Origin: Lentzea albida
Lineage (GTDB): Bacteria > Actinomycetota > Actinomycetes > Mycobacteriales > Pseudonocardiaceae
Direction of reading: 5' to 3'
Assembly (NCBI RefSeq): GCF_900111005.1
Contig: NZ_FOFV01000001.1
Coordinates: 310,001-374,000 of the forward strand
DNA: 64,000 nucleotides
Shown here one piece after another: positions 1-64,000 of the stretch. The position numbers and the translations under genes are program-made. Positions within the stretch are counted from its first letter, which is position 1. Each line of letters starts with the position of its first letter. The notes below the pieces were generated by a model. The model had not been told where the DNA came from, made no database searches, and saw only the letters and a list, made by a program, of their open reading frames with translations.

Positions 1-2
1 GC

Positions 3-635
3 CGGCGCTACAACATCTGCTACCTCAACGCCCTGCAGACGCAGCCGACCGGCGCGAACGGCGGGCTCGACTGGTGGCGGCAGAACCACGACGACCTGCT
101 CGTGAAGAAGCCGAACGGCGAAGTCGCGATCGACCCGGAGTGGGGCGAGGGCATCCTCGACATCTCCACGGGCGAGAAGCGGAACCGGATCCTCGAGATC
201 CAGAAGAAGTGGATCAAGGACTGCAAGACGTCCATGTTCAAGGGCGTCGAGCCGGACAACCTCGACTCCTACAGGCGGGCCGAGGGAGCGTTCGACCTCA
301 ACGCCACCAAGGAGTTCATGAAGGCGTTCGTGCAGTACGCGCACGAGCAGGGTCTTGCCGTCGCGCAGAAGAACGCGGCCGAACTGGGGTCCGCGGGCAA
401 GAAGGAGATCGGCTTCGACTTCGCGATCACCGAGGACTGCCAGGCGCAGGGCCAGTGCGGGTCCTACGCCGAGGTGTTCGGCGACGACTTCTTCCAGATC
501 GAGTACACCGACGAGGGTTTCCGGAAGTCCTGCGCCGACCGCGGCGGACGGGTGTCGGTCATCCGCCGCGACCGGAACATCGTGCCGTACGGGCACGAGG
601 ACTACGTCTACGAGGTCTGCCCGCCCAGCGTCTGA
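3..635 (+). CDS. GH114-type endo-alpha-1,4-polygalactosaminidase-like protein, 3' part
   Basis: The gene enters from the left edge, so only the last 210 codons are present. The fragment opens with the ICYLNALQTQP segment and carries GVEPDNLDSY near fragment residue 82; both are hallmarks of the GH114 TIM-barrel (DUF297), whose acidic residues in the VEPDN segment are the presumed catalytic centre. Known members hydrolyse galactosaminogalactan-type polymers and are usually secreted; the signal peptide would lie outside the window. The C-terminus ends normally at TGA and overlaps the convergent SRPBCC gene by 28 bp. Family call is confident from motifs, substrate is inferred from the family only. 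Confidence 0.8.
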   Translation, partial: RRYNICYLNALQTQPTGANGGLDWWRQNHDDLLVKKPNGEVAIDPEWGEGILDISTGEKRNRILEIQKKWIKDCKTSMFKGVEPDNLDSYRRAEGAFDLNATKEFMKAFVQYAHEQGLAVAQKNAAELGSAGKKEIGFDFAITEDCQAQGQCGSYAEVFGDDFFQIEYTDEGFRKSCADRGGRVSVIRRDRNIVPYGHEDYVYEVCPPSV

Positions 636-1336
636 GCCAGGAACGCCTGCCACCGCTCGGCCTGGCCGGTCGCGTCGCCGAAGACGTGGTGACCGACGGC
701 GTTCGTGCCGTGGAACCGGTACAGCCCTTCGGGTCCGCGCACGCCGAGCATCACGCCGGGAAGGCCGTAGTCGACGACCCCCTCGACCCCCAGCGGTTGC
801 AGCGTCACCTCGTCGCCGACCTGGAACTCCGCCGGCACGCCGAGTGCGGCGGCCAGGCGCGGCCACGCGTCCTGCGGCTGCTCCTCGGGCGCCTGCGCGA
901 AGACGTACGTGCCGCGCTGCCCGGGGAAGTGCTTCACGTACTGGCCCAGCGTGAACAGGTACATGTTCCAGCCGTGCGACTGCTGGTCGACGAACTCGTC
1001 GCCCCAGCCGTCGGCGAGGATCCCGCTGTGCACGAACCGCAGCACGGTCGTGCCCTGGTCGCGGCCCTCGATCAGGTACTCCATCGCGTGGAACGTGCCG
1101 TCCTCGCCCTTGGCGCTGGAGTAGGCGAGGTGCTTGCCCGGCTCCCAGGCGGTGATCGTCGAGGACTCCTGGAAGAAGCCCATGTCGAGCGTCATGCGTC
1201 CGCCGAGGCGTCCGTCCACGGTGTGCGGGCCCATGAACCACGAGTCGATGCCCGGGCCCGTGGCGATGGCGTCCCAGACCTGCTCCGGGGTTCCGTCGAC
1301 CTCGACTTCCTTGCTGATCTCGAACTCGCGGGTCAC
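608..1336 (-). CDS. SRPBCC (AHSA1-like) domain protein
   Basis: A 242-residue protein starting MTREFEISKEVEVDGTPEQV, the usual entry into an AHSA1/START-like helix-grip fold that binds a hydrophobic ligand. The first about 140 residues form the SRPBCC domain (WDAIATGPGIDSWF, then GGRMTLDMGF); the rest is a less typical C-terminal extension. I start it at GTG 1336 because an AAGGAGG Shine-Dalgarno sits just upstream and the GTGA overlaps the stop of the ArsR gene, so the two are translationally coupled. ArsR plus AHSA1 pairs are common in actinobacteria; the regulator probably senses a small molecule and the SRPBCC protein binds or modifies it. No specific ligand can be named. Confidence 0.85.
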   Translation of the reverse strand: MTREFEISKEVEVDGTPEQVWDAIATGPGIDSWFMGPHTVDGRLGGRMTLDMGFFQESSTITAWEPGKHLAYSSAKGEDGTFHAMEYLIEGRDQGTTVLRFVHSGILADGWGDEFVDQQSHGWNMYLFTLGQYVKHFPGQRGTYVFAQAPEEQPQDAWPRLAAALGVPAEFQVGDEVTLQPLGVEGVVDYGLPGVMLGVRGPEGLYRFHGTNAVGHHVFGDATGQAERWQAFLAQTLGGQTS

Positions 1337-1932
1337 GACTCTTCCTCCTTGGACGCGTTCACGCTCGGGTGCAGGGCGACGACGACTCGGTGCGGACGCC
1401 CTCCTTCGGCCTGTTCGTCGTGGTACTTCGCCACCAGCTGCGTCATGAAGCCCGCGAGCTCCTCGGCGAACGCCGCGCGGTCCGCCGCCGAAGCGAAGCG
1501 GACCTCGCCGTCGAGCGCGAAGGTCGCGAGCCGCTTCTTCGCCCTGGTCGCGCCCGTGATCAGCGTGCCGACGTCGCGCACCAGCCTGGCCGAGACCGCG
1601 AGCAGCCACCGCGCGGACAACCGGTCGGGGGAGCGCGCCGGGTCGGGCTGCACGGCCGCGAGCGCCGTCGGGGAGATGACGTAGGACGCGGCGGTCGCCT
1701 GCAGCAGGCGCTCGTTCACGTTGCCCTTGCGCCGTTCCTCGACGAGCTCCACCAGGCCGTGCTGCTCCAGCGTGCGCAGGTGGTAGTTCACCTTCTGCCT
1801 CGGCAGCCCGACCTTCGCGGCGAGCATCGTCGCCGATCCTGGCTCTGCCAGCTCCGCGAGCAGACGCGCCCGCACCGGGTCCAGCGACACCTCGGCCGCG
1901 GAAGGGTCCTCGATCACCGCCACTTCGAACAT
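1333..1932 (-). CDS. ArsR-family winged-helix transcriptional regulator
   Basis: A 199-residue protein with an N-terminal winged helix-turn-helix (about residues 18-80): SLDPVRARLLAELAEPGSAT, then the recognition helix LPRQKVNYHLRTLEQHGLV and the wing VEERRKGNVNERLL. The C-terminal half is helical and likely dimerises. It has no cysteine pair of the metal-sensing ArsR type, so an organic or no ligand is more likely. It is first gene of a two-gene operon with the SRPBCC gene (4-bp overlap). A TAGT-N5-ACTA dyad overlaps its own promoter region, in keeping with autorepression, which is an inference. Confidence 0.9.
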   Translation of the reverse strand: MFEVAVIEDPSAAEVSLDPVRARLLAELAEPGSATMLAAKVGLPRQKVNYHLRTLEQHGLVELVEERRKGNVNERLLQATAASYVISPTALAAVQPDPARSPDRLSARWLLAVSARLVRDVGTLITGATRAKKRLATFALDGEVRFASAADRAAFAEELAGFMTQLVAKYHDEQAEGGRPHRVVVALHPSVNASKEEES

Positions 1933-1960
1933 GGCGCAAGCGTCACACCGAAAACAAAAT

Positions 1961-1973
1961 TAGTCAAGAACTA
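1961..1973 (-). promoter_or_regulatory. Candidate promoter/operator for the ArsR operon
   Basis: TAGT-caaga-ACTA is a short dyad in an unusually A/T-rich stretch. Read on the minus strand it contains TTGACT, a good -35 element about 30 bp before the ArsR ATG, which would give a leaderless or near-leaderless transcript. No good -10 hexamer is seen, so this is a tentative call. Confidence 0.3.
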
Positions 1974-2079
1974 TGGTGCTGTCGGTGACTTTGCTCCACC
2001 TGGGTGGCGTTGGAGCCGGTACCGTAAGCGATGTCTCGATTGGTCGTTGCACGTTCGCAACCCTTGAGGAGACAAACAC

Positions 2080-2253
2080 ATGATCTTGATGCTCGTGCTG
2101 ACCCTGCTCGCCCTGCCGTTCGCCCTGATCGCGGCGAACGTCGGCAGACGCAGGTGGATCCGCAAGCGGGGTGTGGCGAGGGTCCGCGCCGAGCTCGACG
2201 CCTTCCACGCCGAGCTCGCACGGGCGGGGCTCAGTCACTTCTCCGGGAGCTGA
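2080..2253 (+). CDS. Small membrane protein, 57 residues
   Basis: A short reading frame starting ATG 2080 after a good Shine-Dalgarno (TTGAGGAGA). The product begins MILMLVLTLLALPFALIAAN, one hydrophobic helix, followed by a strongly basic patch (GRRRWIRKRG) and a short amphipathic helix (VRAELDAFHAELARAG), so it is probably an inner-membrane protein with a short cytoplasmic tail. The last 19 bp overlap the end of the convergent LLM oxidoreductase gene. I do not recognise a family. Support is the RBS, the plausible topology and third-position GC bias; translation is not proven. Confidence 0.6.
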   Translation: MILMLVLTLLALPFALIAANVGRRRWIRKRGVARVRAELDAFHAELARAGLSHFSGS

Positions 2254-3197
2254 AGCACCTCTCCCGAAGGGGAGATCCTCGTGACGACGTCGCCGTAGCG
2301 GTCCAGCAGCGCGGCCGTGACGGTCTCCGGGGAGCCGAGGACGCAGAACTCGCCGAGCACCTCGTCCGTGATCAGCCCGCTCATCTCCGCCCACTGCTGC
2401 CGCCGCGACATGCGGTGCAGCTCCTCGTGCAGCGCGCCCCAGCCGTGCAGGTCCAGCACCGGCCTGTAGGCGGGCGTCGACCCGTAGAACGCGATCTGCC
2501 GCTTCACGTCGGCGATCTCCGCGTCGTTCGTCGCCGCGAACACGGGCCCGCTGATCTCGAAGCCCTCGAGCGTCCTGCCCACCTTCGCCCGGCCGCGCTC
2601 CAGCGCCGGCAGCGTCACCTCGCGCAGGTACCTCTCGGTCGTGAAGTTGTGGCACAGGAAGCCGTCCGCGACCTCACCCGCCACCTCGGTCATCCGCTCG
2701 CCGACGCCCGCGAGGTAGATCGGCGCGGTGCCGTGCGGGTTCGGGCCCGGGTCGAAGAACGGCGTCATCAGCGTGTGCTTGTAGAACTCGCCGCGGAACG
2801 CCAGCCGCTCGCCGGTCTCCCACGCGTGCCAGATCGCGCGGATCGCCAGCACGAACTCGCGCATCCGCGCCGCAGGTCTGCCCCACGGCATGGAGAAGCG
2901 CTTGGTGATGTGGGCTTCGACCTGCGAGCCCAGCCCGAGGTTGAAGCGGCCACCGGAGAGCAGCTGGAGGTCGTTCGCCGTCGTCGCGACGGTCATCGGG
3001 TTGCGTGCGAACGCCACCGCGATGGCCGTGCCGAGCTCGATCCGCTCGGTCGCCGCGGCGGCGCCGGCCAGCGCGAGGAACGGGTCGTGCTTGGTCTCGG
3101 CGAGCCAGAACCCGTCGTAGCCCCGGTCCTCCGCCCGCTTCGCGATGGCCCCGGCCTCGCCGGGCGTGTAGTCGACGGCAGCATTGTCCAGCTTCAT
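2235..3197 (-). CDS. F420-dependent LLM-class oxidoreductase
   Basis: A 320-residue TIM-barrel protein of the luciferase-like monooxygenase superfamily. Visible family features are AIAKRAEDRGYDGFWLAETK near the N-terminus, ATERIELGTAIAVAFARNP and LSGGRFNLGLGSQVEAH, which form the flavin/F420 site, and a C-terminal LGSPETVTAALLDRYG segment. It most resembles the F420-using branch common in mycobacteria and relatives (TIGR03617-type). The substrate cannot be read from sequence. It is a single gene with no obvious operon partner; start ATG 3197 fits the family N-terminus (MKLDNAAVDYTPGEAG). Confidence 0.9.
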   Translation of the reverse strand: MKLDNAAVDYTPGEAGAIAKRAEDRGYDGFWLAETKHDPFLALAGAAAATERIELGTAIAVAFARNPMTVATTANDLQLLSGGRFNLGLGSQVEAHITKRFSMPWGRPAARMREFVLAIRAIWHAWETGERLAFRGEFYKHTLMTPFFDPGPNPHGTAPIYLAGVGERMTEVAGEVADGFLCHNFTTERYLREVTLPALERGRAKVGRTLEGFEISGPVFAATNDAEIADVKRQIAFYGSTPAYRPVLDLHGWGALHEELHRMSRRQQWAEMSGLITDEVLGEFCVLGSPETVTAALLDRYGDVVTRISPSGEVLQLPEK

Positions 3198-3215
3198 GCG
3201 CCTGAGGCTATTGGG

Positions 3216-3929
3216 TCACCGGTAGCCGTACCGGGACTCGCAGGCGATGCCGTTGCGGTTCTCGTCGAGCTCGACGCGGTAGCCGGGCTGGCCCCAGTAG
3301 AGCGGCGCCTTGCCGGCGCGGACCACGTCGTTGCAACTCGCGTAGAAGACGGTCTTCGGCTTGGGCGTCGTGGTGGCGGGCTTCGGCTTCGTCGTGGTCG
3401 TGACCGGCGGCGGGGGAGGCGGGGCCGACGTCTCGAGGGTCTCCTTGCCGCCGCAGGGCGCTCCCCACAGGCCCATCGGAACGCGCTGCGCGGCGCCTTC
3501 CGCCTCCTTCTGCGCGGGCGTCGGGGTGCCCGCGGTGCGGCCGGCGCCGTTGCCCAGCGCGAGCAACGCGTAGTCCGTGCCGTCGGCGAGGCTGAGCGCG
3601 CCGGTGGTCCTGTCGTAGCGCACCTGCTGGTTGAGCAGCATCGCCGCCGCGAACTTCCCGGCGGCCTCCGCCCAGCACGGTCCCGGCTGGGCGAGGCCGC
3701 TGACCTCCGCCTTCGACCCGTCGGAGAGCATCACGGCGCGGCCGTCGACGATCGACGTCACGCTGATCCCGAGCTGGGCCGGCGGAACGGTCGCCGACGC
3801 CGACGACGTCACCGGTGTGTCCTCGGCCGGCTTCTCGACCGCCACCGGCCTCGACTGCTGCACCTGCGTGGCGCACCCCGCGGTGAACAGGACCAGCACG
3901 ATTCCGCCCACAGATCTCCACCCCGACAT
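3216..3929 (-). CDS. Excalibur-domain lipoprotein
   Basis: A 237-residue predicted lipoprotein. The N-terminus has a short hydrophobic signal with lipobox FTAGC and lipidation cysteine Cys19. A middle domain (about residues 50-150; SVTSIVDGRAVMLSDGSKAE) resembles a small beta-barrel of the thermonuclease-like kind but without obvious catalytic residues. A Pro/Thr/Lys linker (TTTTKPKPATTTPKPK) leads to a C-terminal excalibur calcium-binding motif, LDENRNGIACES, matching the DxDxDGxxCE pattern in degenerate form. It is probably exported to the outer face of the membrane. Function unknown; excalibur domains are known from surface proteins. Confidence 0.85.
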   Translation of the reverse strand: MSGWRSVGGIVLVLFTAGCATQVQQSRPVAVEKPAEDTPVTSSASATVPPAQLGISVTSIVDGRAVMLSDGSKAEVSGLAQPGPCWAEAAGKFAAAMLLNQQVRYDRTTGALSLADGTDYALLALGNGAGRTAGTPTPAQKEAEGAAQRVPMGLWGAPCGGKETLETSAPPPPPPVTTTTKPKPATTTPKPKTVFYASCNDVVRAGKAPLYWGQPGYRVELDENRNGIACESRYGYR

Positions 3930-3971
3930 AGCCCTGCATACTGCCGTCGGGACGGGGTGTGGCCAAGGTTA

Positions 3972-4017
3972 CGTATTTCGGTCGGATCGGTTCACCGGGA
4001 TGTCGAACCGAAATACG
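3972..4017. repeat. 11-bp inverted repeat, hairpin or operator
   Basis: CGTATTTCGGT at 3972-3982 is repeated exactly inverted as ACCGAAATACG at 4007-4017, with a 24-base loop. It lies 12 bp past the stop of the hotdog gene and about 43 bp before the excalibur lipoprotein start, both on the minus strand. It could terminate the first or regulate the second. There is no T-run, so an operator is as likely as a terminator. Confidence 0.55.
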
Positions 4018-4029
4018 GAGATGCCCAGT

Positions 4030-4482
4030 TCAGCGTGCGGGCTTGAGCGTCCAGACGACCACCATCTCACCGGTGGTCACGCCCTCGGCGTTGGTGATCG
4101 TGATGGTGACGGGGAACTCGGGCCGCGTGCCCGACTCCAGCTCGGCCAAGACCTCGTCCGCGGAGCGGCCCAGCACGGCCTCCGCGCGCAGCACGCCCAT
4201 CGCGATCTTCTTGTAGGAGATGTCCGCGCGGACGGCGAGAGGCGTGGCCTTGCCGAGGTGGGCGGCGAACGCGGCCATCACGACGGCGCCGGACGCGGAC
4301 TCGCCGAGGCCGAACATCATCGCGGCGTGCGGGCCGCCGATGTGGTTGTGCAGCGTCGGCTCGTCCGGCAGCGACGCGACGACGCGGCCGGCGGAGACCT
4401 CCTCGAACTCGATGCCGGTGGTCTTCACGTACGGCACCGCCTGCTTCATGGCGTCGGCCACGAACGACACGTCTTGGCTCAT
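4030..4482 (-). CDS. Hotdog-fold thioesterase (PaaI/DUF4442-like)
   Basis: A 150-residue hotdog protein. The central helix region HNHIGGPHAAMMFGLGESAS, followed by the strand VRADISYKKIAMGVLRAEA, is typical of the PaaI/DUF4442 acyl-CoA thioesterase group. The start at ATG 4482 (MSQDVSFVADAMKQAVPYVK) gives the usual family length; an upstream in-frame start at 4533 would add 17 residues of no family character. It is divergent from the MarR/MFS pair, so the dyad at 4610-4645 could influence both. Substrate unknown. Confidence 0.8.
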   Translation of the reverse strand: MSQDVSFVADAMKQAVPYVKTTGIEFEEVSAGRVVASLPDEPTLHNHIGGPHAAMMFGLGESASGAVVMAAFAAHLGKATPLAVRADISYKKIAMGVLRAEAVLGRSADEVLAELESGTRPEFPVTITITNAEGVTTGEMVVVWTLKPAR

Positions 4483-4609
4483 GGGACCGGATGCTACCGG
4501 CGGGTAACCCGACCTGCTACCCGTCGGTAACAACTACCTGCCGCGCACGTACCACTCCGCGGTGGAGTGAGACCTGAAACTCACTTGCAATCCACTGGAC
4601 CGAGATGGA

Positions 4610-4645
4610 TGCTTGTAGCGAGCAACTAGTTGGGTGATACAAGCA
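4610..4645. promoter_or_regulatory. 36-bp symmetric operator candidate for the MarR regulator
   Basis: A fully symmetric double dyad: TGCTTGTA, five bases, CAACTAGTTG, five bases, TACAAGCA. The outer 8-bp arms and the inner 10-bp palindrome are both perfect and share one centre (4627/4628). It ends 12 bp before the chosen MarR ATG at 4658, where an autorepressor would block transcription. It also argues against an upstream GTG start at 4634, which lies inside the dyad. Confidence 0.65.
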
Positions 4646-4657
4646 ACGAGGTGGCAG

Positions 4658-5185
4658 ATGGTCGATCCGGGCAGGTGCACGAACAACGCCTGGGCCTTCG
4701 ATCCCGAGCACGAGCTCGCGGACCGGGTCGGGATGGCCATGGTGCGCCTGAACAAGATGCACGCCCAGATGAGCCACCAGATGGCGAAGCAGGGCATGGA
4801 CAAGTCCGCTTTCGTGCTCCTCGCGACGCTCTCCGGTCTCGGTGAGTGCCGCTCGAGTGCGCTGGCGGAGGCGGTGCTCTCCGACCCGTCGACGGTCAGC
4901 AGGCAGGTCGCCGCGCTGGTCAAGGACGGGCTCGTGGAGAGGCACGCCGATCCGGCGGACGGCAGGGCGAGCGTTCTCGCGGTGACCGAGGCGGGACGGA
5001 CGCTGATCAAGAACCGGCGCCGGCAGCGCAACGAGGCCATCGAGCTGATGTTCGCCGAGTGGCCGGAAGAGGAATTCAAGCTTTTCGCGGAGCTGTTCGA
5101 GCGCTTCGTGCAGGACTACGAGCGCACTGTTCCGTCGTACTTGACCGACCGCGGGACGGGGACCCGCGCAGGAGGGGAAGACTAG
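4658..5185 (+). CDS. MarR-family transcriptional regulator
   Basis: A 175-residue winged-helix regulator. Helices ADRVGMAMVRLNKMHAQMSH and ALAEAVLSDPSTVSRQVAALV (recognition helix) and the wing VERHADPADGRASVLAVTEAG are classic MarR features, followed by C-terminal dimerisation helices. I choose ATG 4658 with a GAGGTGG Shine-Dalgarno; the in-frame GTG at 4634 would sit within the operator dyad. It is three bases upstream of an EmrB/QacA-type exporter, the standard arrangement in which a drug or phenolic ligand releases the repressor and switches on efflux. Ligand unknown. Confidence 0.92.
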   Translation: MVDPGRCTNNAWAFDPEHELADRVGMAMVRLNKMHAQMSHQMAKQGMDKSAFVLLATLSGLGECRSSALAEAVLSDPSTVSRQVAALVKDGLVERHADPADGRASVLAVTEAGRTLIKNRRRQRNEAIELMFAEWPEEEFKLFAELFERFVQDYERTVPSYLTDRGTGTRAGGED

Positions 5186-5188
5186 AAA

Positions 5189-6823
5189 ATGTCATCAACA
5201 ACCGATGCGACACCCACGCCAGGGGTTTCCCTGACGCATCGCCAGATCATGACGGTGCTGTCCGGCCTGCTGCTGGGCATGTTCCTCGCCGCGCTGGACC
5301 AGATGATCGTCGCCAGCGCCATGAAGACCATCGCCGACCAGCTGCACGGGCAGACGCTGCAGGCGTGGGCGACCACCGCCTACCTGATCACCGCGACCAT
5401 CACGACCCCGTTGTACGGCAAGCTGTCGGACATCTACGGGCGCAAGCCGATGTACCTGGCGGCGATCACGCTGTTCCTGGCCGGCTCGCTGCTCTCCGGC
5501 ATCGCGACGTCGATGTACGAGCTCGCCGCGTTCCGCGCGGTGCAGGGCCTCGGCGCCGGTGGTCTCATGTCGCTCGCGTTCGCGATCATGGCGGACATCA
5601 TCTCGCCGCGTGAACGCAGCAAGTACTCCGCCTACTTCATGGCCGTGTTCGGCTCGGCCAGCGTGCTCGGCCCGGTCATCGGCGGCGTGTTCGCCGGTCT
5701 GGACTCGTTCCTCGGCGTGACGGGCTGGCGCTGGGTGTTCCTCGTGAACGTCCCGATCGCGCTGCTCGCGCTGTTCGTCGTGGCCCGCGTGCTGAACATC
5801 CCGCACCAGCGGGTGAACCACCGCATCGACTTCGGTGGCGCCATCGCGCTGACCGTCGGCCTGGTGCCGCTGCTGATCGTGGCCGAACAGGGCCGCGAGT
5901 GGGGCTGGGGCTCGGGTCTCTCGATCGCGATGTACGTGATCGGCGTGCTGGGCCTGGTGGCGTTCGTGTGGGTCGAGAACCGCATGGGCGACGAGGCGCT
6001 GCTGCCGATGCGGATGTTCCGCAACCACACGTTCGCGCTGGGCAACACGATCAACTTCGTGCTCGGCATCGGCATGTTCGGCGGCATGGTCTCCATCCCG
6101 CTGTACCTGCAGATCGTCAAGGGCGTCACGCCGACCGTCGCGGGTCTCCTGCTGCTGCCGATGACGTTCGGCATCATGTCGGCCACCGCCATCGCCGGCA
6201 AGGTCACCTCGACGACTGGGCGCTACAAGGTGTTCCCGATCATCGGTGCGGGGCTCATGGCGATCGCGTTGTTCCTGCTCAGCACCATCGGCACGGACAC
6301 GCCGACCTGGCAGGTCATGATCTACATGTTCCTGATGGGCGCGGGTCTCGGCCAGTGCATGCAGACGCTGCTGCTGGCGATCCAGAACGACGCCGAACCC
6401 CGTGACATGGGCGTGGCGACCGCCTCGGCGACGTTCTTCCGCCAGATCGGTGGCACGGTCGGCACCGCGGTGTTCCTGTCGATCCTGTTCAGCACGGTCG
6501 GCGGCAAGATCGCGGACGGCCTGCGGGCCGCGGCGCAGACCGACGCGTTCAAGGCCGCGCTGGCCCAGAACCCGGAGTTCGCGAAGACGCTGCAGAGCGG
6601 AAGCGGTGTGGACATCAACAACACCGAGTTCCTCAACCACCTCGACCCGGTGCTCGCGAAGCCGTTCCTCGACGGGTTCTCCAGCGCGATCGACACGGTC
6701 TTCATGACCGGTGGCATCGTGATGATCGCGGCGTTCGTCCTCGTGTGGTTCCTGCGCGAGAAGCCGCTGTCGACCAGGTCGGGCCTGGAGCGCGTCGCGG
6801 ACGCGGAGTCCCTCGCGGTCTGA
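5189..6823 (+). CDS. DHA2-family MFS drug exporter (EmrB/QacA type)
   Basis: A 544-residue integral membrane protein with about 14 predicted helices. MFS motif A is seen as GKLSDIYGRKP after helix 2, and FLAALDQMIVASAM in helix 1 is the usual DHA14 signature with a membrane-embedded acidic residue; GPVIGGVFA matches motif C of exporters. A large extracytoplasmic loop precedes the last helix, as in other DHA2 proteins. It should expel toxic compounds in exchange for protons. Co-transcribed with the MarR gene and followed by a strong shared terminator. Confidence 0.93.
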   Translation: MSSTTDATPTPGVSLTHRQIMTVLSGLLLGMFLAALDQMIVASAMKTIADQLHGQTLQAWATTAYLITATITTPLYGKLSDIYGRKPMYLAAITLFLAGSLLSGIATSMYELAAFRAVQGLGAGGLMSLAFAIMADIISPRERSKYSAYFMAVFGSASVLGPVIGGVFAGLDSFLGVTGWRWVFLVNVPIALLALFVVARVLNIPHQRVNHRIDFGGAIALTVGLVPLLIVAEQGREWGWGSGLSIAMYVIGVLGLVAFVWVENRMGDEALLPMRMFRNHTFALGNTINFVLGIGMFGGMVSIPLYLQIVKGVTPTVAGLLLLPMTFGIMSATAIAGKVTSTTGRYKVFPIIGAGLMAIALFLLSTIGTDTPTWQVMIYMFLMGAGLGQCMQTLLLAIQNDAEPRDMGVATASATFFRQIGGTVGTAVFLSILFSTVGGKIADGLRAAAQTDAFKAALAQNPEFAKTLQSGSGVDINNTEFLNHLDPVLAKPFLDGFSSAIDTVFMTGGIVMIAAFVLVWFLREKPLSTRSGLERVADAESLAV

Positions 6824-6837
6824 CGTTCGTCCAACGA

Positions 6838-6871
6838 AAAAGAGGGGCCGCCTTCGGGCGGCCCCTCTTTT
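6838..6871. terminator. Bidirectional intrinsic terminator
   Basis: Perfect 15-bp stem (6838-6852 with 6857-6871) with a TTCG tetraloop; the arms begin with AAAA and end with TTTT, so it works for the MFS gene on the plus strand and for ppa on the minus strand. Confidence 0.95.
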
Positions 6872-6879
6872 CTTCGTGC

Positions 6880-7386
6880 TTAGTGGAACGTCTCGCCGCG
6901 TGCCTCGGCGTCCTTCAGGCGCTGGTAGGAGCGCTTGATCTCGGCCTCGGCCTCGGTGCGGCCCACCCAGGACGCGCCCTCGACGCTCTTGCCCGGCTCG
7001 AGGTCCTTGTAGACCTCGAAGAAGTGCTGGATCTCCAGGCGGTCGAACTCCGCCAGGTGGTGGATGTCGCGCAGGTGCTCGTGGCGCGGGTCGTTGGCCG
7101 GGACGCACAGAACCTTGTCGTCGCCGCCCTTCTCATCCGTCATGCGGAACATGCCGATCGCACGAGCGGCGATCAGGCAGCCGGGGAACGTCGGCTCCTG
7201 GACGAGGACGAGGGCGTCCAACGGGTCGCCGTCCTCACCCAGGGTGTTCTCGATGAACCCGTAGTCGGCGGGGTACTGCGTCGACGTGAACAACGTGCGG
7301 TCGAGGCGGATGCGGCCACTCTTGTGGTCCACCTCGTACTTGTTGCGCACGCCCTTGGGGATCTCGATCAGGACGTCGAATTCCAC
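6880..7386 (-). CDS. ppa: Inorganic pyrophosphatase, family I
   Basis: A 168-residue soluble hexameric-type pyrophosphatase that hydrolyses PPi to phosphate and pulls biosynthetic reactions forward. The family signature DGDPLDAL (Asp52, Asp54, Asp57), plus [15 protein letters not shown] and [10 protein letters not shown], supply the metal- and phosphate-binding residues. Start is GTG 7386 ([12 protein letters not shown]), which matches actinobacterial orthologues, after a GCGAGG ribosome site; a longer reading frame runs upstream into the dacB leader but is not coding. Divergent from dacB, an arrangement kept across many actinobacteria. Confidence 0.97.
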
Positions 7387-7510
7387 TGGTCCTCGCTCAT
7401 GTAGCCCATTCGTGATGCCCACTAGTGTGGACCACGACGCCTTGTCAACCCTCACCGGAGCGGTGGTTGGTGGGTGTGAGATTGCCCGTACCGAACTGAC
7501 GGAGGCCTCC

Positions 7511-9583
7511 GTGCCGGACGACCCCCAGTGGCCGACCGAGGACGACGACATCGATTCAGAAGTCGTCCCTTCCGAGCCGACTGTGCAGGTCAGCCGCCCG
7601 TCCGTGGACCAGCCGACGATGCGGTTCCCCCTCGCCGCCGTGCTCGCGACACCGTCCACTCAGGAACCGCTGCGGTCCTCGCCCGTTCGTTCCGCTCCGA
7701 ACGGTTCCCGGCCCGGTTCCGGCGCTCCCGGTGGACCTCCGCCCGTCTCGAACGGGCACGCGGGCGGAAACCCCGGTGGGAAGTCTCACGGCCCGATTGC
7801 TCCGGAAGTCGGCCAACCCCGGGCCCTCCCGGTGCGCGTCGAGCCGAACGGGGAGCAGCGGACCGCGGAGATGTCCGTCCCGCACGCCAAGACGGCGCGG
7901 GTCGACCAGCTGCCCGACGGCGACCAGTCGTGGTTCGACCAGCCGGTGAGACCGGACCGGCAGGGCCCGCGACCGGAGCCGACCAAGCGCGTCGACCAGC
8001 TGCAGACCGCGGCGCCGCCGCGCCAGGAACCTCCACGGCCCGAGCAGCCCCGGCCCGTGCCGCCACCGCCGCGTCCTGAACCGCGTCAGGAGTCGCGTCC
8101 GGAACCGCGCCAGGAGTCGCGTCCTGAACCGCGTCCGGAACCGCCGCGCCAGGAGCCGCGGGACCTCCCCGTCACCGGCTACGACGAGGAACCCGAGGAC
8201 CGCCTCACCACCGACGAGCCCGGGAAGAGCCGCAAGCCGCTCATCGTGGTGCTGAGCCTGCTGGTCGTCGCCGCCCTCGCCGGCGCCACCGTCTACGCCG
8301 TCAACGAGTTCGGCGGCACGGCGGCGGTCGAGACCAGGCCGCCCGCCCCGCCGGCCGCCGTCCAGCCGCTGGTCAAGGCCGTCACCGCGGGTGGCCCGGC
8401 GCCGACGGCGGCAGGTGTGCAGCAGGCGCTCGCCGGACCCGCGGGCAACGGCGCGCTGGGCACGCTCACCGGCAGCGTCATCGACCCGGCCAGCGGTGCC
8501 GCGCTGTGGCAGCGGGGCGACACCACGCCCGCGACCCCGGCGTCGAGCCTCAAGATCCTCACGGCGGCCGCGGCCCTGCTGAGCCTCGAGAAGACCGATC
8601 AGCTGAGCACCAAGGTCGTCCAGGGCGCGGAGCCCGGGACGGTGGTGATCGTCGGCGGTGGCGACCCGACGCTCTCCGGCGCGCCCGGCAGGTCGGTCTA
8701 CCCCGGCGCCGCGACGCTCGACGACCTGGTGAACCAGGTCAAGGCCAAGGGGCCGGTCACGAAGGTCCAGTTCGACCTCAGCCGGTACGTGGGCGAGCCG
8801 CTCGGCCCGCAGTGGGAGTCGGCGGACATCGCGGGCGGTTCGGTCGCGCCGATCGTGCCGTTCATGCTCGACGGCGGCCGGGTCGACCAGGCCAACGTCA
8901 ACGGCGTGCGCACCGGTAGTCCCGCTCAGGCGGCGGCGGACGCGTTCGCACAGCGCGTCGGTGCCCCGGGAGCCACGGCGGGCTCGGCCCCGCAGGGCGC
9001 GCAGGTGCTCGGCGAGGTCAAGTCGGCGCCCGTCGAGCAGCTCGTCGACAACATGATGCAGATCTCGGACAACGTCCTGACCGAGGCCGTCGCCCGCGAG
9101 ATCGCGATCAAGACCGGCAACGAGCCGTCGTTCGCGGGCGGCGTGAAGGCCGTGCGGGACGTGCTGACCAAGAACGGGTTCGACCTCACCGGGGCGAGCT
9201 TCGTGGACGGCAGCGGGCTGTCCGCGTCGAACAAGATCCCGGCCAAGCTGCTCACCGACGTGCTCACCGCGGCGGCCGAGCCCACGCTGGACGACCCGCG
9301 CACCGCGAAGCTGCGGCCGTTGCTGACGGCGCTGCCGGTCGCGGGCGGCAGCGGCACCCTCGCCGGCCGCTACACGGGCTCGGCGGCGCAGGGCAAGGGC
9401 TGGGTGCGGGCCAAGACCGGCACGCTCACCGGCGTCAACGCCCTCGCCGGCGTGGTCGTCGACGTGGACGGACGGGTGCTCGTGTTCTCGTTCATGTCCG
9501 CGAGCGACCGCAACCCGGAGACCGAGGTCCGGCCCGCGCTCGACGTGATGGCCGCTGCGTTGCGCGGTTGTGGCTGTTCGTAG
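7511..9583 (+). CDS. dacB: D-alanyl-D-alanine carboxypeptidase/endopeptidase, PBP4 type
   Basis: A 690-residue class C low-molecular-weight penicillin-binding protein that trims or cleaves peptidoglycan peptides outside the membrane. The active-site motifs are all present: SSLK (Ser345 nucleophile, Lys348), SDN (519-521) and KTG (635-637). The first about 240 residues are cytoplasmic, Pro/Arg/Glu-rich and probably disordered, with an 8-residue repeat RPEPRQES; then one transmembrane helix (about 242-263). GTG 7511 is chosen because GGAGG lies five bases upstream; the frame stays open further 5' but crosses ppa. The long cytoplasmic tail suggests interaction with cytoplasmic cell-wall partners. 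Confidence 0.93.
8072..8145 (+). repeat. 24-bp tandem repeat in dacB
   Basis: Two near-identical 24-bp units (8072-8095, 8096-8119) and a partial third encode RPEPRQES repeats in the disordered cytoplasmic region of dacB. The length is a multiple of three, so copy-number change would keep the frame. Confidence 0.7.
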
Positions 9584-9611
9584 CGGGCCGTGCGCAGGTA
9601 GCGTCGGAAGC

Positions 9612-10655
9612 GTGAACGGCGCGACGGAGGCAGAGCTCGGCCCGGTGGACTGGGAGCTGGCGGTTTCGACCGCCGTGCGACTCGTCCGGCCAGGGCCCGT
9701 GATCGGCAAGGACGAGGCTGACCACGTCGTCGGCAGACTGCGCGAGCTCGCGCCCCAGGCGGAGGTGCACGTCCGCGAGCTGACCACGCTCGGTCAGGGG
9801 CTGCCGCTGCTGCCGGGCGAGGTCGTGGACCGCCCTGCGTGGGTCGCGGCCGCCGCACAGGGCCTCGCCGCGCTGACAGGCCCCGCGATGCCGCGCCCGA
9901 CAGGGCCGATGGCGAGCCTTCTGGCGGGCACGGCCGGTGTGCAGGCCGGTGTGGTGATGGCGTTCCTGTCGTCGCGCGTGCTCGGCCAGTACGACCCGTT
10001 CAGCCCGACCGACCAGCTCGCCGGGCGGTTGCTGCTCGTCGCACCGAACATCGTTGGCGCGCAACAGGCCCTGGACGTGCCGGACGACGACTTCCGCATG
10101 TGGGTCTGCCTGCACGAGTGCACGCACCGCCTGCAGTTCACCGGCGTGCCGTGGCTGCGCAAGTACTTCTCCGACCAGGTCACCGCGCTCTTGTCCTCAA
10201 TGGACGAAGAACGCGCGCCGCTGACCGACGTGATCCGCGACTTCCGGCAGAAGCTGCGCGAGGGCGACGGCCCGATGAGCCTGATCGACCTCATCCAGTC
10301 GCCGCAGCAGAAGGTCCTGCTGGACCGGCTGATCGCGCTGTCCACTTTGCTCGAAGGCCACGCCGACCACGTGATGGACGCCGTCGGCCCCTCGGTCGTG
10401 CCGTCCGTGGCGACGATCCGCACCCGCTTCAGCGCGCGGCGCAAGGGCGGCGGCCTGCTCGACCGGATCCTGCGCACGGTGCTCGGCGTGGAGGCGAAGG
10501 TGCGCCAGTACGAGGAGGGCGCGCAGTTCACCTCGTACGTCGTGGAACGCGTGGGCATGGACGGCTTCAACGCCATCTGGACCTCCGCCGACACGCTGCC
10601 GACCCGTGCCGAGATCGCCGAGCCGATGAGCTGGCTGCGCCGCGTGTCGCCGTGA
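9612..10655 (+). CDS. Zincin-like metalloprotease (zinc-dependent, DUF2342/F420-associated family)
   Basis: A 347-residue protein with the metzincin-like motif HECTH at 168-172 in the helix FRMWVCLHECTHRLQF, and a downstream conserved helix LLEGHADHVMDAVG likely carrying the third zinc ligand. This family (Zincin_2; often annotated as coenzyme F420 biosynthesis-associated protein or putative hydrolase) sits between dacB and tilS in many actinobacteria. Its substrate is not established and the F420 link is historical annotation. GTG 9612 gives the family start; the stop overlaps the tilS GTG by four bases, so translation is coupled. Confidence 0.88.
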   Translation: MNGATEAELGPVDWELAVSTAVRLVRPGPVIGKDEADHVVGRLRELAPQAEVHVRELTTLGQGLPLLPGEVVDRPAWVAAAAQGLAALTGPAMPRPTGPMASLLAGTAGVQAGVVMAFLSSRVLGQYDPFSPTDQLAGRLLLVAPNIVGAQQALDVPDDDFRMWVCLHECTHRLQFTGVPWLRKYFSDQVTALLSSMDEERAPLTDVIRDFRQKLREGDGPMSLIDLIQSPQQKVLLDRLIALSTLLEGHADHVMDAVGPSVVPSVATIRTRFSARRKGGGLLDRILRTVLGVEAKVRQYEEGAQFTSYVVERVGMDGFNAIWTSADTLPTRAEIAEPMSWLRRVSP

Positions 10656-11563
10656 ACGGACCGGTCGCCGAGATCCGGACGGCGGTCCGCAGGTTCCTGG
10701 AGCTCGTCCAACCGGAGGCGGTGACCGTCGCGGTCTCGGGCGGCGCCGACTCCCTGGCACTGGCCGCGTGCGTGGGCCGGCTGATGCCCGGCTCGTCCGC
10801 CGTGGTCGTCGACCACCAGCTGCAGCCGGGGTCCGCCGACGTGGCGTTGCGCGCGGCGGGCCAGTGCTCCGCGTTCGGTCTCGTGGCGCGCGTGGAGCCC
10901 GTCGTGGTCTCCGGACCCGGCGGGCCCGAGGCGGCGGCGCGCAACGCCCGCTACGAGGCGTTGAGGCCTGCTTCGGGCGTCGTGCTGCTCGGCCACACGC
11001 TGGACGACCAGGCCGAGACGGTGCTGCTGGGCCTGGGCCGCGGGTCCGGTCCGCGCTCGATCGCCGGCATGCGCCCGTTCGACGCGCCGTGGGGACGGCC
11101 ATTGCTGGGCGTCTCTCGGGCCGTGACGCGTGCTGCGTGCGTGGAGCAGGGCATCGAGTGGTGGGAGGACCCGCACAACTCCGACCCGTCGTTCACGCGC
11201 GTGCGGTTGAGATCCGAGGTCATGCCGTTGCTCGAAGCGGTGCTGCAAGGTGGCGTCTCGTCTTCGTTGGCGCGCACGGCAGCACAGCTGCGCGAGGACT
11301 GTGACGCACTCGACTCTCTCGCGGAAGCCTTCGCCGGCGACTGCTGTGCCGTTGACGACATCGCCGAACTGCCCGCCGCTCTTCGACGGAGAGTGGTCAG
11401 AACGTGGCTGATGGACGAGGGCGTGCCTGAACTGTCCGATTCGCACCTGCGACGTGTTGACGCACTGGTGAGTGAATGGCGCGGTCAGGGCGGTGTCTGG
11501 CTACCCGGCGGCTTTGTCGTGCGGCGCGCGCATGGCAGGCTCGTTGTGGAACCACAGTCTTAA
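10652..11563 (+). CDS. tilS: tRNA(Ile)-lysidine synthase
   Basis: A 303-residue PP-loop ATPase that converts C34 of the CAU-anticodon tRNA-Ile to lysidine, so that AUA is read as isoleucine. The ATP-binding loop SGGADS is at residues 29-34, and [18 protein letters not shown] and the ENPxN-like [16 protein letters not shown] segment are the tRNA/ATP-site signatures. The C-terminal domain is short, as in other actinobacterial TilS. It starts at GTG 10652 in a GTGA overlap with the zincin gene and is followed 17 bp later by hpt, the classical tilS-hpt-ftsH order. Confidence 0.96.
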
Positions 11564-11580
11564 GCAGAGGGGACCTGTCC

Positions 11581-12129
11581 GTGTACGACGGCGACATCGC
11601 ATCCGTGCTCATCACCGAGCAGGAGATCAGCGACAAGGTCACCGAACTCGCCAAGCAGGTCGCGGATGATCACCCCGAAGGTGACTCCGACCTCGTGCTG
11701 ATCACCGTGCTCAAGGGCGCTGTGATGTTCATGGCCGACCTTGCCCGCGCTTTGCCAGTTCCGGTGCAGTTGGAGTTCATGGCCGTCTCGTCCTACGGGT
11801 CCTCGACCTCGTCCTCGGGCGTGGTGCGGATCCTGAAGGACCTGGACCGCGACATCGCCGACCGCAACGTGGTGATCGTCGAGGACATCATCGACTCCGG
11901 GTTGACGTTGTCCTGGTTGTTGAAGAACCTGCAGTCGCGCAAGCCGCGGTCGTTGCAGGTGTGCACGTTGCTGCGCAAGCCCGACGCGGTGAAGGTCGAG
12001 GTGCCGGTCAAGTACGTCGGGTTCGACATCCCCAACGAGTTCGTCGTGGGGTACGGGCTGGACTACGCGGAGCGGTACCGGGATCTGCCCTACATCGGCA
12101 CGTTGGACCCGAAGGTCTATTCGAGCTGA
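11581..12129 (+). CDS. hpt: Hypoxanthine phosphoribosyltransferase
   Basis: A 182-residue purine salvage enzyme that converts hypoxanthine or guanine plus PRPP to IMP or GMP. The PRPP-binding signature [14 protein letters not shown] has the two acidic residues Glu101 and Asp102, and [16 protein letters not shown] is the N-terminal active-site loop. [19 protein letters not shown] is the C-terminal base-binding segment. GTG 11581 follows an AGAGGGGA ribosome site. A stem-loop terminator lies 15 bp after the stop. Confidence 0.97.
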
Positions 12130-12143
12130 GAGTTTGTTCGTGG

Positions 12144-12167
12144 ACGGGGGCGCTGGCGCGCCCCCGT
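12144..12167 (+). terminator. Stem-loop terminator after hpt
   Basis: ACGGGGGCG at 12144-12152 pairs with CGCCCCCGT at 12159-12167 around a 6-base loop. Only a weak T-rich tail follows, typical of GC-rich actinobacteria. Confidence 0.75.
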
Positions 12168-12249
12168 TCTGCGTTTGGCGGGTGGTCGCGTTCCTGGGGT
12201 CGGGTCGCTTTGCGAGGGTGGTCTCGCAGGTCTTGACGATTTTTGGGGT

Positions 12250-12375
12250 GCGATTGGGGCTTGACCTTGAGCCTCTGGCGGGGTGCTGTGACGGCCGGAA
12301 AAGGCCGGACTGAAAAGCGCCCGGCCGTGCCCAGAGGGGTAGCACCCCGCCCCCTCAAGGTAAAGCCCCAATCGC
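12250..12375. repeat. Long imperfect inverted repeat (cruciform-type element)
   Basis: The left arm 12250-12287 and right arm 12341-12375 are inverted copies: 22 bases pair with one mismatch (arm starts GCGATTGGGGCTT), then a 3-base bulge region, then GGCGGGGTGCT pairs exactly. The 53-base loop holds a second inverted repeat, ACGGCCGG (12291-12298) with CCGGCCGT (12321-12328). No transposase or coding frame is linked to it. It may be a REP- or MITE-like repeat, or a structured RNA. Confidence 0.75.
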
Positions 12376-12483
12376 CAATGCGGGCGTGCACCGGCTCCCA
12401 TCGCGTCATAGTTCGGACGGCTCGCTACGCATCGCCACACCAGGCTGGATGCGTGGTTGGCTTACGCCGTCGGCTGTCCGGTT

Positions 12484-12695
12484 GGCACCACGCGCCAGCC
12501 TGCGTGCGAGTCACCTTGCGTGGGCGAGTGCGTTTGGCACCACGCGCCAGGTCTGCGTGCGTGGTCGCCCTGCGGTGTCGGCTGCGGCTGACACCGCGCC
12601 AAGCCTGCGTGCAGGTCGCATCGCGAGGGCGAGTGCGGGTGGCACCACGCGCCTGGCCTGCACCCGAGGCCGCCTCGCGTTGGCGGGTGCGTTCG
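12484..12695. repeat. Degenerate 51-54-bp tandem repeat
   Basis: Units begin with GGCACCACGCGCC or a close variant at 12484, 12536, 12590 and 12641, and continue with a related ...CTGCGTGC... core. A more diverged unit may precede them near 12430. The region is intergenic between hpt and the VWA gene. Frames are open on both strands only because of base composition; none has a credible start. Confidence 0.65.
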
Positions 12696-12704
12696 CCCCG
12701 CACA

Positions 12705-12739
12705 CGCAAAACGCCGGGCCCCCATGGGAAGCCCGGCGT
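12705..12739 (-). terminator. Intrinsic terminator of the VWA-protein gene
   Basis: ACGCCGGGC (12711-12719) pairs with GCCCGGCGT (12731-12739). On the minus strand the stem runs into GTTTTGCG, so it terminates the gene ending at 12760. Confidence 0.8.
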
Positions 12740-12759
12740 CAGGTCTCGCACCACCCGGG

Positions 12760-14457
12760 TCAGCAGTTCGGGCGGCACCGCCGCTGCGACACCGCGTCCA
12801 GCAGCACGCCGCGGATGTCCTCCGGGTTCGGCGCCTGGTACGCCTTGCCGCCCGTGGCCGCCGAGATCGCGCGGAGCGCGTCCATGTCCACCTCGTCGCC
12901 GAGGCCGACCATGATGATCGGCACCGGCTTGGCCGGGTCCGCCTCGCGCTTCAGGGTTTCGATCAGGGCGCCGGTGTCGATCGACGAGATGTCGTCGTTG
13001 CGGCCGTCGGTCATGAGGACGACGGAGTTCACCTTGGCCGGGTCGTAGCCCTGCAGGACGTGGCGGAACGCCGCCAGGGTCGTGTCGTTCAGCGCCGTGC
13101 CGCCACCCACCAGGCCGGGCAGCTGGGAGGCGCCCGCCTCCAGGCGCTTGCGTCGGGTGACGCCTGCCAGGGGTTCGCCCAGAGGCCCTATCGGGACCAG
13201 TTCGATCCAGTCGTTCGGAGGCTTCTTGTCGGTGGAGAAGGCCCAGAGCCCGATGGCCGTGGTGTCCGGGAGCATCGACAAGGCGGTCATCGAGGCCTCG
13301 GTGGCCGCCTCGACGCGGGTCTTGCCGTTGCCGCTCTTCTCGATCATCGAGCCGGAGACGTCGATGACGGTCAGCATGCGCATGTCGAGGCTGATGGCGC
13401 CCCAGGTGCGCAGGAGTTCGGAGACCTGGTCGGCGTTCGGGGTCTCGATCAGCTTCACGTCGCCCGCCTGGACGCCCTCGACGTCGGTCGTCCACTTGGC
13501 GGGGGCGGCGCCGTTCACGGTGCGGAAGCCCGCCTCGCCGAAGCGCTTCGAGGTGTCGTTCGAGCGCAGGACCTTCTCGAACTCCGCCGCCGCCTCGCCG
13601 ACGCCCTCGGGCTCGTTCGGGCGGGAGACGCGGACCAGCGGGTAGTCGAACGAGAGCGTGCCCTCCTTGGGCGGGGCGCCCAGGACGGCGTTGTCCTTCA
13701 TCGTGCGGTTGTTCGACACGACGGACTGCTCGGTCGCGGCGAACAGCGGTGCCTTGCCGGCGTCCGTGGTGACCTTGCCGAACGCGTCGCGCACCGACGG
13801 GACGGCGCTGCGGCCCACGCGCAGCAGGGTTCCGACGAGTTCCGGCTTGGGCGTGCCGTCGGCGTTGCCCAGCAGGGTTCGGATCACGAACAGCGAGGCG
13901 AGGCCCTCCGACGTCATCGTCGGGTCGCTCATGGAGATCTGGACCTTCGGGTCGACGACCTTCGACCACGAAACGGGCGTGACCGGGAAGCCGATCTTCG
14001 ACATCGCCTGCTGGGACCCGGCCATCACGAGCGGGCTGGACGCCAGGGAGGGCTTGATGTCCAGCTTCGGCGCCTCGGGGCCGGTCTCGGCGGCCTGGCG
14101 CTGCGCCTCGGCCGCCCACATCGACGAGTCGGGGATCCACAGCGAGTGGGGGTTGATCTGCGCGGTCGGGAGTTCGTTCGCCACGTCCGCCGCGTTGCGC
14201 GACTCGACCGTGACCTGGACGCATCGACCGCGCACGACCGGTTGTGACCGCTGGTAGTCCTGCGCCGCCGCGTTCACCACGTCGAGCGCGGCGGGGGTGA
14301 CGGCGACCTTCAACGGCAGTGCGCCTGAGCAGTCCGCGCCGCTGGTGACGCGCAGGGCCACGACCGTGACGCCCGCCGCCGCGACGACCCCGAGCAGGGC
14401 GCCCACGGGGAGGGCGACCCGCCGGAACAAGCCGGGGGACGTATGACGTGCTGACAT
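12760..14457 (-). CDS. Membrane-anchored substrate-binding-like plus von Willebrand factor A protein
   Basis: A 565-residue exported protein. One N-terminal transmembrane helix (ALPVGALLGVVAAAGVTVVAL) is followed by a domain of about 300 residues that looks like a periplasmic solute-binding fold (LKVAVTPAALDVVNAAAQDY, then SPLVMAGSQQAM), and a C-terminal VWA domain from about residue 350. The VWA metal site (MIDAS) is intact: DVSGS starting at Asp366, GGTALND for the threonine, and LMTDGRND for the last aspartate. Such fusions occur widely in actinobacteria but their partner is unknown; surface adhesion or complex assembly is a guess. It ends QRRCRPNC, two cysteines that could form a disulfide. 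Confidence 0.85.
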   Translation of the reverse strand: MSARHTSPGLFRRVALPVGALLGVVAAAGVTVVALRVTSGADCSGALPLKVAVTPAALDVVNAAAQDYQRSQPVVRGRCVQVTVESRNAADVANELPTAQINPHSLWIPDSSMWAAEAQRQAAETGPEAPKLDIKPSLASSPLVMAGSQQAMSKIGFPVTPVSWSKVVDPKVQISMSDPTMTSEGLASLFVIRTLLGNADGTPKPELVGTLLRVGRSAVPSVRDAFGKVTTDAGKAPLFAATEQSVVSNNRTMKDNAVLGAPPKEGTLSFDYPLVRVSRPNEPEGVGEAAAEFEKVLRSNDTSKRFGEAGFRTVNGAAPAKWTTDVEGVQAGDVKLIETPNADQVSELLRTWGAISLDMRMLTVIDVSGSMIEKSGNGKTRVEAATEASMTALSMLPDTTAIGLWAFSTDKKPPNDWIELVPIGPLGEPLAGVTRRKRLEAGASQLPGLVGGGTALNDTTLAAFRHVLQGYDPAKVNSVVLMTDGRNDDISSIDTGALIETLKREADPAKPVPIIMVGLGDEVDMDALRAISAATGGKAYQAPNPEDIRGVLLDAVSQRRCRPNC

Positions 14458-14785
14458 ACAGTTACTTACCTTCGGTCACGTGTTCACTCTTTCGAGTGGC
14501 GGGGGAACACTCGGGGGAATGCATGAGGATGACATGTGACCGCCAAACGTACTGAGACGGCGTGACCTGCGTCACTCGTCTGCCTGGCGGTATTTGTTCC
14601 GGATGAACCAAAGTGCGTGAACGTGCGTGGCGGGGGTCACCAGTGGGAACCACAGGTGGGCCTCGCCCGTTGGTTGCTCAGTACCCGGCCAGCGAGCGGT
14701 AGGCTGGTCGGACGCGGTATGTGGGTCTTCCACTGCCCGACGCGCAAGTCAGGGAGGGTCGAGGCCGCCCGCCGGCCGTAAGTGC
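14458..14785. other. Divergent upstream region of the VWA gene and ftsH
   Basis: A 328-bp stretch without a credible gene. It must hold promoters for both neighbours. I see a small inverted repeat GTGAC-ctgc-GTCAC at 14562-14575 and an AGGGAGGG purine run about 30 bp before the ftsH ATG, too far to act as its ribosome site. Confidence 0.5.
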
Positions 14786-16978
14786 ATGGACCGCAAGCGC
14801 CTGCTTCGCAACCCGCTGCTGTGGATCGCTGCGGTGTTGCTGCTCTACTTCGTCTTCACCGTGCTCTTCGACGACTCACGGGGTTATCACCAGGTCAAGA
14901 CCTCCCAAGCACTCCAACAGGTGCGGGACGGCAAGGTCAAGGAAGCCACGATCGAGGACAAGGAGCAGCGTCTCCGGCTCACCCTCACCGACGGCACGAC
15001 CTTCGAGGGCAGCAACCGCCTGATCACGCAGTTCCCGGCCAGCTCGACGGACGAGATCTTCAACGTCCTCGACCAGGCCGGCAACAAGCCGACCGTCGAG
15101 ACCAAGGTCAGCCAGGAGTCCATCCTGATGCAGATCTTGATCTACCTCGTGCCGCTCGGCCTGCTGTTGCTGCTGCTCATGTGGATGATGAACAACGCCC
15201 AGGGCGGCGGCAACCGCGTCCTGAACTTCGGCAAGTCCAAGGCCAAGCAGCTCTCCAAGGACATGCCCAAGACGACGTTCGCCGACGTCGCCGGTGCCGA
15301 AGAGGCCGTCGAGGAACTGGAAGAGATCAAGGACTTCCTCCAGAACCCCGGCCGCTACCAGGCGCTCGGCGCCAAGATCCCGAAGGGCGTGCTGCTCTAC
15401 GGTCCGCCGGGAACCGGTAAGACGCTGCTCGCCAGGGCCGTCGCCGGTGAGGCGGGCGTGCCGTTCTACTCGATCTCCGGCTCGGACTTCGTCGAGATGT
15501 TCGTCGGTGTCGGTGCCTCGCGTGTGCGCGACCTGTTCGAGCAGGCCAAGCAGAACGCGCCGTGCATCATCTTCGTCGACGAGATCGACGCGGTGGGCCG
15601 CCACCGCGGTGCCGGTCTCGGCGGCGGTCACGACGAGCGCGAGCAGACGCTGAACCAGCTGCTCGTCGAGATGGACGGGTTCGACTCGCGCGGCGGGATC
15701 ATCCTGATCGCGGCGACGAACCGCCCCGACATCCTCGACCCGGCCCTGCTGCGCCCCGGGCGCTTCGACCGCCAGATCCCGGTGTCCGCACCGGACCTGA
15801 AGGGCCGCAAGCAGATCCTGCGCGTGCACTCGAAGGGCAAGCCGCTCGCCGCGGACGCCGACATCGACGGCCTCGCGAAGCGCACCGTCGGGTTCTCCGG
15901 CGCCGACCTCGCGAACGTCATCAACGAGGCCGCGCTGCTCACCGCCCGCCAGAACGGCCACACCATCACGGGTGCCGCGCTGGAGGAGTCGGTGGACCGC
16001 GTGATCGGCGGTCCGGCCCGCAAGAGCCGGATCATCTCCGAGAAGGAGAAGAAGATCACCGCGTACCACGAGGCCGGGCACGCCCTGGCCGCGTGGGCGA
16101 TGCCGGACATCGACCCGGTCTACAAGGTCACGATCCTCGCCCGCGGCCGCACGGGTGGTCACACCCTTTCGGTGCCGGAAGAGGACAAGGACCTGATGAC
16201 CAGGTCCGAGATGATCGCGCGACTGGTGTTCGCACTGGGTGGCCGTTCCGCCGAGGAGCTCGTCTTCCACGAGCCCACGACGGGTGCGTCCAACGACATC
16301 GAGCAGGCGACGAAGATCGCCCGCGCGATGGTCACCGAGTACGGCATGAGCGCGAAGCTCGGCGCCGTGAAGTACGGGCAGGAGCAGGGCGAGCCGTTCC
16401 TCGGTCGCTCGGCCGGCCGCCAGGCGGACTACTCGCTGGAGGTCGCGCACGAGATCGACGAGGAGGTGCGCAAGCTCATCGAGGCCGCGCACACCGAGGC
16501 GTACGAGGTGCTCAACACCTACCGCGACGTCCTCGACGACCTCACGCTCGAGCTGATCGACAAGGAGACCCTGCACCAGAAGGACCTGGAGCGGATCTTC
16601 GCCCGCGTCGAGAAGCGGCCGCGCATCACCCAGTTCAACGACTTCGGTGACCGCACGCCGTCCGACATCCCGCCGGTCAAGACTCCCGGCGAGCTCGCCA
16701 AGGAGCGCGGCGAGCCGTGGCCGCCCGTCGTCGAGGACGCGCTCGAGGAGGAGCTGAAGCAGGAGGACGGTCCCGCCACCGCGGAACCGGCCACCGAGCA
16801 GCTGCCCTCGGCCAACGGCTCGAACGGCGTGCACCAGCCCGGTCAGCCCTCGAACCAGTCGGGTCCGCCGAACTACGGCGCCCCGCCCGGATGGACCCCG
16901 GCGACCGTGCCCGGCGGCAAGCCGCACAACGTCTGGGAGCCGAAGAAGCCGCAGCCGGACCAGGACGAGCGGCAGTGA
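14786..16978 (+). CDS. ftsH: ATP-dependent zinc metalloprotease FtsH
   Basis: A 730-residue membrane AAA+ protease that extracts and degrades membrane and unstable cytoplasmic proteins. Order: transmembrane helix 1 (about 11-28), a small extracytoplasmic domain, helix 2 (about 118-136), AAA+ module with Walker A GPPGTGKT from Gly206, Walker B IIFVDEID, and zinc protease motif HEAGH at 428-432. The C-terminal tail of about 100 residues is acidic then Pro/Asn/Gln-rich, as in mycobacterial FtsH. ATG 14786 ([13 protein letters not shown]) matches actinobacterial starts. Stop overlaps the folE start by four bases, so folate synthesis genes are coupled to ftsH. Confidence 0.97.
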
Positions 16979-17622
16979 CGGAGCAACAACAGCTCGACGG
17001 AGACGCCGGCCTCACCCACAACGGGGAGGCCGGCGTCTCCGCGCGGCGGGTCTTCGACCAGGCGCGGGCCGAGGCTGCGGTGCGTGAGTTGCTGCTCGCG
17101 TGCGGTGAAGATCCTGACCGGGAGGGGTTGCGCGAGACACCCGCACGGGTGGCGCGTGCCTACCGGGAGTTGTTCGCCGGTCTGTACACCGACGCGGACA
17201 GCGTGCTGGCGAAGACGTTCGACGAGAGCCACGAGGAGCTCGTCCTCGTCACCGACATCCCGATGTTCAGCTTCTGCGAGCACCACCTGCTGCCGTTCCA
17301 CGGCGTGGCGCACGTCGGGTACATCCCGAACGAGCAGGGACGGGTCACGGGGCTGTCGAAGCTCGCGAGGCTCGTCGACCTCTACTCGAAGCGGCCGCAG
17401 GTGCAGGAGCGGCTGACGTCGCAGGTCGCGGACGCGTTGGTGCGCAAGCTCGAACCGCGCGGCGTGATCGTCGTGATGGAGGCCGAGCACCTCTGCATGG
17501 GCATGCGCGGTGTGCGCAAGCCCGGCTCGCGCACGACGACGTCGGCCGTGCGCGGGTTGCTGCGCACGTCCGCCTCGACGCGGGCGGAGGCGATCGAGCT
17601 GATCAGGGGCCGGACGAGGTGA
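16975..17622 (+). CDS. folE: GTP cyclohydrolase I
   Basis: A 215-residue enzyme making 7,8-dihydroneopterin triphosphate from GTP, first step of folate synthesis. Zinc ligands are visible in FCEHHLLPF (Cys101 and the second histidine) and [29 protein letters not shown] is the GTP-pocket helix. The first about 20 residues are a variable extension. It starts at GTG 16975 in a GTGA overlap with ftsH and its stop overlaps the folP start in the same way. Confidence 0.97.
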
Positions 17623-18440
17623 ACGGACTGCCTCGTCCCGGCCGCTGTGTCGTGATGGGCGTGCTGAACGTGACGCCCGACTCGTTCTCCGACGGCGGCC
17701 GGTACATCGACCGGCGGGACGCGGTGGCGCACGGCGTCGAGATGTTCAAGCGCGGCGCGGACGTGATCGACGTCGGCGGCGAGTCCACCCGTCCCGGCGC
17801 CGAGCGCGTCGACCCGGCCGAGGAGATCGCACGCATCGTGCCGGTCATCCGCGCCCTGGTCGCCGAGCAGGTGCCGGTCAGCGTCGACACCATGCGGGCC
17901 TCCGTCGCGGCGGCGGCGCTGGAGGCGGGCGCGTCGATCGTGAACGACGTGTCCGGTGGCCTCGCCGACCCCGAGATGGCCGCTGTCGTCGCCGCGGCCG
18001 GAGTTCCGTACGTGCTCATGCACTGGCGTGGGCACAGCACGGAGATGGACGCGTTGGCGACGTACGACGACGTGGTGACGGACGTGCGCAGCGAGTTGCT
18101 GGAGCGCGTCGAGGCCGCGCTGGCCGCCGGTGTCGCCGAGTCGTCGATCGTGCTCGACCCCGGCCTGGGCTTCGCGAAACTGGGCGACCACAACTGGGAG
18201 TTGTTGCAGCGCCTGGACGAACTGGTCGAGCTGGGCTTCCCGGTGCTGGTGGGGGCGTCGCGCAAGCGCTTCCTCGGCACGTTGCTCGGCGGTCGTCCAC
18301 CGGACGGCAGGGAGGACGCGACCGCGGCGGTGTCCACTCTGGCCGCGTTCAACGGAGCGTGGGGTGTGCGGGTGCACGACGTCGACCGGACGCTGGACGC
18401 GGTCGCCGTCGCCGGTGCTTGGAGGCGGGGACATGGCTGA
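17619..18440 (+). CDS. folP: Dihydropteroate synthase
   Basis: A 273-residue TIM-barrel enzyme joining p-aminobenzoate to hydroxymethyl-dihydropterin pyrophosphate; target of sulfonamides. Both family signatures are present: [15 protein letters not shown] and [15 protein letters not shown]. The pterin-binding loop [13 protein letters not shown] is intact. GTG 17619 overlaps the folE stop; the 3' end overlaps folB by 8 bp. No resistance-type insertion is apparent. Confidence 0.97.
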
Positions 18441-18825
18441 CCGGATCGCGTTGACGGGCCTGCGGGTGCGCGGCCACCACGGGGTGTTCGAGCACGAGAA
18501 GCGCGACGGGCAGGAGTTCGTCGTCGACATCACGCTGTGGCTCGACCTGTCGTCGGCGTCGCGCACCGACGACCTCCGCGAGACGTACCACTACGGCGAG
18601 CTCGCCGAGATGGCCGCGGCGATCGTCGGTGGTGAACCGTACGACCTCATCGAGACGGTGGCGGGCAAGATCGCCGACGCCGCGATGGCGGACACGCGGC
18701 TGCACGCGGCCGAGGTGACGGTGCACAAGCCGTCCGCGCCGATCCCGCTGACGTTCGACGACGTGTCGGTGACGATCCGCCGTTCGCGCCGGCTCGCCGC
18801 CCCGCTGCCCAAGGAAAAGCCTTGA
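18433..18825 (+). CDS. folB: Dihydroneopterin aldolase
   Basis: A 130-residue tunnelling-fold enzyme that converts dihydroneopterin to 6-hydroxymethyl-dihydropterin and glycolaldehyde. [20 protein letters not shown] is the N-terminal signature, [11 protein letters not shown] and [11 protein letters not shown] complete the active site, with the conserved catalytic lysine in [13 protein letters not shown] 18433 is preceded by GGAGGCGGGG and lies inside the folP gene end. Confidence 0.96.
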
Positions 18826-19316
18826 GCCGCGCGGTCCTCTCGATCGGCTCGAACCTCGGTGACCGGTTCGCCTTCCTGCAGTCGGTGGTGGACGGGTTGC
18901 GCCCCAACGTGATCGCCGTTTCGCCGGTGTACGAGACGGCGGCGTGGGGCGTCGAGGACCAGCCGGACTTCCTGAACGCCATCGTGATCGTGTCCGCGGA
19001 CGACGTCGACGAGTGGGGCTGGCTCCGTCGCGGCCAGGCGCTCGAGAACGCCGCCGGACGCGTGCGGGAGAAGCGCTGGGGACCGCGCACGTTGGACGTG
19101 GACGTGGTTTCGGTGGACGGGGTGACCTCGGACCACCCGGAGCTGCTCCTGCCGCATCCTGGGGCGTTTGAGCGCGCGACAGTGCTCATCCCGTGGCTCG
19201 ACGTCGAGCCTGATGCCGTGCTGCCGGGGCACGGACCCGTTGCGGGCCTGGAGTTCTCGGCCGAGGGCGTGCGGCGGCGTGACGATCTCGTGCTTTCGGG
19301 TTGGATGGACGCGTGA
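18822..19316 (+). CDS. folK: 2-amino-4-hydroxy-6-hydroxymethyldihydropteridine pyrophosphokinase
   Basis: A 164-residue HPPK that pyrophosphorylates hydroxymethyl-dihydropterin for Fol[15 protein letters not shown] at the N-terminus, [13 protein letters not shown] (metal-binding Asp pair) and [15 protein letters not shown] are diagnostic. It starts with TTG at 18822 overlapping the folB stop, and its TGA overlaps the GTG of the next gene. Confidence 0.96.
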
Positions 19317-19780
19317 GGTTCACCCGTCCCCGCGACCTGGCGGCCGTCGCGATCATCGCCGCGCTGCTGGCCCATCTGCTGCTGCGGCTCGCCTACGACA
19401 CGTTGCCGCCACTGCCCGTGCTGGCCGGGTCGACGTTGTTCGTCATCGCGGTCGTGGAGGTCGTGCTCGCCTTCTCGTTGCGGGCCAGGATCCAGCGGCG
19501 TGCGGGAGCGCGTCCGGTGCAGCCCCTGACGGCCGCCCGAGCCGTCGCGTTGGCGAAGGCTTCGTCGGTTTTGGGCGCTTTGATGTTCGGTGTCTGGACC
19601 GGTGTGTTGATCTTCGTGATCCCCGTCCGCGACTCGTTCCCGGCGGCCTCGAACGACCTGGTGGCAGCGGTTGTCGGGGTGCTCTCGGCGGCCGCTCTGA
19701 CGGCTGCCGCGCTGTGGCTCGAGCACTGCTGCAAAACGCCCAACGAGCGTTCCGGAAACGAGATAGATACCCGGCCGTAG
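19313..19780 (+). CDS. DUF3180 membrane protein
   Basis: A 155-residue protein with four predicted transmembrane helices in two pairs (AAVAIIAALLAHLLLRLAY; LAGSTLFVIAVVEVVLAFSL; SSVLGALMFGVWTGVLIFVI; LVAAVVGVLSAAALTAAALW), which is the DUF3180 layout. It follows folK in most actinobacteria and here overlaps its stop (GTGA). Function is unknown; position suggests co-expression with folate synthesis, not proof of a role in it. Confidence 0.9.
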   Translation: MRFTRPRDLAAVAIIAALLAHLLLRLAYDTLPPLPVLAGSTLFVIAVVEVVLAFSLRARIQRRAGARPVQPLTAARAVALAKASSVLGALMFGVWTGVLIFVIPVRDSFPAASNDLVAAVVGVLSAAALTAAALWLEHCCKTPNERSGNEIDTRP

Positions 19781-19816
19781 GTCTCAGTCGCATAACTACG
19801 CGGTACCGTAGTGCCC

Positions 19817-21280
19817 ATGACCGGGCGTGGCGCGTCGATCGACGGCGAGCAGGAAGATCACGGTCGTGGCTCAGGGCGATTGCTGTTAGTAGCGGCATTG
19901 GCGCTCGCCCTCGTGGCCGCGGCGGTGCTCGTGCTGAGCGACAGTGCCCGCATGCTGCGTCTTGCCGTGGTGGCCGCATTGTGGGCGGCTCTGGTGGGCG
20001 CGTTCCTCGCCGCCAAATACCGCAAACAGGTCACGGAGCGCGACGACGAGGTGGCCGACCTCCAGTCCGTCTACGAGCTCGAGCTAGAGCGCGAGGTGGC
20101 CGCGCGCCGCGAGTACGAACTCGAGATCGAGTCGGAGACGCGCAAGCGCATCGAGGAGGAGTCGCGCGCGGACATCGAGGCCCTGCGCGCCGACCTGCAC
20201 GCGTTGCGCGACAACCTGCAGGCGTTGCTGGGCGGTGACGTCCTCGTCGAACGCGTGGCCCTGCGCGCCGAGTCGACCCGCCTGCGCTCGCTGTCGTCGG
20301 AGGCCGCCCGGCTGACCGCCGGCGCCGACCAGCGCATCATCAACGCCAAGCCCGCGATCACCGCCTCGGCGTCCGCCGAGAAGCCCTCCGAGCGCACCGA
20401 GCTGATCGAGCGCGTCGCCCACGACGCCAAGGTGCAGCCCCCGCGCCGCGAACCGGCGCGCCCCGAGCCCGTGCGCCCGGAGCCGAGCAGGACCTCGCCG
20501 CGCCCGCAGCCGGCCGTCGTCCGCCGCGAGCCCGTGAAGGTGCAGAAGCAGGAACCGGCCCGCCCGCAGGCCCGTCCGGGTGCCGCCGCCGCGTCCGTGT
20601 CCGCCCGGCTCGGCAACGCGGCCGCGCCGCAGGTGCCGCAGAAGGCGCAGCCGCCCAAGGTGGCGCCGCCGACCGTGAAGGCCGCCCCGGTGCAGGCCCA
20701 GGTCCACCGCACCGAGCGGGTGCAGCGCCCGGCGCAACCGCCGGTGCGCGCCGAGGTGCCGGCGCGTCCGGAGCCCGTGAAGGCGGCGGAACCCCGCAAG
20801 CCCCGCGTGGCCGAGCGCACCGAGATGATCGACCCGAAGTCGTTGCAGGCAGCCGGTCGCCGCCGCGCCGACGAGCGCCCGGCCCCCGTCCAGGACAGCG
20901 GCTCGTGGGAGACCCTGAAGCCGGACAGCGCCGGTTCGTCGAGCGGCCGCCGCCGAGCCGACGAGGCCCCGGCCCGCCGCACCGCCTCCGAGGACTCGCT
21001 GGTGTCGCTGCCCCCGGTGCGCCGCCCCGCGTCCGAGCAGTCGTCGGCGAGGCTCCCCGCGGTCGCACCGAGCCGCCGCGCCACGCAGGAGGAGGCCCCG
21101 GTCTCCGGCCGCCGCGTGGCCGAGGACTCGTCCACCCGCCTGCCCGCGGTCTCGACCGGCCGCCGAGCCGCACCGGAAGACCAGTCGGGCGCGCACGCCG
21201 ACGGCAAGTCCGTCAGCGAACTCCTGGCCTCACTGGGCGGAGGCGACGCCCCCCGCCGCCGTCGCCGCCGCGACGACTAG
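19817..21280 (+). CDS. DUF6779-type membrane-anchored coiled-coil protein
   Basis: A 487-residue protein. Two adjacent hydrophobic helices (LLLVAALALALVAAAVLVL and MLRLAVVAALWAALVGAFL) are followed by a highly charged coiled coil (about residues 75-165; ELELEREVAARREYELEIES) and then about 300 residues of low-complexity Pro/Arg/Ala/Glu sequence with recurring GRRRADE-, RLPAVS- and RPEPV-like motifs. It ends in an Arg-rich tail, GGGDAPRRRRRRDD. Seen downstream of folK in Pseudonocardiales and likely a cytoplasmic scaffold tethered to the membrane. ATG 19817 is chosen; GTG 19811 in frame is an alternative. Confidence 0.75.
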   Translation: MTGRGASIDGEQEDHGRGSGRLLLVAALALALVAAAVLVLSDSARMLRLAVVAALWAALVGAFLAAKYRKQVTERDDEVADLQSVYELELEREVAARREYELEIESETRKRIEEESRADIEALRADLHALRDNLQALLGGDVLVERVALRAESTRLRSLSSEAARLTAGADQRIINAKPAITASASAEKPSERTELIERVAHDAKVQPPRREPARPEPVRPEPSRTSPRPQPAVVRREPVKVQKQEPARPQARPGAAAASVSARLGNAAAPQVPQKAQPPKVAPPTVKAAPVQAQVHRTERVQRPAQPPVRAEVPARPEPVKAAEPRKPRVAERTEMIDPKSLQAAGRRRADERPAPVQDSGSWETLKPDSAGSSSGRRRADEAPARRTASEDSLVSLPPVRRPASEQSSARLPAVAPSRRATQEEAPVSGRRVAEDSSTRLPAVSTGRRAAPEDQSGAHADGKSVSELLASLGGGDAPRRRRRRDD

Positions 21281-21285
21281 ACCCG

Positions 21286-22371
21286 CTACTTGTCGATGTC
21301 GCCGACGATGACGGCGAACGAACTCAGCACGGCAGGCAGGTCGTCGACCTTCGTGCCGGGCAGGAGCGCCGACAGCGCCTGCACGTTGTTGAACGAGGGC
21401 GTGCGCAACTTGAGCCGCCACGGCGTCTTCTCGCCCCGCGACGACAGGTGCACGCCCGAGGTCCCGAGCGGCGCCTCGACCCGCGTGTAGACGGACCCCT
21501 CCGGAGCCTTGATCGACTTGGGCAGCCGGAGGTTCACGGGCCCGGACGGCAACTGTTCGAGGCACTGCGTCGCCAACTCGACCGACTTTGTGACTTCGTC
21601 GAGCAGACACCGCACCCGCGCCGCCGCGTCACCCTCAGTCCGCGTGACAGGCTCGAACTTCAAAGCCTTGTAAGCGGGCAACGGGTCGTCGCGCCGCAGG
21701 TCGAAGTCCACGCCGCTGGCCCGGCCGATGGGCCCGGTGACGCCGTACGCCAACGCGTCCTCCTGGGTGAGAACACCGAGCCCTTCCAGCTCCTCTGTGG
21801 CGATGGACAGCGTGCTCGTGTCCACAGTGGACAGAAATGCGGCCACCCGCGCGGTCCACCCGGCCGGGACGTCCTCGCGCAGCCCGCCGATCCGGTTGAA
21901 CATGAAGTGGATGCGCCCGCCCGACGCCTCCTCCATGAGCGCCTGCACACCCTCGCGGTAGGCAGCGGCGTTGGGGGACAACGGAGTCAGGAACACCATG
22001 TGCGCCATCAGCCGGTTGAGCTCGCAGAGCAGCGCCCGCAACCACTGCGCCCGCACCGGCACGTCCATGCCCGTCATGCGCTCCACGGCCAGCGCCACCG
22101 CGAGCTCGTTGCAGAACGCCGACAGCCAGTCGTGCCGGTTGGCGAGCGTCAGCACCTGCCGGTAGTCCCGCACCTCGAACAACTTCTCGGCACCCCGGTG
22201 CAGGTGCCCGACGAGGGGCTCGGCCGCGGTGATGACGAGGTCCGGCGTGACGGTCAGGCGCAGGCGGTAGGCGCCGTGGGCCGAGGGGTGCAGGGGGCCG
22301 AGGTCGATCACGCGGTCGACGCCCAGGTACTGGGCGCCCGCGCCCACGCCGACGGTGATCTGCTCGCTCAC
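21286..22371 (-). CDS. nuoD2: Orphan NADH-quinone oxidoreductase subunit D paralogue (NuoD2-like)
   Basis: A 361-residue homologue of complex I NuoD/49-kDa subunit standing alone, without other nuo genes. Family landmarks run the whole length: LGPLHPSAHGAYRL (quinone-site His32), GHLHRGAEKL (Arg59), IGGLREDVP, EAPLGTSGVHL and the C-terminal VGDIDK. It is shorter than usual (about 400-440 residues). Arg59 aligns with the arginine that NDUFAF7 dimethylates in human NDUFS2 (GLLHRGTEK). The residue matching the quinone-binding Tyr (human RLDYVS) is Trp82 (RHDWLS). GTG 22371 start with no clear ribosome site. I recall a similar second nuoD near fol genes in Streptomyces; not checked. May be a specialised complex I subunit or a non-redox relic. 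Confidence 0.85.
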   Translation of the reverse strand: MSEQITVGVGAGAQYLGVDRVIDLGPLHPSAHGAYRLRLTVTPDLVITAAEPLVGHLHRGAEKLFEVRDYRQVLTLANRHDWLSAFCNELAVALAVERMTGMDVPVRAQWLRALLCELNRLMAHMVFLTPLSPNAAAYREGVQALMEEASGGRIHFMFNRIGGLREDVPAGWTARVAAFLSTVDTSTLSIATEELEGLGVLTQEDALAYGVTGPIGRASGVDFDLRRDDPLPAYKALKFEPVTRTEGDAAARVRCLLDEVTKSVELATQCLEQLPSGPVNLRLPKSIKAPEGSVYTRVEAPLGTSGVHLSSRGEKTPWRLKLRTPSFNNVQALSALLPGTKVDDLPAVLSSFAVIVGDIDK

Positions 22372-22387
22372 CCGAGCATGGTTTCAC

Positions 22388-22407
22388 GGGGGCGGGGAGG
22401 GGGCGGG
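22388..22407 (+). other. G-quadruplex-forming motif upstream of the NuoD paralogue
   Basis: Four runs of 5, 4, 5 and 3 guanines separated by single bases, 17 bp upstream of the nuoD-like start and on its template strand. By sequence it meets the usual G4 pattern with one-base loops. Confidence 0.5.
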
Positions 22408-23064
22408 ACGTGGTTTGGGGCGAGGCGGGTGGCGGGGGTCCGCGGGGGTGGGTGGTGGGGGTTCGGCCGCGCGGTGGCTGTGGGTGTGGACGGAGGTGGT
22501 GTGGGCTGGGCGCGGCCGGCGGGTTGCGCGTGAGGTGCGAAGGGGAGGTGGCGGGGGCTCGAACACGGGTGGCGGCCGCGCGGTGGCGCGCTTGAGGTGG
22601 GGAGGGTGGAAGTGGCGGAGTCTCGGGCGCGGCCGGTGGGTTGTGAGGTGGCGCCGATGGACCCTCGGGCCCTGCGATGGCGGGGCTGTGGGCTGGTCGG
22701 GGTGCGGCTGGCGGGACGGCGCTGTGGGCTGATCGGCCGCGAGTGGCGGGGTGCGGGCGGTAGAGGTGGCGGTGCTTGGGCGCGGCCGACGTTCATAAAG
22801 GTGGTGCGGAGGCGCTGGGGGTCGCCGGCGGGCCGGGAAGCGGTGCGGCGGACGCACCTGGCGCGGTGCGGCGGCAGTGCTGAAAACCGGGCACCACCGG
22901 CGACCCGCTGGCGGACGGCGGTGGCGAAGGAGCGGCGGAGGGCGGGGCGGCAGCCGGGTGGTGGCGGACGGGCGGTAGCCGACAAGTGGTGCCGAGGGGC
23001 GGCCGGCGCCTGGACGTGGCTGGTGCCTGGACGCGGCTGACGGGCCGCGAATGCGGCGTGCCGC
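22408..23064. other. G-rich gap without a convincing gene
   Basis: About 660 bp with strong excess of G over C on the plus strand. Two related stretches are seen: CGGCCGCGCGGTGGC-like sequence at 22464 and again at 22573, and GGGCGCGGCCGG followed by a GGGTTG-like stretch at 22508 and at 22625, so a segment of about 85 bp appears duplicated about 110-117 bp apart. Reading frames are open on both strands but have no family character, no ribosome sites and are Gly/Arg/Trp-rich shadows. It lies between the DUF1203 gene and the nuoD paralogue, all minus strand. Confidence 0.5.
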
Positions 23065-23487
23065 TCAAGCCCGCGTGACCCCGAAGAAGAAGCACCCGTG
23101 CGACACGCTCCGCACCTGCACCGCCTCCACCGCGGGATCGTTGAACAATCCTTCGATCACACGATCGAACGATCCAGGCTCCACCACCACGCCGTCACAG
23201 ATCTGACCAGCGGCGTTGTAGGAACGCAGGATCCGGGGATTGTTCAACAACTCAACAGGCAGACGATCCAACGAAGCTCCACCAGGGCAGTCCACGTGCG
23301 TGAACACCGGCCCGACCTCGGAGTACGGCCCCTTCCCGAACGGCGCCGAGTACCGGAACAACCACACCGGCTCGTCAGCCGAAGACTTCCGCAAACAACA
23401 CCGCAAAGGCACATCAGGCTCGGAAGCCCGGTACTCACGACCAGCATCGAAGAACGACTCGGACGGCGACACGGTGTGGATTCGCAT
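23065..23487 (-). CDS. DUF1203 family protein
   Basis: A 140-residue protein starting MRIHTVSPSESFFDAGREYR. LRCCLRKSSADEPVWLFRYSAPFGKGPYSEVGPVFTHVD (given here in parts: LRCCLR..., FGKGPYSEVGPVFTH) and the C-terminal VRSVSHGCFFFGVTRA match the DUF1203 pattern, whose function is not known to me. It is 17 bp downstream of the MidA-type methyltransferase gene on the same strand, likely one transcript. Two copies of the GGATTGTTGAACAATCC-type palindrome lie inside the coding region and encode GLFNDP and ELLNNP. Confidence 0.75.
   Translation of the reverse strand: MRIHTVSPSESFFDAGREYRASEPDVPLRCCLRKSSADEPVWLFRYSAPFGKGPYSEVGPVFTHVDCPGGASLDRLPVELLNNPRILRSYNAAGQICDGVVVEPGSFDRVIEGLFNDPAVEAVQVRSVSHGCFFFGVTRA
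23135..23151. repeat. Dispersed 17-bp palindrome, copy in DUF1203 gene
   Basis: GGATCGTTGAACAATCC, one mismatch from the consensus GGATTGTTGAACAATCC, followed by TTCGATC as in the mutY array. A second, weaker copy (GGATTGTTCAACAAC) starts at 23237. Confidence 0.7.
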
Positions 23488-23504
23488 GAACCCAACCCTC
23501 GCGC

Positions 23505-24452
23505 TCACCCACCAGAAAAGCTGGCGGGATTCGGACGCCAGGGCGGCAACGCGGGCGACCCGGGCAACGCCGGCAACAGGTCCGCCACCCGAACCCCACA
23601 CCCGTGCAACAACCACCCGAACCCGCCCAACCCACCGGGATCACGCAACTCGGCGATCCGCCCGGCCCGAGCGGCCGACTCCAGCCAGTCCCACCCAGAC
23701 CCGGAAGCCGAACCGGACAACCCCAAGGCGGACAACGCATCCCGCTGCGACACCAGCACCCAGTCCCCACCGGCGGCAGCCGCGCACGCATCCAGAGCGA
23801 CGTGCGCCGTGATGTCACAGGACCCGTCGAACACGGGCGGGACCTGGCGCCCGCCTCGATACCCCGTCAGCGTGAACCGACGAGACGACACCAGGTGCCC
23901 GTAGTCGATCGCCAACGCCGCCCCGTGCACACCTGAAACAGCCGCCGCCCAAGCCGCATCCCGAGGCGAACCCACCTCGGCCAGCTCACCGTCCTCCAGC
24001 GAAGGCCACCACCGGGTGATCCAAGGATCCGACGAAGGCCCGCGCACCACCGGGCAGGGGATCGCGTCCAGCCACTCGTGCCCGACCAGCAACCCGACGC
24101 ACGACGGCACCTCGCGAACCCACTGAACCCCGGGCAGCTCGACGAAAGGTCCGACCTCGACGGCGGTCACCCGCAGCCGCGCGGCCAGCGAACCGGTGGC
24201 GAGCGTGCGCACCGCGAAGGCCAGTTCACCGCCGCCCGCGCCAACGTCCACGAAGTCCACGACCGGGGGAAATCCCAGAGCGGCGTCCACACGCGCCAAC
24301 AGCACCAGCAACGCCTCGGCCAGTTCCGGACCGACCAGCGGAGACGTCCGGAAGTGCCCGGACGGCTTCTCCCCGCGCGCGAAGAAGCCGGAAGGCCCGT
24401 AGAGCGCGGCGTGCCAAGCGGCTTCCCAGTCCAACACCGGACAAGTGTGCAT
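23505..24452 (-). CDS. MidA/NDUFAF7-type SAM-dependent methyltransferase
   Basis: A 315-residue protein of the COG1565 group. The N-terminal signature LYGPSGFFARGEKPSGHFRT corresponds to the YYxxxxGDFxTxP region of MidA/NDUFAF7, followed by the SAM motif FVDVGAGGGELAFA (Asp69, Gly71, Gly73), the GHEWLDAIPCP segment (matching the NEFFDALP-type motif) and IDYGHLVSSR (IDYG motif). Known eukaryotic members methylate an arginine of complex I NDUFS2 during assembly. Here a NuoD/NDUFS2 paralogue lies on the same strand about 1.1 kb away. Divergent from the PrsW gene with 14 bp between starts. Confidence 0.82.
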   Translation of the reverse strand: MHTCPVLDWEAAWHAALYGPSGFFARGEKPSGHFRTSPLVGPELAEALLVLLARVDAALGFPPVVDFVDVGAGGGELAFAVRTLATGSLAARLRVTAVEVGPFVELPGVQWVREVPSCVGLLVGHEWLDAIPCPVVRGPSSDPWITRWWPSLEDGELAEVGSPRDAAWAAAVSGVHGAALAIDYGHLVSSRRFTLTGYRGGRQVPPVFDGSCDITAHVALDACAAAAGGDWVLVSQRDALSALGLSGSASGSGWDWLESAARAGRIAELRDPGGLGGFGWLLHGCGVRVADLLPALPGSPALPPWRPNPASFSGG

Positions 24453-24466
24453 CTAAGGTCATTTCC

Positions 24467-25636
24467 GTGACCGACGCCGACCTCACACCGACGCCGACAC
24501 CGACGCCGATGCCGGCGCCGGGCAAGAAGCGCATCGAGCAGCGCCGCTGGACCGTCCTGTTCCCCGTCGTGGCGCTGATCGCGCTGGCCGCGGCAGGGCT
24601 CGTGCTGTTCGCGCTGGGCACGTCGAGCATCGGCATCGAGCCGCTGCTGGTCGGCGCCGCCGCCGCGCTGATCCCCGTCGCGTTCGTCGTGAGCGCCTTC
24701 CTGTGGATCGACCGCTGGGAGCCGGAGCCGGCGAAGATGCTGCTCTTCGCGTTCATCTGGGGTTCGTGCGGCGCGACGATCAGCTCGCTCGCGTTCAACC
24801 AGACGTCGAGGGTGCTCGGCGACCTGCTGACGAACGACGGCACGACGTTCACCGCCGTCGTGGGCGCGCCGATCGTCGAGGAGGCGACCAAGGCGGTGTT
24901 CCTCATCGCCGTGTTCGTGCGGCGCAGGCACGAGTTCGACGGCGTGGTCGACGGCATGGTCTACGCGGGCATCACGGCCGCGGGCTTCGCGTTCACCGAG
25001 AACATCTGGTACTTCGGCCGGGTCTTCCTCGAGAACGGGCTCGGCAACATGAGCGGCGGCGTGATCGCGCTGTTCGTGCTGCGCGGGGTGCTGTCGCCGT
25101 TCGCGCACCCGCTGTTCACGGCCATGACGGGCATCGGTGTCGGTATCGCGGCGACGACGAGCAACGCGACGGTCCGCGTCGTCGCGCCCATCGGCGGGTA
25201 CCTCACGGCCGTCGGGCTGCACTCGCTGTGGAACTTCTCGACGACCGTCGGCACGGGGTCGGACTTCATCAACCTGTACTTCCTGATCATGGTGCCGGTG
25301 TTCGCCGGCGCCGTCGCGATCGTCGTGTGGCAGCGGCGCAGGGAACAGCGGATCGTCGCCGGTCAGCTCGCCGCGATGGCGCAGAACCGGTGGATCGCCA
25401 ACAGCGAGGTCGCCCTGCTGGCCAGCCTCAACGGCCGCCGCAACTGGCTGCGGGCGGTCAAGCGCAAGTCGGGCGACGCGTCGGCCAAGGCCGTGCGGAG
25501 CTACCAGATCGCCGTCACCGAACTGGCCTTCCTGCGGCACCGCATCGAGCAGGGAACGGCCGGTCAGAGCGCCGAGCAGCGCCACGGGGTGCTGCTCGAC
25601 ACGCTGCACGCCGCCAGGGCGGCCGCCCGCCGGTGA
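24467..25636 (+). CDS. PrsW-family intramembrane metalloprotease
   Basis: A 389-residue polytopic protein with about eight helices. The PrsW/CPBP-type catalytic motifs are visible: EEATK (Glu138-Glu139), FAFTEN in the next helix, FAHPLFTAMTG and LHSLWNF supplying histidines. PrsW proteases cut anti-sigma factors within or near the membrane in Bacillus; the target here is unknown. The N-terminus is a Thr/Pro repeat (TPTPTPTPMPAPG) and the C-terminal about 90 residues are a charged cytoplasmic helix region. Start GTG 24467 lies 14 bp from the divergent methyltransferase start, leaving no room for ordinary leaders. Confidence 0.9.
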   Translation: MTDADLTPTPTPTPMPAPGKKRIEQRRWTVLFPVVALIALAAAGLVLFALGTSSIGIEPLLVGAAAALIPVAFVVSAFLWIDRWEPEPAKMLLFAFIWGSCGATISSLAFNQTSRVLGDLLTNDGTTFTAVVGAPIVEEATKAVFLIAVFVRRRHEFDGVVDGMVYAGITAAGFAFTENIWYFGRVFLENGLGNMSGGVIALFVLRGVLSPFAHPLFTAMTGIGVGIAATTSNATVRVVAPIGGYLTAVGLHSLWNFSTTVGTGSDFINLYFLIMVPVFAGAVAIVVWQRRREQRIVAGQLAAMAQNRWIANSEVALLASLNGRRNWLRAVKRKSGDASAKAVRSYQIAVTELAFLRHRIEQGTAGQSAEQRHGVLLDTLHAARAAARR

Positions 25637-25738
25637 ATCCGGTCACCGGGAGGCACATCACCCCGGCCGCGGAGCTACCCTCGGCGACGTCGTCCGGTAC
25701 CCGCACCAGGGACTGGAACGTCAGAAGGAGTTAGTCGC

Positions 25739-26629
25739 ATGGACGCGACCCCACGTCCGGCGAGGCTCGCCGTGGGTGTCATCTCGGCAGGCCGCGTCGG
25801 CTCCGTGCTGGGCGCCGCGCTGGCCAGGACCGGCCACGTGGTGACCGGCGCCTCCGCCGTCTCCCAGGCCTCCCGCAACCGCGCGGACGAGCTGCTGCCC
25901 GGCGTCCCGATCGCCGACCCCACCGAGGTGGCCGCACGTGCCGACCTGGTGCTGCTGGCCGTGCCGGACGACGAGCTGGAGGGCCTGGTCAAGGGCCTCG
26001 TCGCCACCGGGTCGCTGCGGGCGGGCCAGATCGTCGTGCACACCAGCGGTGCGCAGGGCGTGAAGGTGCTGGAGCCCGCTGCCGCGCTCGGCGCCCTCAC
26101 ACTCGCGCTGCACCCCGTCATGACGTTCACCGGCCGCTCCGAGGACCTGCAGCGGATGAGCTCCGCGTGCGTCGGCGTGACCGCACCGGACGGCGACGAG
26201 GTGGCCTGGAGCGTCGGCGAGGCGCTGGTCGTCGAGATGGACGCCGAGCCGGTCCGGGTGCCCGAGTCGGTCCGCCCGCTCTACCACGCGGCGCTGGCCC
26301 ACGGTGCGAACCACCTGATCACGCTGGTCCGCGACGCCGCCGACCTGCTCACCAACGCCGGCGTCGCCAACGCCGAACGCCTGCTCGGCCCACTGCTGTC
26401 GGCCGCGCTCGACAACGCGCTGCGCCACGGCGACAGGGCCCTCACCGGTCCGGTCGCCCGCGGCGACACGGGTACGTTGCGCAAGCACCTCGACGTGCTC
26501 GCCCACGAAGCACCCGAGACCCTGCCCAGCTACCGCGTGCTCGCCCGCCGCACCGCCGAGCGGGCCGAACGCTCAGGGCTGCTCAAGCCCGACACGGCCA
26601 ACGACGTTCGCACCACTCTCGAGGACTGA
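25739..26629 (+). CDS. Rossmann-fold and DUF2520 domain protein
   Basis: A 296-residue protein: an NADP-type Rossmann domain (GVISAGRVGSVLGAALARTG, then ADLVLLAVPDDEL) and a C-terminal helical DUF2520 domain (LYHAALAHGANHLITLVRDA). It resembles ketopantoate or pyrroline-carboxylate reductases in plan and sits immediately before panC in actinobacteria, so a role in pantothenate synthesis is plausible but not shown. A good AAGGAG ribosome site precedes ATG 25739. Only one base separates its stop from the panC start. Confidence 0.88.
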   Translation: MDATPRPARLAVGVISAGRVGSVLGAALARTGHVVTGASAVSQASRNRADELLPGVPIADPTEVAARADLVLLAVPDDELEGLVKGLVATGSLRAGQIVVHTSGAQGVKVLEPAAALGALTLALHPVMTFTGRSEDLQRMSSACVGVTAPDGDEVAWSVGEALVVEMDAEPVRVPESVRPLYHAALAHGANHLITLVRDAADLLTNAGVANAERLLGPLLSAALDNALRHGDRALTGPVARGDTGTLRKHLDVLAHEAPETLPSYRVLARRTAERAERSGLLKPDTANDVRTTLED

Positions 26630-26630
26630 C

Positions 26631-27521
26631 GTGACGAAGCCACTGACCAAGGACGACTACCGCCCGGACGACGTCACGGTGCACCGCGACCCGGCCCGGC
26701 TGAACCGGGTCGTCAAGGCGCTCCGGGGTGCCGGCCGCAACGTCGCGCTGGTGCCCACGATGGGCGCGCTGCACGCGGGGCACCGCCAGCTGATCCGCGA
26801 GGCGAAGGTCATGCAGAACACGGTGATCGTCGTGTCGATCTTCGTGAACCCGCTGCAGTTCGGCCCGAACGAGGACCTGGCCAAGTACCCGCGCCAGTTC
26901 GAGTCCGATGTGGACATCTGCCGCGAGGAGGGCGTGGGCCTGGTATTCGCGCCGACCGTCGAGGACATGTACCCGGAAGGCGCGCAGGTCACCGTCCACC
27001 CCGGACCGCTCGGCGACGAGCTGGAGGGCGCCGTGCGCCCCGGCCACTTCGCGGGCGTGCTCACCGTCGTGGCGAAGCTGTTCAACATCGTGCAGCCCAC
27101 GTACGCGGTGTTCGGGCAGAAGGACTACCAGCAGCTCCAGCTCATCCACAAGATGGCGCGCGACCTCAACTTCCCGCTGGACGTCGTCGGCGTGCCGACC
27201 GTCCGCGAGCACGACGGCCTCGCGCTGTCGTCGCGCAACGCCTACCTGAGCCCGGAACAGCGCCACCACGCCGTGACGCTGTCGGCCGCTCTGACGGCCG
27301 GCGCGCACGTGTCGGCGCAGGGCGCGGACGCGGTGCTCAAGGCCGCGCACGACGTGCTGGCGCAGACGCCCGAGGTCGAGCTGGACTACCTGGAGCTGCG
27401 CGGGCCCGACCTCGGTCCCGCGCCGGAGAACGGCGACGCCCGGCTGCTGGTCGCGGCCCGCGTCGGTTCGACCCGTCTGATCGACAACATCGCGGTGTTG
27501 CTCGGCGAAGGCGACGAGTAG
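26631..27521 (+). CDS. panC: Pantothenate synthetase
   Basis: A 296-residue adenylate-forming ligase joining pantoate and beta-alanine with [17 protein letters not shown] holds the HIGH-type motif; [29 protein letters not shown] and the KMSKS-like [10 protein letters not shown] complete the site. GTG 26631 is preceded by the DUF2520 stop. The next gene is panD, which makes its beta-alanine substrate. Confidence 0.97.
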
Positions 27522-27531
27522 GGGGAATGAC

Positions 27532-28002
27532 ATGTTCCGCACGATGCTGAAGTCCAAGATCCACCGGGCCACGGTGACGCAGGCCGACCTGCACTACGTC
27601 GGTTCGGTGACGGTGGACGAGGACCTGATGGAGGCCGCCGACCTGCTGGCGGGCGAACAGGTCGCCATCGTCGACGTCACCAACGGCGCCCGCCTGGAGA
27701 CCTACGTCATCCCCGGCGAGCGCGGCGCCGGCGTGCTGGGCATCAACGGCGCGGCGGCGCACCTCGTGCACCCCGGCGACATCGTGATCCTGATCGCGTA
27801 CGGGCAGATGGACGACGCCGAGTCGCGCACCTACAAGCCGCGCGTCGTGTTCGTGGACGCCGACAACAAGGTCGTCGACCTCGGTGCCGACCCGGCGCAC
27901 GCCCCCGAGGGGTCCGGACTGGTGAACGGCTCCACGAGCGCGCCTTCTTCTGAGACCGTGGAAGCGACCGCGCTCGACGCGTTGATCAAGACCGAGAACT
28001 GA
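27532..28002 (+). CDS. panD: Aspartate 1-decarboxylase
   Basis: A 156-residue pyruvoyl enzyme proenzyme producing beta-alanine. Self-cleavage should occur between Gly24 and Ser25 in HYVGSVTVD, giving the pyruvoyl group on Ser25. [22 protein letters not shown]... is the usual core (here cited as [13 protein letters not shown]). The about 25-residue C-terminal tail after AHAPEGSG is longer than in Escherichia coli and of low complexity. ATG follows a strong GGGGGAA site. Confidence 0.97.
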
Positions 28003-28012
28003 GGAACACACC

Positions 28013-28807
28013 GTGCTGCTCGCCATCGACGTCGGCAACACCAACATCGTGCTCGGTCTGTACGACGGGGTCGGCGACTCGGCCCCGCTCGTGCGCGACT
28101 GGCGGATGCGCACCGACGCCAGGATGACCGCCGACGAGCTCGCGCTGACCATGCGCGGCCTGCTCGGCGAGTACGCCGACAAGATCACCGGCATCTCCGC
28201 GCTGTCCACCGTGCCTGCGGTGCTGCGCGAGCTGCGGGTGATGCTCGGCCGCTACTACGACTCCGTGCCGAAGATCCTGGTGGAGCCGGGCGTGAAGACC
28301 GGCGTCCCGCTGCTAGTCGACAACCCGAAGGAGGTGGGCTCGGACCGCGTGATCAACACGCTGGCCGCGCACCACCTCTACGCGACGTCGTGCATCGTCG
28401 TCGACTTCGGCACGTCCACGAACCTCGACGTGATCTCGTCGCGCGGCGAGTTCCTCGGCGGCGCGCTGGCACCGGGCATCGAGATCTCGGTCGACGCGCT
28501 GGCCTCCCGCGCCGCGCAGTTGCGCAAGGTCGAGCTGGTGAGGCCGCGCAACGTGATCGGCAAGAACACCGTGGAGTGCCTGCAGTCCGGCATCGTCTAC
28601 GGGTTCGTCGGCCAGGTGGACGGGCTGGTGCGCAAGATCACCGAGGAGCTCCAGCAGACCGACCCCGGCCCCGTGACGGTGATCGCCACGGGCGGGCTCG
28701 CCCCGCTGGTCGTCTCCGAGTCCTCGACGATCGCGCACCACGTGCCCGACCTGACCCTGCTGGGGCTGCGCATGGTCTTCGAGCGCAACCTGCCGGCTAC
28801 TCGCTGA
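28013..28807 (+). CDS. coaX: Type III pantothenate kinase
   Basis: A 264-residue ASKHA-fold kinase, first step of coenzyme A synthesis from pantothenate. The phosphate loop LLAIDVGNTNIVLGLYDG at the N-terminus, VGSDRVINTLAAHHLY, VDFGTSTNLDVIS and the C-terminal IATGGLAPLV identify CoaX. Ten bases after panD, so the CoA block reads as one operon. The last 11 bp overlap the convergent methyltransferase gene. Confidence 0.96.
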   Translation: MLLAIDVGNTNIVLGLYDGVGDSAPLVRDWRMRTDARMTADELALTMRGLLGEYADKITGISALSTVPAVLRELRVMLGRYYDSVPKILVEPGVKTGVPLLVDNPKEVGSDRVINTLAAHHLYATSCIVVDFGTSTNLDVISSRGEFLGGALAPGIEISVDALASRAAQLRKVELVRPRNVIGKNTVECLQSGIVYGFVGQVDGLVRKITEELQQTDPGPVTVIATGGLAPLVVSESSTIAHHVPDLTLLGLRMVFERNLPATR

Positions 28808-29552
28808 CCCGCACCGTCCGGAAGACCTCCGCGCGCAGGGGGACGTCGAACGGCCCGTTCGACGTCTCCGGCCGTGCGCGGAGGAACGCGAGCATCTTGT
28901 CGTTGATCGCGGCCCGCTCCTCGTCGTCGATGACGAGCATGCGCGAGTGCGTGTTGATCCACGCGATGGCCGCCTCCGGCGAGTCACGGCGGTGCGCGTG
29001 CGGGAAGGTGGCGCGCTCCGCCGGTGCGAACGACGGGTGCGCCATGATCGAGACGGGGTCCTGCCGCTGCGACTCGACACTGCTCGCCGACACCTCCTCC
29101 AGCTCGCGCACCCACTCGACGTCCGAGACCGGCTCGGCCCACATGGCCGCCAGCACGCCACCGGGCCGCAGCACGCGCGCGATCTCCGGCAGCGCCTTCT
29201 CCTGGTCGAACCAGTGGAACGCGGTGCCGACGAACACGGCGTCGACGGTCTGGTCGGGCACCGGGATGTGCTCGGCGTGTCCGGGCAGCGCGCGTACGCC
29301 GTGCACGCGGCGCACCAGTTCGGACAACATCTGCTCGTTCGGCTCCACGGCTGTCACGCGGTGGCCCTCACCGCACAGCACCGCGGTCAGCTTGCCGGTG
29401 CCTGCGGCGAGGTCGAGCACGTCGAGGCGCTCGTCCGTGCCCAGAGGCTCCAGAGCCCACCGGATCGCCGCCACGGGATAGTCAGGCCGGTGTTCGGCGT
29501 AGGCCTCCGCCTGCGCGCCGAACGAGTCCGCTCGCCTCGCGTGTAGATCCAT
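28797..29552 (-). CDS. Class I SAM-dependent methyltransferase
   Basis: A 251-residue methyltransferase with motif I LDVLDLAAGTGKLTAVL, motif II VTAVEPNEQML and post-motif VDAVFVGTAFHWFD, a pattern of the methyltransf_11/UbiE-like group. The first 25 residues (SFGAQAEAYAEHRPDYP) are the common lid segment. The acceptor substrate is unknown. It is alone on its strand, divergent from lysS. Confidence 0.88.
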   Translation of the reverse strand: MDLHARRADSFGAQAEAYAEHRPDYPVAAIRWALEPLGTDERLDVLDLAAGTGKLTAVLCGEGHRVTAVEPNEQMLSELVRRVHGVRALPGHAEHIPVPDQTVDAVFVGTAFHWFDQEKALPEIARVLRPGGVLAAMWAEPVSDVEWVRELEEVSASSVESQRQDPVSIMAHPSFAPAERATFPHAHRRDSPEAAIAWINTHSRMLVIDDEERAAINDKMLAFLRARPETSNGPFDVPLRAEVFRTVRVSE

Positions 29553-29675
29553 CCGTTCAACTTAGTGAGAGAACCGGCGCACATGTTGGTCCGGTCGGCG
29601 CTGCCTGCCGATCTTCCGGCGAATTAGTGGTATCCGGTTCGCTTTGGCGTCACGGGTGTCCGTACCCTTCTCGGC

Positions 29676-31187
29676 GTGAGTGAGCAGCCGAAGCAAAACC
29701 TCGTGACCAGCGAAGAAGACCTGCCAGAGCAGATGCGCGTGCGCCGGGAGAAGCGTGCGCGGCTGCTCGCTTCCGGTAAGGAGCCGTATCCCGTCGAAGT
29801 CGCGCGCACGCACACGTTGCGCGAGATTCGCGAAGCACACCCCGAACTCGAACCCGACACGCAGACCGGTGAGGTCGTCGGCATCACCGGGCGCGTGATG
29901 TTCATGCGCAACACCGGAAAGCTGTGCTTCGCGACGTTGCGCGAAGGCGACGGCACGGAACTGCAGGCGATGCTGAGCCTCGCCGGTGTCGGTGAAGAAG
30001 CGCTTTCCGACTGGAAGGCGGATGTCGACCTCGGCGACCACGTTTTCATCCACGGCGAGGTCATCAGCTCGCGCCGCGGTGAGCTTTCCGTGATGGCGGA
30101 CGGGTGGCAGCTGACGTCGAAGTCGTTGCGCCCGTTGCCGGTCGCGCACAAGGAACTCGGCGAGGAAACCCGCATTCGCCAGCGGTACGTCGACCTGATC
30201 CTCAGGCCGACGGCGCGCGATACTGTTCGGACCCGTGCGAACGTCGTTCGTTCTCTGCGCGACTCGTTCCACCGGCGTGGATTCCTCGAAGTCGAGACGC
30301 CGATGTTGCAGACGTTGCAGGGCGGTGCCAGCGCGCGTCCGTTCATCACGCACTCGAACGCGCTCGACATCGACCTGTTCCTGCGCATCGCGCCGGAGCT
30401 GTACTTGAAGCGTTGCGTCGTCGGCGGCATCGAGAAGGTCTTCGAGATCAACCGCAACTTCCGCAACGAAGGCGTCGACTCGTCGCATTCGCCCGAGTTT
30501 TCGATGCTCGAGTACTACGAGGCCTACGCCACGTACGACTCGAACGCCGTGCTCACGCGCGAGTTGATCCAGGAAGCCGCCGAAGCGGTGACGGGTTCTC
30601 AGATCGTCACGCTGGCCGACGGCAGCGAGTACGACCTCTCGGGTGAATGGACCACGCTGAGCATCTACGAGTCGTTGTCCGGGGCGGTTGGTGAGGAAAT
30701 CACCCCCGAGACGCCGGCGGAGACGCTGCGCAAGCTTTGTGACCGCCACGAACTCGAGGTGAACCCGAAGTTCGGGCACGGCAAGCTGGTCGAGGAGCTG
30801 TGGGAGCACCTGGTGTGCGACACGCTCTACGCGCCGACGTTCGTGCGCGACTACCCGGTCGAGACGTCCCCGCTGACCAGGCAGCACCGCACCAAGCCGG
30901 GTGTCGCCGAAAAGTGGGATCTGTACGTGCGCGGATTCGAACTGGGAACGGGTTACTCCGAACTGGTGGACCCGGTCATCGAGCGGGAGCGACTGGAAGC
31001 GCAGGCGCGTCTTGCCGCGGCCGGTGACCACGAGGCGATGCCGATCGACGAAGACTTTCTGCGATCACTGGAGTACGGAATGCCACCGAGTGGTGGTGTC
31101 GGAATGGGTATCGATCGGCTGCTGATGGCCCTCACGGGTCTGGGTATCCGGGAGACCATCTTGTTCCCGCTCGTTCGCCCTGAATGA
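29676..31187 (+). CDS. lysS: Lysyl-tRNA synthetase, class II
   Basis: A 503-residue class II enzyme: OB-fold anticodon domain (about 60-160; [19 protein letters not shown]) and a catalytic core with motif 2 [20 protein letters not shown] and motif 3 [18 protein letters not shown] 29676 gives the expected N-terminus. Placed between the CoA block and lsr2 as in many actinobacteria. Codon choice looks slightly less GC-biased than neighbours (many GAA, TTC/TTT and TTG codons), which I saw by eye and did not measure. Confidence 0.97.
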
Positions 31188-31300
31188 GTAACTTTCCGGA
31201 TGTCGATAGGTGCAATGCGGCACCCGTGCGCTAACCTGCCTCGCAGAAGGCTTTAGTTGGCGACGCGGGTGACCGCTCATTCGGGGTCCTGGAGGAACGC

Positions 31301-31657
31301 ATGGCGCAGAAGGTCACGGTGACCCTCGTCGACGATCTGGACGGTTCCACTGCTGAGGAGACCGTCGAGTTCGGTCTGGACGGTGTCAGCTACACGATCG
31401 ACCTTTCCTCGGGCAATGCGGGCAAACTGCGGGACGCTCTCGCCGACTTCGTCGGAAGTGCGCGTCGTGCCGGTGGTCGCAAGCGCGTCGGCCCGGGTCG
31501 TCCGGCCGGTACCGGTGCTGTGAAGGCGCGTCCGGCGTCGGCGGATCGCGAGCAGAACCAGGCCATTCGCGAGTGGGCCCGCAAGCAGGGCATGAAGGTG
31601 TCGGACCGCGGCCGCATCCCGGCCGAGGTGCTCGACGCCTACCACCAGCAGGGCTGA
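31301..31657 (+). CDS. lsr2: Lsr2 nucleoid-associated xenogeneic silencer
   Basis: A 118-residue Lsr2. N-terminal oligomerisation domain ([33 protein letters not shown]), a basic linker, and a C-terminal DNA-binding domain with the AT-hook-like core RGR in [17 protein letters not shown]. It coats AT-rich, usually horizontally acquired DNA. An ideal GGAGGAA ribosome site precedes ATG 31301 and a strong terminator follows, so it is monocistronic. Confidence 0.97.
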
Positions 31658-31669
31658 AATTCGGTAAAG

Positions 31670-31717
31670 CACGAAGGGGTTCCGGGGAAGATTCCTCGGA
31701 ACCCCTTCGTGTTTTTT
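31670..31717 (+). terminator. Intrinsic terminator of lsr2
   Basis: CACGAAGGGGTTCCG (31670-31684) pairs with CGGAACCCCTTCGTG (31697-31711), a perfect 15-bp stem, followed by TTTTTT. Confidence 0.96.
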
Positions 31718-31899
31718 GTGTGACTGGTCAACTACCAGCGGGCGCTGAAGGGTTGTTTTTGGTGTCCAAACGACGCCGTTCACACTTCTGATCTTTTAGT
31801 TGATCTGACAACGTGTTTGTATTTCTCCAGTCGGCTGTTGTGACTCGTGGTGCGGATGTGACCGGAACTTCGCCCCGGGCGCCCGATCGTCTCAGCCGG

Positions 31900-31918
31900 T
31901 TCGGTTAGGCTTACCTGT
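31900..31918 (+). promoter_or_regulatory. IdeR/DtxR-type iron box
   Basis: TTCGGTTAGGCTTACCTGT matches the 19-base consensus TTAGGTTAGGCTAACCTAA at 15 positions, including the whole central TTAGGC-N-ACCT part. It lies 27 bp before the first permease start, so iron-loaded IdeR should repress the importer. Confidence 0.8.
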
Positions 31919-31944
31919 CCTTACCGGAGCTAGGAGGGTGGGCC

Positions 31945-32937
31945 TTGGGTCGTAGGTCGTTCGGCCTGCTCTTCCTGCTGGTCGTGCTGGTCGCCGTGTG
32001 CCTGGCGAGCATCGCGATCGGCTCGAAGGAGATCCCTCTCGCCGGGGTGTGGCACGGTCTCTTCACGCCGACCGGCGTCGAGGACGACGTGGTGGTCCGC
32101 GAGCTGCGGATCCCGCGGACGTTGCTCGGCATCGCGGTGGGCATCGCACTCGGTGTGGGTGGCGCGCTCATGCAGGGCCACACGCGCAACCCGCTGGCCG
32201 ATCCCGGCATCCTCGGCGTCACGCAGGGCGCGGCGCTCGCGGTCGTGCTCTCCATCTTCCTGCTCGGCGTGAACTCGCTGGTGGGCTACATCTGGTTCGC
32301 CTTCGCCGGCGCGATGATCGCGAGCGTCGTGGTGTTCCTGCTCGGGTCGGCCGGGCGCGGCGGACCGTCACCGGTGACGCTGGCGCTGGCCGGCGCCGCG
32401 GTCTCCGCGCTGATGAACGGCCTGGTGGCGGCGATCGTGCTGATCGACCAGCAGTCGCTCGACGCGTTCCGGTTCTGGCAGGTCGGCGCGATCGCGGGAC
32501 GTGACCTGACCGTGCTGACGCAGGTGGCGCCGTTCCTGGTCGCCGGTCTGGTGGTGGCGGCGTTCAACGCGCCCGGACTGAACGCCCTGTCGCTGGGCGA
32601 GGACGTGGCGAAGTCGCTCGGCGTCCACACCAGCAGGACGCGGACGCTCGGCATCTTCGCCATCACGCTGCTGGTGGGCGGGGCCGTCGCCGCGTGCGGG
32701 CCGATCGGGTTCCTGGGGCTCGTCGTGCCGCACATCGCGCGCGCGTTCACCGGCCCGGACTACCGCTGGATCCTGCCGTACTCGGCACTGCTCGGAGCGG
32801 TTCTGATCCTGTTCGCGGACGTCGTCGGCAGGGTCGTCGCCCGCCCGTCCGAGGTGGAGGTCGGCGTGATGCTGGCGCTGATCGGCGCTCCGTTCTTCAT
32901 CTTCCTGGTGCGGCGCAAGAAGCTGGTGAAGATTTGA
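31945..32937 (+). CDS. FecCD-family iron-siderophore ABC permease, subunit 1
   Basis: A 330-residue permease with nine to ten predicted helices. ELRIPRTLLGIAVGIALGVG and GHTRNPLADPGILGVTQGAA near the N-terminus and CGPIGFLGLVVPHIAR (the ATPase-contact loop) are FecCD signatures. TTG 31945 is chosen because AGGAGGG lies seven bases upstream. First gene of a three-gene operon; each following gene overlaps by four bases. No binding-protein gene is present in the cluster. Confidence 0.94.
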   Translation: MGRRSFGLLFLLVVLVAVCLASIAIGSKEIPLAGVWHGLFTPTGVEDDVVVRELRIPRTLLGIAVGIALGVGGALMQGHTRNPLADPGILGVTQGAALAVVLSIFLLGVNSLVGYIWFAFAGAMIASVVVFLLGSAGRGGPSPVTLALAGAAVSALMNGLVAAIVLIDQQSLDAFRFWQVGAIAGRDLTVLTQVAPFLVAGLVVAAFNAPGLNALSLGEDVAKSLGVHTSRTRTLGIFAITLLVGGAVAACGPIGFLGLVVPHIARAFTGPDYRWILPYSALLGAVLILFADVVGRVVARPSEVEVGVMLALIGAPFFIFLVRRKKLVKI

Positions 32938-34013
32938 CGACCGCGACCAAGACCCCTGCCGCCAAGGCACCCGCGCTGCGGGTGGGCGCGACCTCGTTCC
33001 GGCTCCGCCCCCGGCCACTCCTCGTCGTGGCGATCTCACTCGTCGTCCTGGCGGCCCTGTTCGTGGCCGACATCGTGGTCGGCGACTTCCCGCTGACCGT
33101 GTCCCAGGTCGTCGACACGCTGCTGGGCGGCGGTACCCGCCGCGACCAGTTCGTGGTGGTGGAACTGCGCATGCCGCGCGCCCTGACGGGCCTGCTGGTC
33201 GGCGGTGCCCTGGGCCTGTCCGGCGCGATCTTCCAGGCCATCGTCCGCAACCCGCTGGCCTCGCCCGACATCCTGGGCGTGACGTGGGGAGCCGGCGCCG
33301 GAGCCGTCTCGGTGATCACCTTCGCGGGTTCGCTGGGCGTCGTGACCGGCAGCGCGGCCTCCATCGGCGTCCCGCTGGCGGGCCTGCTCGGCGGCCTGTT
33401 CGCGGGCCTGCTCGTCTACGGGCTGGCGTGGCGCAAGGGCATCGAGGGCTTCCGGATGGTGCTGGTCGGCATCGGCATCACCGCCGTGGCCGGCAACTTC
33501 ACGCACTACCTCCTGACCGTCGGCGACGTGCAGGACGCAGGCCGCGCGATGGTGTGGATCACCGGCTCCCTGAACGGCCGCGGCTGGGAGCACGTCGTCC
33601 CCGTCGCCCTGGCGCTGATCGTGCTGGTCCCGGTCGCGATGATCGGCGGCCACGTCCTGGGAGCGCTGCAGTTCGACGACCAGACCTCCCGAGGCCTGGG
33701 CATCCGCGTGAACGCGGCGAGGTCGTTCCTGATCGTCGTGGCGATCGTCCTGGCCTCCGTGGCCACCGCCGCGGCCGGCCCGATCGCGTTCGTGGCCCTG
33801 GCGTCACCGCAGATCGCTCTTCGCCTGTCCGGCACCGCGCAGCCGCCGTTGTTCGGCTCGGTGGTCATCGGCGGAGCCCTGGTCATGCTGTCGGACCTGG
33901 TCGCGCGCACGATCTACCGCACCGAACTGCCGGTCGGCGTCGTCACCGCCGTGCTCGGCGCCCCCTACCTGATGTTCCTGTTGGTCCGAAGCCGCCGGGA
34001 GGCGCGGGTATGA
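32934..34013 (+). CDS. FecCD-family iron-siderophore ABC permease, subunit 2
   Basis: A 359-residue partner permease. ELRMPRALTGLLVGGALGLS, VRNPLASPDILGVTWGAGAG and AGPIAFVALASPQIALRL are the family signatures. It starts at TTG 32934 within the stop of the first permease (TTGA overlap) and has a 30-residue Ala/Thr/Lys-rich cytoplasmic lead. It should form a heterodimeric channel with the previous gene product. Confidence 0.94.
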   Translation: MTTATKTPAAKAPALRVGATSFRLRPRPLLVVAISLVVLAALFVADIVVGDFPLTVSQVVDTLLGGGTRRDQFVVVELRMPRALTGLLVGGALGLSGAIFQAIVRNPLASPDILGVTWGAGAGAVSVITFAGSLGVVTGSAASIGVPLAGLLGGLFAGLLVYGLAWRKGIEGFRMVLVGIGITAVAGNFTHYLLTVGDVQDAGRAMVWITGSLNGRGWEHVVPVALALIVLVPVAMIGGHVLGALQFDDQTSRGLGIRVNAARSFLIVVAIVLASVATAAAGPIAFVALASPQIALRLSGTAQPPLFGSVVIGGALVMLSDLVARTIYRTELPVGVVTAVLGAPYLMFLLVRSRREARV

Positions 34014-34807
34014 GTGTGCGTCTTGAGGCTTCGTCGCTGTCCATCGGCTACGGCGAGCGGCTGGTCGTCGACACCCTGGACCTGTCGATCATCAGCGGCA
34101 CCGTGACCGCGGTGATCGGGCCCAACGGCTGCGGCAAGTCGACCCTGCTGAAGGCTCTCGGGCGCTTGCTGCCTGCTCGGTCGGGTGCCGTCCTGCTGGA
34201 CGGTCGGAAGATCGACTCCATGTCGACCCGCGACGTTGCCCGGGTTCTGGGGATGTTGCCGCAGTCGCCTTCCGCGCCTGAGGGGCTGACCGTCGCTGAT
34301 CTGGTCGCTCGTGGGCGGCATCCGCATCAGGCCTGGTACCGGCAGTGGTCTTCGGACGACGCTGCGGCTGTGGACGCGGCATTGGAGATGACCGGGATCC
34401 TGGACCTGGCTGATCGCACCGTGGACGAGTTGTCCGGGGGGCAGCGGCAGCGGGCCTGGATCTCGATGGCGTTGGCGCAGGGCACGGATCTGTTGCTGTT
34501 GGACGAGCCGACCACCTATCTGGACCTCGCGCACCAGATCGATGTGCTGGATCTGGTTCAGGAGCTGCACGCGTCCATGGGGCGGACGATCGTGATGGTG
34601 TTGCACGACCTGAACCTGGCTGCTCGGTATGCGGACACCATCGTTGCGATGCGGGGTGGGCGGATCGTTGCCCAGGGGTCGCCTGGTGAGGTTTTGACCG
34701 AGGAGATGTTGCTGGAGGTGTTCGGGTTGGATGCTCGGGTTGTCGAGGATCCTGTGTCCGGGACACCGTTGGTGGTTCCCGTGGGGTCTCGGCACCGGGT
34801 GCCGTAG
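34010..34807 (+). CDS. Iron-siderophore ABC transporter ATPase (FepC type)
   Basis: A 265-residue ABC ATPase with Walker A GPNGCGKST, signature LSGGQRQRAWIS, Walker B LLLLDEPTTYLDLAHQ and the switch histidine in VLHDLNLAARYAD; the YLDLAHQ and LNLAARYAD variants are typical of the FepC/FhuC group. ATG 34010 overlaps the permease stop. Powers import through the two FecCD subunits; siderophore identity not readable. Confidence 0.95.
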   Translation: MSVRLEASSLSIGYGERLVVDTLDLSIISGTVTAVIGPNGCGKSTLLKALGRLLPARSGAVLLDGRKIDSMSTRDVARVLGMLPQSPSAPEGLTVADLVARGRHPHQAWYRQWSSDDAAAVDAALEMTGILDLADRTVDELSGGQRQRAWISMALAQGTDLLLLDEPTTYLDLAHQIDVLDLVQELHASMGRTIVMVLHDLNLAARYADTIVAMRGGRIVAQGSPGEVLTEEMLLEVFGLDARVVEDPVSGTPLVVPVGSRHRVP

Positions 34808-34864
34808 TGCTTGTTTTGCGGGTGGCTGTTTATGCGTGCGGCCGGTTGCGGTTGCGTGCTTCCC

Positions 34865-34881
34865 CTGGGGCTCTGCCCCAG
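34865..34881. repeat. Stem-loop after the iron importer operon
   Basis: CTGGGGC-tct-GCCCCAG, a 7-bp perfect stem 58 bp past the ATPase stop. The gap 34808-35061 has nothing else that I can call. It may terminate the operon; there is no T-run. Confidence 0.4.
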
Positions 34882-35061
34882 ACCCCGGCAATCTGAGATG
34901 GGGGCCAGTGCTGGGGGAAGGTAGATGGCACGCCTGTTGCTTAGAGCGGCCGCCTGCTTCGTACGCGACTCGTGATGGGACCCCACCGCCGGTACCTCTT
35001 TGCTCAGGACGGCTCGCCTGCGGCATCGCTGTGATCAGGCTCAGGCGTGCCCGCTCTGCCC

Positions 35062-35862
35062 TCAGTTGTTGCAGGTGCGTGGGCACGCCGTGCACGGCTC
35101 GGCGTTCGGCAGCACGTAGTGGAAGCAGCAGCTGTTGCGCTTGCGCTTCCACCCCTCAGCCGTGAAGTGCAGCGAAGAGGCCGCCACGAAGGGTTCGAGC
35201 TTCTCCGGCAGGATCATCGCCGCGTCCGTGACACCGGCGTTCTCGTCGCCGAACAGGCGCCCTGCCGCCCACGGGCCGTACTCCAGCATGTCGGTGGCGG
35301 CGGCCCAGAGCTGGCGGCGGCCGAAGCGGACCACCTGGCCGAAGGACGCGACGAACTGAGCGGCGTGGGCCGCGTAGCGGGCGCGGAGCACTGCTGCCAG
35401 GGCTGCCTCGTCGGCCACGACGGTGGCGGCCGGGTGGTTCGAGGCCGGGTCGTCCGGCAGGCAGGCGAACTCGTCGCACATGACGGCCAGGCCGTCCGGG
35501 TGCGGGCGGCCGTCGGTGGCGATGCGGAACGCCATGTCGGAGGGCTTGAGGGTGGGCACGCGGCGGGCCGTGTGGAAGAGGAGGCCAGCCAGGTAACCGG
35601 GCTGGTGGAGGTACCAGCCCATGATGTAGCCGGCGGTGGCGCGGTCGTCGGACTCGCCGTACTGCTCGACCATCCACTCCGCCAGGTCCTTGCGCCACAG
35701 GTCGAACCGCGACGGCTCCGCCAGCAGGTCCGAGCAGATCGTCCAGTCCTCCGGGGGCGTGCCGAAGACGATCTCGGTGCCGGTCTCGAGGCGGGCGATG
35801 GATTCGGCCAGTGGCGTGAGCGCACGCGGGTTCTGCTGTGAGACCCTCGCAGGTACGGTCAA
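35062..35862 (-). CDS. FhuF-like (2Fe-2S) ferric-siderophore reductase
   Basis: A 266-residue protein whose C-terminus SCCFHYVLPNAEPCTACP carries the FhuF four-cysteine pattern C-C-x10-C-x2-C for an unusual 2Fe-2S cluster. FhuF-type proteins reduce imported ferric siderophores in the cytoplasm and release iron. The only in-frame start before the upstream stop is TTG 35862. Convergent with the iron importer and preceded by its own IdeR-like box, so all four genes form one iron regulon. Confidence 0.88.
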   Translation of the reverse strand: MTVPARVSQQNPRALTPLAESIARLETGTEIVFGTPPEDWTICSDLLAEPSRFDLWRKDLAEWMVEQYGESDDRATAGYIMGWYLHQPGYLAGLLFHTARRVPTLKPSDMAFRIATDGRPHPDGLAVMCDEFACLPDDPASNHPAATVVADEAALAAVLRARYAAHAAQFVASFGQVVRFGRRQLWAAATDMLEYGPWAAGRLFGDENAGVTDAAMILPEKLEPFVAASSLHFTAEGWKRKRNSCCFHYVLPNAEPCTACPRTCNN

Positions 35863-35886
35863 CGCGCAAGTCCTATCTCATCTGGA

Positions 35887-35905
35887 TGAGGCTTGCCTAA
35901 CCTTA
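35887..35905 (-). promoter_or_regulatory. IdeR/DtxR-type iron box of the FhuF-like gene
   Basis: TGAGGCTTGCCTAACCTTA agrees with the iron-box consensus at about 14 of 19 positions, with the right half CCTAACCT intact. It lies 25 bp upstream of the TTG start on the minus strand. Confidence 0.7.
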
Positions 35906-36181
35906 CCCAGATCCCCCGGATTTGCGCCTCCCGAGGTGGCCCCGGTCACAGGAGTATCGCTCAACGGCGAGTTGTTCGCGTTGAGCGGACATCGCCCGAT
36001 CTGTGGAATCCGTTGCTCCCGACCTGCGTTGATGCAGATGTCACCGTTCGCCGGACGCGGCTTGCCGCTGATGGGAACCACAGGCCTCGGTACCGCCCAC
36101 TACAGTGGAGCCACGGTGCCGCGCTCACCAGGGTAGATCGGTGGAGCCGAGGACCGCCGACGCAGCAGTCAGGGAGTGCGA
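35906..36181. other. Upstream region of clpC
   Basis: Together with the iron box this forms a 319-bp gap. It should hold the clpC promoter; I see no ClgR-type or HspR-type operator that I would defend. A CAGGGAG ribosome site lies just before the clpC ATG. Confidence 0.4.
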
Positions 36182-38743
36182 ATGTTCGAAAGGTTCACCG
36201 ACCGCGCGAGGCGGGTGGTTGTCCTTGCCCAAGAAGAGGCACGGATGCTCAACCACAACTACATCGGCACCGAGCACATCCTCCTGGGTCTGATCCACGA
36301 GGGTGAAGGTGTCGCCGCCAAGGCGCTCGAGTCGTTGGGGATTGCGCTGGAGGGCGTCCGCCAGCAGGTCGAAGAGATCATCGGCCAGGGCCAGCAGGCT
36401 CCGAGTGGACACATCCCCTTCACCCCCCGTGCGAAGAAGGTCCTGGAGCTCTCGCTGCGCGAGGCGCTTCAGCTCGGCCACAACTACATCGGCACCGAGC
36501 ACATCCTGCTCGGCCTGATCCGCGAGGGCGAGGGCGTCGCCGCCCAGGTCCTCGTGAAGCTCGGCGCCGACCTCAACAGGGTGCGGCAGCAGGTGCTGCA
36601 GCTGCTGTCCGGTTACTCGACGGAGAAGGGCGCGTCGGAGTCGACCGGTCGCGGCGAGGGCACCCCGTCGTCGTCCCTGGTGCTGGACCAGTTCGGGCGC
36701 AACCTCACTGCCTCGGCGCGTGAGGGCAAGCTCGACCCGGTCATCGGGCGCACCAAGGAGATCGAGCGGGTCATGCAGGTGCTGTCCCGTCGCACCAAGA
36801 ACAACCCGGTCCTCATCGGCGAGCCCGGCGTCGGCAAGACCGCCGTCGTCGAGGGCCTGGCGCAGATGGTCGTCAAGGGCGAGGTGCCCGAGACGCTCAA
36901 GGACAAGCAGCTCTACACGCTCGACCTCGGCTCGCTGGTCGCGGGCTCGCGCTACCGCGGTGACTTCGAAGAGCGCCTGAAGAAGGTCCTCAAGGAGATC
37001 CGCACGCGCGGCGACATCATCCTGTTCATCGACGAGATCCACACGCTCGTTGGTGCGGGTGCCGCCGAGGGCGCGATCGACGCGGCTTCCATCCTGAAGC
37101 CGATGCTCGCCCGCGGTGAGCTGCAGACGATCGGTGCCACCACGCTCGACGAGTACCGCAAGCACGTCGAGAAGGACCCCGCGCTGGAGCGCCGCTTCCA
37201 GCCGATCCAGGTGGGCGAGCCGTCGCTCGAGCACACCATCGAGATCCTCAAGGGCCTGCGCGACCGGTACGAGGCGCACCACCGCGTCTCGATCACCGAC
37301 TCCGCGCTGGTCGCCGCAGCCACGCTGGCCGACCGGTACATCAACGACCGGTTCCTGCCGGACAAGGCGATCGACCTCATCGACGAGGCGGGCGCGCGCA
37401 TGCGCATCCGCCGGATGACGGCGCCGCCGGACCTGCGCGAGTTCGACGAGAAGATCGCGGACGTGCGTCGCGACAAGGAGTCCGCGATCGACGCGCAGGA
37501 CTTCGAGCGCGCGGCGAAGCTGCGTGACGCGGAGAAGCAGCTCCTGGGCCAGAAGGCCGAGCGGGAGAAGCAGTGGAAGGACGGTGACCTGGACGTCGTC
37601 GCTGAAGTCGACGACGAGCAGATCGCCGAGGTCCTCGCCAACTGGACCGGCATCCCGGTGTTCAAGCTCACCGAGGAGGAGACCACGCGTCTGCTCCGCA
37701 TGGAGGACGAGCTGCACAAGCGGATCATCGGCCAGGTCGACGCGGTCAAGGCCGTGTCGCAGGCGATCCGCCGCACCCGCGCCGGCCTGAAGGACCCGAA
37801 GCGCCCCTCCGGCTCGTTCATCTTCGCCGGCCCGTCCGGTGTCGGTAAGACCGAGCTCTCGAAGGCGCTCGCGAACTTCCTGTTCGGCGAGGACGACGCG
37901 CTCATCCAGATCGACATGGGCGAGTTCCACGACCGCTACACGGCGTCGCGGCTCTTCGGTGCCCCTCCCGGTTACGTCGGCTACGAAGAGGGCGGCCAGC
38001 TCACCGAGAAGGTGCGCCGCAAGCCGTTCTCCGTCGTGCTCTTCGACGAGATCGAGAAGGCGCACAACGAGGTCTACAACACGCTGCTCCAGGTGCTGGA
38101 GGACGGCCGCCTGACCGACGGTCAGGGCCGGACGGTGGACTTCAAGAACACCGTCATCATCTTCACGTCGAACCTGGGCACGTCGGACATCAGCAAGGCC
38201 GTCGGCCTCGGCTTCACCTCGGGTCAGGACAGCGCGTCCAACTACGAGCGCATGAAGAACAAGGTCAACGACGAGCTGAAGAAGCACTTCCGCCCCGAGT
38301 TCCTCAACCGCATCGACGACATCATCGTCTTCCACCAGCTCACCCAGGACGAGATCATCAAGATGGTGGACCTGATGATCGCCCGCGTCGAGACGCAGCT
38401 GAAGAACAAGGACATGGCCCTCGAGCTGACCGACAGGGCCAAGGCCCTGCTGGCCAAGCGCGGCTTCGACCCGGTGCTGGGCGCCCGCCCGCTGCGCAGG
38501 ACGATCCAGCGCGAGATCGAGGACACCCTGTCGGAGAAGATCCTGTTCGGCGAGATCCAGCCGGGCCAGATCATCATCACCGACGTCGAGGGCTGGGACG
38601 GCGAGTCCGAGCAGCACGACAAGGCGAAGTTCGTGTTCCGCGGCGAGGCCAAGCCGAACCGCGTGCCGGACGCCCCGCCCGTCGACCTCACCGCCTCCGC
38701 GGCCGCCGAGCAGCAGGACGCTCCGGCCACCGAGTCCGAGTGA
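36182..38743 (+). CDS. clpC: ATP-dependent Clp protease ATP-binding subunit ClpC
   Basis: An 853-residue HSP100 unfoldase that feeds substrates to ClpP. Two N-domain repeats ([20 protein letters not shown] and the [20 protein letters not shown] copy), AAA+ domain 1 with Walker A GEPGVGKT from Gly213, a UVR-bearing middle region ([20 protein letters not shown]), and AAA+ domain 2 with GPSGVGKT from Gly550. The VGLGF tripeptide region (VGLGFTSGQ) is the ClpP-docking loop. ATG 36182 is preferred to GTG 36176. Single gene with a strong hairpin after it. Confidence 0.97.
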
Positions 38744-38758
38744 CGTAGACAGCACCAA

Positions 38759-38799
38759 CGAGAACGGCCCCCAGGCTTCCGGCCTGGGGGCCGTTCTCG
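38759..38799 (+). terminator. Hairpin terminator of clpC
   Basis: An 18-bp perfect stem (38759-38776 with 38782-38799) and 5-base loop. There is no T-run, as is common in high-GC actinobacteria. Confidence 0.85.
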
Positions 38800-38937
38800 T
38801 ACGCGTTGACGTGTGTCGCGCGGGTCACTCGGCCACATCGATTCGCCCGTTTCGCGGCGGACGCGAAACTCCACCTGCCACTATGGCGCCCGCTCCGCGC
38901 GATCCTGCGCAGGCGGGTGTCCCAGGAGGAGGTTCCA

Positions 38938-39603
38938 GTGCCGTCGGCCGCGTTCGAACAACTGGTGGCTCAGTTCGAGCAGTTCCAATCACGGATGCAG
39001 CGTGTCGATCAGCAGTTCGCCAACATCGGCGAGATGCAGCAACAGCTGGCCACGTTGGAAGCGGTGGCCACCTCGGCCGACCGCGCCGTAACGGTTGTGG
39101 CCGGCCCATCCGGCAGCATCAAGGCCATCAGGCTGACCGACCAGGCCATGCGCAGGCCTGCCCACGCCCTGGCCGCCGAGCTGATGTCCACGCTGCAGCA
39201 GGCCGTCGCCGAAGCCGCCCGCCGCCAGGCAGGCATCGTCGAAGGTGCGATCGGCGACGACATGAAGCTCTCCGACCAGGTCCTCGAAACCCAGTCGCAG
39301 CTCTTCGGCATGTCCAAAGAGGAACTCAGCGCCATCAGGTCCGACGAGACCGCACCCACCCCGCCGCAGTCCCCCCAACGCCCGCCGATGCCGCCTGCGC
39401 CGCCGATGCCCCAGCCCGGCCTTCAGCAGGCCCGCTCGTCGGCATCACCGCGCACGCCCGCTCCCGAGCCGCACGACGACTTCTCCGACCAGAACATCAT
39501 GCGTGCCAACGCCTGGAACGACAGGTCGCCGCAGCCTCCCGCCGGCCCGCCCAAGCAGGACGGCAAGTTCCTGAACCTCTACGACGACGAGGACGGCCGG
39601 TGA
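38938..39603 (+). CDS. YbaB/EbfC-family protein, type VII locus type
   Basis: A 221-residue protein. Residues about 5-110 show the YbaB/EbfC fold (EQFQSRMQRVDQQFANIGEM, then VVAGPSGSIKAIRLTD); the rest is Pro/Gln-rich and ends in a DDEDGR acidic tail. In actinobacteria such extended YbaB proteins precede ESX substrate genes and may act as cytoplasmic chaperones (compare EspL of the ESX-1 system). GTG 38938 has a perfect AGGAGGAGG site. Its stop overlaps the next start by four bases. Confidence 0.85.
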   Translation: MPSAAFEQLVAQFEQFQSRMQRVDQQFANIGEMQQQLATLEAVATSADRAVTVVAGPSGSIKAIRLTDQAMRRPAHALAAELMSTLQQAVAEAARRQAGIVEGAIGDDMKLSDQVLETQSQLFGMSKEELSAIRSDETAPTPPQSPQRPPMPPAPPMPQPGLQQARSSASPRTPAPEPHDDFSDQNIMRANAWNDRSPQPPAGPPKQDGKFLNLYDDEDGR

Positions 39604-39914
39604 GCGGGTTCAGCGTCAGCCCGGAGGAGCTGCGGGCGTACGCGGACAAGCTCCAGGGGCACCGCGGGTTCGCGGGACAGGTCACGGGCCTCGTCGACAA
39701 GTCCGACGTCGGTGACAAGTCGTGGGGTGTCGTCGGGATCTTTGTGAAGCAGCAGTACACGGAGATGCTGAACGACCTCAAGGACACGCTCACCGCGATG
39801 ACGGACGGACTGGACTCCGGTGTGGAGAAGTTCCGCGACACCGCCAAGGGCTACGCGGACCAGGAAGAGGCCCTGAAGAAGCTCCTCGACGGCATCCAGG
39901 TCGACAGGGGGTAG
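39600..39914 (+). CDS. EspC-like type VII secretion substrate (WXG100 superfamily relative)
   Basis: A 104-residue all-helical protein starting VSGFSVSPEELRAYADKLQG, the typical entry into the EspC/ESX-1 secretion-associated family. Helix-turn-helix hairpin geometry is likely, with SWGVVG near the turn. The C-terminal helix contains YADQE, matching the YxxxD/E type VII export signal. Encoded between the YbaB-like gene (GTGA overlap) and a larger WXG-type protein (4-bp gap), so it is probably co-secreted with that protein as a heterodimer partner. Confidence 0.8.
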   Translation: MSGFSVSPEELRAYADKLQGHRGFAGQVTGLVDKSDVGDKSWGVVGIFVKQQYTEMLNDLKDTLTAMTDGLDSGVEKFRDTAKGYADQEEALKKLLDGIQVDRG

Positions 39915-39918
39915 GGCC

Positions 39919-41046
39919 ATGGCGGAGCAGGAGTACACCGCCGGCGCCGGCGACACGCAGGTCAAGATCACGGTCGGAGAGAAGACCCTCGGGCAGAAGG
40001 CGGAGGAGAACGCCCCGATCTGGGGGAACTTCGTCAAGGCCAAGGAAGCCGCGGGGAAGACCGGCGACACCGGTGGCGTGGCCGGGCTGACCTCCGAGGG
40101 CAGCGCCCTGGTCACCTCCGTCGTCGAGTTCGGTCAGGGCATGGTGCTCGACCCGATCGGCTGGCTGGTCGGTCAGGGGCTCAACTTCCTGATCAGCGTG
40201 GTGCAGCCGCTCGAGGACGCGATCCACTTCGTCAGCGGTGACGGGCCCGCGCTGCAGCAGGCGGGGGAGAACTTCGGCGCGATCGCGCAGGGCATCTCCG
40301 ACCTGAGCACCAGGTTCACCGAAGACCTGCAGAGCACCGTGACGGCCTGGAACGGCGGCGCCTCGGAAGCGGCCGCGACGAAGCTGGGCGAGTTCGCCAA
40401 CGGCATCGACGGCGTCGCGGGCCAGGCGGGGGAGCTCGCCGAGCTGCTGATGATGTCGTCGATGGTCATGCAGATCATCGAGGACGTCATCAAGGCGATC
40501 CTCACCGAGCTGATCACGTGGTTGATCATGATCTGGATTCCGGCGCTCGCCGCCGCGATCCCGAGCTGCGGTGCGTCGACGGCGGCCGCGGGCGCTGCCA
40601 CCGGTGTGCGGGTCGCGTCGACCGCGAGCCGGGTCTCGCGCATCGTCGCGAAGCTCCGCCAATTGCTCACCAAGATCATGGACTTCCTGCGGAACCTGGC
40701 GGCCAAGGCGAAGAACCTCGGCACCGGTTTCCGCAAGGCGATGGCGGACAAGAAGGTCCGCAGCCAGGAAGCGACCGACGCCCTCAAGGGCATGAACAAC
40801 TGGCAGAAGTTCAGGAGCAACCCCGTCACCAGGCTCAACAGCCACGACGGCATGGTCGGCGAGCGGATGCACAACGGCTTCGGCAGGTCGATGGGCGAGG
40901 CGATCCGCAACGAGGCGCTGGCCCAGGGCAACCCGCTCCACGAGAAGGGCGCTCGCAACCAGTCGCTCTGGCAACAGGGCGCGGAGTCGCGCGACACCGG
41001 CACCGATCACTCGAAGCAGCGCATCGAAGGGTTTCTGGACATCTGA
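39919..41046 (+). CDS. Type VII secreted effector with unknown C-terminal domain
   Basis: A 375-residue protein. Residues about 70-180 form a long WXG100-like helical hairpin with the turn TAWNGGAS (W-x-G). Two hydrophobic segments follow (IIEDVIKAILTELITWLIMI and WIPALAAAIPSCGASTAAAG), then a basic helix and a polar C-terminal domain of about 85 residues (MNNWQKFRSNPV ... HSKQRIEGFLDI) that I cannot assign. This architecture is that of ESX-exported polymorphic toxins in actinobacteria, where the variable C-terminus is the active part. Toxicity is an inference. Start ATG 39919 follows a GGGGGTAGGG-like site. Confidence 0.75.
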   Translation: MAEQEYTAGAGDTQVKITVGEKTLGQKAEENAPIWGNFVKAKEAAGKTGDTGGVAGLTSEGSALVTSVVEFGQGMVLDPIGWLVGQGLNFLISVVQPLEDAIHFVSGDGPALQQAGENFGAIAQGISDLSTRFTEDLQSTVTAWNGGASEAAATKLGEFANGIDGVAGQAGELAELLMMSSMVMQIIEDVIKAILTELITWLIMIWIPALAAAIPSCGASTAAAGAATGVRVASTASRVSRIVAKLRQLLTKIMDFLRNLAAKAKNLGTGFRKAMADKKVRSQEATDALKGMNNWQKFRSNPVTRLNSHDGMVGERMHNGFGRSMGEAIRNEALAQGNPLHEKGARNQSLWQQGAESRDTGTDHSKQRIEGFLDI

Positions 41047-41048
41047 TC

Positions 41049-41888
41049 ATGGACCTCCTGCTGAAGATCTGGAACGAGTACGTCCTCACCCCGTACGTCC
41101 TGATCTGGCTCGCCTGCGCGATCGCGTTCCTGGTCGTGCGGCGCTTGCTCCAGTTCCGCAGCCACGGGAAGGCACGCGACGCGAAGATCGCCGCGCTGAC
41201 CCCGTTGGCGCAGCGACTCGGCGGCAGGGTGCTCGGCCCCGGCGAGGCGTCGATGTGGACGGCGGAGCTCCGCAAGCCGTTCGTGAACGAGTTCGCCGTC
41301 GCGCTGCGGTCGAAGCCGCAGTTCGACCTCTCGCTGGACTTCCAGCGCGGCCCCTGGCACGTCAGGGTGACCGACGTGTCGATCCGCTACGACACGCGCG
41401 GCTACGGCGTGAACTGGAGGCACGAGCACCGCGTCGAGATCGCCACTGCTCGCCTCGCCCCGCTGAAGGTCACGCGGCCGAACAAGTACAGCGTCAACAC
41501 CGGACAGCCCTTGTCTCCCGGTGTGCTGGAGTCCGAGTGGAAGCTGATCGGCGGCCAGAAGCCGGAGACGGCGAAGCAGCTCGGGGCGCAGTGGCTGCCG
41601 GTGCCGTTGCTGCCGCCGATGGACCAGGAGTTCTCGGCGTACAGCACCGATCCCGGCGCCGCGGCGCGCGAACTGAACTTCGACGCGCTGCACTGGCTCA
41701 TCGACCGCGAGGAGGACCTGCCCGGCTGGGCCGGGAGGATGACGCTCACCTTCGAGTCGGGAGTCGCCTACCTGGTGGGGTACCAGCCCCTCCAGCCCGA
41801 GGAACTGGTGGTCGTGGTCGACACGATCTGCGGGCTGCTCGACCGGATGCCTGGAGTGCGGCCCAGGCACCCAGCGGCGGCCGCCTGA
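41049..41888 (+). CDS. Single-pass membrane protein next to the type VII effector
   Basis: A 279-residue protein with one N-terminal helix (VLTPYVLIWLACAIAFLVVR) and a large domain, predicted cytoplasmic, of alternating strands (EFAVALRSKPQFDLSLDFQRG... cited in parts; MTLTFESGVAYLVGY). No family recognised. It begins two bases after the effector stop, so the genes are surely co-transcribed. It could be an immunity protein that protects the producer at the membrane, or an accessory to export; the sequence does not decide. Confidence 0.75.
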   Translation: MDLLLKIWNEYVLTPYVLIWLACAIAFLVVRRLLQFRSHGKARDAKIAALTPLAQRLGGRVLGPGEASMWTAELRKPFVNEFAVALRSKPQFDLSLDFQRGPWHVRVTDVSIRYDTRGYGVNWRHEHRVEIATARLAPLKVTRPNKYSVNTGQPLSPGVLESEWKLIGGQKPETAKQLGAQWLPVPLLPPMDQEFSAYSTDPGAAARELNFDALHWLIDREEDLPGWAGRMTLTFESGVAYLVGYQPLQPEELVVVVDTICGLLDRMPGVRPRHPAAAA

Positions 41889-41889
41889 G

Positions 41890-42522
41890 TCAGCGCGGTG
41901 TGACGGCGTAGCCCGCCAGCACGATGTCCTCCAACTCCGGGTCGCCCTCCTCCCACGGGCCCTCGTAGCTGAAGCCGAACAGCTCGTGCAGGGCCGCCTC
42001 GGCCAGCTCGAGCGGGTGGAAGCGGAACGGGTAGTCGTCGCCGGGGTCGAGGGAGGCGAGGAACTCCTCGTCGCCGGCGAGGAACTCCTCCTCGAACGGC
42101 AGGGGAGTGCCGATGTCGGCGATCACGCTGCTGTCGGGGGAGAGGCTGTACGCGCGGCGCAGGGTGCCGTCCGGCTCCCAGATGGCGTAGGAGAAGAAGT
42201 CGACCACGCTGTGCATCGCGTGCAGGTAGAGGGTGCGGCCTGCCGCCTCGGTGACGAAGTGGGCGGGCAGGTCCTCCCACCCGTCGCCCGCCGCGTCCCA
42301 GGTGCAGATGATGGACAGGCCCGGGAAGACGGCCGCGTAGACCTTTCCCTCCGGCGGGTTGGCGTGGTGGAGGTTGCCGTCCTCGATCGGGTGAATGTCG
42401 TGGGACGGGTACAGGCGGCGCACGAAGGCCTCGGTGGCCTCCCTGTCGAGCTTCGGTGATCCTCTCAGGACCTTGCTGACGTCGTCCGATGCGTAGAAGA
42501 GCATCCAGTCCTTGGCGCCCAC
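41890..42522 (-). CDS. DUF6928 family protein
   Basis: A 210-residue protein starting VGAKDWMLFYASDDVSKVLR, with YPSHDIHPIEDGNL and GRTLYLHAMHSVVDFFSYAI, the pattern of the actinobacterial DUF6928 group, which is of unknown function. GTG 42522 has a GGAGGGG ribosome site. Very acidic overall in the C-terminal third. Convergent with the type VII cassette with one base between stops. Confidence 0.8.
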   Translation of the reverse strand: MGAKDWMLFYASDDVSKVLRGSPKLDREATEAFVRRLYPSHDIHPIEDGNLHHANPPEGKVYAAVFPGLSIICTWDAAGDGWEDLPAHFVTEAAGRTLYLHAMHSVVDFFSYAIWEPDGTLRRAYSLSPDSSVIADIGTPLPFEEEFLAGDEEFLASLDPGDDYPFRFHPLELAEAALHELFGFSYEGPWEEGDPELEDIVLAGYAVTPR

Positions 42523-42611
42523 GGCGGCCCCCTCCGGTCGGTTGGGTTCAGTGTGGCGGAGGGGTCTGACAGTTTTCGGCGGGCAACGGGAGTGGACCTC
42601 CGGCCGTCCTT

Positions 42612-43640
42612 GTGGGTGTGAAGACCACACCGGAGACCGACGCGCGCTCGGGCACACTGCACGACGTGGTCACCACCGAGGTGAAGCCGCGCAAGAGCGG
42701 GTTCGCCACGTTCCTGCTGTTCCTGTGCGCGCTGGCGTTCGTCACGGCGGCCCTGGTCCGGCTGCTCGGCATCGACGGCACGCGGTACATGATCGCGGCG
42801 ACCTCGCTGACCCCGTACATCACCGTTCTCGGGCTGCTCGTCGGGTTGTTCGCCCTGTTCCGCCGCAGGTGGGTCACCGGGCTGACGATGACGCTGGTGG
42901 CGGTGGTGCTCGTCGCCAACGTGGCGCCGCGGGCGTTCTCCGACGCGCGGCCCAATGGGGTCGGGCAGCAGGTCAGGCTGATGACCTCGAACCTGCTCGT
43001 CGGCATCGCGGACGCCGAGGCGATCGTCCGGGAGGTCAAGGCGCGGCGCGTCGACATCCTCGCGATGCAGGAGCTGACGCCCGACATGGTGGCCGACCTC
43101 GAACGCGCCGGCCTGAACCAGGTGCTGCCCAACCGGGTCTTCCTTGACGAACCGGGTGGCTCGGGCAGCGGCATCGCCTCCAGGTTCCCGCTCACGCAGC
43201 GGAATCTGACGCCACCCGGGACGTTGCAGCAGGCAGGGGCGCTCGTGGACCTGCCGGGCAAGGACATCGAGGTCGTCTCGGTGCACCCGCTGCCGCCGGT
43301 CGTCGACGCCGGGCCCGAGGCGTGGCAGCGCGAGCTCGCCGGGCTGCCCGCGCCCGACTCGACCGGTGCGATCAGGGTGCTCGCGGGCGACTTCAACGCC
43401 ACGCTCGACCACGTCGGCCTCACGCGGCTGCTCAACAAGGGCTACGTGGACGCCGCCGACCAGGTCGGCAAGGGGCTGATCCACACGTGGCCCGCGAACA
43501 GCGGCTTCTGGCCCCCGCCGGTCACCATCGACCACGTGCTGGTCGACTCGAAGATCGTCGTGGACACGGTGGACGTGTTCGACGTGCCCGGCAGCGACCA
43601 CCGGGCCGTCGTCACGCAGTTCGTCGTGCCAAGGCCGTGA
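42612..43640 (+). CDS. Membrane-anchored endonuclease/exonuclease/phosphatase-family protein
   Basis: A 342-residue protein. Three N-terminal transmembrane helices (about 30-110) are followed by an EEP domain: LMTSNLLVG, MQELTPDMV (metal-binding Glu), LAGDFNATLDH (catalytic Asp/Asn) and the final SDHRAVV with catalytic His. The active site should face outside the membrane. Substrates of this family range from nucleic acids to phospholipids, so none is assigned. In-frame GTG codons at 42612 and 42618 are both possible starts. The 3' end overlaps the convergent sirtuin gene by 29 bp. Confidence 0.88.
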   Translation: MGVKTTPETDARSGTLHDVVTTEVKPRKSGFATFLLFLCALAFVTAALVRLLGIDGTRYMIAATSLTPYITVLGLLVGLFALFRRRWVTGLTMTLVAVVLVANVAPRAFSDARPNGVGQQVRLMTSNLLVGIADAEAIVREVKARRVDILAMQELTPDMVADLERAGLNQVLPNRVFLDEPGGSGSGIASRFPLTQRNLTPPGTLQQAGALVDLPGKDIEVVSVHPLPPVVDAGPEAWQRELAGLPAPDSTGAIRVLAGDFNATLDHVGLTRLLNKGYVDAADQVGKGLIHTWPANSGFWPPPVTIDHVLVDSKIVVDTVDVFDVPGSDHRAVVTQFVVPRP

Positions 43641-44409
43641 GGGCTTCCAGCGCGCCCACGGGCAGCGACACGCCACGGCCGTGGCGCACGGCCGGTTCGC
43701 GGGTGTTGATGCGGATCAGCGCACCCGAAGCCGCGCTCGCCAGCTCCGCCTGACGTCGCACGGTCGGCACGGCGGTGCCGGCCCCGATCTCGACCACGGC
43801 GAGCTTCCGGTGCTCGCGACGCCACTCCGTCAGCGCGTCCAGCTGCCGCTGGCTGCGGTGCGGCACCCAGCCCCAGTCGCCGAACATCAGGATGTTGGGC
43901 CGCGCCAGACCGCCGCACTGCGGACACGAAGGCAGCTCGCCGACGGCCCGCATGGTCGAAGGATCGACCTCGACGTCGAACGTGCACTCCCAGATCTCGT
44001 CGGTGCACGGCTCCACGCACTGGGCGTGGTGGATCGACCCGTGGACCTCGGCGACGTCCGCGAAACCGGCCTTCTGGAACTGACCGTCCACATTGGACGT
44101 GAAGACCCGCGCACCCCACGACCGCAGCACGGCGAAACCCTTGTGCGGCACCGTCGCGCGGTAGAGCGCCAATCGGTGGCCGTAGAAGCCCCACGCCAGT
44201 GCGGGGTCGTCGGCGAAGTGGACCGGGTCCGCGATCTCCTCGAACTTCAGCCCGAGCCGCTCGTAGGGCGGGTACGCCCGCCAGAAGCCCTCGGTGCCGC
44301 GGAAGTCGGGGAGCCCCGAGTCGACCCCCATGCCGGCACCGGCGCAGACGAGAACGGCGTCCGCGCCGGCGATCAGCTCGGCGGCTCTGTCGTAGTCCTG
44401 CTCGATCAC
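43612..44409 (-). CDS. Sir2-family NAD-dependent protein deacetylase
   Basis: A 265-residue sirtuin. NAD-binding CAGAGMGVDSGLPDFRG, the TSNVDGQF and catalytic-His EVHGSIHH segments and two zinc-type cysteine pairs (QCVEPC, CPQC) are intact. It should remove acyl groups from lysines using NAD. It starts at GTG 44409 within the stop of the ABM monooxygenase gene (GTGA overlap), so the pair is one operon. The sequence after the NAD-binding motif is divergent, as in many bacterial class U or macrodomain-unlinked sirtuins. Confidence 0.9.
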   Translation of the reverse strand: MIEQDYDRAAELIAGADAVLVCAGAGMGVDSGLPDFRGTEGFWRAYPPYERLGLKFEEIADPVHFADDPALAWGFYGHRLALYRATVPHKGFAVLRSWGARVFTSNVDGQFQKAGFADVAEVHGSIHHAQCVEPCTDEIWECTFDVEVDPSTMRAVGELPSCPQCGGLARPNILMFGDWGWVPHRSQRQLDALTEWRREHRKLAVVEIGAGTAVPTVRRQAELASAASGALIRINTREPAVRHGRGVSLPVGALEALTALARRTA

Positions 44410-44717
44410 TGCTTGGGCTTGCTGCCCAGCACGACCTCGAACTCCAGCAGGTCGGCACCCGAGGACACGGGCCGTGCGCGCTCACCGGAGTGCGCGGCCG
44501 CACCGGCCTGACCGTCGCGCCACGCCACGAAGGCCTCGTCGGTCTCCCAGTGCGTGACGACGAAGTAGCGGTCCTCACCCGCGACCGGGCGCAGGAGCTC
44601 GAAGCCGAGGAAGCCGGGCTGGTCGTCGACCGCGCCCAGGCGGGCGGCGAACCGCTTCTCGAGCTCGGGGCCGTTGCCCTCGGGGACCTTGATCGCGTTG
44701 ATCTTCACGACTGCCAT
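44406..44717 (-). CDS. Antibiotic biosynthesis monooxygenase (ABM) domain protein
   Basis: A 103-residue ferredoxin-like fold protein (VVKINAIKVPEGNGPELEKR, GFLGFELLRPV, YFVVTHWETDEAFVAWR), the ABM pattern shared by heme-degrading mycobilin-type enzymes such as MhuD/IsdG and by cofactor-free monooxygenases. RYFVVTHWE is typical of the heme-binding members, so a heme role is possible but unproven. ATG 44717 gives the standard length. It overlaps the sirtuin start. Confidence 0.85.
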   Translation of the reverse strand: MAVVKINAIKVPEGNGPELEKRFAARLGAVDDQPGFLGFELLRPVAGEDRYFVVTHWETDEAFVAWRDGQAGAAAHSGERARPVSSGADLLEFEVVLGSKPKQ

Positions 44718-44727
44718 GGCACCCACA

Positions 44728-46179
44728 CTAGCGACGAACACCGGCAGGCAGCAGGTACTGGTCGTCGGGGATGCCCGAGTCCCGGAACCACGCCTTGAAG
44801 AACGCGTCCAGGGGCTGCCCCGAGGCCTTCTTGAAGTGCTCCTCGAACTGCGGCCACGTGGCGTTGCCGTCGCGGTGCTCGGAGACCCACGACTGCAACC
44901 CCTTGAAGAACACGTCGTCACCGACCTGCTTGCGCAGCGCGTGCACACCCAGGATGCCCTTGTCGTAGACGCCCCGGAACTCGTTGCCCTGGCCCATGTC
45001 GTAGAGCTTCGGCGCCCAGAACGACGACCGCTCGCGCCGCTGTTCGACCTGGTCGCGGTAGCGCTGGTCGAGGTCGGTGCCCTCCTTCTCGAGCCACAGC
45101 CACTGCGAGTAGGACGCGAGGCACTCGTTCAGGCAGATGTCCGCCCAGTTCGTGATCGACACCGAGTCGCCGAACCACATGTGGGCGTTCTCGTGCACGA
45201 GCGTCTCCAGGTCGGCCCACGCCGCGTAGATCGGCCGGGTCTGGGTCTCCAGCGAGAACCCGATCTGGTCGGCCACCCAGATGCCGCCGGCAGCACGCTG
45301 CGGGTACGGCCCGAACCTCGTCTCCAGGTGGGCGAGGACCTCCGGCATCTGCGACTGGATCGGCCTCTTCGACGCGGACGTGCCGGGCGCGTACGCGTCG
45401 AGCACAGGGGTGCCGTTGGGCAGCGTGGAACGCACGATCTCGAACTTGTCGATGGCCACGGTGGCGACGTAGGTGGCGAGAGGCGTCTCCTCGGACCAGT
45501 TGAACGTCGTCCAGCCACCGTCGCGCGTCACCGGGCCCTCGAGGCCGTTCGAGACGGCCGTCCAGCCGTCGGGGACGCGGGCCGCGAGCTTCAGCGCCGC
45601 CTTGTCGCGCGGGGTGTCGTTGGCCGGGAACCACGTCGTCGCGGAGTGGGGCTGACCTGCGGCGAACGCCCCGCCGGTGGACGAGACCTGCCAGCCGCTG
45701 CGGCCCAGCGAGGCGTCGTTGATCGTCGTCGGCTTGCCGCCGTAGGTGACCTTGGTGGTGAACGGCTTGCCCTTGGCGAGCGGGGCGCTGGGCGTGATCA
45801 CCAGCTCGTGGTCGCCCTCCTGCGCGAACTTCGCCGGCTGGTCGCCGACCTTCACCTCGCTGACCTTCAGCGCCTCCAGGTCGAGGTTGAAGCGCGAGAG
45901 GTCCTGGGTGGCGGTCGCGGTGATGGTGGCGACGCCGTCGAGCTGCTGGGACTGCGGCTCGTAGGTGATGGCCAGGTCGTAGAGCGTGACGTCGTAGCCG
46001 CTGTTGCCGTCGGTCGGGTAGTACGCGTCGCCCGCGCCCGCACCGGCCTCCACCGCGGCCTGCGGTGACGTCTCCTGTGCCTGCTGCCCGGGGTCGTTGC
46101 TCGGCGTTCTGAACACGACGAGCAGACCTGCGACGAGCACGATCAACACCAGGGCGATCAGGTACGGGCGGGCCTTCAT
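44728..46179 (-). CDS. M1-family membrane-anchored metallopeptidase
   Basis: A 483-residue exported aminopeptidase-like protein. N-terminal anchor or uncleaved signal (PYLIALVLIVLVAGLLVVF), then a beta-sandwich domain (GYDVTLYDLAITYEPQSQQL) and the thermolysin-like catalytic domain. The zinc site is LVHENAHMWFGDSV with the third ligand in LNECLASY. GIWVADQIGFSLETQTRP replaces the exact GAMEN exopeptidase motif of aminopeptidase N, so exopeptidase specificity may differ. Start ATG 46179 is 15 bp from the divergent hydrolase start. Confidence 0.9.
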   Translation of the reverse strand: MKARPYLIALVLIVLVAGLLVVFRTPSNDPGQQAQETSPQAAVEAGAGAGDAYYPTDGNSGYDVTLYDLAITYEPQSQQLDGVATITATATQDLSRFNLDLEALKVSEVKVGDQPAKFAQEGDHELVITPSAPLAKGKPFTTKVTYGGKPTTINDASLGRSGWQVSSTGGAFAAGQPHSATTWFPANDTPRDKAALKLAARVPDGWTAVSNGLEGPVTRDGGWTTFNWSEETPLATYVATVAIDKFEIVRSTLPNGTPVLDAYAPGTSASKRPIQSQMPEVLAHLETRFGPYPQRAAGGIWVADQIGFSLETQTRPIYAAWADLETLVHENAHMWFGDSVSITNWADICLNECLASYSQWLWLEKEGTDLDQRYRDQVEQRRERSSFWAPKLYDMGQGNEFRGVYDKGILGVHALRKQVGDDVFFKGLQSWVSEHRDGNATWPQFEEHFKKASGQPLDAFFKAWFRDSGIPDDQYLLPAGVRR

Positions 46180-46194
46180 GCGTTAATCATCCCT

Positions 46195-46941
46195 GTGTCG
46201 GTCGTGGAGTTCGGCGGAACGGGTCAAGGCGTGCTGCTCCTGCACGGCCTGATGAGCAGGGCCACCGCCTGGTGGCCGGTCGCGCAGTGGCTCACGCCCT
46301 TCGGTCGCGTGGTCGGGATCGACCAGCGCGGGCACGGCAGGAACCCGCGGCGGGGGCCGTTCCGCACCGAGGACTTCGTCGCCGACGCCGCCGAGGCGAT
46401 CGAGGAGCTCGGCCTCGGGCCGGCCGTGGTGATCGGGCACTCGATGGGCGGGCTGCACGCGTGGTGTCTCGCGGCGACCCGTCCGGACCTGGTGCGCGCG
46501 ATTGTGGTCGAGGACTTCGCCCCGGACAACTCCGGTCGCACGGTCGACGAGTGGAGGTGGCTCTTCGACGCCTGGCCGGTGCCGTTCCAGTCGCTCGGAC
46601 ACATCCGGGCGTACTTCGGTTCGCCGCTGTTCGCGGAGTACTTCGAGGAACGCGAGGACGGCTGGCACCTGATCGCGTCGATGGACGACCTGTACGAGAT
46701 CGCCGGCCACTGGGGCACGCGGTCGTACTGGGACTTCATCGACGCGGTGCGGTGCCCGTCGCTCGTGATCGAGGCGGGTAGAGGTGGCCAGCTACCAGGG
46801 CAGATGGCCGAAGCGGCACGACGTTCCCGCGGTCAGTACCTCTACGTCGAGGAGGCCGGTCATGTCGTGCACGACAGCGCGCCTTGGGTCTACCGGGGCG
46901 CCGTCGAGGCCTTCTTGAGCACGTCGATCTCGCCGGTCTGA
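46195..46941 (+). CDS. Alpha/beta hydrolase
   Basis: A 248-residue hydrolase. VLLLHGLMSRATAWWPVAQW carries the oxyanion region, VIGHSMGGLHAW the nucleophile elbow (GHSMGG), and EEAGHVVHDSAP the catalytic histidine; the acid is probably in VIEAGRGG or nearby. Substrate unknown. GTG 46195 leaves a 15-bp gap to the divergent M1 peptidase, so transcripts must be leaderless or promoters lie within the genes. The 3' end overlaps the RNA-ligase-like gene by 52 bp. Confidence 0.88.
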   Translation: MSVVEFGGTGQGVLLLHGLMSRATAWWPVAQWLTPFGRVVGIDQRGHGRNPRRGPFRTEDFVADAAEAIEELGLGPAVVIGHSMGGLHAWCLAATRPDLVRAIVVEDFAPDNSGRTVDEWRWLFDAWPVPFQSLGHIRAYFGSPLFAEYFEEREDGWHLIASMDDLYEIAGHWGTRSYWDFIDAVRCPSLVIEAGRGGQLPGQMAEAARRSRGQYLYVEEAGHVVHDSAPWVYRGAVEAFLSTSISPV

Positions 46942-47408
46942 GTGTCGACGATCGACACCTCGCGGACCTTCGCGCGGATCGGCTCGACCGGGAAGACGGC
47001 GGCGAACGCGGCCTTCATCGCCTCGTCGTCGAGGCCGTGCGCGAGGGTGCAGTGGGGGACCCAGTTGCCCGGCAGGTAGTAGGCGCTCGGGTTCTTGACC
47101 TTGCTCGCCAGGACGTCGTGGATCGCCGAGTGGACGGCGAGGAGTTCGGCGTCGACCACCGCGCCGAGCATCAGCACGTTGTCCGTGGTGGAGAACGTGC
47201 CGAGGGTGTGCAGCCACAGGTCCGGCATCCACAGCCGTTCCAGGTCCTCGCGCAGCTCCTTGCGCACCTTGGGTCCGATGGTGGTGGCTGCGGCGTAGGT
47301 CAGGTGAGGCTTGCGGGGCGTGTGGGATTGTTCAACACCCAGGTTGTTCAACAATCCGACGATCCTGCGTTCCGCCTCGGGGTCGAAGAAGGCAACGAGG
47401 GCGTGCAT
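46890..47408 (-). CDS. 2'-5' RNA ligase/cyclic phosphodiesterase-like protein
   Basis: A 172-residue 2H-phosphoesterase with both HxT/S-type motifs, KPHLTYAAA and VPHCTLAHG, in a duplicated fold. Such enzymes act on RNA 2',3'-cyclic phosphates or ADP-ribose cyclic phosphates; the natural substrate here is unknown. ATG 47408 overlaps the mutY stop by one base (TGATG), so it is translated from the mutY transcript. Two copies of the dispersed palindrome fall in its first 30 codons and encode GLLNNLGVEQS. Confidence 0.88.
   Translation of the reverse strand: MHALVAFFDPEAERRIVGLLNNLGVEQSHTPRKPHLTYAAATTIGPKVRKELREDLERLWMPDLWLHTLGTFSTTDNVLMLGAVVDAELLAVHSAIHDVLASKVKNPSAYYLPGNWVPHCTLAHGLDDEAMKAAFAAVFPVEPIRAKVREVSIVDTQTGEIDVLKKASTAPR
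47325..47358. repeat. Two dispersed palindrome copies in the RNA-ligase-like gene
   Basis: GGATTGTTCAACACC starting at 47325 and GGTTGTTCAACAATCC starting at 47342, each a variant of GGATTGTTGAACAATCC. They lie 17 bp apart inside codons 17-28 of the gene. Confidence 0.7.
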
Positions 47409-48559
47409 CAGGCCGTTCCCTTGTTGGATTGTTGAACGATCCTTCGATCGGGCAGTGGGAAGAGGCCGTCGTGGGATTGTTGATCGATCCCTCGATCGGG
47501 CGGCGGGGAGAGGGCGTCGTGGGGCTGTTGAACAATCCCTTCGGCCGGCAGGCGGGAGAGCCCGTCGTCGGATTGTTGAACAATTCTGTCGCTCGGCAGC
47601 GGAGCGAGCGACGAGCGGGCTGCAGTCGGCACCGGACTTGCAGTCGGTTCGGGGGAGGCTGGCGCCCTGCCGTCGTTGGATTGTTGAACAATCCCTTCAC
47701 CTGGCAAGTGGAAGAGCCCGTCGTCGGATTGTTCAACAAGTCCATCGCTCAACAAGGACACCAGGCACTTCTCGCGCTGGGTCACGTCGTTCCACACGAC
47801 GTCGAGCTGCACCTTGGGCACCGGGCCGGGAGCGCCCCGCAGCACGTCCAGCAGCTTGCCGCGCACCTGGCGGTCGGTGCCGGCGAACTTCTGCACCTTC
47901 TTCTCGGGCCCCGCATAAGCCGGCCGACCGTTCAGCTGCCAAGCGCACTCGGCGAACAACGGGCAGTCGGCGCACTTCTGGTTCTTCGCCGTGCAGATCA
48001 ACGCCCCGAGCTCCATCAACGCCGCCGAGAACACGGCGGCGTCGTGCTGGTCTTCGGGGAGGATCGCCTCGACGTCCCGCAGATCGCGCTTGGTGGACGG
48101 CGGCCCGGCGTCACCGGCACCGTGCACAGCGCGCGCGACGACGCGACGGACGTTCGTGTCGACGACAGCGCACTTCTGCCCATACGCGAACGTGGCCACC
48201 GCACGAGCCGTGTAGCTGCCGATGCCGGGCAAAGACTCCAGCGTCTCGACGTCCGACGGCACCACGTCACCGTGGTCGCGGGCGATGACGGTCGCGGCCT
48301 CGTGCAGTCGCATGGCGCGGCGGGGGTAGCCGAGCTTGCCCCACATCCGCAGCACCTCGCCCTGCGAGGACGCGGCCATCGCGGACGGCACGGGCCAGCG
48401 CGCCAGCCACTCGTGCCAGATCGGCTCCACGCGGGAGACGGGCGTCTGCTGCAGCATGATCTCGCTGATCAGCACACCCCAGGCGGTGCAGTCGGGACGG
48501 CGCCACGGCAGGTCGCGGGCGGCGGTGTCCCACCAGCCCAACAGCAACTCGTGATTCAT
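47408..48559 (-). CDS. mutY: A/G-specific adenine glycosylase with expanded repeat tail
   Basis: A 383-residue base-excision repair enzyme removing adenine opposite 8-oxoguanine. Helix-hairpin-helix and catalytic Asp region LPGIGSYTARAVATFAYGQK and VVDTNVRRVVAR, and the 4Fe-4S motif C189-x6-C196-x2-C199-x5-C205, are intact. Actinobacterial MutY normally ends soon after the segment CLVSLLSDGLVEQSDDG, at about 290-305 residues. Here about 100 more residues follow, built from 16-residue repeats of the type DGLFPLPDRRIVQQS. ATG 48559 is preferred over the longer frame. The ligase-like gene follows by TGATG overlap. Confidence 0.93.
   Translation of the reverse strand: MNHELLLGWWDTAARDLPWRRPDCTAWGVLISEIMLQQTPVSRVEPIWHEWLARWPVPSAMAASSQGEVLRMWGKLGYPRRAMRLHEAATVIARDHGDVVPSDVETLESLPGIGSYTARAVATFAYGQKCAVVDTNVRRVVARAVHGAGDAGPPSTKRDLRDVEAILPEDQHDAAVFSAALMELGALICTAKNQKCADCPLFAECAWQLNGRPAYAGPEKKVQKFAGTDRQVRGKLLDVLRGAPGPVPKVQLDVVWNDVTQREKCLVSLLSDGLVEQSDDGLFHLPGEGIVQQSNDGRAPASPEPTASPVPTAARSSLAPLPSDRIVQQSDDGLSRLPAEGIVQQPHDALSPPPDRGIDQQSHDGLFPLPDRRIVQQSNKGTA
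47426..47742. repeat. 48-bp in-frame repeat array with palindromic cores in mutY
   Basis: Repeat units begin with GGATTGTTGAAC or a close variant at 47426, 47474, 47522, 47570, 47678 and 47726. Spacing is exactly 48 bp except for one 108-bp interval (47570-47678) holding a diverged unit plus 60 bp. Each unit has a 17-bp palindrome close to GGATTGTTGAACAATCC and then a CTTCGATCGGG-like stretch. As 48 is a multiple of three, every unit adds 16 residues to MutY. Confidence 0.9.
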
Positions 48560-48585
48560 CGCCCGCCATTGTCGCGCAACGAAAA

Positions 48586-48603
48586 GGCCCCCCGAAGGGG
48601 GCC
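48586..48603 (-). terminator. Terminator of the carbonic anhydrase gene
   Basis: GGCCCCC (48586-48592) pairs with GGGGGCC (48597-48603); on the minus strand the stem is followed by TTTTCG. It separates the carbonic anhydrase transcript from mutY. Confidence 0.8.
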
Positions 48604-48621
48604 CTCGAAGCACAGGTGCGG

Positions 48622-49134
48622 TCAGGCGGCCGCGGTCTCCGCCGCGTGGACCTCGCGCAGCTCACCGGTGTGCACGTCGTAGACGAACCCGCGGATCTTG
48701 TCGGTGTGCGGGATGAACGGGCTGCGCCGCAGCCGCGCCATCGACCCGCGCACGCTCTGCTCGACGACCTTGAACGCCTCGACGGCCCAGGTCGGGCGCA
48801 GGCCGGTGTCGGCCTCGAGCTCGTCCTTGAAGTCGTCCTCGGTGACCATCTCGAGGCCGCAGTTCGTGTGGTGCACGAGCAGGACCTCGCGCGTGCCGAG
48901 CTTGCGCTGGCTCAGCGCGAGAGAACGGATGGCGTCGTCGGTGACGACCCCTCCCGCGTTGCGCAGCACGTGCGCCTCACCCTGCTTCAAACCGAAGATC
49001 TCGAACACCCGGATGCGCGAGTCCATGCAGGTCAGAATGGCTACCTGCAGGGACGGCTTCGCGGACGAACGGTCTCCTGGAACCACGTTCCCGAGCTCGT
49101 AGTTCCGCTTGAGCAGTTCGTCGATCGCGGTCAT
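48622..49134 (-). CDS. Beta-class carbonic anhydrase
   Basis: A 170-residue zinc enzyme interconverting CO2 and bicarbonate. Zinc ligands Cys36 (LTCMDSR, with the Asp38/Arg40 dyad), His89 and Cys92 (VHHTNCG) are all present; RNAGGVVTDD is the conserved active-site loop. ATG 49134 is chosen as GGAGGTG lies eight bases upstream; an ATG five codons earlier is in frame. Monocistronic, with a terminator behind it. Confidence 0.95.
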   Translation of the reverse strand: MTAIDELLKRNYELGNVVPGDRSSAKPSLQVAILTCMDSRIRVFEIFGLKQGEAHVLRNAGGVVTDDAIRSLALSQRKLGTREVLLVHHTNCGLEMVTEDDFKDELEADTGLRPTWAVEAFKVVEQSVRGSMARLRRSPFIPHTDKIRGFVYDVHTGELREVHAAETAAA

Positions 49135-49288
49135 GTGACACACCTCCATGGCCTACCGGCGGACCCCGCGTCGATTGGAACCGGAGTTAGCGCACGTTCA
49201 CAAGGGGTTTCCGCTCAATATCACGTTCAACCGATCGAGCGATGCTCGCCTAAGCCTGGATCCGCGCTGGTCCGGTTACGTTCGGGCC

Positions 49289-49957
49289 GTGATCGAGCCC
49301 ACAGGTCCGCTGCCGTCCACGGTGTACTGGCGCCGCCGCCTCGCCGCGATCGGGGCAGCGCTGGTCACACTGCTGTTGATCATCTGGATCGTCGGGATGT
49401 TCTCCTCCGACGGCGAGGCCTCCCAGCCCACGAACGCGGCCGCGGCGTCGTCCTCGAACCCGCCGCCGAGCATGTCCGAGAGCGCCGCGGCCTCCTCGTC
49501 GTCCACGACTCCGCCGCCCTCACCGACGTCGGAGGCACCCCCGCCGCCGCCTCCCGGCCCGCCGCAGCCGTGCCCGGACGACGTCATCGGCGTCACGGCG
49601 AAGGCGAACAAGCCCTTCTACACCCTCGGTGACCAGCCGGAACTGTCCATGGACATCACGAACACCGGTCCGGTGCCGTGCATCAGGGACATCGGGCGGC
49701 AGCACCGCGAGCTGAACGTGCTGACCGCGGACGGCGCGACGGTGCTGTGGTCGAGCAACCACTGCCTGAACGCGGTGGGCACGGAGACCCGCGTGCTGCA
49801 GCCGAAGGAGACGTTCAACTACGGCACGAAGTGGGCGGGGTCGACCTCGAAGGAGGGATGCGGGGCCCACACGCGGGTGGGCGCCGGCGACTACCTGCTG
49901 GTGGCGAAGCTGGCCGGGAAGGCCAGCTCACCCGTGGTGTTCAGGCTGGAGAACTAG
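49289..49957 (+). CDS. Membrane-anchored DUF4232-like or hypothetical secreted-domain protein
   Basis: A 222-residue protein starting at GTG 49289 (VIEPTGPLPSTVYWRRRLAA), a start type often seen in Pseudonocardiales proteins of this shape. One helix (AAIGAALVTLLLIIWIVGMF) is followed by a Ser/Pro/Ala linker of about 65 residues and a beta-rich extracellular domain (VIGVTAKANKPFYTLGDQPE, LSMDITNTGPVPCIRDIG, GAGDYLLVAKLAG) with four cysteines that may pair. The fold looks like an Ig-like or BsuPI-type domain. A longer frame to GTG/ATG 49148 exists but crosses the carbonic anhydrase promoter. Function unknown. Confidence 0.75.
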   Translation: MIEPTGPLPSTVYWRRRLAAIGAALVTLLLIIWIVGMFSSDGEASQPTNAAAASSSNPPPSMSESAAASSSSTTPPPSPTSEAPPPPPPGPPQPCPDDVIGVTAKANKPFYTLGDQPELSMDITNTGPVPCIRDIGRQHRELNVLTADGATVLWSSNHCLNAVGTETRVLQPKETFNYGTKWAGSTSKEGCGAHTRVGAGDYLLVAKLAGKASSPVVFRLEN

Positions 49958-49976
49958 GTGGCGTGAGGCGCGCGGG

Positions 49977-50036
49977 CCTCACCGCCCGAACGCCGGCCTC
50001 ACCGCCCGAACGCCGGCCTCACCGCCCGAACGCCGG
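49977..50036. repeat. Three exact 20-bp tandem repeats
   Basis: CCTCACCGCCCGAACGCCGG occurs three times head to tail (49977, 49997, 50017), then a partial copy runs into the end of the LacI gene at 50037. It fills the 81-bp gap between two convergent genes. Confidence 0.92.
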
Positions 50037-50038
50037 CC

Positions 50039-51142
50039 TCACGGACCGAACCAGCGCTCCTCGACACCGCCGCGCGGCCCCGCCGACGTCTTGCCGATGA
50101 TCAGCTCCGTCGCGAGGTTCACCGACCGCGGCCGCGACCGCTCGTTCGCGTCGAGCAGCAGCTTGCCGGCCGCCCGGCCCTTCTCGAGCACCGGCTGCCG
50201 CACGGTCGTGAGCCCCGCCTCCTCGCCGGCGCGGATGCCGTCGAAGCCGGTCACGGTGATGTCGTGCGGCACGCGCAGGCCGCGCCGGGCCGCCTCGGTC
50301 ATGGCGCCGAGCGCCAGCACGTCGGAGGTGCAGATCAGGGCGGTGACCTGCGGGTCGCGGTCCAGCACCTGGGCGGCGCCCGACGCGCCGGAGGCCATGT
50401 TGTGGTCGAAGCGCTCGACGACCGGCACCTGCGACCAGTCGACGCCCGCCTCGCTGAACGCCTCGGCGAGGCCCGACAGGCGGTTGCGCTGCACGTGGAA
50501 GTGCGCGGCGTGCTGGCGGTCCGGGGTCACGAAGCCGTCGTTGCGGTCACGCGCCAGGCGCATGCACACGACGCCGATCCTTCGATGTCCCAGGCCGATG
50601 AGGTGCCGCGCGAGCTCGTACATGGCGCCTCGGTCGTCGATGCCAACGCGGTCCACGGTGCCGAGGTCCGGCTGGTCGCAGACGACGGTGGGCACCGGGC
50701 GCTCCAGCACGGCGGCGAGGTGCGGGTCGTCGTCCGGCACCGAGTAGACGACGAAGCCGTCGACGCCCGCGCGGTGCACGGAGGCGACGTCCTCGCGCTC
50801 GGGGTTCGCGGGCACCAACAGCAGGCCGGTCCCGGCGTCCTCGCACGCCAGCGCGAGGCCCTCCAGGAACCCGATAGCGGCCGGGTCGCGGAACGCGTAG
50901 GACAGGTTCTCGGTGAGCAGCAGGCCCACCGCACCGGCCTTGCGCGTGCGCAACGAACGCGCCACAGGATCCGGGCCGGGATAACCCAGCCTTCGGGCCG
51001 TGTCCAACACCCGCCGACGCAGCTCGGGGGAGAGCTGGTCGGGCCGGTTGTACGCGTTGGACACCGTTGTCCGGGAAACGCCCAGCTCAGCGGCCAGAGA
51101 GGCCAACGTTGCCGGACGTCGCACATGCATCGACCGCGCCAT
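50039..51142 (-). CDS. LacI-family transcriptional regulator 1
   Basis: A 367-residue regulator with an N-terminal helix-turn-helix (ATLASLAAELGVSRTTVSNA, hinge ARSLRTRKAGAVGLLL) and a sugar-binding-type periplasmic fold domain. ALICTSDVLALGAMTEA and ITVTGFDGIRAGEEAGLTTV are the ligand/dimer signatures. Target genes are unclear since the gene stands alone between a convergent gene and the next LacI. ATG 51142 is preferred to an in-frame ATG at 51130. Two dyads lie just upstream. Confidence 0.92.
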   Translation of the reverse strand: MARSMHVRRPATLASLAAELGVSRTTVSNAYNRPDQLSPELRRRVLDTARRLGYPGPDPVARSLRTRKAGAVGLLLTENLSYAFRDPAAIGFLEGLALACEDAGTGLLLVPANPEREDVASVHRAGVDGFVVYSVPDDDPHLAAVLERPVPTVVCDQPDLGTVDRVGIDDRGAMYELARHLIGLGHRRIGVVCMRLARDRNDGFVTPDRQHAAHFHVQRNRLSGLAEAFSEAGVDWSQVPVVERFDHNMASGASGAAQVLDRDPQVTALICTSDVLALGAMTEAARRGLRVPHDITVTGFDGIRAGEEAGLTTVRQPVLEKGRAAGKLLLDANERSRPRSVNLATELIIGKTSAGPRGGVEERWFGP

Positions 51143-51156
51143 GAAAGGACCGTAAC

Positions 51157-51167
51157 GGTTCAGAACC
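51157..51167. promoter_or_regulatory. Candidate LacI operator
   Basis: GGTTC-a-GAACC, an 11-bp odd palindrome 15 bp upstream of the LacI-1 start, well placed for autorepression. Confidence 0.4.
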
Positions 51168-51244
51168 AATTCGTGAAGTCAGGGTGACCTGCGTCCCTCA
51201 AATGACGCATCCGCGCTGGTTGACCCATCTGCCCCGTCAAGAAT

Positions 51245-51258
51245 TTGGTCCAGACCAA
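51245..51258. promoter_or_regulatory. DasR/GntR-like dyad upstream of LacI-1
   Basis: TTGGTC-ca-GACCAA is a perfect 14-bp inverted repeat. It differs by one base from the TTGGTCTAGACCAA form of the Streptomyces dre site bound by the GlcNAc regulator DasR. It lies about 100 bp upstream of LacI-1 and 19 bp past the end of LacI-2. Confidence 0.5.
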
Positions 51259-51276
51259 TTAGGTGAAAGGGTCATC

Positions 51277-52314
51277 TCATTTCGGAGGGGCAGACGATTC
51301 CCTCACGACGAGCCGCGGGCGGAAGACGCGCGTGTAGTTGTCGGTGCTCTGCCTGCGGCGATCCGGGTCGAGCCGCAGCACGAGCTCGTCGATCGCGGCC
51401 GCCGCCATCTCCTCGATCGGCTGCGCGAGCGTCGTCAAAGCGGGCGACGAGTAGGCGGCCAGCGGGATGTCGTCGAACCCGACGACCGAGAGCTCGTCCG
51501 GTACCGAGATCCCTCGTTGGTGTGCCTCGCGCATGACGCCGAGCGCCATGTGGTCGGACGAGCAGATCACCGCCGTCGGCGTCACGGTGTCGAGCAGCTG
51601 CGCCACGGCCTGGCCGCCGCCCTCCGCGCTGAACGGCGCGTGCGCCACGTACTCCGACCCCGCCGGCAGGTGGTCCTCCTCGAGAGCGGCGGCCCAGCCG
51701 GCGCGCTTGAGCCGGGACGGCAACGACCGCGCCGGGCCCGACACGAACCCGATCCGCTCGTGGCCCAGCTCGATCAGGTGCCGGGTGGCCATGTAGCCCG
51801 CGAGCTGCTCGTCCACCGTCACGTCGGGCACGTCCAACGCGGGCGTGGCGCCGTTGAGGAACACCATGTGCACGCCGTCGGCGAGGAGCTTCGCGTAGTA
51901 GCTCGGGCGCGGCGCCTGGCCGAGCGGCACCTCGACGTTGGTGATCTCCGGCGACACGAACACCATGCCCTCGACGCCGCGGGCCAGGAGCATCCGGACG
52001 TACTCCTCCTCGCCCATCGGCGCGCCGCTACGGGTGTTGCACAGCAGCGACGAGTAGCCCAGGCGGGCGGCCCGCGTCTCCAGCGCCTCGGCGAACGCGG
52101 GGAAGACCGGGTTCGAGAGCTCCGGCACGAGCAGGCCGATCACGCCGGTGCGTTGCAGCGCACCGAGGCCGCGCGGGGTGTACGGCATCTCCGCGAGGAC
52201 CGACAGCACGCGCTGCCGGGTCTCCTCGTTCACACCTGCGCGCCTGTTGAGAACACGGCTGACGGTCGAGATGGACACCCCGGCTGCCCTGGCGATCTCG
52301 GACAGTCCGGACAC
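51277..52314 (-). CDS. LacI-family transcriptional regulator 2, likely regulator of the sugar importer
   Basis: A 345-residue LacI/PurR-type protein: helix-turn-helix SGLSEIARAAGVSISTVSRV, hinge YTPRGLGALQRTGVIGLLVP, and ligand domain with AVICSSDHMALGVMREA and LSVVGFDDIPLAAYSSPALT. GTG 52314 has a GGGAGG site eight bases upstream. It is divergent from the binding-protein gene with a 223-bp gap rich in TTGCAAG elements, so it most likely represses the importer until its sugar is present. Confidence 0.93.
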   Translation of the reverse strand: MSGLSEIARAAGVSISTVSRVLNRRAGVNEETRQRVLSVLAEMPYTPRGLGALQRTGVIGLLVPELSNPVFPAFAEALETRAARLGYSSLLCNTRSGAPMGEEEYVRMLLARGVEGMVFVSPEITNVEVPLGQAPRPSYYAKLLADGVHMVFLNGATPALDVPDVTVDEQLAGYMATRHLIELGHERIGFVSGPARSLPSRLKRAGWAAALEEDHLPAGSEYVAHAPFSAEGGGQAVAQLLDTVTPTAVICSSDHMALGVMREAHQRGISVPDELSVVGFDDIPLAAYSSPALTTLAQPIEEMAAAAIDELVLRLDPDRRRQSTDNYTRVFRPRLVVRESSAPPK

Positions 52315-52368
52315 GTTGCCTCCCAGCTCAGATCGGGTTCGGCGCAAGCCTGCCGCGTTCGGAAAAAT

Positions 52369-52488
52369 TTTGCAACGAGGGTTTGCAAGACAGGGCCGTT
52401 ACGGCTTGGTTACGGTCGACGTCTTGACCTGACCATGGTTCTGGTAGTGAAATCGCCCGCAACATTCTCGCAAAACCTTGCAAGACCC
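52369..52488. promoter_or_regulatory. Repeated TTGCAAGAC operator elements in the sugar-importer promoter
   Basis: TTGCAAGAC occurs at 52383-52391 and 52478-52486, each with a second TTGCAA- or TCGCAAAA-like half 5' of it (TTTTGCAA at 52369, TCTCGCAAAA near 52467). TTGCAAG is itself near-palindromic. The spacing of about 95 bp would suit repression by DNA looping. Similar CTTGCAG-type repeats are bound by MalR of Streptomyces. Confidence 0.55.
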
Positions 52489-52537
52489 TCGTCTCAGTTC
52501 GAGACCGAGGCCCCAGCTGGAGGGAACGGCAGCAACG

Positions 52538-53797
52538 ATGCGACGGACAACCCTCGTGACCGCCATGGCGACGGGTGTCGCCCTCGTGCTCACCGCCTGC
52601 GGAAGCGGTGGATCGAGCAGCAACAGCGGATCCGACTCGGGCGAGGTGACCTTCTGGGACACCAGTGGCCCCAACGAGAGCCCGGTCTTCAAGAAGATCG
52701 CGGAAGGCTGTGCCACCAAGGACGGCTACAAGGTCAAGGTCGAGACGCAGGCCTTCGACGGCGCTCTCAACAACTACAAGACCGCGGCCCAGGGTGGCCA
52801 GGGCCCCGACGTCTTCCGCTCCGAGGTCGCGTGGGTGCCCCAGCTCGCGAAGCTGGGCTACGTCGCCGACCTGTCGGACACCGACCTCGCGAAGGACACG
52901 TCCGACTTCCTGGAGGCCCCGCTCGGCTCCACGAAGTACGAGGGCAAGACCTACGCGGTGCCGCAGGTGACCGACTCGCTCGCGTTGCTCTACAACAAGA
53001 AGAAGCTCGCCGACGCCGGCGTCGAGCCGCCGAAGACGTGGGACGAGCTCAAGGCCGCGGCCGCGAAGCTGGGCGGCGAGAAGGCGTTCTTCCTCAACAA
53101 CGACGCGTACTACGCGCTGCCGTTCATCTACGGCGAGGGCGGCGACCTGGTCGACGCCTCCGCCAAGAAGATCGTCGTGAACTCCGCGCAGAACGTGAAG
53201 GCGCTGGAGACCGCGAAGAGCCTGCTCGACGGCAAGGCCGCCACCACGGCGCTCGACGCGACGAACTCGTACTCGAACATGCAGGCCGCGTTCTCGTCCG
53301 GTGACGCCGCGATGGTCGTCAACGGTCCGTGGGCCGTCGCCGACTACCTCAAGGGCGCCGCGTTCAGCGACCCGGCGAACCTCGGCATCGCCCCGGTCCC
53401 CGGCCCGTCCGCGGGCAAGGGCAGCGCGCCGGTCGGTGGCCACGACTACGTCGTCCGCCAGGGCACCAAGGCGAAGCAGTCGTCCATCAAGTTCATCACC
53501 TGCATGGCGTCGGTCGAGTCGCAGGCGACCATCGCCAAGGAGCTGGGCCTGCTGCCGACCCGCAAGTCGGCCTACCAGAACGCCGACGTCAAGGCCAACG
53601 CCGTCGTCGCCGCGTTCGAGCCGGTCACCAAGGTCGCGCACGAGCGCCCGTGGATCCCGGAGGGCGGCGAGCTGTTCGACCCGCTGAAGGTGGGCTACGC
53701 CGACTTCCTGGCCGGCAAGAAGGACGCCAAGACCGCTCTGGACGACGTCGCGAAGGCGTACAAGGAGAAGGTCGTCACCGAGTACTCGATCGGCTGA
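52538..53797 (+). CDS. Sugar ABC transporter substrate-binding lipoprotein (MalE type)
   Basis: A 419-residue binding protein. Signal peptide with lipobox LTAC (Cys21) then a Ser/Gly linker; the mature protein shows the CUT1 pattern EVTFWDTSGPNESPVFKKIA, GPDVFRSEVAWVPQLAKLGY, ALLYNKKKLADAGVEPPKTW and AAMVVNGPWAVADYL. Likely ligand is a maltose- or trehalose-type oligosaccharide, but specificity cannot be read. ATG 52538 fits the signal peptide; its GGAGGG site is rather distant. First gene of a transporter operon. Confidence 0.93.
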   Translation: MRRTTLVTAMATGVALVLTACGSGGSSSNSGSDSGEVTFWDTSGPNESPVFKKIAEGCATKDGYKVKVETQAFDGALNNYKTAAQGGQGPDVFRSEVAWVPQLAKLGYVADLSDTDLAKDTSDFLEAPLGSTKYEGKTYAVPQVTDSLALLYNKKKLADAGVEPPKTWDELKAAAAKLGGEKAFFLNNDAYYALPFIYGEGGDLVDASAKKIVVNSAQNVKALETAKSLLDGKAATTALDATNSYSNMQAAFSSGDAAMVVNGPWAVADYLKGAAFSDPANLGIAPVPGPSAGKGSAPVGGHDYVVRQGTKAKQSSIKFITCMASVESQATIAKELGLLPTRKSAYQNADVKANAVVAAFEPVTKVAHERPWIPEGGELFDPLKVGYADFLAGKKDAKTALDDVAKAYKEKVVTEYSIG

Positions 53798-53805
53798 TCG
53801 TGTTG

Positions 53806-53835
53806 AACGGCCGGGGTTTCACGACCCCGGCCGTT
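53806..53835 (+). other. Intercistronic hairpin between binding-protein and permease genes
   Basis: AACGGCCGGGGT (53806-53817) pairs perfectly with ACCCCGGCCGTT (53824-53835) around a 6-base loop. Such hairpins commonly stabilise the binding-protein mRNA or attenuate read-through so that binding protein exceeds permease. Confidence 0.75.
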
Positions 53836-53854
53836 CGCCGGAAGGGGAGTCTCG

Positions 53855-54772
53855 GTGCGTCGGTTCCTGGACAGGTACTGGTACGCGTATGCGATGGTGC
53901 TGCCGGTCGTGGTGGTCATCGCGGTGTTGGTGCTCTACCCGCTCGCACAGGGCGTGTTCTTCACCTTCACGAACATCAACGAAGGCAACATCGCGAACCC
54001 GATCCTCGAGCGGCCGGCGAGCTATGACGTCGTGGGGTTCAAGAACTACGTCAACGTGCTGTCCGGCGGTGAGTCGTTCGGCGACTTCTGGAGCACGCTG
54101 GTCCGCACGCTGATTTGGACGTTCTCGTGCGTGTTGCTGCACTACACCATCGGTCTCGGCCTCGCGATGCTGCTCAACCGGCAGGTGAAGGGCCGCACGC
54201 TGTACCGCGTGATGCTGATCCTGCCGTGGGCCGTGCCCGCGTTCATCAGCGCGTTCGCGTGGAAGTACATGTTCAACGCGCAGTACGGGATCATCAACCA
54301 GCTCCTGCGCTCCGTGGGACTGCCGGACCCGGTGTGGCTCGGCCAGTCGAACTGGGCGCTGGTGTCGGTGATCATCGTGAACACGTGGCTGGGCGTGCCG
54401 TTCATGATGGTGGCCCTGCTCGGTGGCCTGCAGTCGATCCCGGGTGACCTCTACGAGGCGGCCGAGGTGGACGGTGCCACGCCGTGGCAGCGGTTCCGCC
54501 ACGTCACGCTGCCGGGCCTGCGCTCGGTGTCGTCGACGGTGGTGCTGCTGGGCATCATCTGGACGTTCAACATGTTCCCGGTCATCTACCTGATCGCCGG
54601 TCCCAACCCGAACGCCAGGATCCTGGTCACCTACGCGTTCGAACGCTTCTTCTCCGGCGCGTCCCGCGACTACGCCATCGCGTCGACGTACGGCGTGCTG
54701 ATCCTTTCGGTGTTGTTGGTGTTCGCCACGATCTACCGGCGGGCGCTGCGCAAGCAGGGCGAGGTGTGGTGA
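53855..54772 (+). CDS. Sugar ABC transporter permease (MalF type)
   Basis: A 305-residue permease with six predicted helices. The EAA loop contacting the ATPase is YEAAEVDGATPWQRFRHVTL. AMVLPVVVVIAVLVLYPLAQ is helix 1. GTG 53855 follows an AAGGGGAG ribosome site just after the intercistronic hairpin. The partner permease follows directly with one base between, and no ATPase is encoded in the operon. Confidence 0.94.
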   Translation: MRRFLDRYWYAYAMVLPVVVVIAVLVLYPLAQGVFFTFTNINEGNIANPILERPASYDVVGFKNYVNVLSGGESFGDFWSTLVRTLIWTFSCVLLHYTIGLGLAMLLNRQVKGRTLYRVMLILPWAVPAFISAFAWKYMFNAQYGIINQLLRSVGLPDPVWLGQSNWALVSVIIVNTWLGVPFMMVALLGGLQSIPGDLYEAAEVDGATPWQRFRHVTLPGLRSVSSTVVLLGIIWTFNMFPVIYLIAGPNPNARILVTYAFERFFSGASRDYAIASTYGVLILSVLLVFATIYRRALRKQGEVW

Positions 54773-54773
54773 C

Positions 54774-55670
54774 GTGACGCTCGACGCTTCGTCTCTGAAG
54801 ATGGTGCAGGCGGGCGGTGCCCGGCTGCGCAGGTCCGACCGGTCCAAGGGAGCCTCGATCGCGTTGCACGCCACGCTGATCGTCGCGTCGGTCATCGCGG
54901 TGTTCCCGGTCTTCTGGGTGTTCGTCACGTCCCTCAAGCCGGACGCGCGCGCGGTCGAGCCGACCCCGAAGCTGTTCAACGAGTCCTCTTTGGACAACTA
55001 CACCCGCGTGCTGTCGGGCGAGAAGGGCGACTTCCTCGCCTGGTTCGGCAACTCCGTGCTGATCGCGCTGATGACCACCGTCATCGGCGTGTTCATCTCG
55101 GCCACCGCCGGGTACGCGGCCTCGCGGTTCCGGTTCCCCGGCAAACGCGGCCTGATGATGTCGTTCCTGCTGGTGCAGATGTTCCCGTTCGCGGTGCTGA
55201 TCGTGCCGCTGTACAACATCCTGATCGCGCTGGGCCTCAACGGCACGTCCATCGGGCTGGTCCTGGTCTACTGCACGACCGCGGTGCCGTTCTGCACCTA
55301 CATGTTGAAGGGCTACTTCGACACCGTGCCCAACGACATCGACGAGGCCGGCCGCGTGGACGGGCTGTCTCCGTTCGGCGTGTTCTGGCGGCTGATCATG
55401 CCGCTGGCCAAGCCGGGTCTCGCGGTCACGGCCTTCTACGCGTTCCTCACGGCGTGGGGTGAGGTGGCGTTCGCGTCCGCCTTCCTGTCCGCGGCGGACG
55501 AGTCGAAGACGCTGGCCGTCGGGCTGCAGGTGTTCGTGCAGCAGAACAGGACGGAGTGGGGGCACCTCGCCGCCGCCTCGATCCTGGTGGCGATCCCGGC
55601 GGTCATCGTGTTCTACCTGGTGCAGCGGTTCCTGGTGCAGGGTCTCGCGTCCGGCGCCGTGAAGGGCTGA
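54774..55670 (+). CDS. Sugar ABC transporter permease (MalG type)
   Basis: A 298-residue permease with six helices. EAA loop IDEAGRVDGLSPFGVFWRLI; ISATAGYAASRFRFPGKRG is the typical MalG cytoplasmic loop. GTG 54774 is one base after the MalF stop. The first 30 residues are a charged cytoplasmic lead. Energy is probably supplied by the MsmX/UgpC-type ATPase encoded 0.8 kb downstream. Confidence 0.94.
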   Translation: MTLDASSLKMVQAGGARLRRSDRSKGASIALHATLIVASVIAVFPVFWVFVTSLKPDARAVEPTPKLFNESSLDNYTRVLSGEKGDFLAWFGNSVLIALMTTVIGVFISATAGYAASRFRFPGKRGLMMSFLLVQMFPFAVLIVPLYNILIALGLNGTSIGLVLVYCTTAVPFCTYMLKGYFDTVPNDIDEAGRVDGLSPFGVFWRLIMPLAKPGLAVTAFYAFLTAWGEVAFASAFLSAADESKTLAVGLQVFVQQNRTEWGHLAAASILVAIPAVIVFYLVQRFLVQGLASGAVKG

Positions 55671-55674
55671 CGGC

Positions 55675-56361
55675 TCAGGCAGGAGGCGGCCGCAGGGCCG
55701 CCTCCAGTTCTGCCCTGTGCGTCGTGACCCACGCGTGCGCTTCCCGCACGGATCGGGCGGCGCCCGACTCGCGCAGCCGCACGAGCGCCGGGTCGGTCTC
55801 GATGCCGTGCGCGCACCGGTCCTGCCACCACAGGATCGTCGCCACGACCTGGCTGCGGTCCTCCAGCCCGTACGCGTCGCAGATCGTGCGAAGCCGTTCC
55901 GCCGCCACCGCGGGATCGTCGAGGTCGACGTACTGCCAGCACACGTGCGCCACGTCGTGGACGCGCCGGCCCGGTGCGGCCAGGTCCCAGTCCAGGAACG
56001 CGACCGGCACGCGGTCGCGGTAGACCGTGTTCCTGGGCGAGAGGTCGTTGTGGCACACCACCTCCTGGTCCCCGGCCAGCTCGGTGCCCGCGGTCAGGTC
56101 GTGGAACTCCCGCACGAGCCGGGCCACCCCGGCCAGCCCGTCGCTGGAGCGCGACGGCACCACACCGTCCAGGAACGTCAGCACCTCCCGGCCCCGCTCG
56201 TCCACGCCGAGGAACCGCGGCGCGCCCGGCCACCCGCGCTGTGCGAAGTGGAGCAGTAGGCGGTGGACGAACCCGGAGCGGTCGCTCATCTGTCTGCGCA
56301 CCGTGTCCCCGGCCCGGACCACGTGGTTGACGAAGCCTCCTGACAGCGCCTGTTCGTCCAT
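55675..56361 (-). CDS. Phosphotransferase (APH/choline-kinase fold)
   Basis: A 228-residue kinase-fold protein with Brenner motif VCHNDLSPRNTVY (catalytic Asp, metal-binding Asn) and the DFG-equivalent FLDWDLAAPG. The N-lobe is short (SGGFVNHVVRAGDTVRRQMS). Aminoglycoside, choline or small-alcohol kinases share this fold, and the acceptor is not readable. It is inserted on the opposite strand between the importer permeases and their probable ATPase. Shares the upstream region with that ATPase gene. Confidence 0.87.
   Translation of the reverse strand: MDEQALSGGFVNHVVRAGDTVRRQMSDRSGFVHRLLLHFAQRGWPGAPRFLGVDERGREVLTFLDGVVPSRSSDGLAGVARLVREFHDLTAGTELAGDQEVVCHNDLSPRNTVYRDRVPVAFLDWDLAAPGRRVHDVAHVCWQYVDLDDPAVAAERLRTICDAYGLEDRSQVVATILWWQDRCAHGIETDPALVRLRESGAARSVREAHAWVTTHRAELEAALRPPPA
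55682..55705 (+). terminator. Possible terminator of the importer operon
   Basis: GGAGGCGGC (55682-55690) pairs with GCCGCCTCC (55697-55705), 11 bp after the MalG stop. It lies inside the end of the convergent phosphotransferase gene and has no T-run. Confidence 0.4.
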
Positions 56362-56370
56362 GCCCGTGAA

Positions 56371-56436
56371 CGTAAGCGCTTACGTCGTCCCTTCGCGAAA
56401 CGTAAGCGCTTTCGTCTGTTCACGTAAGCGCTTGCA
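56371..56436. promoter_or_regulatory. Three LacI/CRE-type operators between phosphotransferase and ATPase genes
   Basis: CGTAAGCGCTTACG (56371-56384, perfect palindrome), CGTAAGCGCTTTCG (56401-56414) and CGTAAGCGCTTGCA (56423-56436). All share the CGTAAGCGCTT core with the central CpG of LacI-family sites. They cover the promoter region of both divergent genes. Confidence 0.8.
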
Positions 56437-56478
56437 ACGCATAACGTCGCGCCCAGACAAGGGTGAAAGGTGCGTCAC

Positions 56479-57573
56479 ATGGCAGAGGTGTCCTACGTCA
56501 AGGCGTCACGCGTGTTCTCCGGCAACCCGCCGGTTCGCGCGGTCGACGAGCTCTCCCTCGAGGTGAGCGACGGCGAGTTCCTGGTGCTGGTCGGGCCGTC
56601 CGGTTCCGGCAAGTCGACCGCGCTGCGCATGCTCGCGGGCCTCGAGGACATCGACGAGGGCGCCATCCACATCGGTGGCAAGGACGTCACCAACGTGCCG
56701 CCGAAGGGCCGGGACATCGCGATGGTGTTCCAGTCCTACGCGCTCTACCCGCACATGACCGTCGCGGAGAACATGGGCTTCGCGCTCAAGCTGCGCGGTG
56801 TGTCGAAGGCCGAGATCAAGGCGAAGGTCGAAGAGGCCGCCAAGATGCTCGACCTCACCAAGTACCTGGAGCGCAAGCCGAAGGCGCTCTCCGGTGGTCA
56901 GCGCCAGCGCGTCGCCATGGGCCGCGCCATCGTGCGCGAGCCCTCCGTGTTCCTCATGGACGAGCCGCTGTCCAACCTGGACGCCAAGCTGCGCGTCGAG
57001 ACGCGTGCGAACATCGCCGCGCTCCAGCAGCGCCTTGGCACCACCACGATCTACGTCACGCACGACCAGGTCGAGGCCATGACGATGGGCCACCGGGTCG
57101 CGGTGCTCAAGGACGGCCTGCTGCAGCAGTGCGACACGCCTCGCGCGCTGTACGACCGCCCGGCCAACGCGTTCGTCGCGGGCTTCATCGGCTCGCCGGC
57201 GATGAACCTCAAGACCGTGCCGATCACGTCGGAGGGCGCGAAGCTCGACGGCGTCGTCGTGCCGCTGTCGCGTGACGCGATCGCCGCCGCCGGTGGTCTG
57301 GACGAGGTCACCTTCGGCATCCGCCCCGAGGCGCTCGGCATCGTGCCGTCGACCGAGGAGGGCATGGACATGACCGTCGAGCTCGTCGAGGAGCTCGGTG
57401 CCGACGCGCTCGTGCACGGTGCCGTGAAGATCGGTGAGGGCTCGCAGCGCTTCGTCGTCCGCGTCGACGGCCGCACGCCCCCGACCCTGGGCCAGCACGT
57501 CAAGGTCGCCGTCCGCGACCACAGCGAGATCCACCTGTTCCACCCCGAATCGGGCGAGCGCCTGGAGGCGTGA
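56479..57573 (+). CDS. Carbohydrate ABC transporter ATPase (MsmX/UgpC/MalK type)
   Basis: A 364-residue ATPase: Walker A GPSGSGKST, Q-loop MVFQSYALYPHMTVAENMGF, signature LSGGQRQRVAMG, Walker B FLMDEPLSNLDAKLR and a C-terminal TOBE-type regulatory domain (VTFGIRPEALGIVP). Multitask ATPases of this type serve several sugar importers whose operons, like the one upstream, lack an ATPase. ATG 56479 is used; GTG 56470 in frame is possible. A strong terminator follows. Confidence 0.95.
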   Translation: MAEVSYVKASRVFSGNPPVRAVDELSLEVSDGEFLVLVGPSGSGKSTALRMLAGLEDIDEGAIHIGGKDVTNVPPKGRDIAMVFQSYALYPHMTVAENMGFALKLRGVSKAEIKAKVEEAAKMLDLTKYLERKPKALSGGQRQRVAMGRAIVREPSVFLMDEPLSNLDAKLRVETRANIAALQQRLGTTTIYVTHDQVEAMTMGHRVAVLKDGLLQQCDTPRALYDRPANAFVAGFIGSPAMNLKTVPITSEGAKLDGVVVPLSRDAIAAAGGLDEVTFGIRPEALGIVPSTEEGMDMTVELVEELGADALVHGAVKIGEGSQRFVVRVDGRTPPTLGQHVKVAVRDHSEIHLFHPESGERLEA

Positions 57574-57584
57574 GTCACAGACCG

Positions 57585-57617
57585 AAAAGCCCCCGGCGTG
57601 ACCGCCGGGGGCTTTTT
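57585..57617 (+). terminator. Intrinsic terminator of the sugar ATPase gene
   Basis: A 14-bp perfect stem (57585-57598 with 57603-57616), TGAC loop, ending in TTTTT. Confidence 0.95.
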
Positions 57618-57635
57618 CGTGTCGTAAACTGAACT

Positions 57636-57650
57636 CGACAACGGTTTCCA
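57636..57650 (+). promoter_or_regulatory. Possible Zur box
   Basis: CGACAACGGTTTCCA resembles actinobacterial Zur sites of the TGAAAACGGTTTCCA kind at 13 of 15 positions and lies 23 bp before the zinc-binding-protein start. The match was judged by memory of the consensus. Confidence 0.4.
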
Positions 57651-57673
57651 TTACCTGATCGAGGGACGGCGTG

Positions 57674-58591
57674 ATGACTCTCCGCAACGCTCTGGTCGGC
57701 ACTCTCGCCGTCGTTAGCCTGGCTGCCTGCGGCACCTCCACGCCGTCTTCCGACAGCGGCAAGATCCAGGTCGTCGCCTCGACCAACGTCTGGGGCAGCG
57801 TGATCAAGGCCGTCGGCGGCGACGAGGTCGAGGTCAAGGCGCTGCTGGACGACCCCGGCGCCGACCCGCACTCCTACGAGAGCAAGCCCGCGGACGCGGC
57901 GCTGGTCAAGGACGCCAAGCTGGTCGTCTTCAACGGCGGCGGCTACGACGACTTCTTCGCCAAGCTGATCACAAGCGACGCCACGAAGAAGATCGAGGCG
58001 TTCCCGCTGGCCGACAACCACGCCGAGCCGCAGACCGGCGCGCCCGAGACCGACGAGCACGGTCACGACCACAGCGTGAACGAGCACGTCTGGTACGACC
58101 TGCACACCGTCCAGGCGGTGGCGGAGGCCGCGGCGAACGAGCTCGGCGCCCTCGCGCCGGAGAAGAAGACGACGTTCGAGAAGAACACCGCCGACTTCTC
58201 GGCCAAGCTCGAGGAGCTCGAGAAGAAGATCGCCGGCGCAGGCCAGGGCAAGAAGGTCGTCGCGACCGAGCCCATCGCGCACTACCTGGTCGAGGAGTCC
58301 GGCGCGCAGGACGTCACGCCCGAGGCGTTCAGCAAGGCGATCGAGGAGGAGTCGGACGTGCCGGCCGCCGCTCTCGCCGAGATGAACCAGCTGGTGGAGT
58401 CCAAGCAGGTCAACGCCCTGATCAACAACACCCAGACCGAGAACCAGGTCACGAAGGGCATCGTGGAGAAGGCCGGCACGGCGGGCATCGCGGTCGTCGC
58501 GGTCACCGAGACGCTGCCCGAGGGCGTGACCGGCTACCTTGACTGGATGAGCAAGCAGGTGGACGCGCTGGCGCAGGCGCTCAAGGCATGA
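57674..58591 (+). CDS. znuA: Zinc ABC transporter substrate-binding lipoprotein
   Basis: A 305-residue cluster A-I metal-binding protein. Lipobox LAAC, VVASTNVWGSVIKAVGGDEV, GADPHSYESKPADAALV (first His ligand), a His/Asp-rich loop DEHGHDHSVNEHVWYD and TEPIAHYLVEESG identify a ZnuA/AdcA-type protein; the His-rich loop favours zinc over manganese. ATG 57674 is used (GTG 57671 adjacent). Overlaps znuC by four bases. Confidence 0.92.
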   Translation: MTLRNALVGTLAVVSLAACGTSTPSSDSGKIQVVASTNVWGSVIKAVGGDEVEVKALLDDPGADPHSYESKPADAALVKDAKLVVFNGGGYDDFFAKLITSDATKKIEAFPLADNHAEPQTGAPETDEHGHDHSVNEHVWYDLHTVQAVAEAAANELGALAPEKKTTFEKNTADFSAKLEELEKKIAGAGQGKKVVATEPIAHYLVEESGAQDVTPEAFSKAIEEESDVPAAALAEMNQLVESKQVNALINNTQTENQVTKGIVEKAGTAGIAVVAVTETLPEGVTGYLDWMSKQVDALAQALKA

Positions 58592-59379
58592 CCGCGATCT
58601 CGCTGCGCGGGGCACGGCTGTCCTACGGGGACAGAGTGCTGTGGGACGGGCTCGACCTCGACGTCGAGCCCGGTGAGTTCCTGGCGGTGCTGGGGCCGAA
58701 CGGCTCCGGCAAGACCAGCCTGATGCGCGTGCTGCTGGGTCTGCAGCCGCTGTCCGCGGGCACGGTGTCGATCGCCGGCGGCAACCACGCCATCGGGTAC
58801 GTCCCGCAGCAGCGAGCGCTCGACCAGTCCATGACGTTGCGCGGCCGCGACCTCGTGGGGCTGGGGCTGGACGGCCACTCGTGGGGCTTCGGGCTGCGGG
58901 GCCGCCGGGAGCGCCGGATCCGGGTCGACGCGGCCATCGAGTCGGTCGGCGGCACCCGGTATGCGGACGAGCCGATCGGCCTGCTGTCGGGTGGTGAACA
59001 GCAACGGCTGCGCGTCGCCCAGGCCCTGGTCGGCGATCCGTCCGTGCTGCTGTGCGACGAACCCCTGCTCTCGCTCGACCTCGCGAACCAGCGGGTCGTC
59101 TCCGAGTTGATCGACAAGCGGCGCCGCGAGGCCGACACCGCCGTCCTGTTCGTCACGCACGAGCTGAACCCGGTGCTGCCGCTGGTCGACCGGGTCCTGT
59201 ACCTCGTCGGCGGGCGGTTCCGGATCGGGACGCCGGAAGAGGTCATGAACTCCCGCACGCTGTCCGAGCTGTACCGGACGCCGGTCGAGGTCGTGCGGGT
59301 GCGCGACCAGATCCTGGTGGTCGGCGCCGGCGCCTGCGAGGAGCAGACGCACCACCTGTCGGCGGAGGCCGCGTCGTGA
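58588..59379 (+). CDS. znuC: Zinc ABC transporter ATPase
   Basis: A 263-residue ATPase with Walker A GPNGSGKTS, signature LLSGGEQQRLRVAQAL, Walker B VLLCDEPLLSLDL and switch VTHELNPVLP. It lacks the usual Q-loop spacing of sugar ATPases and fits the metal (ZnuC/MntB) class. ATG 58588 overlaps the znuA stop and its own stop overlaps znuB. Confidence 0.92.
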   Translation: MTAISLRGARLSYGDRVLWDGLDLDVEPGEFLAVLGPNGSGKTSLMRVLLGLQPLSAGTVSIAGGNHAIGYVPQQRALDQSMTLRGRDLVGLGLDGHSWGFGLRGRRERRIRVDAAIESVGGTRYADEPIGLLSGGEQQRLRVAQALVGDPSVLLCDEPLLSLDLANQRVVSELIDKRRREADTAVLFVTHELNPVLPLVDRVLYLVGGRFRIGTPEEVMNSRTLSELYRTPVEVVRVRDQILVVGAGACEEQTHHLSAEAAS

Positions 59380-60194
59380 GCTTCGTCGACCTGCTCGAAC
59401 TCGACTTCGTGCAGACCGCGCTGATCGCGGCCGCCGTGCTCGGCCTGGTCGCCGGCGTGCTCGGGCCGCTCGTGGTGACCCGCAGGATGGCCTTCGCGGT
59501 GCACGGGACCAGTGAACTCGCCTTCACCGGTGGCGCGGCGGCGTTGCTGCTCGGCATCGGCATCGGCTACGGCGCGCTGGCCGGGTCGATCATCGCCGCG
59601 GTGCTGCTCGGCGTGCTGTCGCGCAAGGAGAGCGACCGGGACTCGGTGATCGGCGCGATCCTCGCGTTCGGACTCGGCCTGGGCATCCTGATGCTCGCGC
59701 TCTACAAAGGACGGGCCAGCAACAAGTTCGGCCTGCTCACCGGCCAGATCGTCGGCGTCGACTCGACGGACCTGAACCTGCTGGTGGTCTCGTCGGTCGT
59801 GGTGCTCGTCGTGCTGGCCTTCATCTACCGGCCGTTGTTCTTCGCCTCGGTCGACCCGGACGTCGCCGTGTCGCGCGGGGTTCCGGTGCGCACGCTGTCG
59901 ATCGTGTTCGCGGTGCTGGTCGGCATCGCGACGGCGCTGTCCGTCCAGGTCGTCGGCGCGTTGCTGGTGCTGGCGCTGATGATCACGCCCGCGGCCGCCG
60001 CGATGCGCGTCACCGCGTCGCCGGTGCGGGCGACGGTCCTGTCCGTCGTCTTCGCCGAGGTGGCGGCGGTCGGCGGGATCTTGTTGTCGCTGCAACCCGG
60101 GTTGCCGGTTTCCGCTCTGGTGACCGCGGTGAGCTTCGTGATCTACCTGGTGTGCCGCGGGGTCGGTGCAGTTCGGCGTCGCGCCACGGCCTGA
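59376..60194 (+). CDS. znuB: Zinc ABC transporter permease
   Basis: A 272-residue ABC-3 family permease with seven to eight helices; TRRMAFAVHGTSELAFTGGA is the family's characteristic ATPase-contact and channel segment, followed by GAILAFGLGLGILML. GTG 59376 in a GTGA overlap. Its stop codon is inside the left arm of a hairpin shared with the convergent diguanylate cyclase gene. Confidence 0.92.
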   Translation: MSFVDLLELDFVQTALIAAAVLGLVAGVLGPLVVTRRMAFAVHGTSELAFTGGAAALLLGIGIGYGALAGSIIAAVLLGVLSRKESDRDSVIGAILAFGLGLGILMLALYKGRASNKFGLLTGQIVGVDSTDLNLLVVSSVVVLVVLAFIYRPLFFASVDPDVAVSRGVPVRTLSIVFAVLVGIATALSVQVVGALLVLALMITPAAAAMRVTASPVRATVLSVVFAEVAAVGGILLSLQPGLPVSALVTAVSFVIYLVCRGVGAVRRRATA

Positions 60195-60215
60195 CGGCTC
60201 CGCTGTCAGGCCGTG
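60185..60215. terminator. Bidirectional hairpin overlapping both stop codons
   Basis: CACGGCCTGAC (60185-60195) and GTCAGGCCGTG (60205-60215) form a perfect 11-bp stem with a 9-base loop. The znuB TGA lies in the left arm and the cyclase TGA in the right arm. Confidence 0.8.
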
Positions 60216-61675
60216 CGCGAGGAGATCGGCTTCGTCACGTCGTCCTGCCGCGGCGCCGGCATCAGGCGCGGCGGGATGTCCAGGCCCGCCACGCGGACCT
60301 GGTTGCGGCCGTTCTCCTTGGCCTTGTACAGCGCCGCGTCCGCCGAGTGCTGGGCCGTCGCCATGTCGGGGCCGTTGTCGGGGATGACGGCCACGCCGAT
60401 GGACGCCGAGATCGCCTGCAGCGACTCGCCTTCCGGCTCGGGCGGCTGGATCTCGCGGCCGTACAGGGTCACCACGTTGCGGTGCTTGTCGGTGGTGGGG
60501 ACCGCCAGGGAGCCGATGGCCTCGCGGATGCGTTCGGCGATGGTCACGCCCTGGGCGACCGGGGTGTCCTTCAGGGCGACCACGAACTCCTCGCCGCCGT
60601 CTCGGCCCGCCACGTCGCCCGGGCGAAGCTTTTCGCGCAGGATTCGGCCGACCTCGGCGAGGACGGCGTTGCCTGCCGGGTGGCCCCAGGTGTCGTTGAT
60701 GCGCTTGAAGTGGTCCAGGTCGATGACGAGGACGGTCATCGGTTCGCCGTCCAGGCGGCAGCGTTCCGCCAGGCGGCCCGCGTACTCGGCCAGGCCGTTC
60801 GTGTTGAGCAGGCCCGTTCGGTAGTCGGTGTGGGCGTCGGCCGCCAGGCGTTGGTGGAGTTGTTCCTGCTCGCGCAGCAGACGCTCCAGGTGCGTCCGCC
60901 TCTCACCCGCTCGGGAGAGCAGGGCGTTGACGAGGATCACCGGCACGGCCAGCAGCAGGGGGCCCACCCAGTGGGACGTCATCAGCATGCCGAGCATGGC
61001 GCCTGCGCCGAGGGTGCTCATCTCGAGCATGTTGTCGACTTTGGAGCCGAGGAAGTCGAGGACCTTCGAGTTCGGGGTCACGATCTTGAAGGCGGCGGCG
61101 ACGGTCATGACCTGGACGAACCAGTAGACGACCGCTGCTATGGCGAGGATCAGGACGAGGCTGAGGTCCGTCGGGATGTTGCCGGTGGCGGCCAGGGAGA
61201 CGCCGGACAGGTGCACCAGGGCCCACGACAGGAGTGTCGAGGCGAGCATCGAGGCCGTGCCGAAGACGAAGCGGTAGGGCTGGCGGCGGGCGATCGGCTG
61301 GATCAGGATCCTCATCCAGATCGTGGCGATCACGGCCAGGCCGCCGGGCAGTGCCACGGCCGCTGCGAAGGTCCAGACCGAGGTCAGGTCGATGTGGGGG
61401 CCTGACGCCTCGTTGCGGCGGGCTTCTTCCGCTCTGCGCACGATGGTCAGGTGGATCGTGATGGCGGCGATGAGGGCGCCGAAGCGGAGCCAGTCCGTGG
61501 TGGAGACGGCGGTGAGCTTCGTCAGGAGCCAGATGGACGCCACGGCCACGGCTGCTTCGAGCACGAAGAAGTAAGCGATCGCAGTAGGCGCAACGGTCCA
61601 AAGGTCCCAGTTGCGAATCGGAGTCAAGCCGAGTGCCCGCGATCGCCTGCGATCAGTCAAACTGTTCTTCACCAC
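60206..61675 (-). CDS. Membrane diguanylate cyclase (GGDEF)
   Basis: A 489-residue protein: about six to seven N-terminal helices (residues about 28-250), a short linking coiled region (ERRTHLERLLREQEQLHQRL) and a GGDEF domain with the catalytic motif GGEEF at 360-364 and VIDLDHFKRINDTWGHPAGN. It should make cyclic di-GMP. No RxxD inhibitory site is obvious before the motif. The inserted segment YGREIQPPEPEGES within the domain is unusual. In actinomycetes c-di-GMP controls development through BldD. No EAL domain. Confidence 0.9.
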   Translation of the reverse strand: MVKNSLTDRRRSRALGLTPIRNWDLWTVAPTAIAYFFVLEAAVAVASIWLLTKLTAVSTTDWLRFGALIAAITIHLTIVRRAEEARRNEASGPHIDLTSVWTFAAAVALPGGLAVIATIWMRILIQPIARRQPYRFVFGTASMLASTLLSWALVHLSGVSLAATGNIPTDLSLVLILAIAAVVYWFVQVMTVAAAFKIVTPNSKVLDFLGSKVDNMLEMSTLGAGAMLGMLMTSHWVGPLLLAVPVILVNALLSRAGERRTHLERLLREQEQLHQRLAADAHTDYRTGLLNTNGLAEYAGRLAERCRLDGEPMTVLVIDLDHFKRINDTWGHPAGNAVLAEVGRILREKLRPGDVAGRDGGEEFVVALKDTPVAQGVTIAERIREAIGSLAVPTTDKHRNVVTLYGREIQPPEPEGESLQAISASIGVAVIPDNGPDMATAQHSADAALYKAKENGRNQVRVAGLDIPPRLMPAPRQDDVTKPISSRTA

Positions 61676-61884
61676 GACCCCCTACGCTCATGGGACATCC
61701 ATGAGCAAAGCCGCCGCTGACCAGGTCGTAGACCACCACGCTGCCGCTCGTCGCAACGAGGAGGTGTCCTTCCATGCGCAACCGAGACTTCTGAAACGCC
61801 ACCCTTCCTCTACTCGGCCTCAAAGCCGTCATTGGATCATCCTGTGCCTTCACTTCGGATATCGCTATTGGTGACCGTTCTGTT

Positions 61885-63111
61885 TCAGATTGCCACCGCC
61901 TTCGTGTTGTCGCGACCCCTGGCGCGTCGCCACGCGAAGGTCGCCTGCGTCGCCAGCAGCAGTCCGATACCGCCCGCTCCCGCGATCGTGGCCGTCACCG
62001 ATCCGATCGAATGAGCGACGACGCCGGCCAGCGCCATTCCTCCGCCCTGGCTCGAGCGCAACGCAGCGCGCCCAATGCCATAAGCCCTTCCGCGGTACTG
62101 GTCGGGTAGCAGCCGCATCCACGCCGAACGAGCGGGTGTGTGATAAGCCCCGCCTATACCGGCGATCACCAGCAAAACGATGGTCCAGGTCAGGTTCGGG
62201 TTGAAAGCGAACATGATCAACGGCGCCAGCGACAGGATCGCGAGCGGGCCGATCAGGCGCTCCCGCTTCGCCGGGTCCCGCACCAGCCGGAAGAGCAGCG
62301 CCACACCCAGCACGTTCGCCGCGGGTTCGATGGCGAGGATCAGGCCCACCGCCCAGACCGCGTTCAGGCTCGCCGCCAGCGGTACCGCGAGGCCTTCGGG
62401 GACCATCGCGAGGCCCGCGAGCAGGCGCACGCCCAGCAGGGTCCTCAATCGCGGCTCGGTCACCATCAGCGTCAGCACGCCGCGGGGCTCGTCCTCGCTC
62501 TTCTCCTTGCGGCCCAGCGGATCCGCGGCCGGGCGGTGTTTCACCGACGTCTGCACCAAGATCGCCGCCACGGCGAACGTGACGGCGTTGACGGCCAGCG
62601 CGAGGCCGGGACTGGTGTGCGCGACTAGGAAACCGGCCGCGGCGAGACCCGCCATCTGAGCTATGTCGACCGACGTGCCGAAGAGCGCCACGCCGTCGTC
62701 GTAGCGTTTCGGCGGCAACACGTGAGGGAGGCTCGCCTCCTGCGCCGCGAGGTACGGCGACGAGATCGCCAGCACCGTCACCAGCAACACGATCATCGCC
62801 CACAGCGGCATGCCCGGAATGGCCATCGCGGCCATGAGCAGCGCCTGCAACCAGGCCGTCGTCACCATTACCGTGCGTCGCGGGAACCGGTCGGCGACCC
62901 AGCCGAGCAACGGACCCGAAATCAGCGGCGGGAACAGCGTCAGCGACCACGTCAACGCGGTCGCCGCGACGGATCGTGTCCGCTCGAATACGAGCAGTGA
63001 CAAAGCGACCGCCGCGAGTTGGTCACCGGCGGTCGAAACGGTCGATCCGATCCACATGGCGCGGAACTCGCGCAAACCGACGAGCTCGCGGACGGCGCCG
63101 CGGGTCGTCAT
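61885..63111 (-). CDS. MFS transporter (enterobactin-exporter/EntS-like)
   Basis: A 408-residue protein with twelve predicted helices. LREFRAMWIGSTVSTAGDQL in helix 1 and GWVADRFPRRTVMV (motif A) place it in the EntS/TetV-like MFS_3 branch of exporters. Substrate unknown. The gap to the cyclase gene (61676-61884) shows no feature I can name. It ends KAVAI. Start ATG 63111. Confidence 0.9.
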   Translation of the reverse strand: MTTRGAVRELVGLREFRAMWIGSTVSTAGDQLAAVALSLLVFERTRSVAATALTWSLTLFPPLISGPLLGWVADRFPRRTVMVTTAWLQALLMAAMAIPGMPLWAMIVLLVTVLAISSPYLAAQEASLPHVLPPKRYDDGVALFGTSVDIAQMAGLAAAGFLVAHTSPGLALAVNAVTFAVAAILVQTSVKHRPAADPLGRKEKSEDEPRGVLTLMVTEPRLRTLLGVRLLAGLAMVPEGLAVPLAASLNAVWAVGLILAIEPAANVLGVALLFRLVRDPAKRERLIGPLAILSLAPLIMFAFNPNLTWTIVLLVIAGIGGAYHTPARSAWMRLLPDQYRGRAYGIGRAALRSSQGGGMALAGVVAHSIGSVTATIAGAGGIGLLLATQATFAWRRARGRDNTKAVAI

Positions 63112-63570
63112 GCGCTGCCTCGGGGAGTCGCTGCGCGCACGCGGCGAATCGGCTCGTCCCGATTCGCTCTACGCCGAGTCACGTCGCCCCCGCCGGTGGT
63201 AATCAATTTCTATCGACAATCACGGTAGAAGCTGCCTGACCGTTCAACGTCTGTCCTACCACAGTGTGTACCTAAACGGAGCAGGCCAGTTACCTAAAGT
63301 AGTTACAATAGCGAAACGTGGAGCTGATCTTCTTCACAGTTGACCTCGGGTTCGCCTGATTGGACCCCAAATGGTCACGAAGTGTGTCAGCCGGTGCCAA
63401 ACGGGTGCCTTGTGCTCGCCCAACCGGTGCAACCGGCTCCGACTCCTGCCCGGCAGGACCCGTTAATGGCGAACGTGACGACGGTACCCGCGCCCGGGAG
63501 TGGCGCGTAATAGCCCGCGGCGTTTGTCACGCGAACGGCAGAGAGGTTCTGGCAAGTGTGGAAAGTCGAC
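63112..63570. other. Intergenic region upstream of the MFS gene
   Basis: About 460 bp with lower GC than the genes around it, particularly 63200-63340. It should hold the MFS promoter. I see no tRNA, no conserved small RNA and no credible reading frame. Confidence 0.45.
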
Positions 63571-63611
63571 TTTCCTGCCCGCTCGCCTAAACCGGTTGAG
63601 CGGGCAGGAAA
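63571..63611 (-). terminator. Hairpin downstream of the rRNA methyltransferase gene
   Basis: TTTCCTGCCCGCTC (63571-63584) and GAGCGGGCAGGAAA (63598-63611) form a perfect 14-bp stem with a 13-base loop, 77 bp past the methyltransferase stop. No T-run follows. Confidence 0.65.
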
Positions 63612-63688
63612 ACGATCATTAACGTCGGAGAAACGCTGCTATTGGCGTCGCTGGGTGCCAGATAACGTCAGGCGGGGGCCGCTCGGCG

Positions 63689-64000
63689 TCAGCCCTTGGC
63701 GGCGACCCGGCGGCGGCGCGCGACCTCGGCCAGCACGACGCCCGCGGCGACCGACGCGTTGAGCGACTCGACGCCCGCGGCCATCGGGATCGACACGGTC
63801 TGGTCGCAGGTCTCCTTGACCAGGCGGCCCAGTCCGCGGCCCTCCGAGCCCACCACGACAACGAGCGGACCCGTCGCGAGGTCGAGGCCGTCGACGTCCA
63901 CGTCACCGTCCGCGTCCAGGCCCACGATCATCAGCCCGGCCTCGGCCCAGTCACGCAGCGTGCGGGTGAGGTTCGTCGCCATCGCGATCGGCATCTTCGC
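63689..64000 (-). CDS. rlmB: TrmH/SpoU-family 23S rRNA 2'-O-methyltransferase, 3' part
   Basis: The C-terminal about 103 residues of a SPOUT methyltransferase; the 5' part is outside the window. The three SpoU motifs are [11 protein letters not shown]-type (here [16 protein letters not shown]), [18 protein letters not shown] and [19 protein letters not shown], which form the trefoil-knot SAM site. This matches RlmB, which methylates G2251 of 23S rRNA. The frame runs open to base 64000. Confidence 0.85.

Follow-up and report, generated by a model that had tools for sequence, protein, structure and literature searches.

Three genes on the minus strand lie between positions 21286 and 24452 of the window, by which we mean the whole 64,000-nucleotide stretch of Lentzea albida DNA that was analysed. 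A methyltransferase of 315 aa is encoded at 23505..24452 (-), a DUF1203 protein of 140 aa at 23065..23487 (-; PF06718, E 1e-29), and a second NuoD-family protein of 361 aa with a GTG start, here termed NuoD2, at 21286..22371 (-). The initial annotation had placed the methyltransferase beside the NuoD paralogue; the two genes are near one another and their order is conserved, but they are not adjacent, being separated by the DUF1203 gene, which starts 17 bases past the methyltransferase stop, and by a further 693 bases. Six open reading frames that reach into this gap by NuoD2 have no Pfam match at E 0.01. The DUF1203 gene is likewise found between the pair in all six same-genus regions (L009–L014), as well as in genomes G106 (L020) and G173 (L019).

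The methyltransferase, the only PF02636 protein in the genome, matches that family (COG1565) at E 1.8e-10 and 41.2 bits, above the curated cut-off of 23.3, and it bears the SAM motif DVGAGGG together with IDYG. The SAM, E-x-x-D and DYGH motifs are the defining marks of the MidA/NDUFAF7 family; all are kept in the methyltransferase alignment (A1) and align with 1zkd and 4f3n. MidA is reportedly treated by Shahul Hameed in Cell Rep. (2018). Against PDB sequences, the A1 profile matched 4f3n (1.4e-18), 1zkd (2e-16) and the NDUFAF7 homologue 5ztz (1.1e-10). The predicted model (pLDDT 92.7) gave the same picture, with the six top Foldseek ranks all taken by MidA/NDUFAF7 family folds (4g67, 4f3n, 1zkd with two chains, 5ztz and 5zu0; E 2e-15 to 9.6e-14) and a different family following at rank 7 (8.5e-5). 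The MidA/NDUFAF7-type assignment made at first sight thus stands.

NuoD2 is one of two NuoD proteins in the genome, and its proposed membership of the NuoD family was confirmed by PF00346 (E 1e-57; 195.7 bits against a cut-off of 24), but it scores below the NCBIfam NuoD equivalogs (295.9 vs 360 for NF004739; 284.1 vs 459.35 for TIGR01962). It matched 54 distinct PDB sequences, of the complex I, NDH and group 4 hydrogenase types, and all of the 50 PDB matches listed for its AlphaFold model (pLDDT 78) are complex I or NDH subunits. A HMMER alignment with the 430-residue chain 8b9z_D places NuoD2 Arg59 (codon 22195..22197, (-)) at position 85, corresponding to NDUFS2 Arg85 (bovine; Arg121 in Yarrowia), and Trp82 (codon 22126..22128, (-)) at position 108, that of the quinone-ligating Tyr108 (bovine numbering), in keeping with both positional claims of the initial annotation. 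The quinone-ligating Tyr is absent from NuoD2, whose quinone site may therefore be altered or gone. Both residues are invariant in the two NuoD2 alignments (A2, 19 rows; A4, 38 rows) and retained in all NuoD2 sequences read across the class. His32, a candidate quinone-loop residue that we take to be bovine His59, in agreement with the 8b9z_D alignment, is conserved in 38/38 rows of A4. Residues 56–67, which include Arg59, fall below pLDDT 50, so the model is uninformative on this segment.

The association between NuoD2 and the methyltransferase extends well beyond this locus. Among 200 genomes of the order, with NuoD2 called where the best match was better than E 1e-55, 67 possess both genes, 2 and 1 possess a single one, and 130 neither; among 296 genomes of the class (NuoD2 called at 292 bits or more, E 3.5e-87 or better), 104 possess both, 12 only NuoD2, 8 only the methyltransferase and 172 neither. 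These genomes are not phylogenetically independent. The co-occurrence persists without linkage, as in five genomes where the genes reside on separate contigs and ten where they are 1.2–53 kb apart. Gene order is conserved as well: the methyltransferase is upstream of NuoD2 in all 50 same-strand pairs no more than 600 bp apart, and the two genes overlap by 4 bases in 10 of 24 same-strand pairs (loci L021–L047). Taken together, co-occurrence and conserved order in the order and in the class rule out a chance neighbourhood. A mirror-tree comparison of the two families (r 0.84, reached by 0 of 5000 permutations) points weakly in the same direction, with 32 shared rows and shared ancestry uncorrected.

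Some observations weigh against the pairing. The methyltransferase was not found within the stretch around NuoD2 in 12 of 80 named loci, and neither the profile nor the stretches around NuoD2 revealed it in 12 of the 116 NuoD2 genomes of the class. All 12 of these genomes keep the arginine, which indicates that it matters even where the enzyme is undetected. The neighbouring Gly60 is replaced by Ser in 5 of the 12 (HRS; NRS in one). We considered Gly60 as a recognition mark for the methyltransferase; this was not decisive, since Ser also occurs in 3 of 9 family f49 relatives that have a methyltransferase, and Gly is retained in some f49 genomes whose methyltransferases are just as distant.

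In other classes of the phylum, 80 NuoD stretches were compared, 31 from 32 methyltransferase-positive genomes and 49 from 48 negative ones; G575 had no NuoD at 1e-75, the better of two stretches was used for G608 and G620, G611 contributed two, and G600, G617 and G624 were left out. All 31 NuoD stretches read from genomes with a methyltransferase match are of the Arg/Trp type, and 0 of the 28 stretches without Trp belong to such genomes; the single row scored 'D' carries an insertion, with Tyr one residue further. Against the pairing, 21 of the 52 Arg/Trp stretches come from genomes without a methyltransferase match by profile A1, which may miss distant methyltransferases in these classes, misses that favour the association.

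The co-occurrence check that the initial annotation had called for therefore came out positive, and the canonical complex I genes make its meaning clearer. A canonical NuoD was detected in 60 of 61 genomes from the order, and the best 30 loci of the 61 genomes were read; all 30 encode Thr where NuoD2 has Arg59, and Tyr as the quinone ligand. Canonical NuoB has Arg at the Thermus Arg83 position in 28/28 loci read (two loci lacked NuoB), while its second version, NuoB2, called at E 1e-30 or better, has Thr there together with four N2 cysteines in 37/37 rows from 35 genomes. As read in these sequences, then, the exchange is reciprocal: the known target of the methyltransferase family is offered by NuoD2 only, and NuoD2 suits NuoB2. 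That the methyltransferase acts on canonical NuoD is hardly conceivable on these data; family resemblance, and nothing further, speaks for it, while the Thr of canonical NuoD excludes that protein as a substrate at this site, and 130 of 200 genomes lack NuoD2, NuoB2 and the methyltransferase altogether. The pattern over hundreds of genomes suggests instead that the methyltransferase serves NuoD2 and not the ordinary NuoD.

NuoD2 is not the orphan it was first described as. The genome encodes a second NuoB2-NuoC2-NuoI2 trio without a NuoD, NuoD2 being encoded elsewhere, and NuoD2 and NuoB2 are inherited together (both in 66 of 200 genomes of the order, a single one in 3 and 1, neither in 130). 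A reading of NuoD2 as a lone, non-redox NuoD was dropped upon finding this trio. The initial annotation had also doubted that NuoD2 is a normal redox subunit; a redox role is in fact likely, because NuoB2, its probable partner, keeps the N2 cysteines, and the doubt survives in a narrower form, in that the reaction is perhaps not ordinary quinone reduction. As for a membrane arm of its own (H2 to N2), the genome has one NuoH, and no H2, J2 or L2 was found beside the trio. NuoD2, with NuoB2, NuoC2 and NuoI2, could accordingly be an isoform set that swaps into canonical complex I and borrows the membrane arm and N-module of that enzyme. The single NuoH fits this reading, as does the position of the trio, which in all three f10 genomes read comes immediately after the canonical operon and here is ~18 kb from it, and a comparable exchange has been suggested for NuoL2 and NuoM2 in the available text of PMC3765725. 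However, NuoD2 paired with canonical NuoB would put two arginines at one spot near N2 (cf. the available text of PMC8042128), and the nuo2 sets of those f13 and f15 genomes that were read include an H2, J2 and L2 of their own. We consider such an exchange rather unlikely. Decay is a second way to view the reduced set, with NuoD2 and its partners as relics and their linkage as the inertia of a conserved folate-pantothenate neighbourhood: Lentzea NuoD2 is without a loop that family f15 NuoD2 retains, and Lentzea NuoB2 is without the FRASPR stretch. Yet the pattern HRG...RDYRQ...NRHDW is unchanged among very distant genomes and the genes co-occur even when unlinked, which makes decay very improbable.

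We favour a model in which NuoD2 would serve as D subunit in a second complex-I-like actinomycete enzyme (nuo2), encoded apart from NuoB2, NuoC2 and NuoI2, with the methyltransferase as its dedicated modifying and assembly enzyme. The arginine corresponding to Arg59 is dimethylated by NDUFAF7 in NDUFS2 (PMC3829151, in part); the modification is also present in Paracoccus, whereas the E. coli arginine is unmethylated (PMC3750175, in part). By the portion of PMC8042128 at hand, the dimethylated arginine is 3.7 A from N2 and its mutation leads to loss of N2, though from these mutants one cannot tell apart what the modification does and what the arginine does on its own. By analogy, Arg59 of newly made NuoD2 would most likely be dimethylated prior to NuoB2 docking, and the methylated side chain would then pack on NuoB2 and cluster N2. 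Ordinary complex I would have no need of such an enzyme, because its NuoD has Thr and its NuoB supplies the Arg. Overall, we think it probable that NuoD2 belongs to a second complex-I-like Q-module, which here has no NuoH of its own, and that its Arg59, next to N2, is dimethylated by a MidA-type enzyme dedicated to this task.

The methyltransferase could instead serve NuoD2 through another residue, through another nuo2 protein, or through assembly without Arg59 methylation, given that the evidence is genetic linkage only and that the arginine persists where the enzyme is undetected. This we hold to be fairly improbable: Arg59 is at exactly the family's known substrate position (PMC3829151, in part), the canonical Thr-bearing NuoD is unlinked with the methyltransferase, and the SAM motif and fold of the enzyme are conserved. 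Returning to the dimethylation model, we offer a further step only tentatively, namely that in Lentzea and some relatives nuo2 may have lost both membrane arm and quinone site and may now be a soluble NuoB2-C2-D2-I2 electron-transfer module, its N2 still tuned by the dedicated arginine dimethylase. If so, parts of complex I would be reused for an unknown acceptor, side by side in one cell with an ordinary complex I that relies on the NuoB Arg.

For the arginine beside N2, one cell here would hold two solutions, a canonical enzyme whose NuoD has Thr and whose NuoB provides the Arg, and a second module with the Arg in NuoD2 and its own methyltransferase. Loss of the methyltransferase should affect the second enzyme only, and the role of the methyl groups thus becomes testable with an internal control. 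The locus also provides a genetic link between NDUFAF7-type enzymes and NuoD beyond proteobacteria and mitochondria; our literature search, within the text available for each source, found no link between MidA and actinobacterial or Streptomyces NuoD, no arginine switch and no reduced nuo2 form.

Three known systems bear comparison. The canonical mycobacterial complex I (8e9g) has NuoD and NuoB of the same families and fold as NuoD2 and NuoB2, but canonical actinobacterial complex I differs at the switch in the loci read, with Thr in NuoD, Arg in NuoB and the quinone Tyr. A Streptomyces nuo2 set with a detached nuoD2 is already in print (PMC3765725 and PMC8388888, in part), and like it the Lentzea set comprises second nuo genes without an N-module, with nuoD2 elsewhere; the NuoD2 family of Lentzea includes Streptomyces members. 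The available portions of these two papers leave the methyltransferase, the Arg switch and the Trp unmentioned, and Lentzea differs in that only B2, C2, I2 and D2 were found, with a single NuoH. In contrast to the NDUFAF7/MidA-NDUFS2 pair of mitochondria and Paracoccus, the enzyme here is presumed to act on a second NuoD instead of the main complex I subunit, the two genes show linkage, Trp replaces the quinone Tyr and the modification is one that we infer. Common to both are the methyltransferase family and fold, an arginine target that the 49-kDa/NuoD subunit carries within its HRG-EK motif and, as in the mitochondrial chains compared, a Thr on the NuoB side, here in NuoB2.

On the minus strand, the two genes are bordered on one side by DUF3180/DUF6779 genes that come after the folate genes, and on the other by pantothenate genes and a gene for a PrsW-type protease. 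Sequence and family matches identified a NuoD-family gene, NuoD2 (21286–22371), and a PF02636 methyltransferase gene (23505–24452); the spacer comprises a DUF1203 gene (23065–23487, minus strand) and 693 bases, and none of the six ORFs touching these bases returned a Pfam match. DUF1203 held the same intervening position in 6/6 same-genus regions read and in two g6 genomes; in one locus (L009, 7606–8966, genome G010), the methyltransferase was matched in two frames, the final part in frame with DUF1203, which is a frameshift or a sequence error. The methyltransferase scored above the PF02636 cut-off and was the only match to this family found in the genome. A profile built from 19 relatives retrieved three PDB entries at E 0.01 (4f3n, 1zkd and an entry named as an NDUFAF7 homologue, 5ztz), and the predicted structure (pLDDT 92.7) gave Foldseek ranks 1–6 all from this family, with a large gap before the next match. 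Counting positions in an alignment to chain 8b9z_D placed Arg59 of NuoD2 at residue 85 and Trp82 at residue 108; in these details, and in the enzyme family, the initial annotation described both genes correctly.

The genome encodes two PF00346 proteins, NuoD2 and the canonical NuoD of the nuo operon. The canonical sequence reads GYLHTGIEK...RTDYLA and thus has Thr in place of the methylated Arg and Tyr at the quinone site, a combination present in all 30 canonical NuoD loci read (the best 30 from a search of 61 genomes of the order). According to published work, this Arg is dimethylated in the bovine, human, Pichia and Paracoccus proteins and not in E. coli, and Thermus possesses Thr here (PMC3750175, PMC8042128).

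Of 200 genomes of the order, 69 carry NuoD2 and 68 the methyltransferase; 67 have both and 130 neither. These numbers are not phylogenetically independent, and the mirror-tree comparison carries no correction for shared ancestry. The proposed pairing of the NuoD paralogue with the methyltransferase is right, and better supported than the window could have revealed. Full-length NuoD2 relatives shared 53–80% identity with NuoD2, setting apart the canonical NuoD proteins at 35–41% among the matches listed. The distribution tables show families f1, f5, f10 and f12 to be mixed, with both genes varying jointly except in G202. NuoD2 occurred without the methyltransferase in G031 (96% complete) and G202 (57% complete), and the methyltransferase without NuoD2 in G028 (86% complete). 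In G028, NuoB2 has one internal stop codon, the methyltransferase match is partial and NuoD2 was not found, which may reflect decay of the system or an incomplete assembly. Where both genes occurred, they lay on the same strand less than 600 bp apart in 50 of the 67 genomes, the methyltransferase upstream in 50/50; two further pairs were close on opposite strands, ten, including that of the window, shared a contig at greater distance, and five were on different contigs. The genes overlapped by 4 bases in 10 of 24 same-strand pairs among loci L021–L047. Across 296 genomes of the class, 104 possessed both, 12 NuoD2 only, 8 the methyltransferase only and 172 neither.

The initial annotation regarded NuoD2 as an orphan; it is instead the NuoD of a second complex-I-like module. 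A NuoB search of the genome led to a locus ~18 kb away from the canonical operon, and 30 kb from the nuoD of that operon, where NuoB2, NuoC2 and NuoI2, a ferredoxin with two clusters, are flanked by genes for a LysR-type regulator and an HtpX-type protease; no NuoD was found there. NuoB2 occurred in 67 of the 200 order genomes, 66 of which also carry NuoD2; 64 genomes had all three of NuoD2, NuoB2 and the methyltransferase, and 130 had none of them. The set also includes NuoH2, J2 and L2-like genes in the genomes read from f13 and f15 (L112/L120, L114, L116/L121); those read from f1 and f10 (L048, L113, L115, L110, L111, L117) have the trio without them, with HtpX adjacent. The host genome has one NuoH copy. 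At L048, a LysR-type regulator (15437–16519, plus strand) is divergent from NuoB2 and may control the trio; L113 has a comparable ORF close to NuoB2. A third PF01058 match in the host genome (L017, G000:C29:45845-46258), beside FAD/NAD-type and cyclic-nucleotide-type ORFs, resembles, by eye, the small subunit of a cytosolic [NiFe]-hydrogenase.

Which NuoB each NuoD fits is indicated by an arginine switch. According to PMC8042128, Arg121 of Yarrowia NDUFS2 and, in Thermus, Arg83 of the NuoB homologue occupy the same space next to cluster N2. By counted alignment, Arg75 of the canonical NuoB corresponds to Thermus residue 83, a position that is Arg in the mycobacterial chain and Thr in the three mitochondrial chains shown. 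Canonical NuoB possessed Arg in 28/28 proteins read (no NuoB was obtained from two of the 30 loci); in NuoB2 the residue was Thr in 37/37 rows from 35 genomes, with the four N2 cysteines kept in every row. The pattern in NuoD and NuoB is reciprocal, and therefore each NuoD matches its own NuoB and would be mismatched with the other. Of the sequence evidence, this switch speaks most strongly for NuoD2 working with NuoB2, and for NuoD2 being the sole NuoD target of the methyltransferase.

We read the quinone site of NuoD2/NuoB2 as altered: Trp82 is invariant, and the FRASPR stretch of canonical NuoB is missing wholly or in part from the three NuoB2 proteins aligned. The quinone-loop His is retained. 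The Lentzea NuoD2 lacks a loop kept as PLEIGA in f15 members, which we take to be the bovine Asp160 region; in Lentzea the site is perhaps lost. The AlphaFold model of NuoD2, poor around Arg59, adds nothing on this site.

HRG and DW were present in all 80 named NuoD2 loci (79 by pattern, one printed and read), the best 80 of at least 577 matches, and the methyltransferase in the fetched stretch of 68. Arg was kept in 12/12 NuoD2 from genomes in which no methyltransferase was found; therefore, either the Arg has a role without the enzyme or the enzyme there is too divergent. Substitution of Ser for Gly60 occurs both with and without the methyltransferase: as HRS in L204, L207, L208 and L210 and NRS in L213, from genomes without a detected enzyme, and as HRS in L220, L225 and L227 (family f49), from genomes with divergent ones. 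Among 80 NuoD stretches from other classes of the phylum, those from genomes with a methyltransferase match were Arg/Trp in 31/31, whereas the 49 without comprised 21 Arg/Trp and 28 Tyr (26 with Arg, two with Thr); Arg/Trp NuoD and methyltransferase are therefore associated beyond the class, with the reservation that distant members are more easily missed by the profile. Within these stretches (L280–L359) the Arg/Trp class is widespread, and several genomes carry a methyltransferase-type gene on the same contig.

Taken together, methylation of NuoD2 by the methyltransferase is a reading of these sequence patterns. In Streptomyces, two reports describe a second nuo set without an N-module and with nuoD2 detached (PMC3765725, PMC8388888). 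As far as our searches show, three points are new to the literature searched: the connection between NuoD2 and MidA, the occurrence of the reciprocal Arg switch in a single cell, and the reduction of the module to B2-C2-D2-I2.
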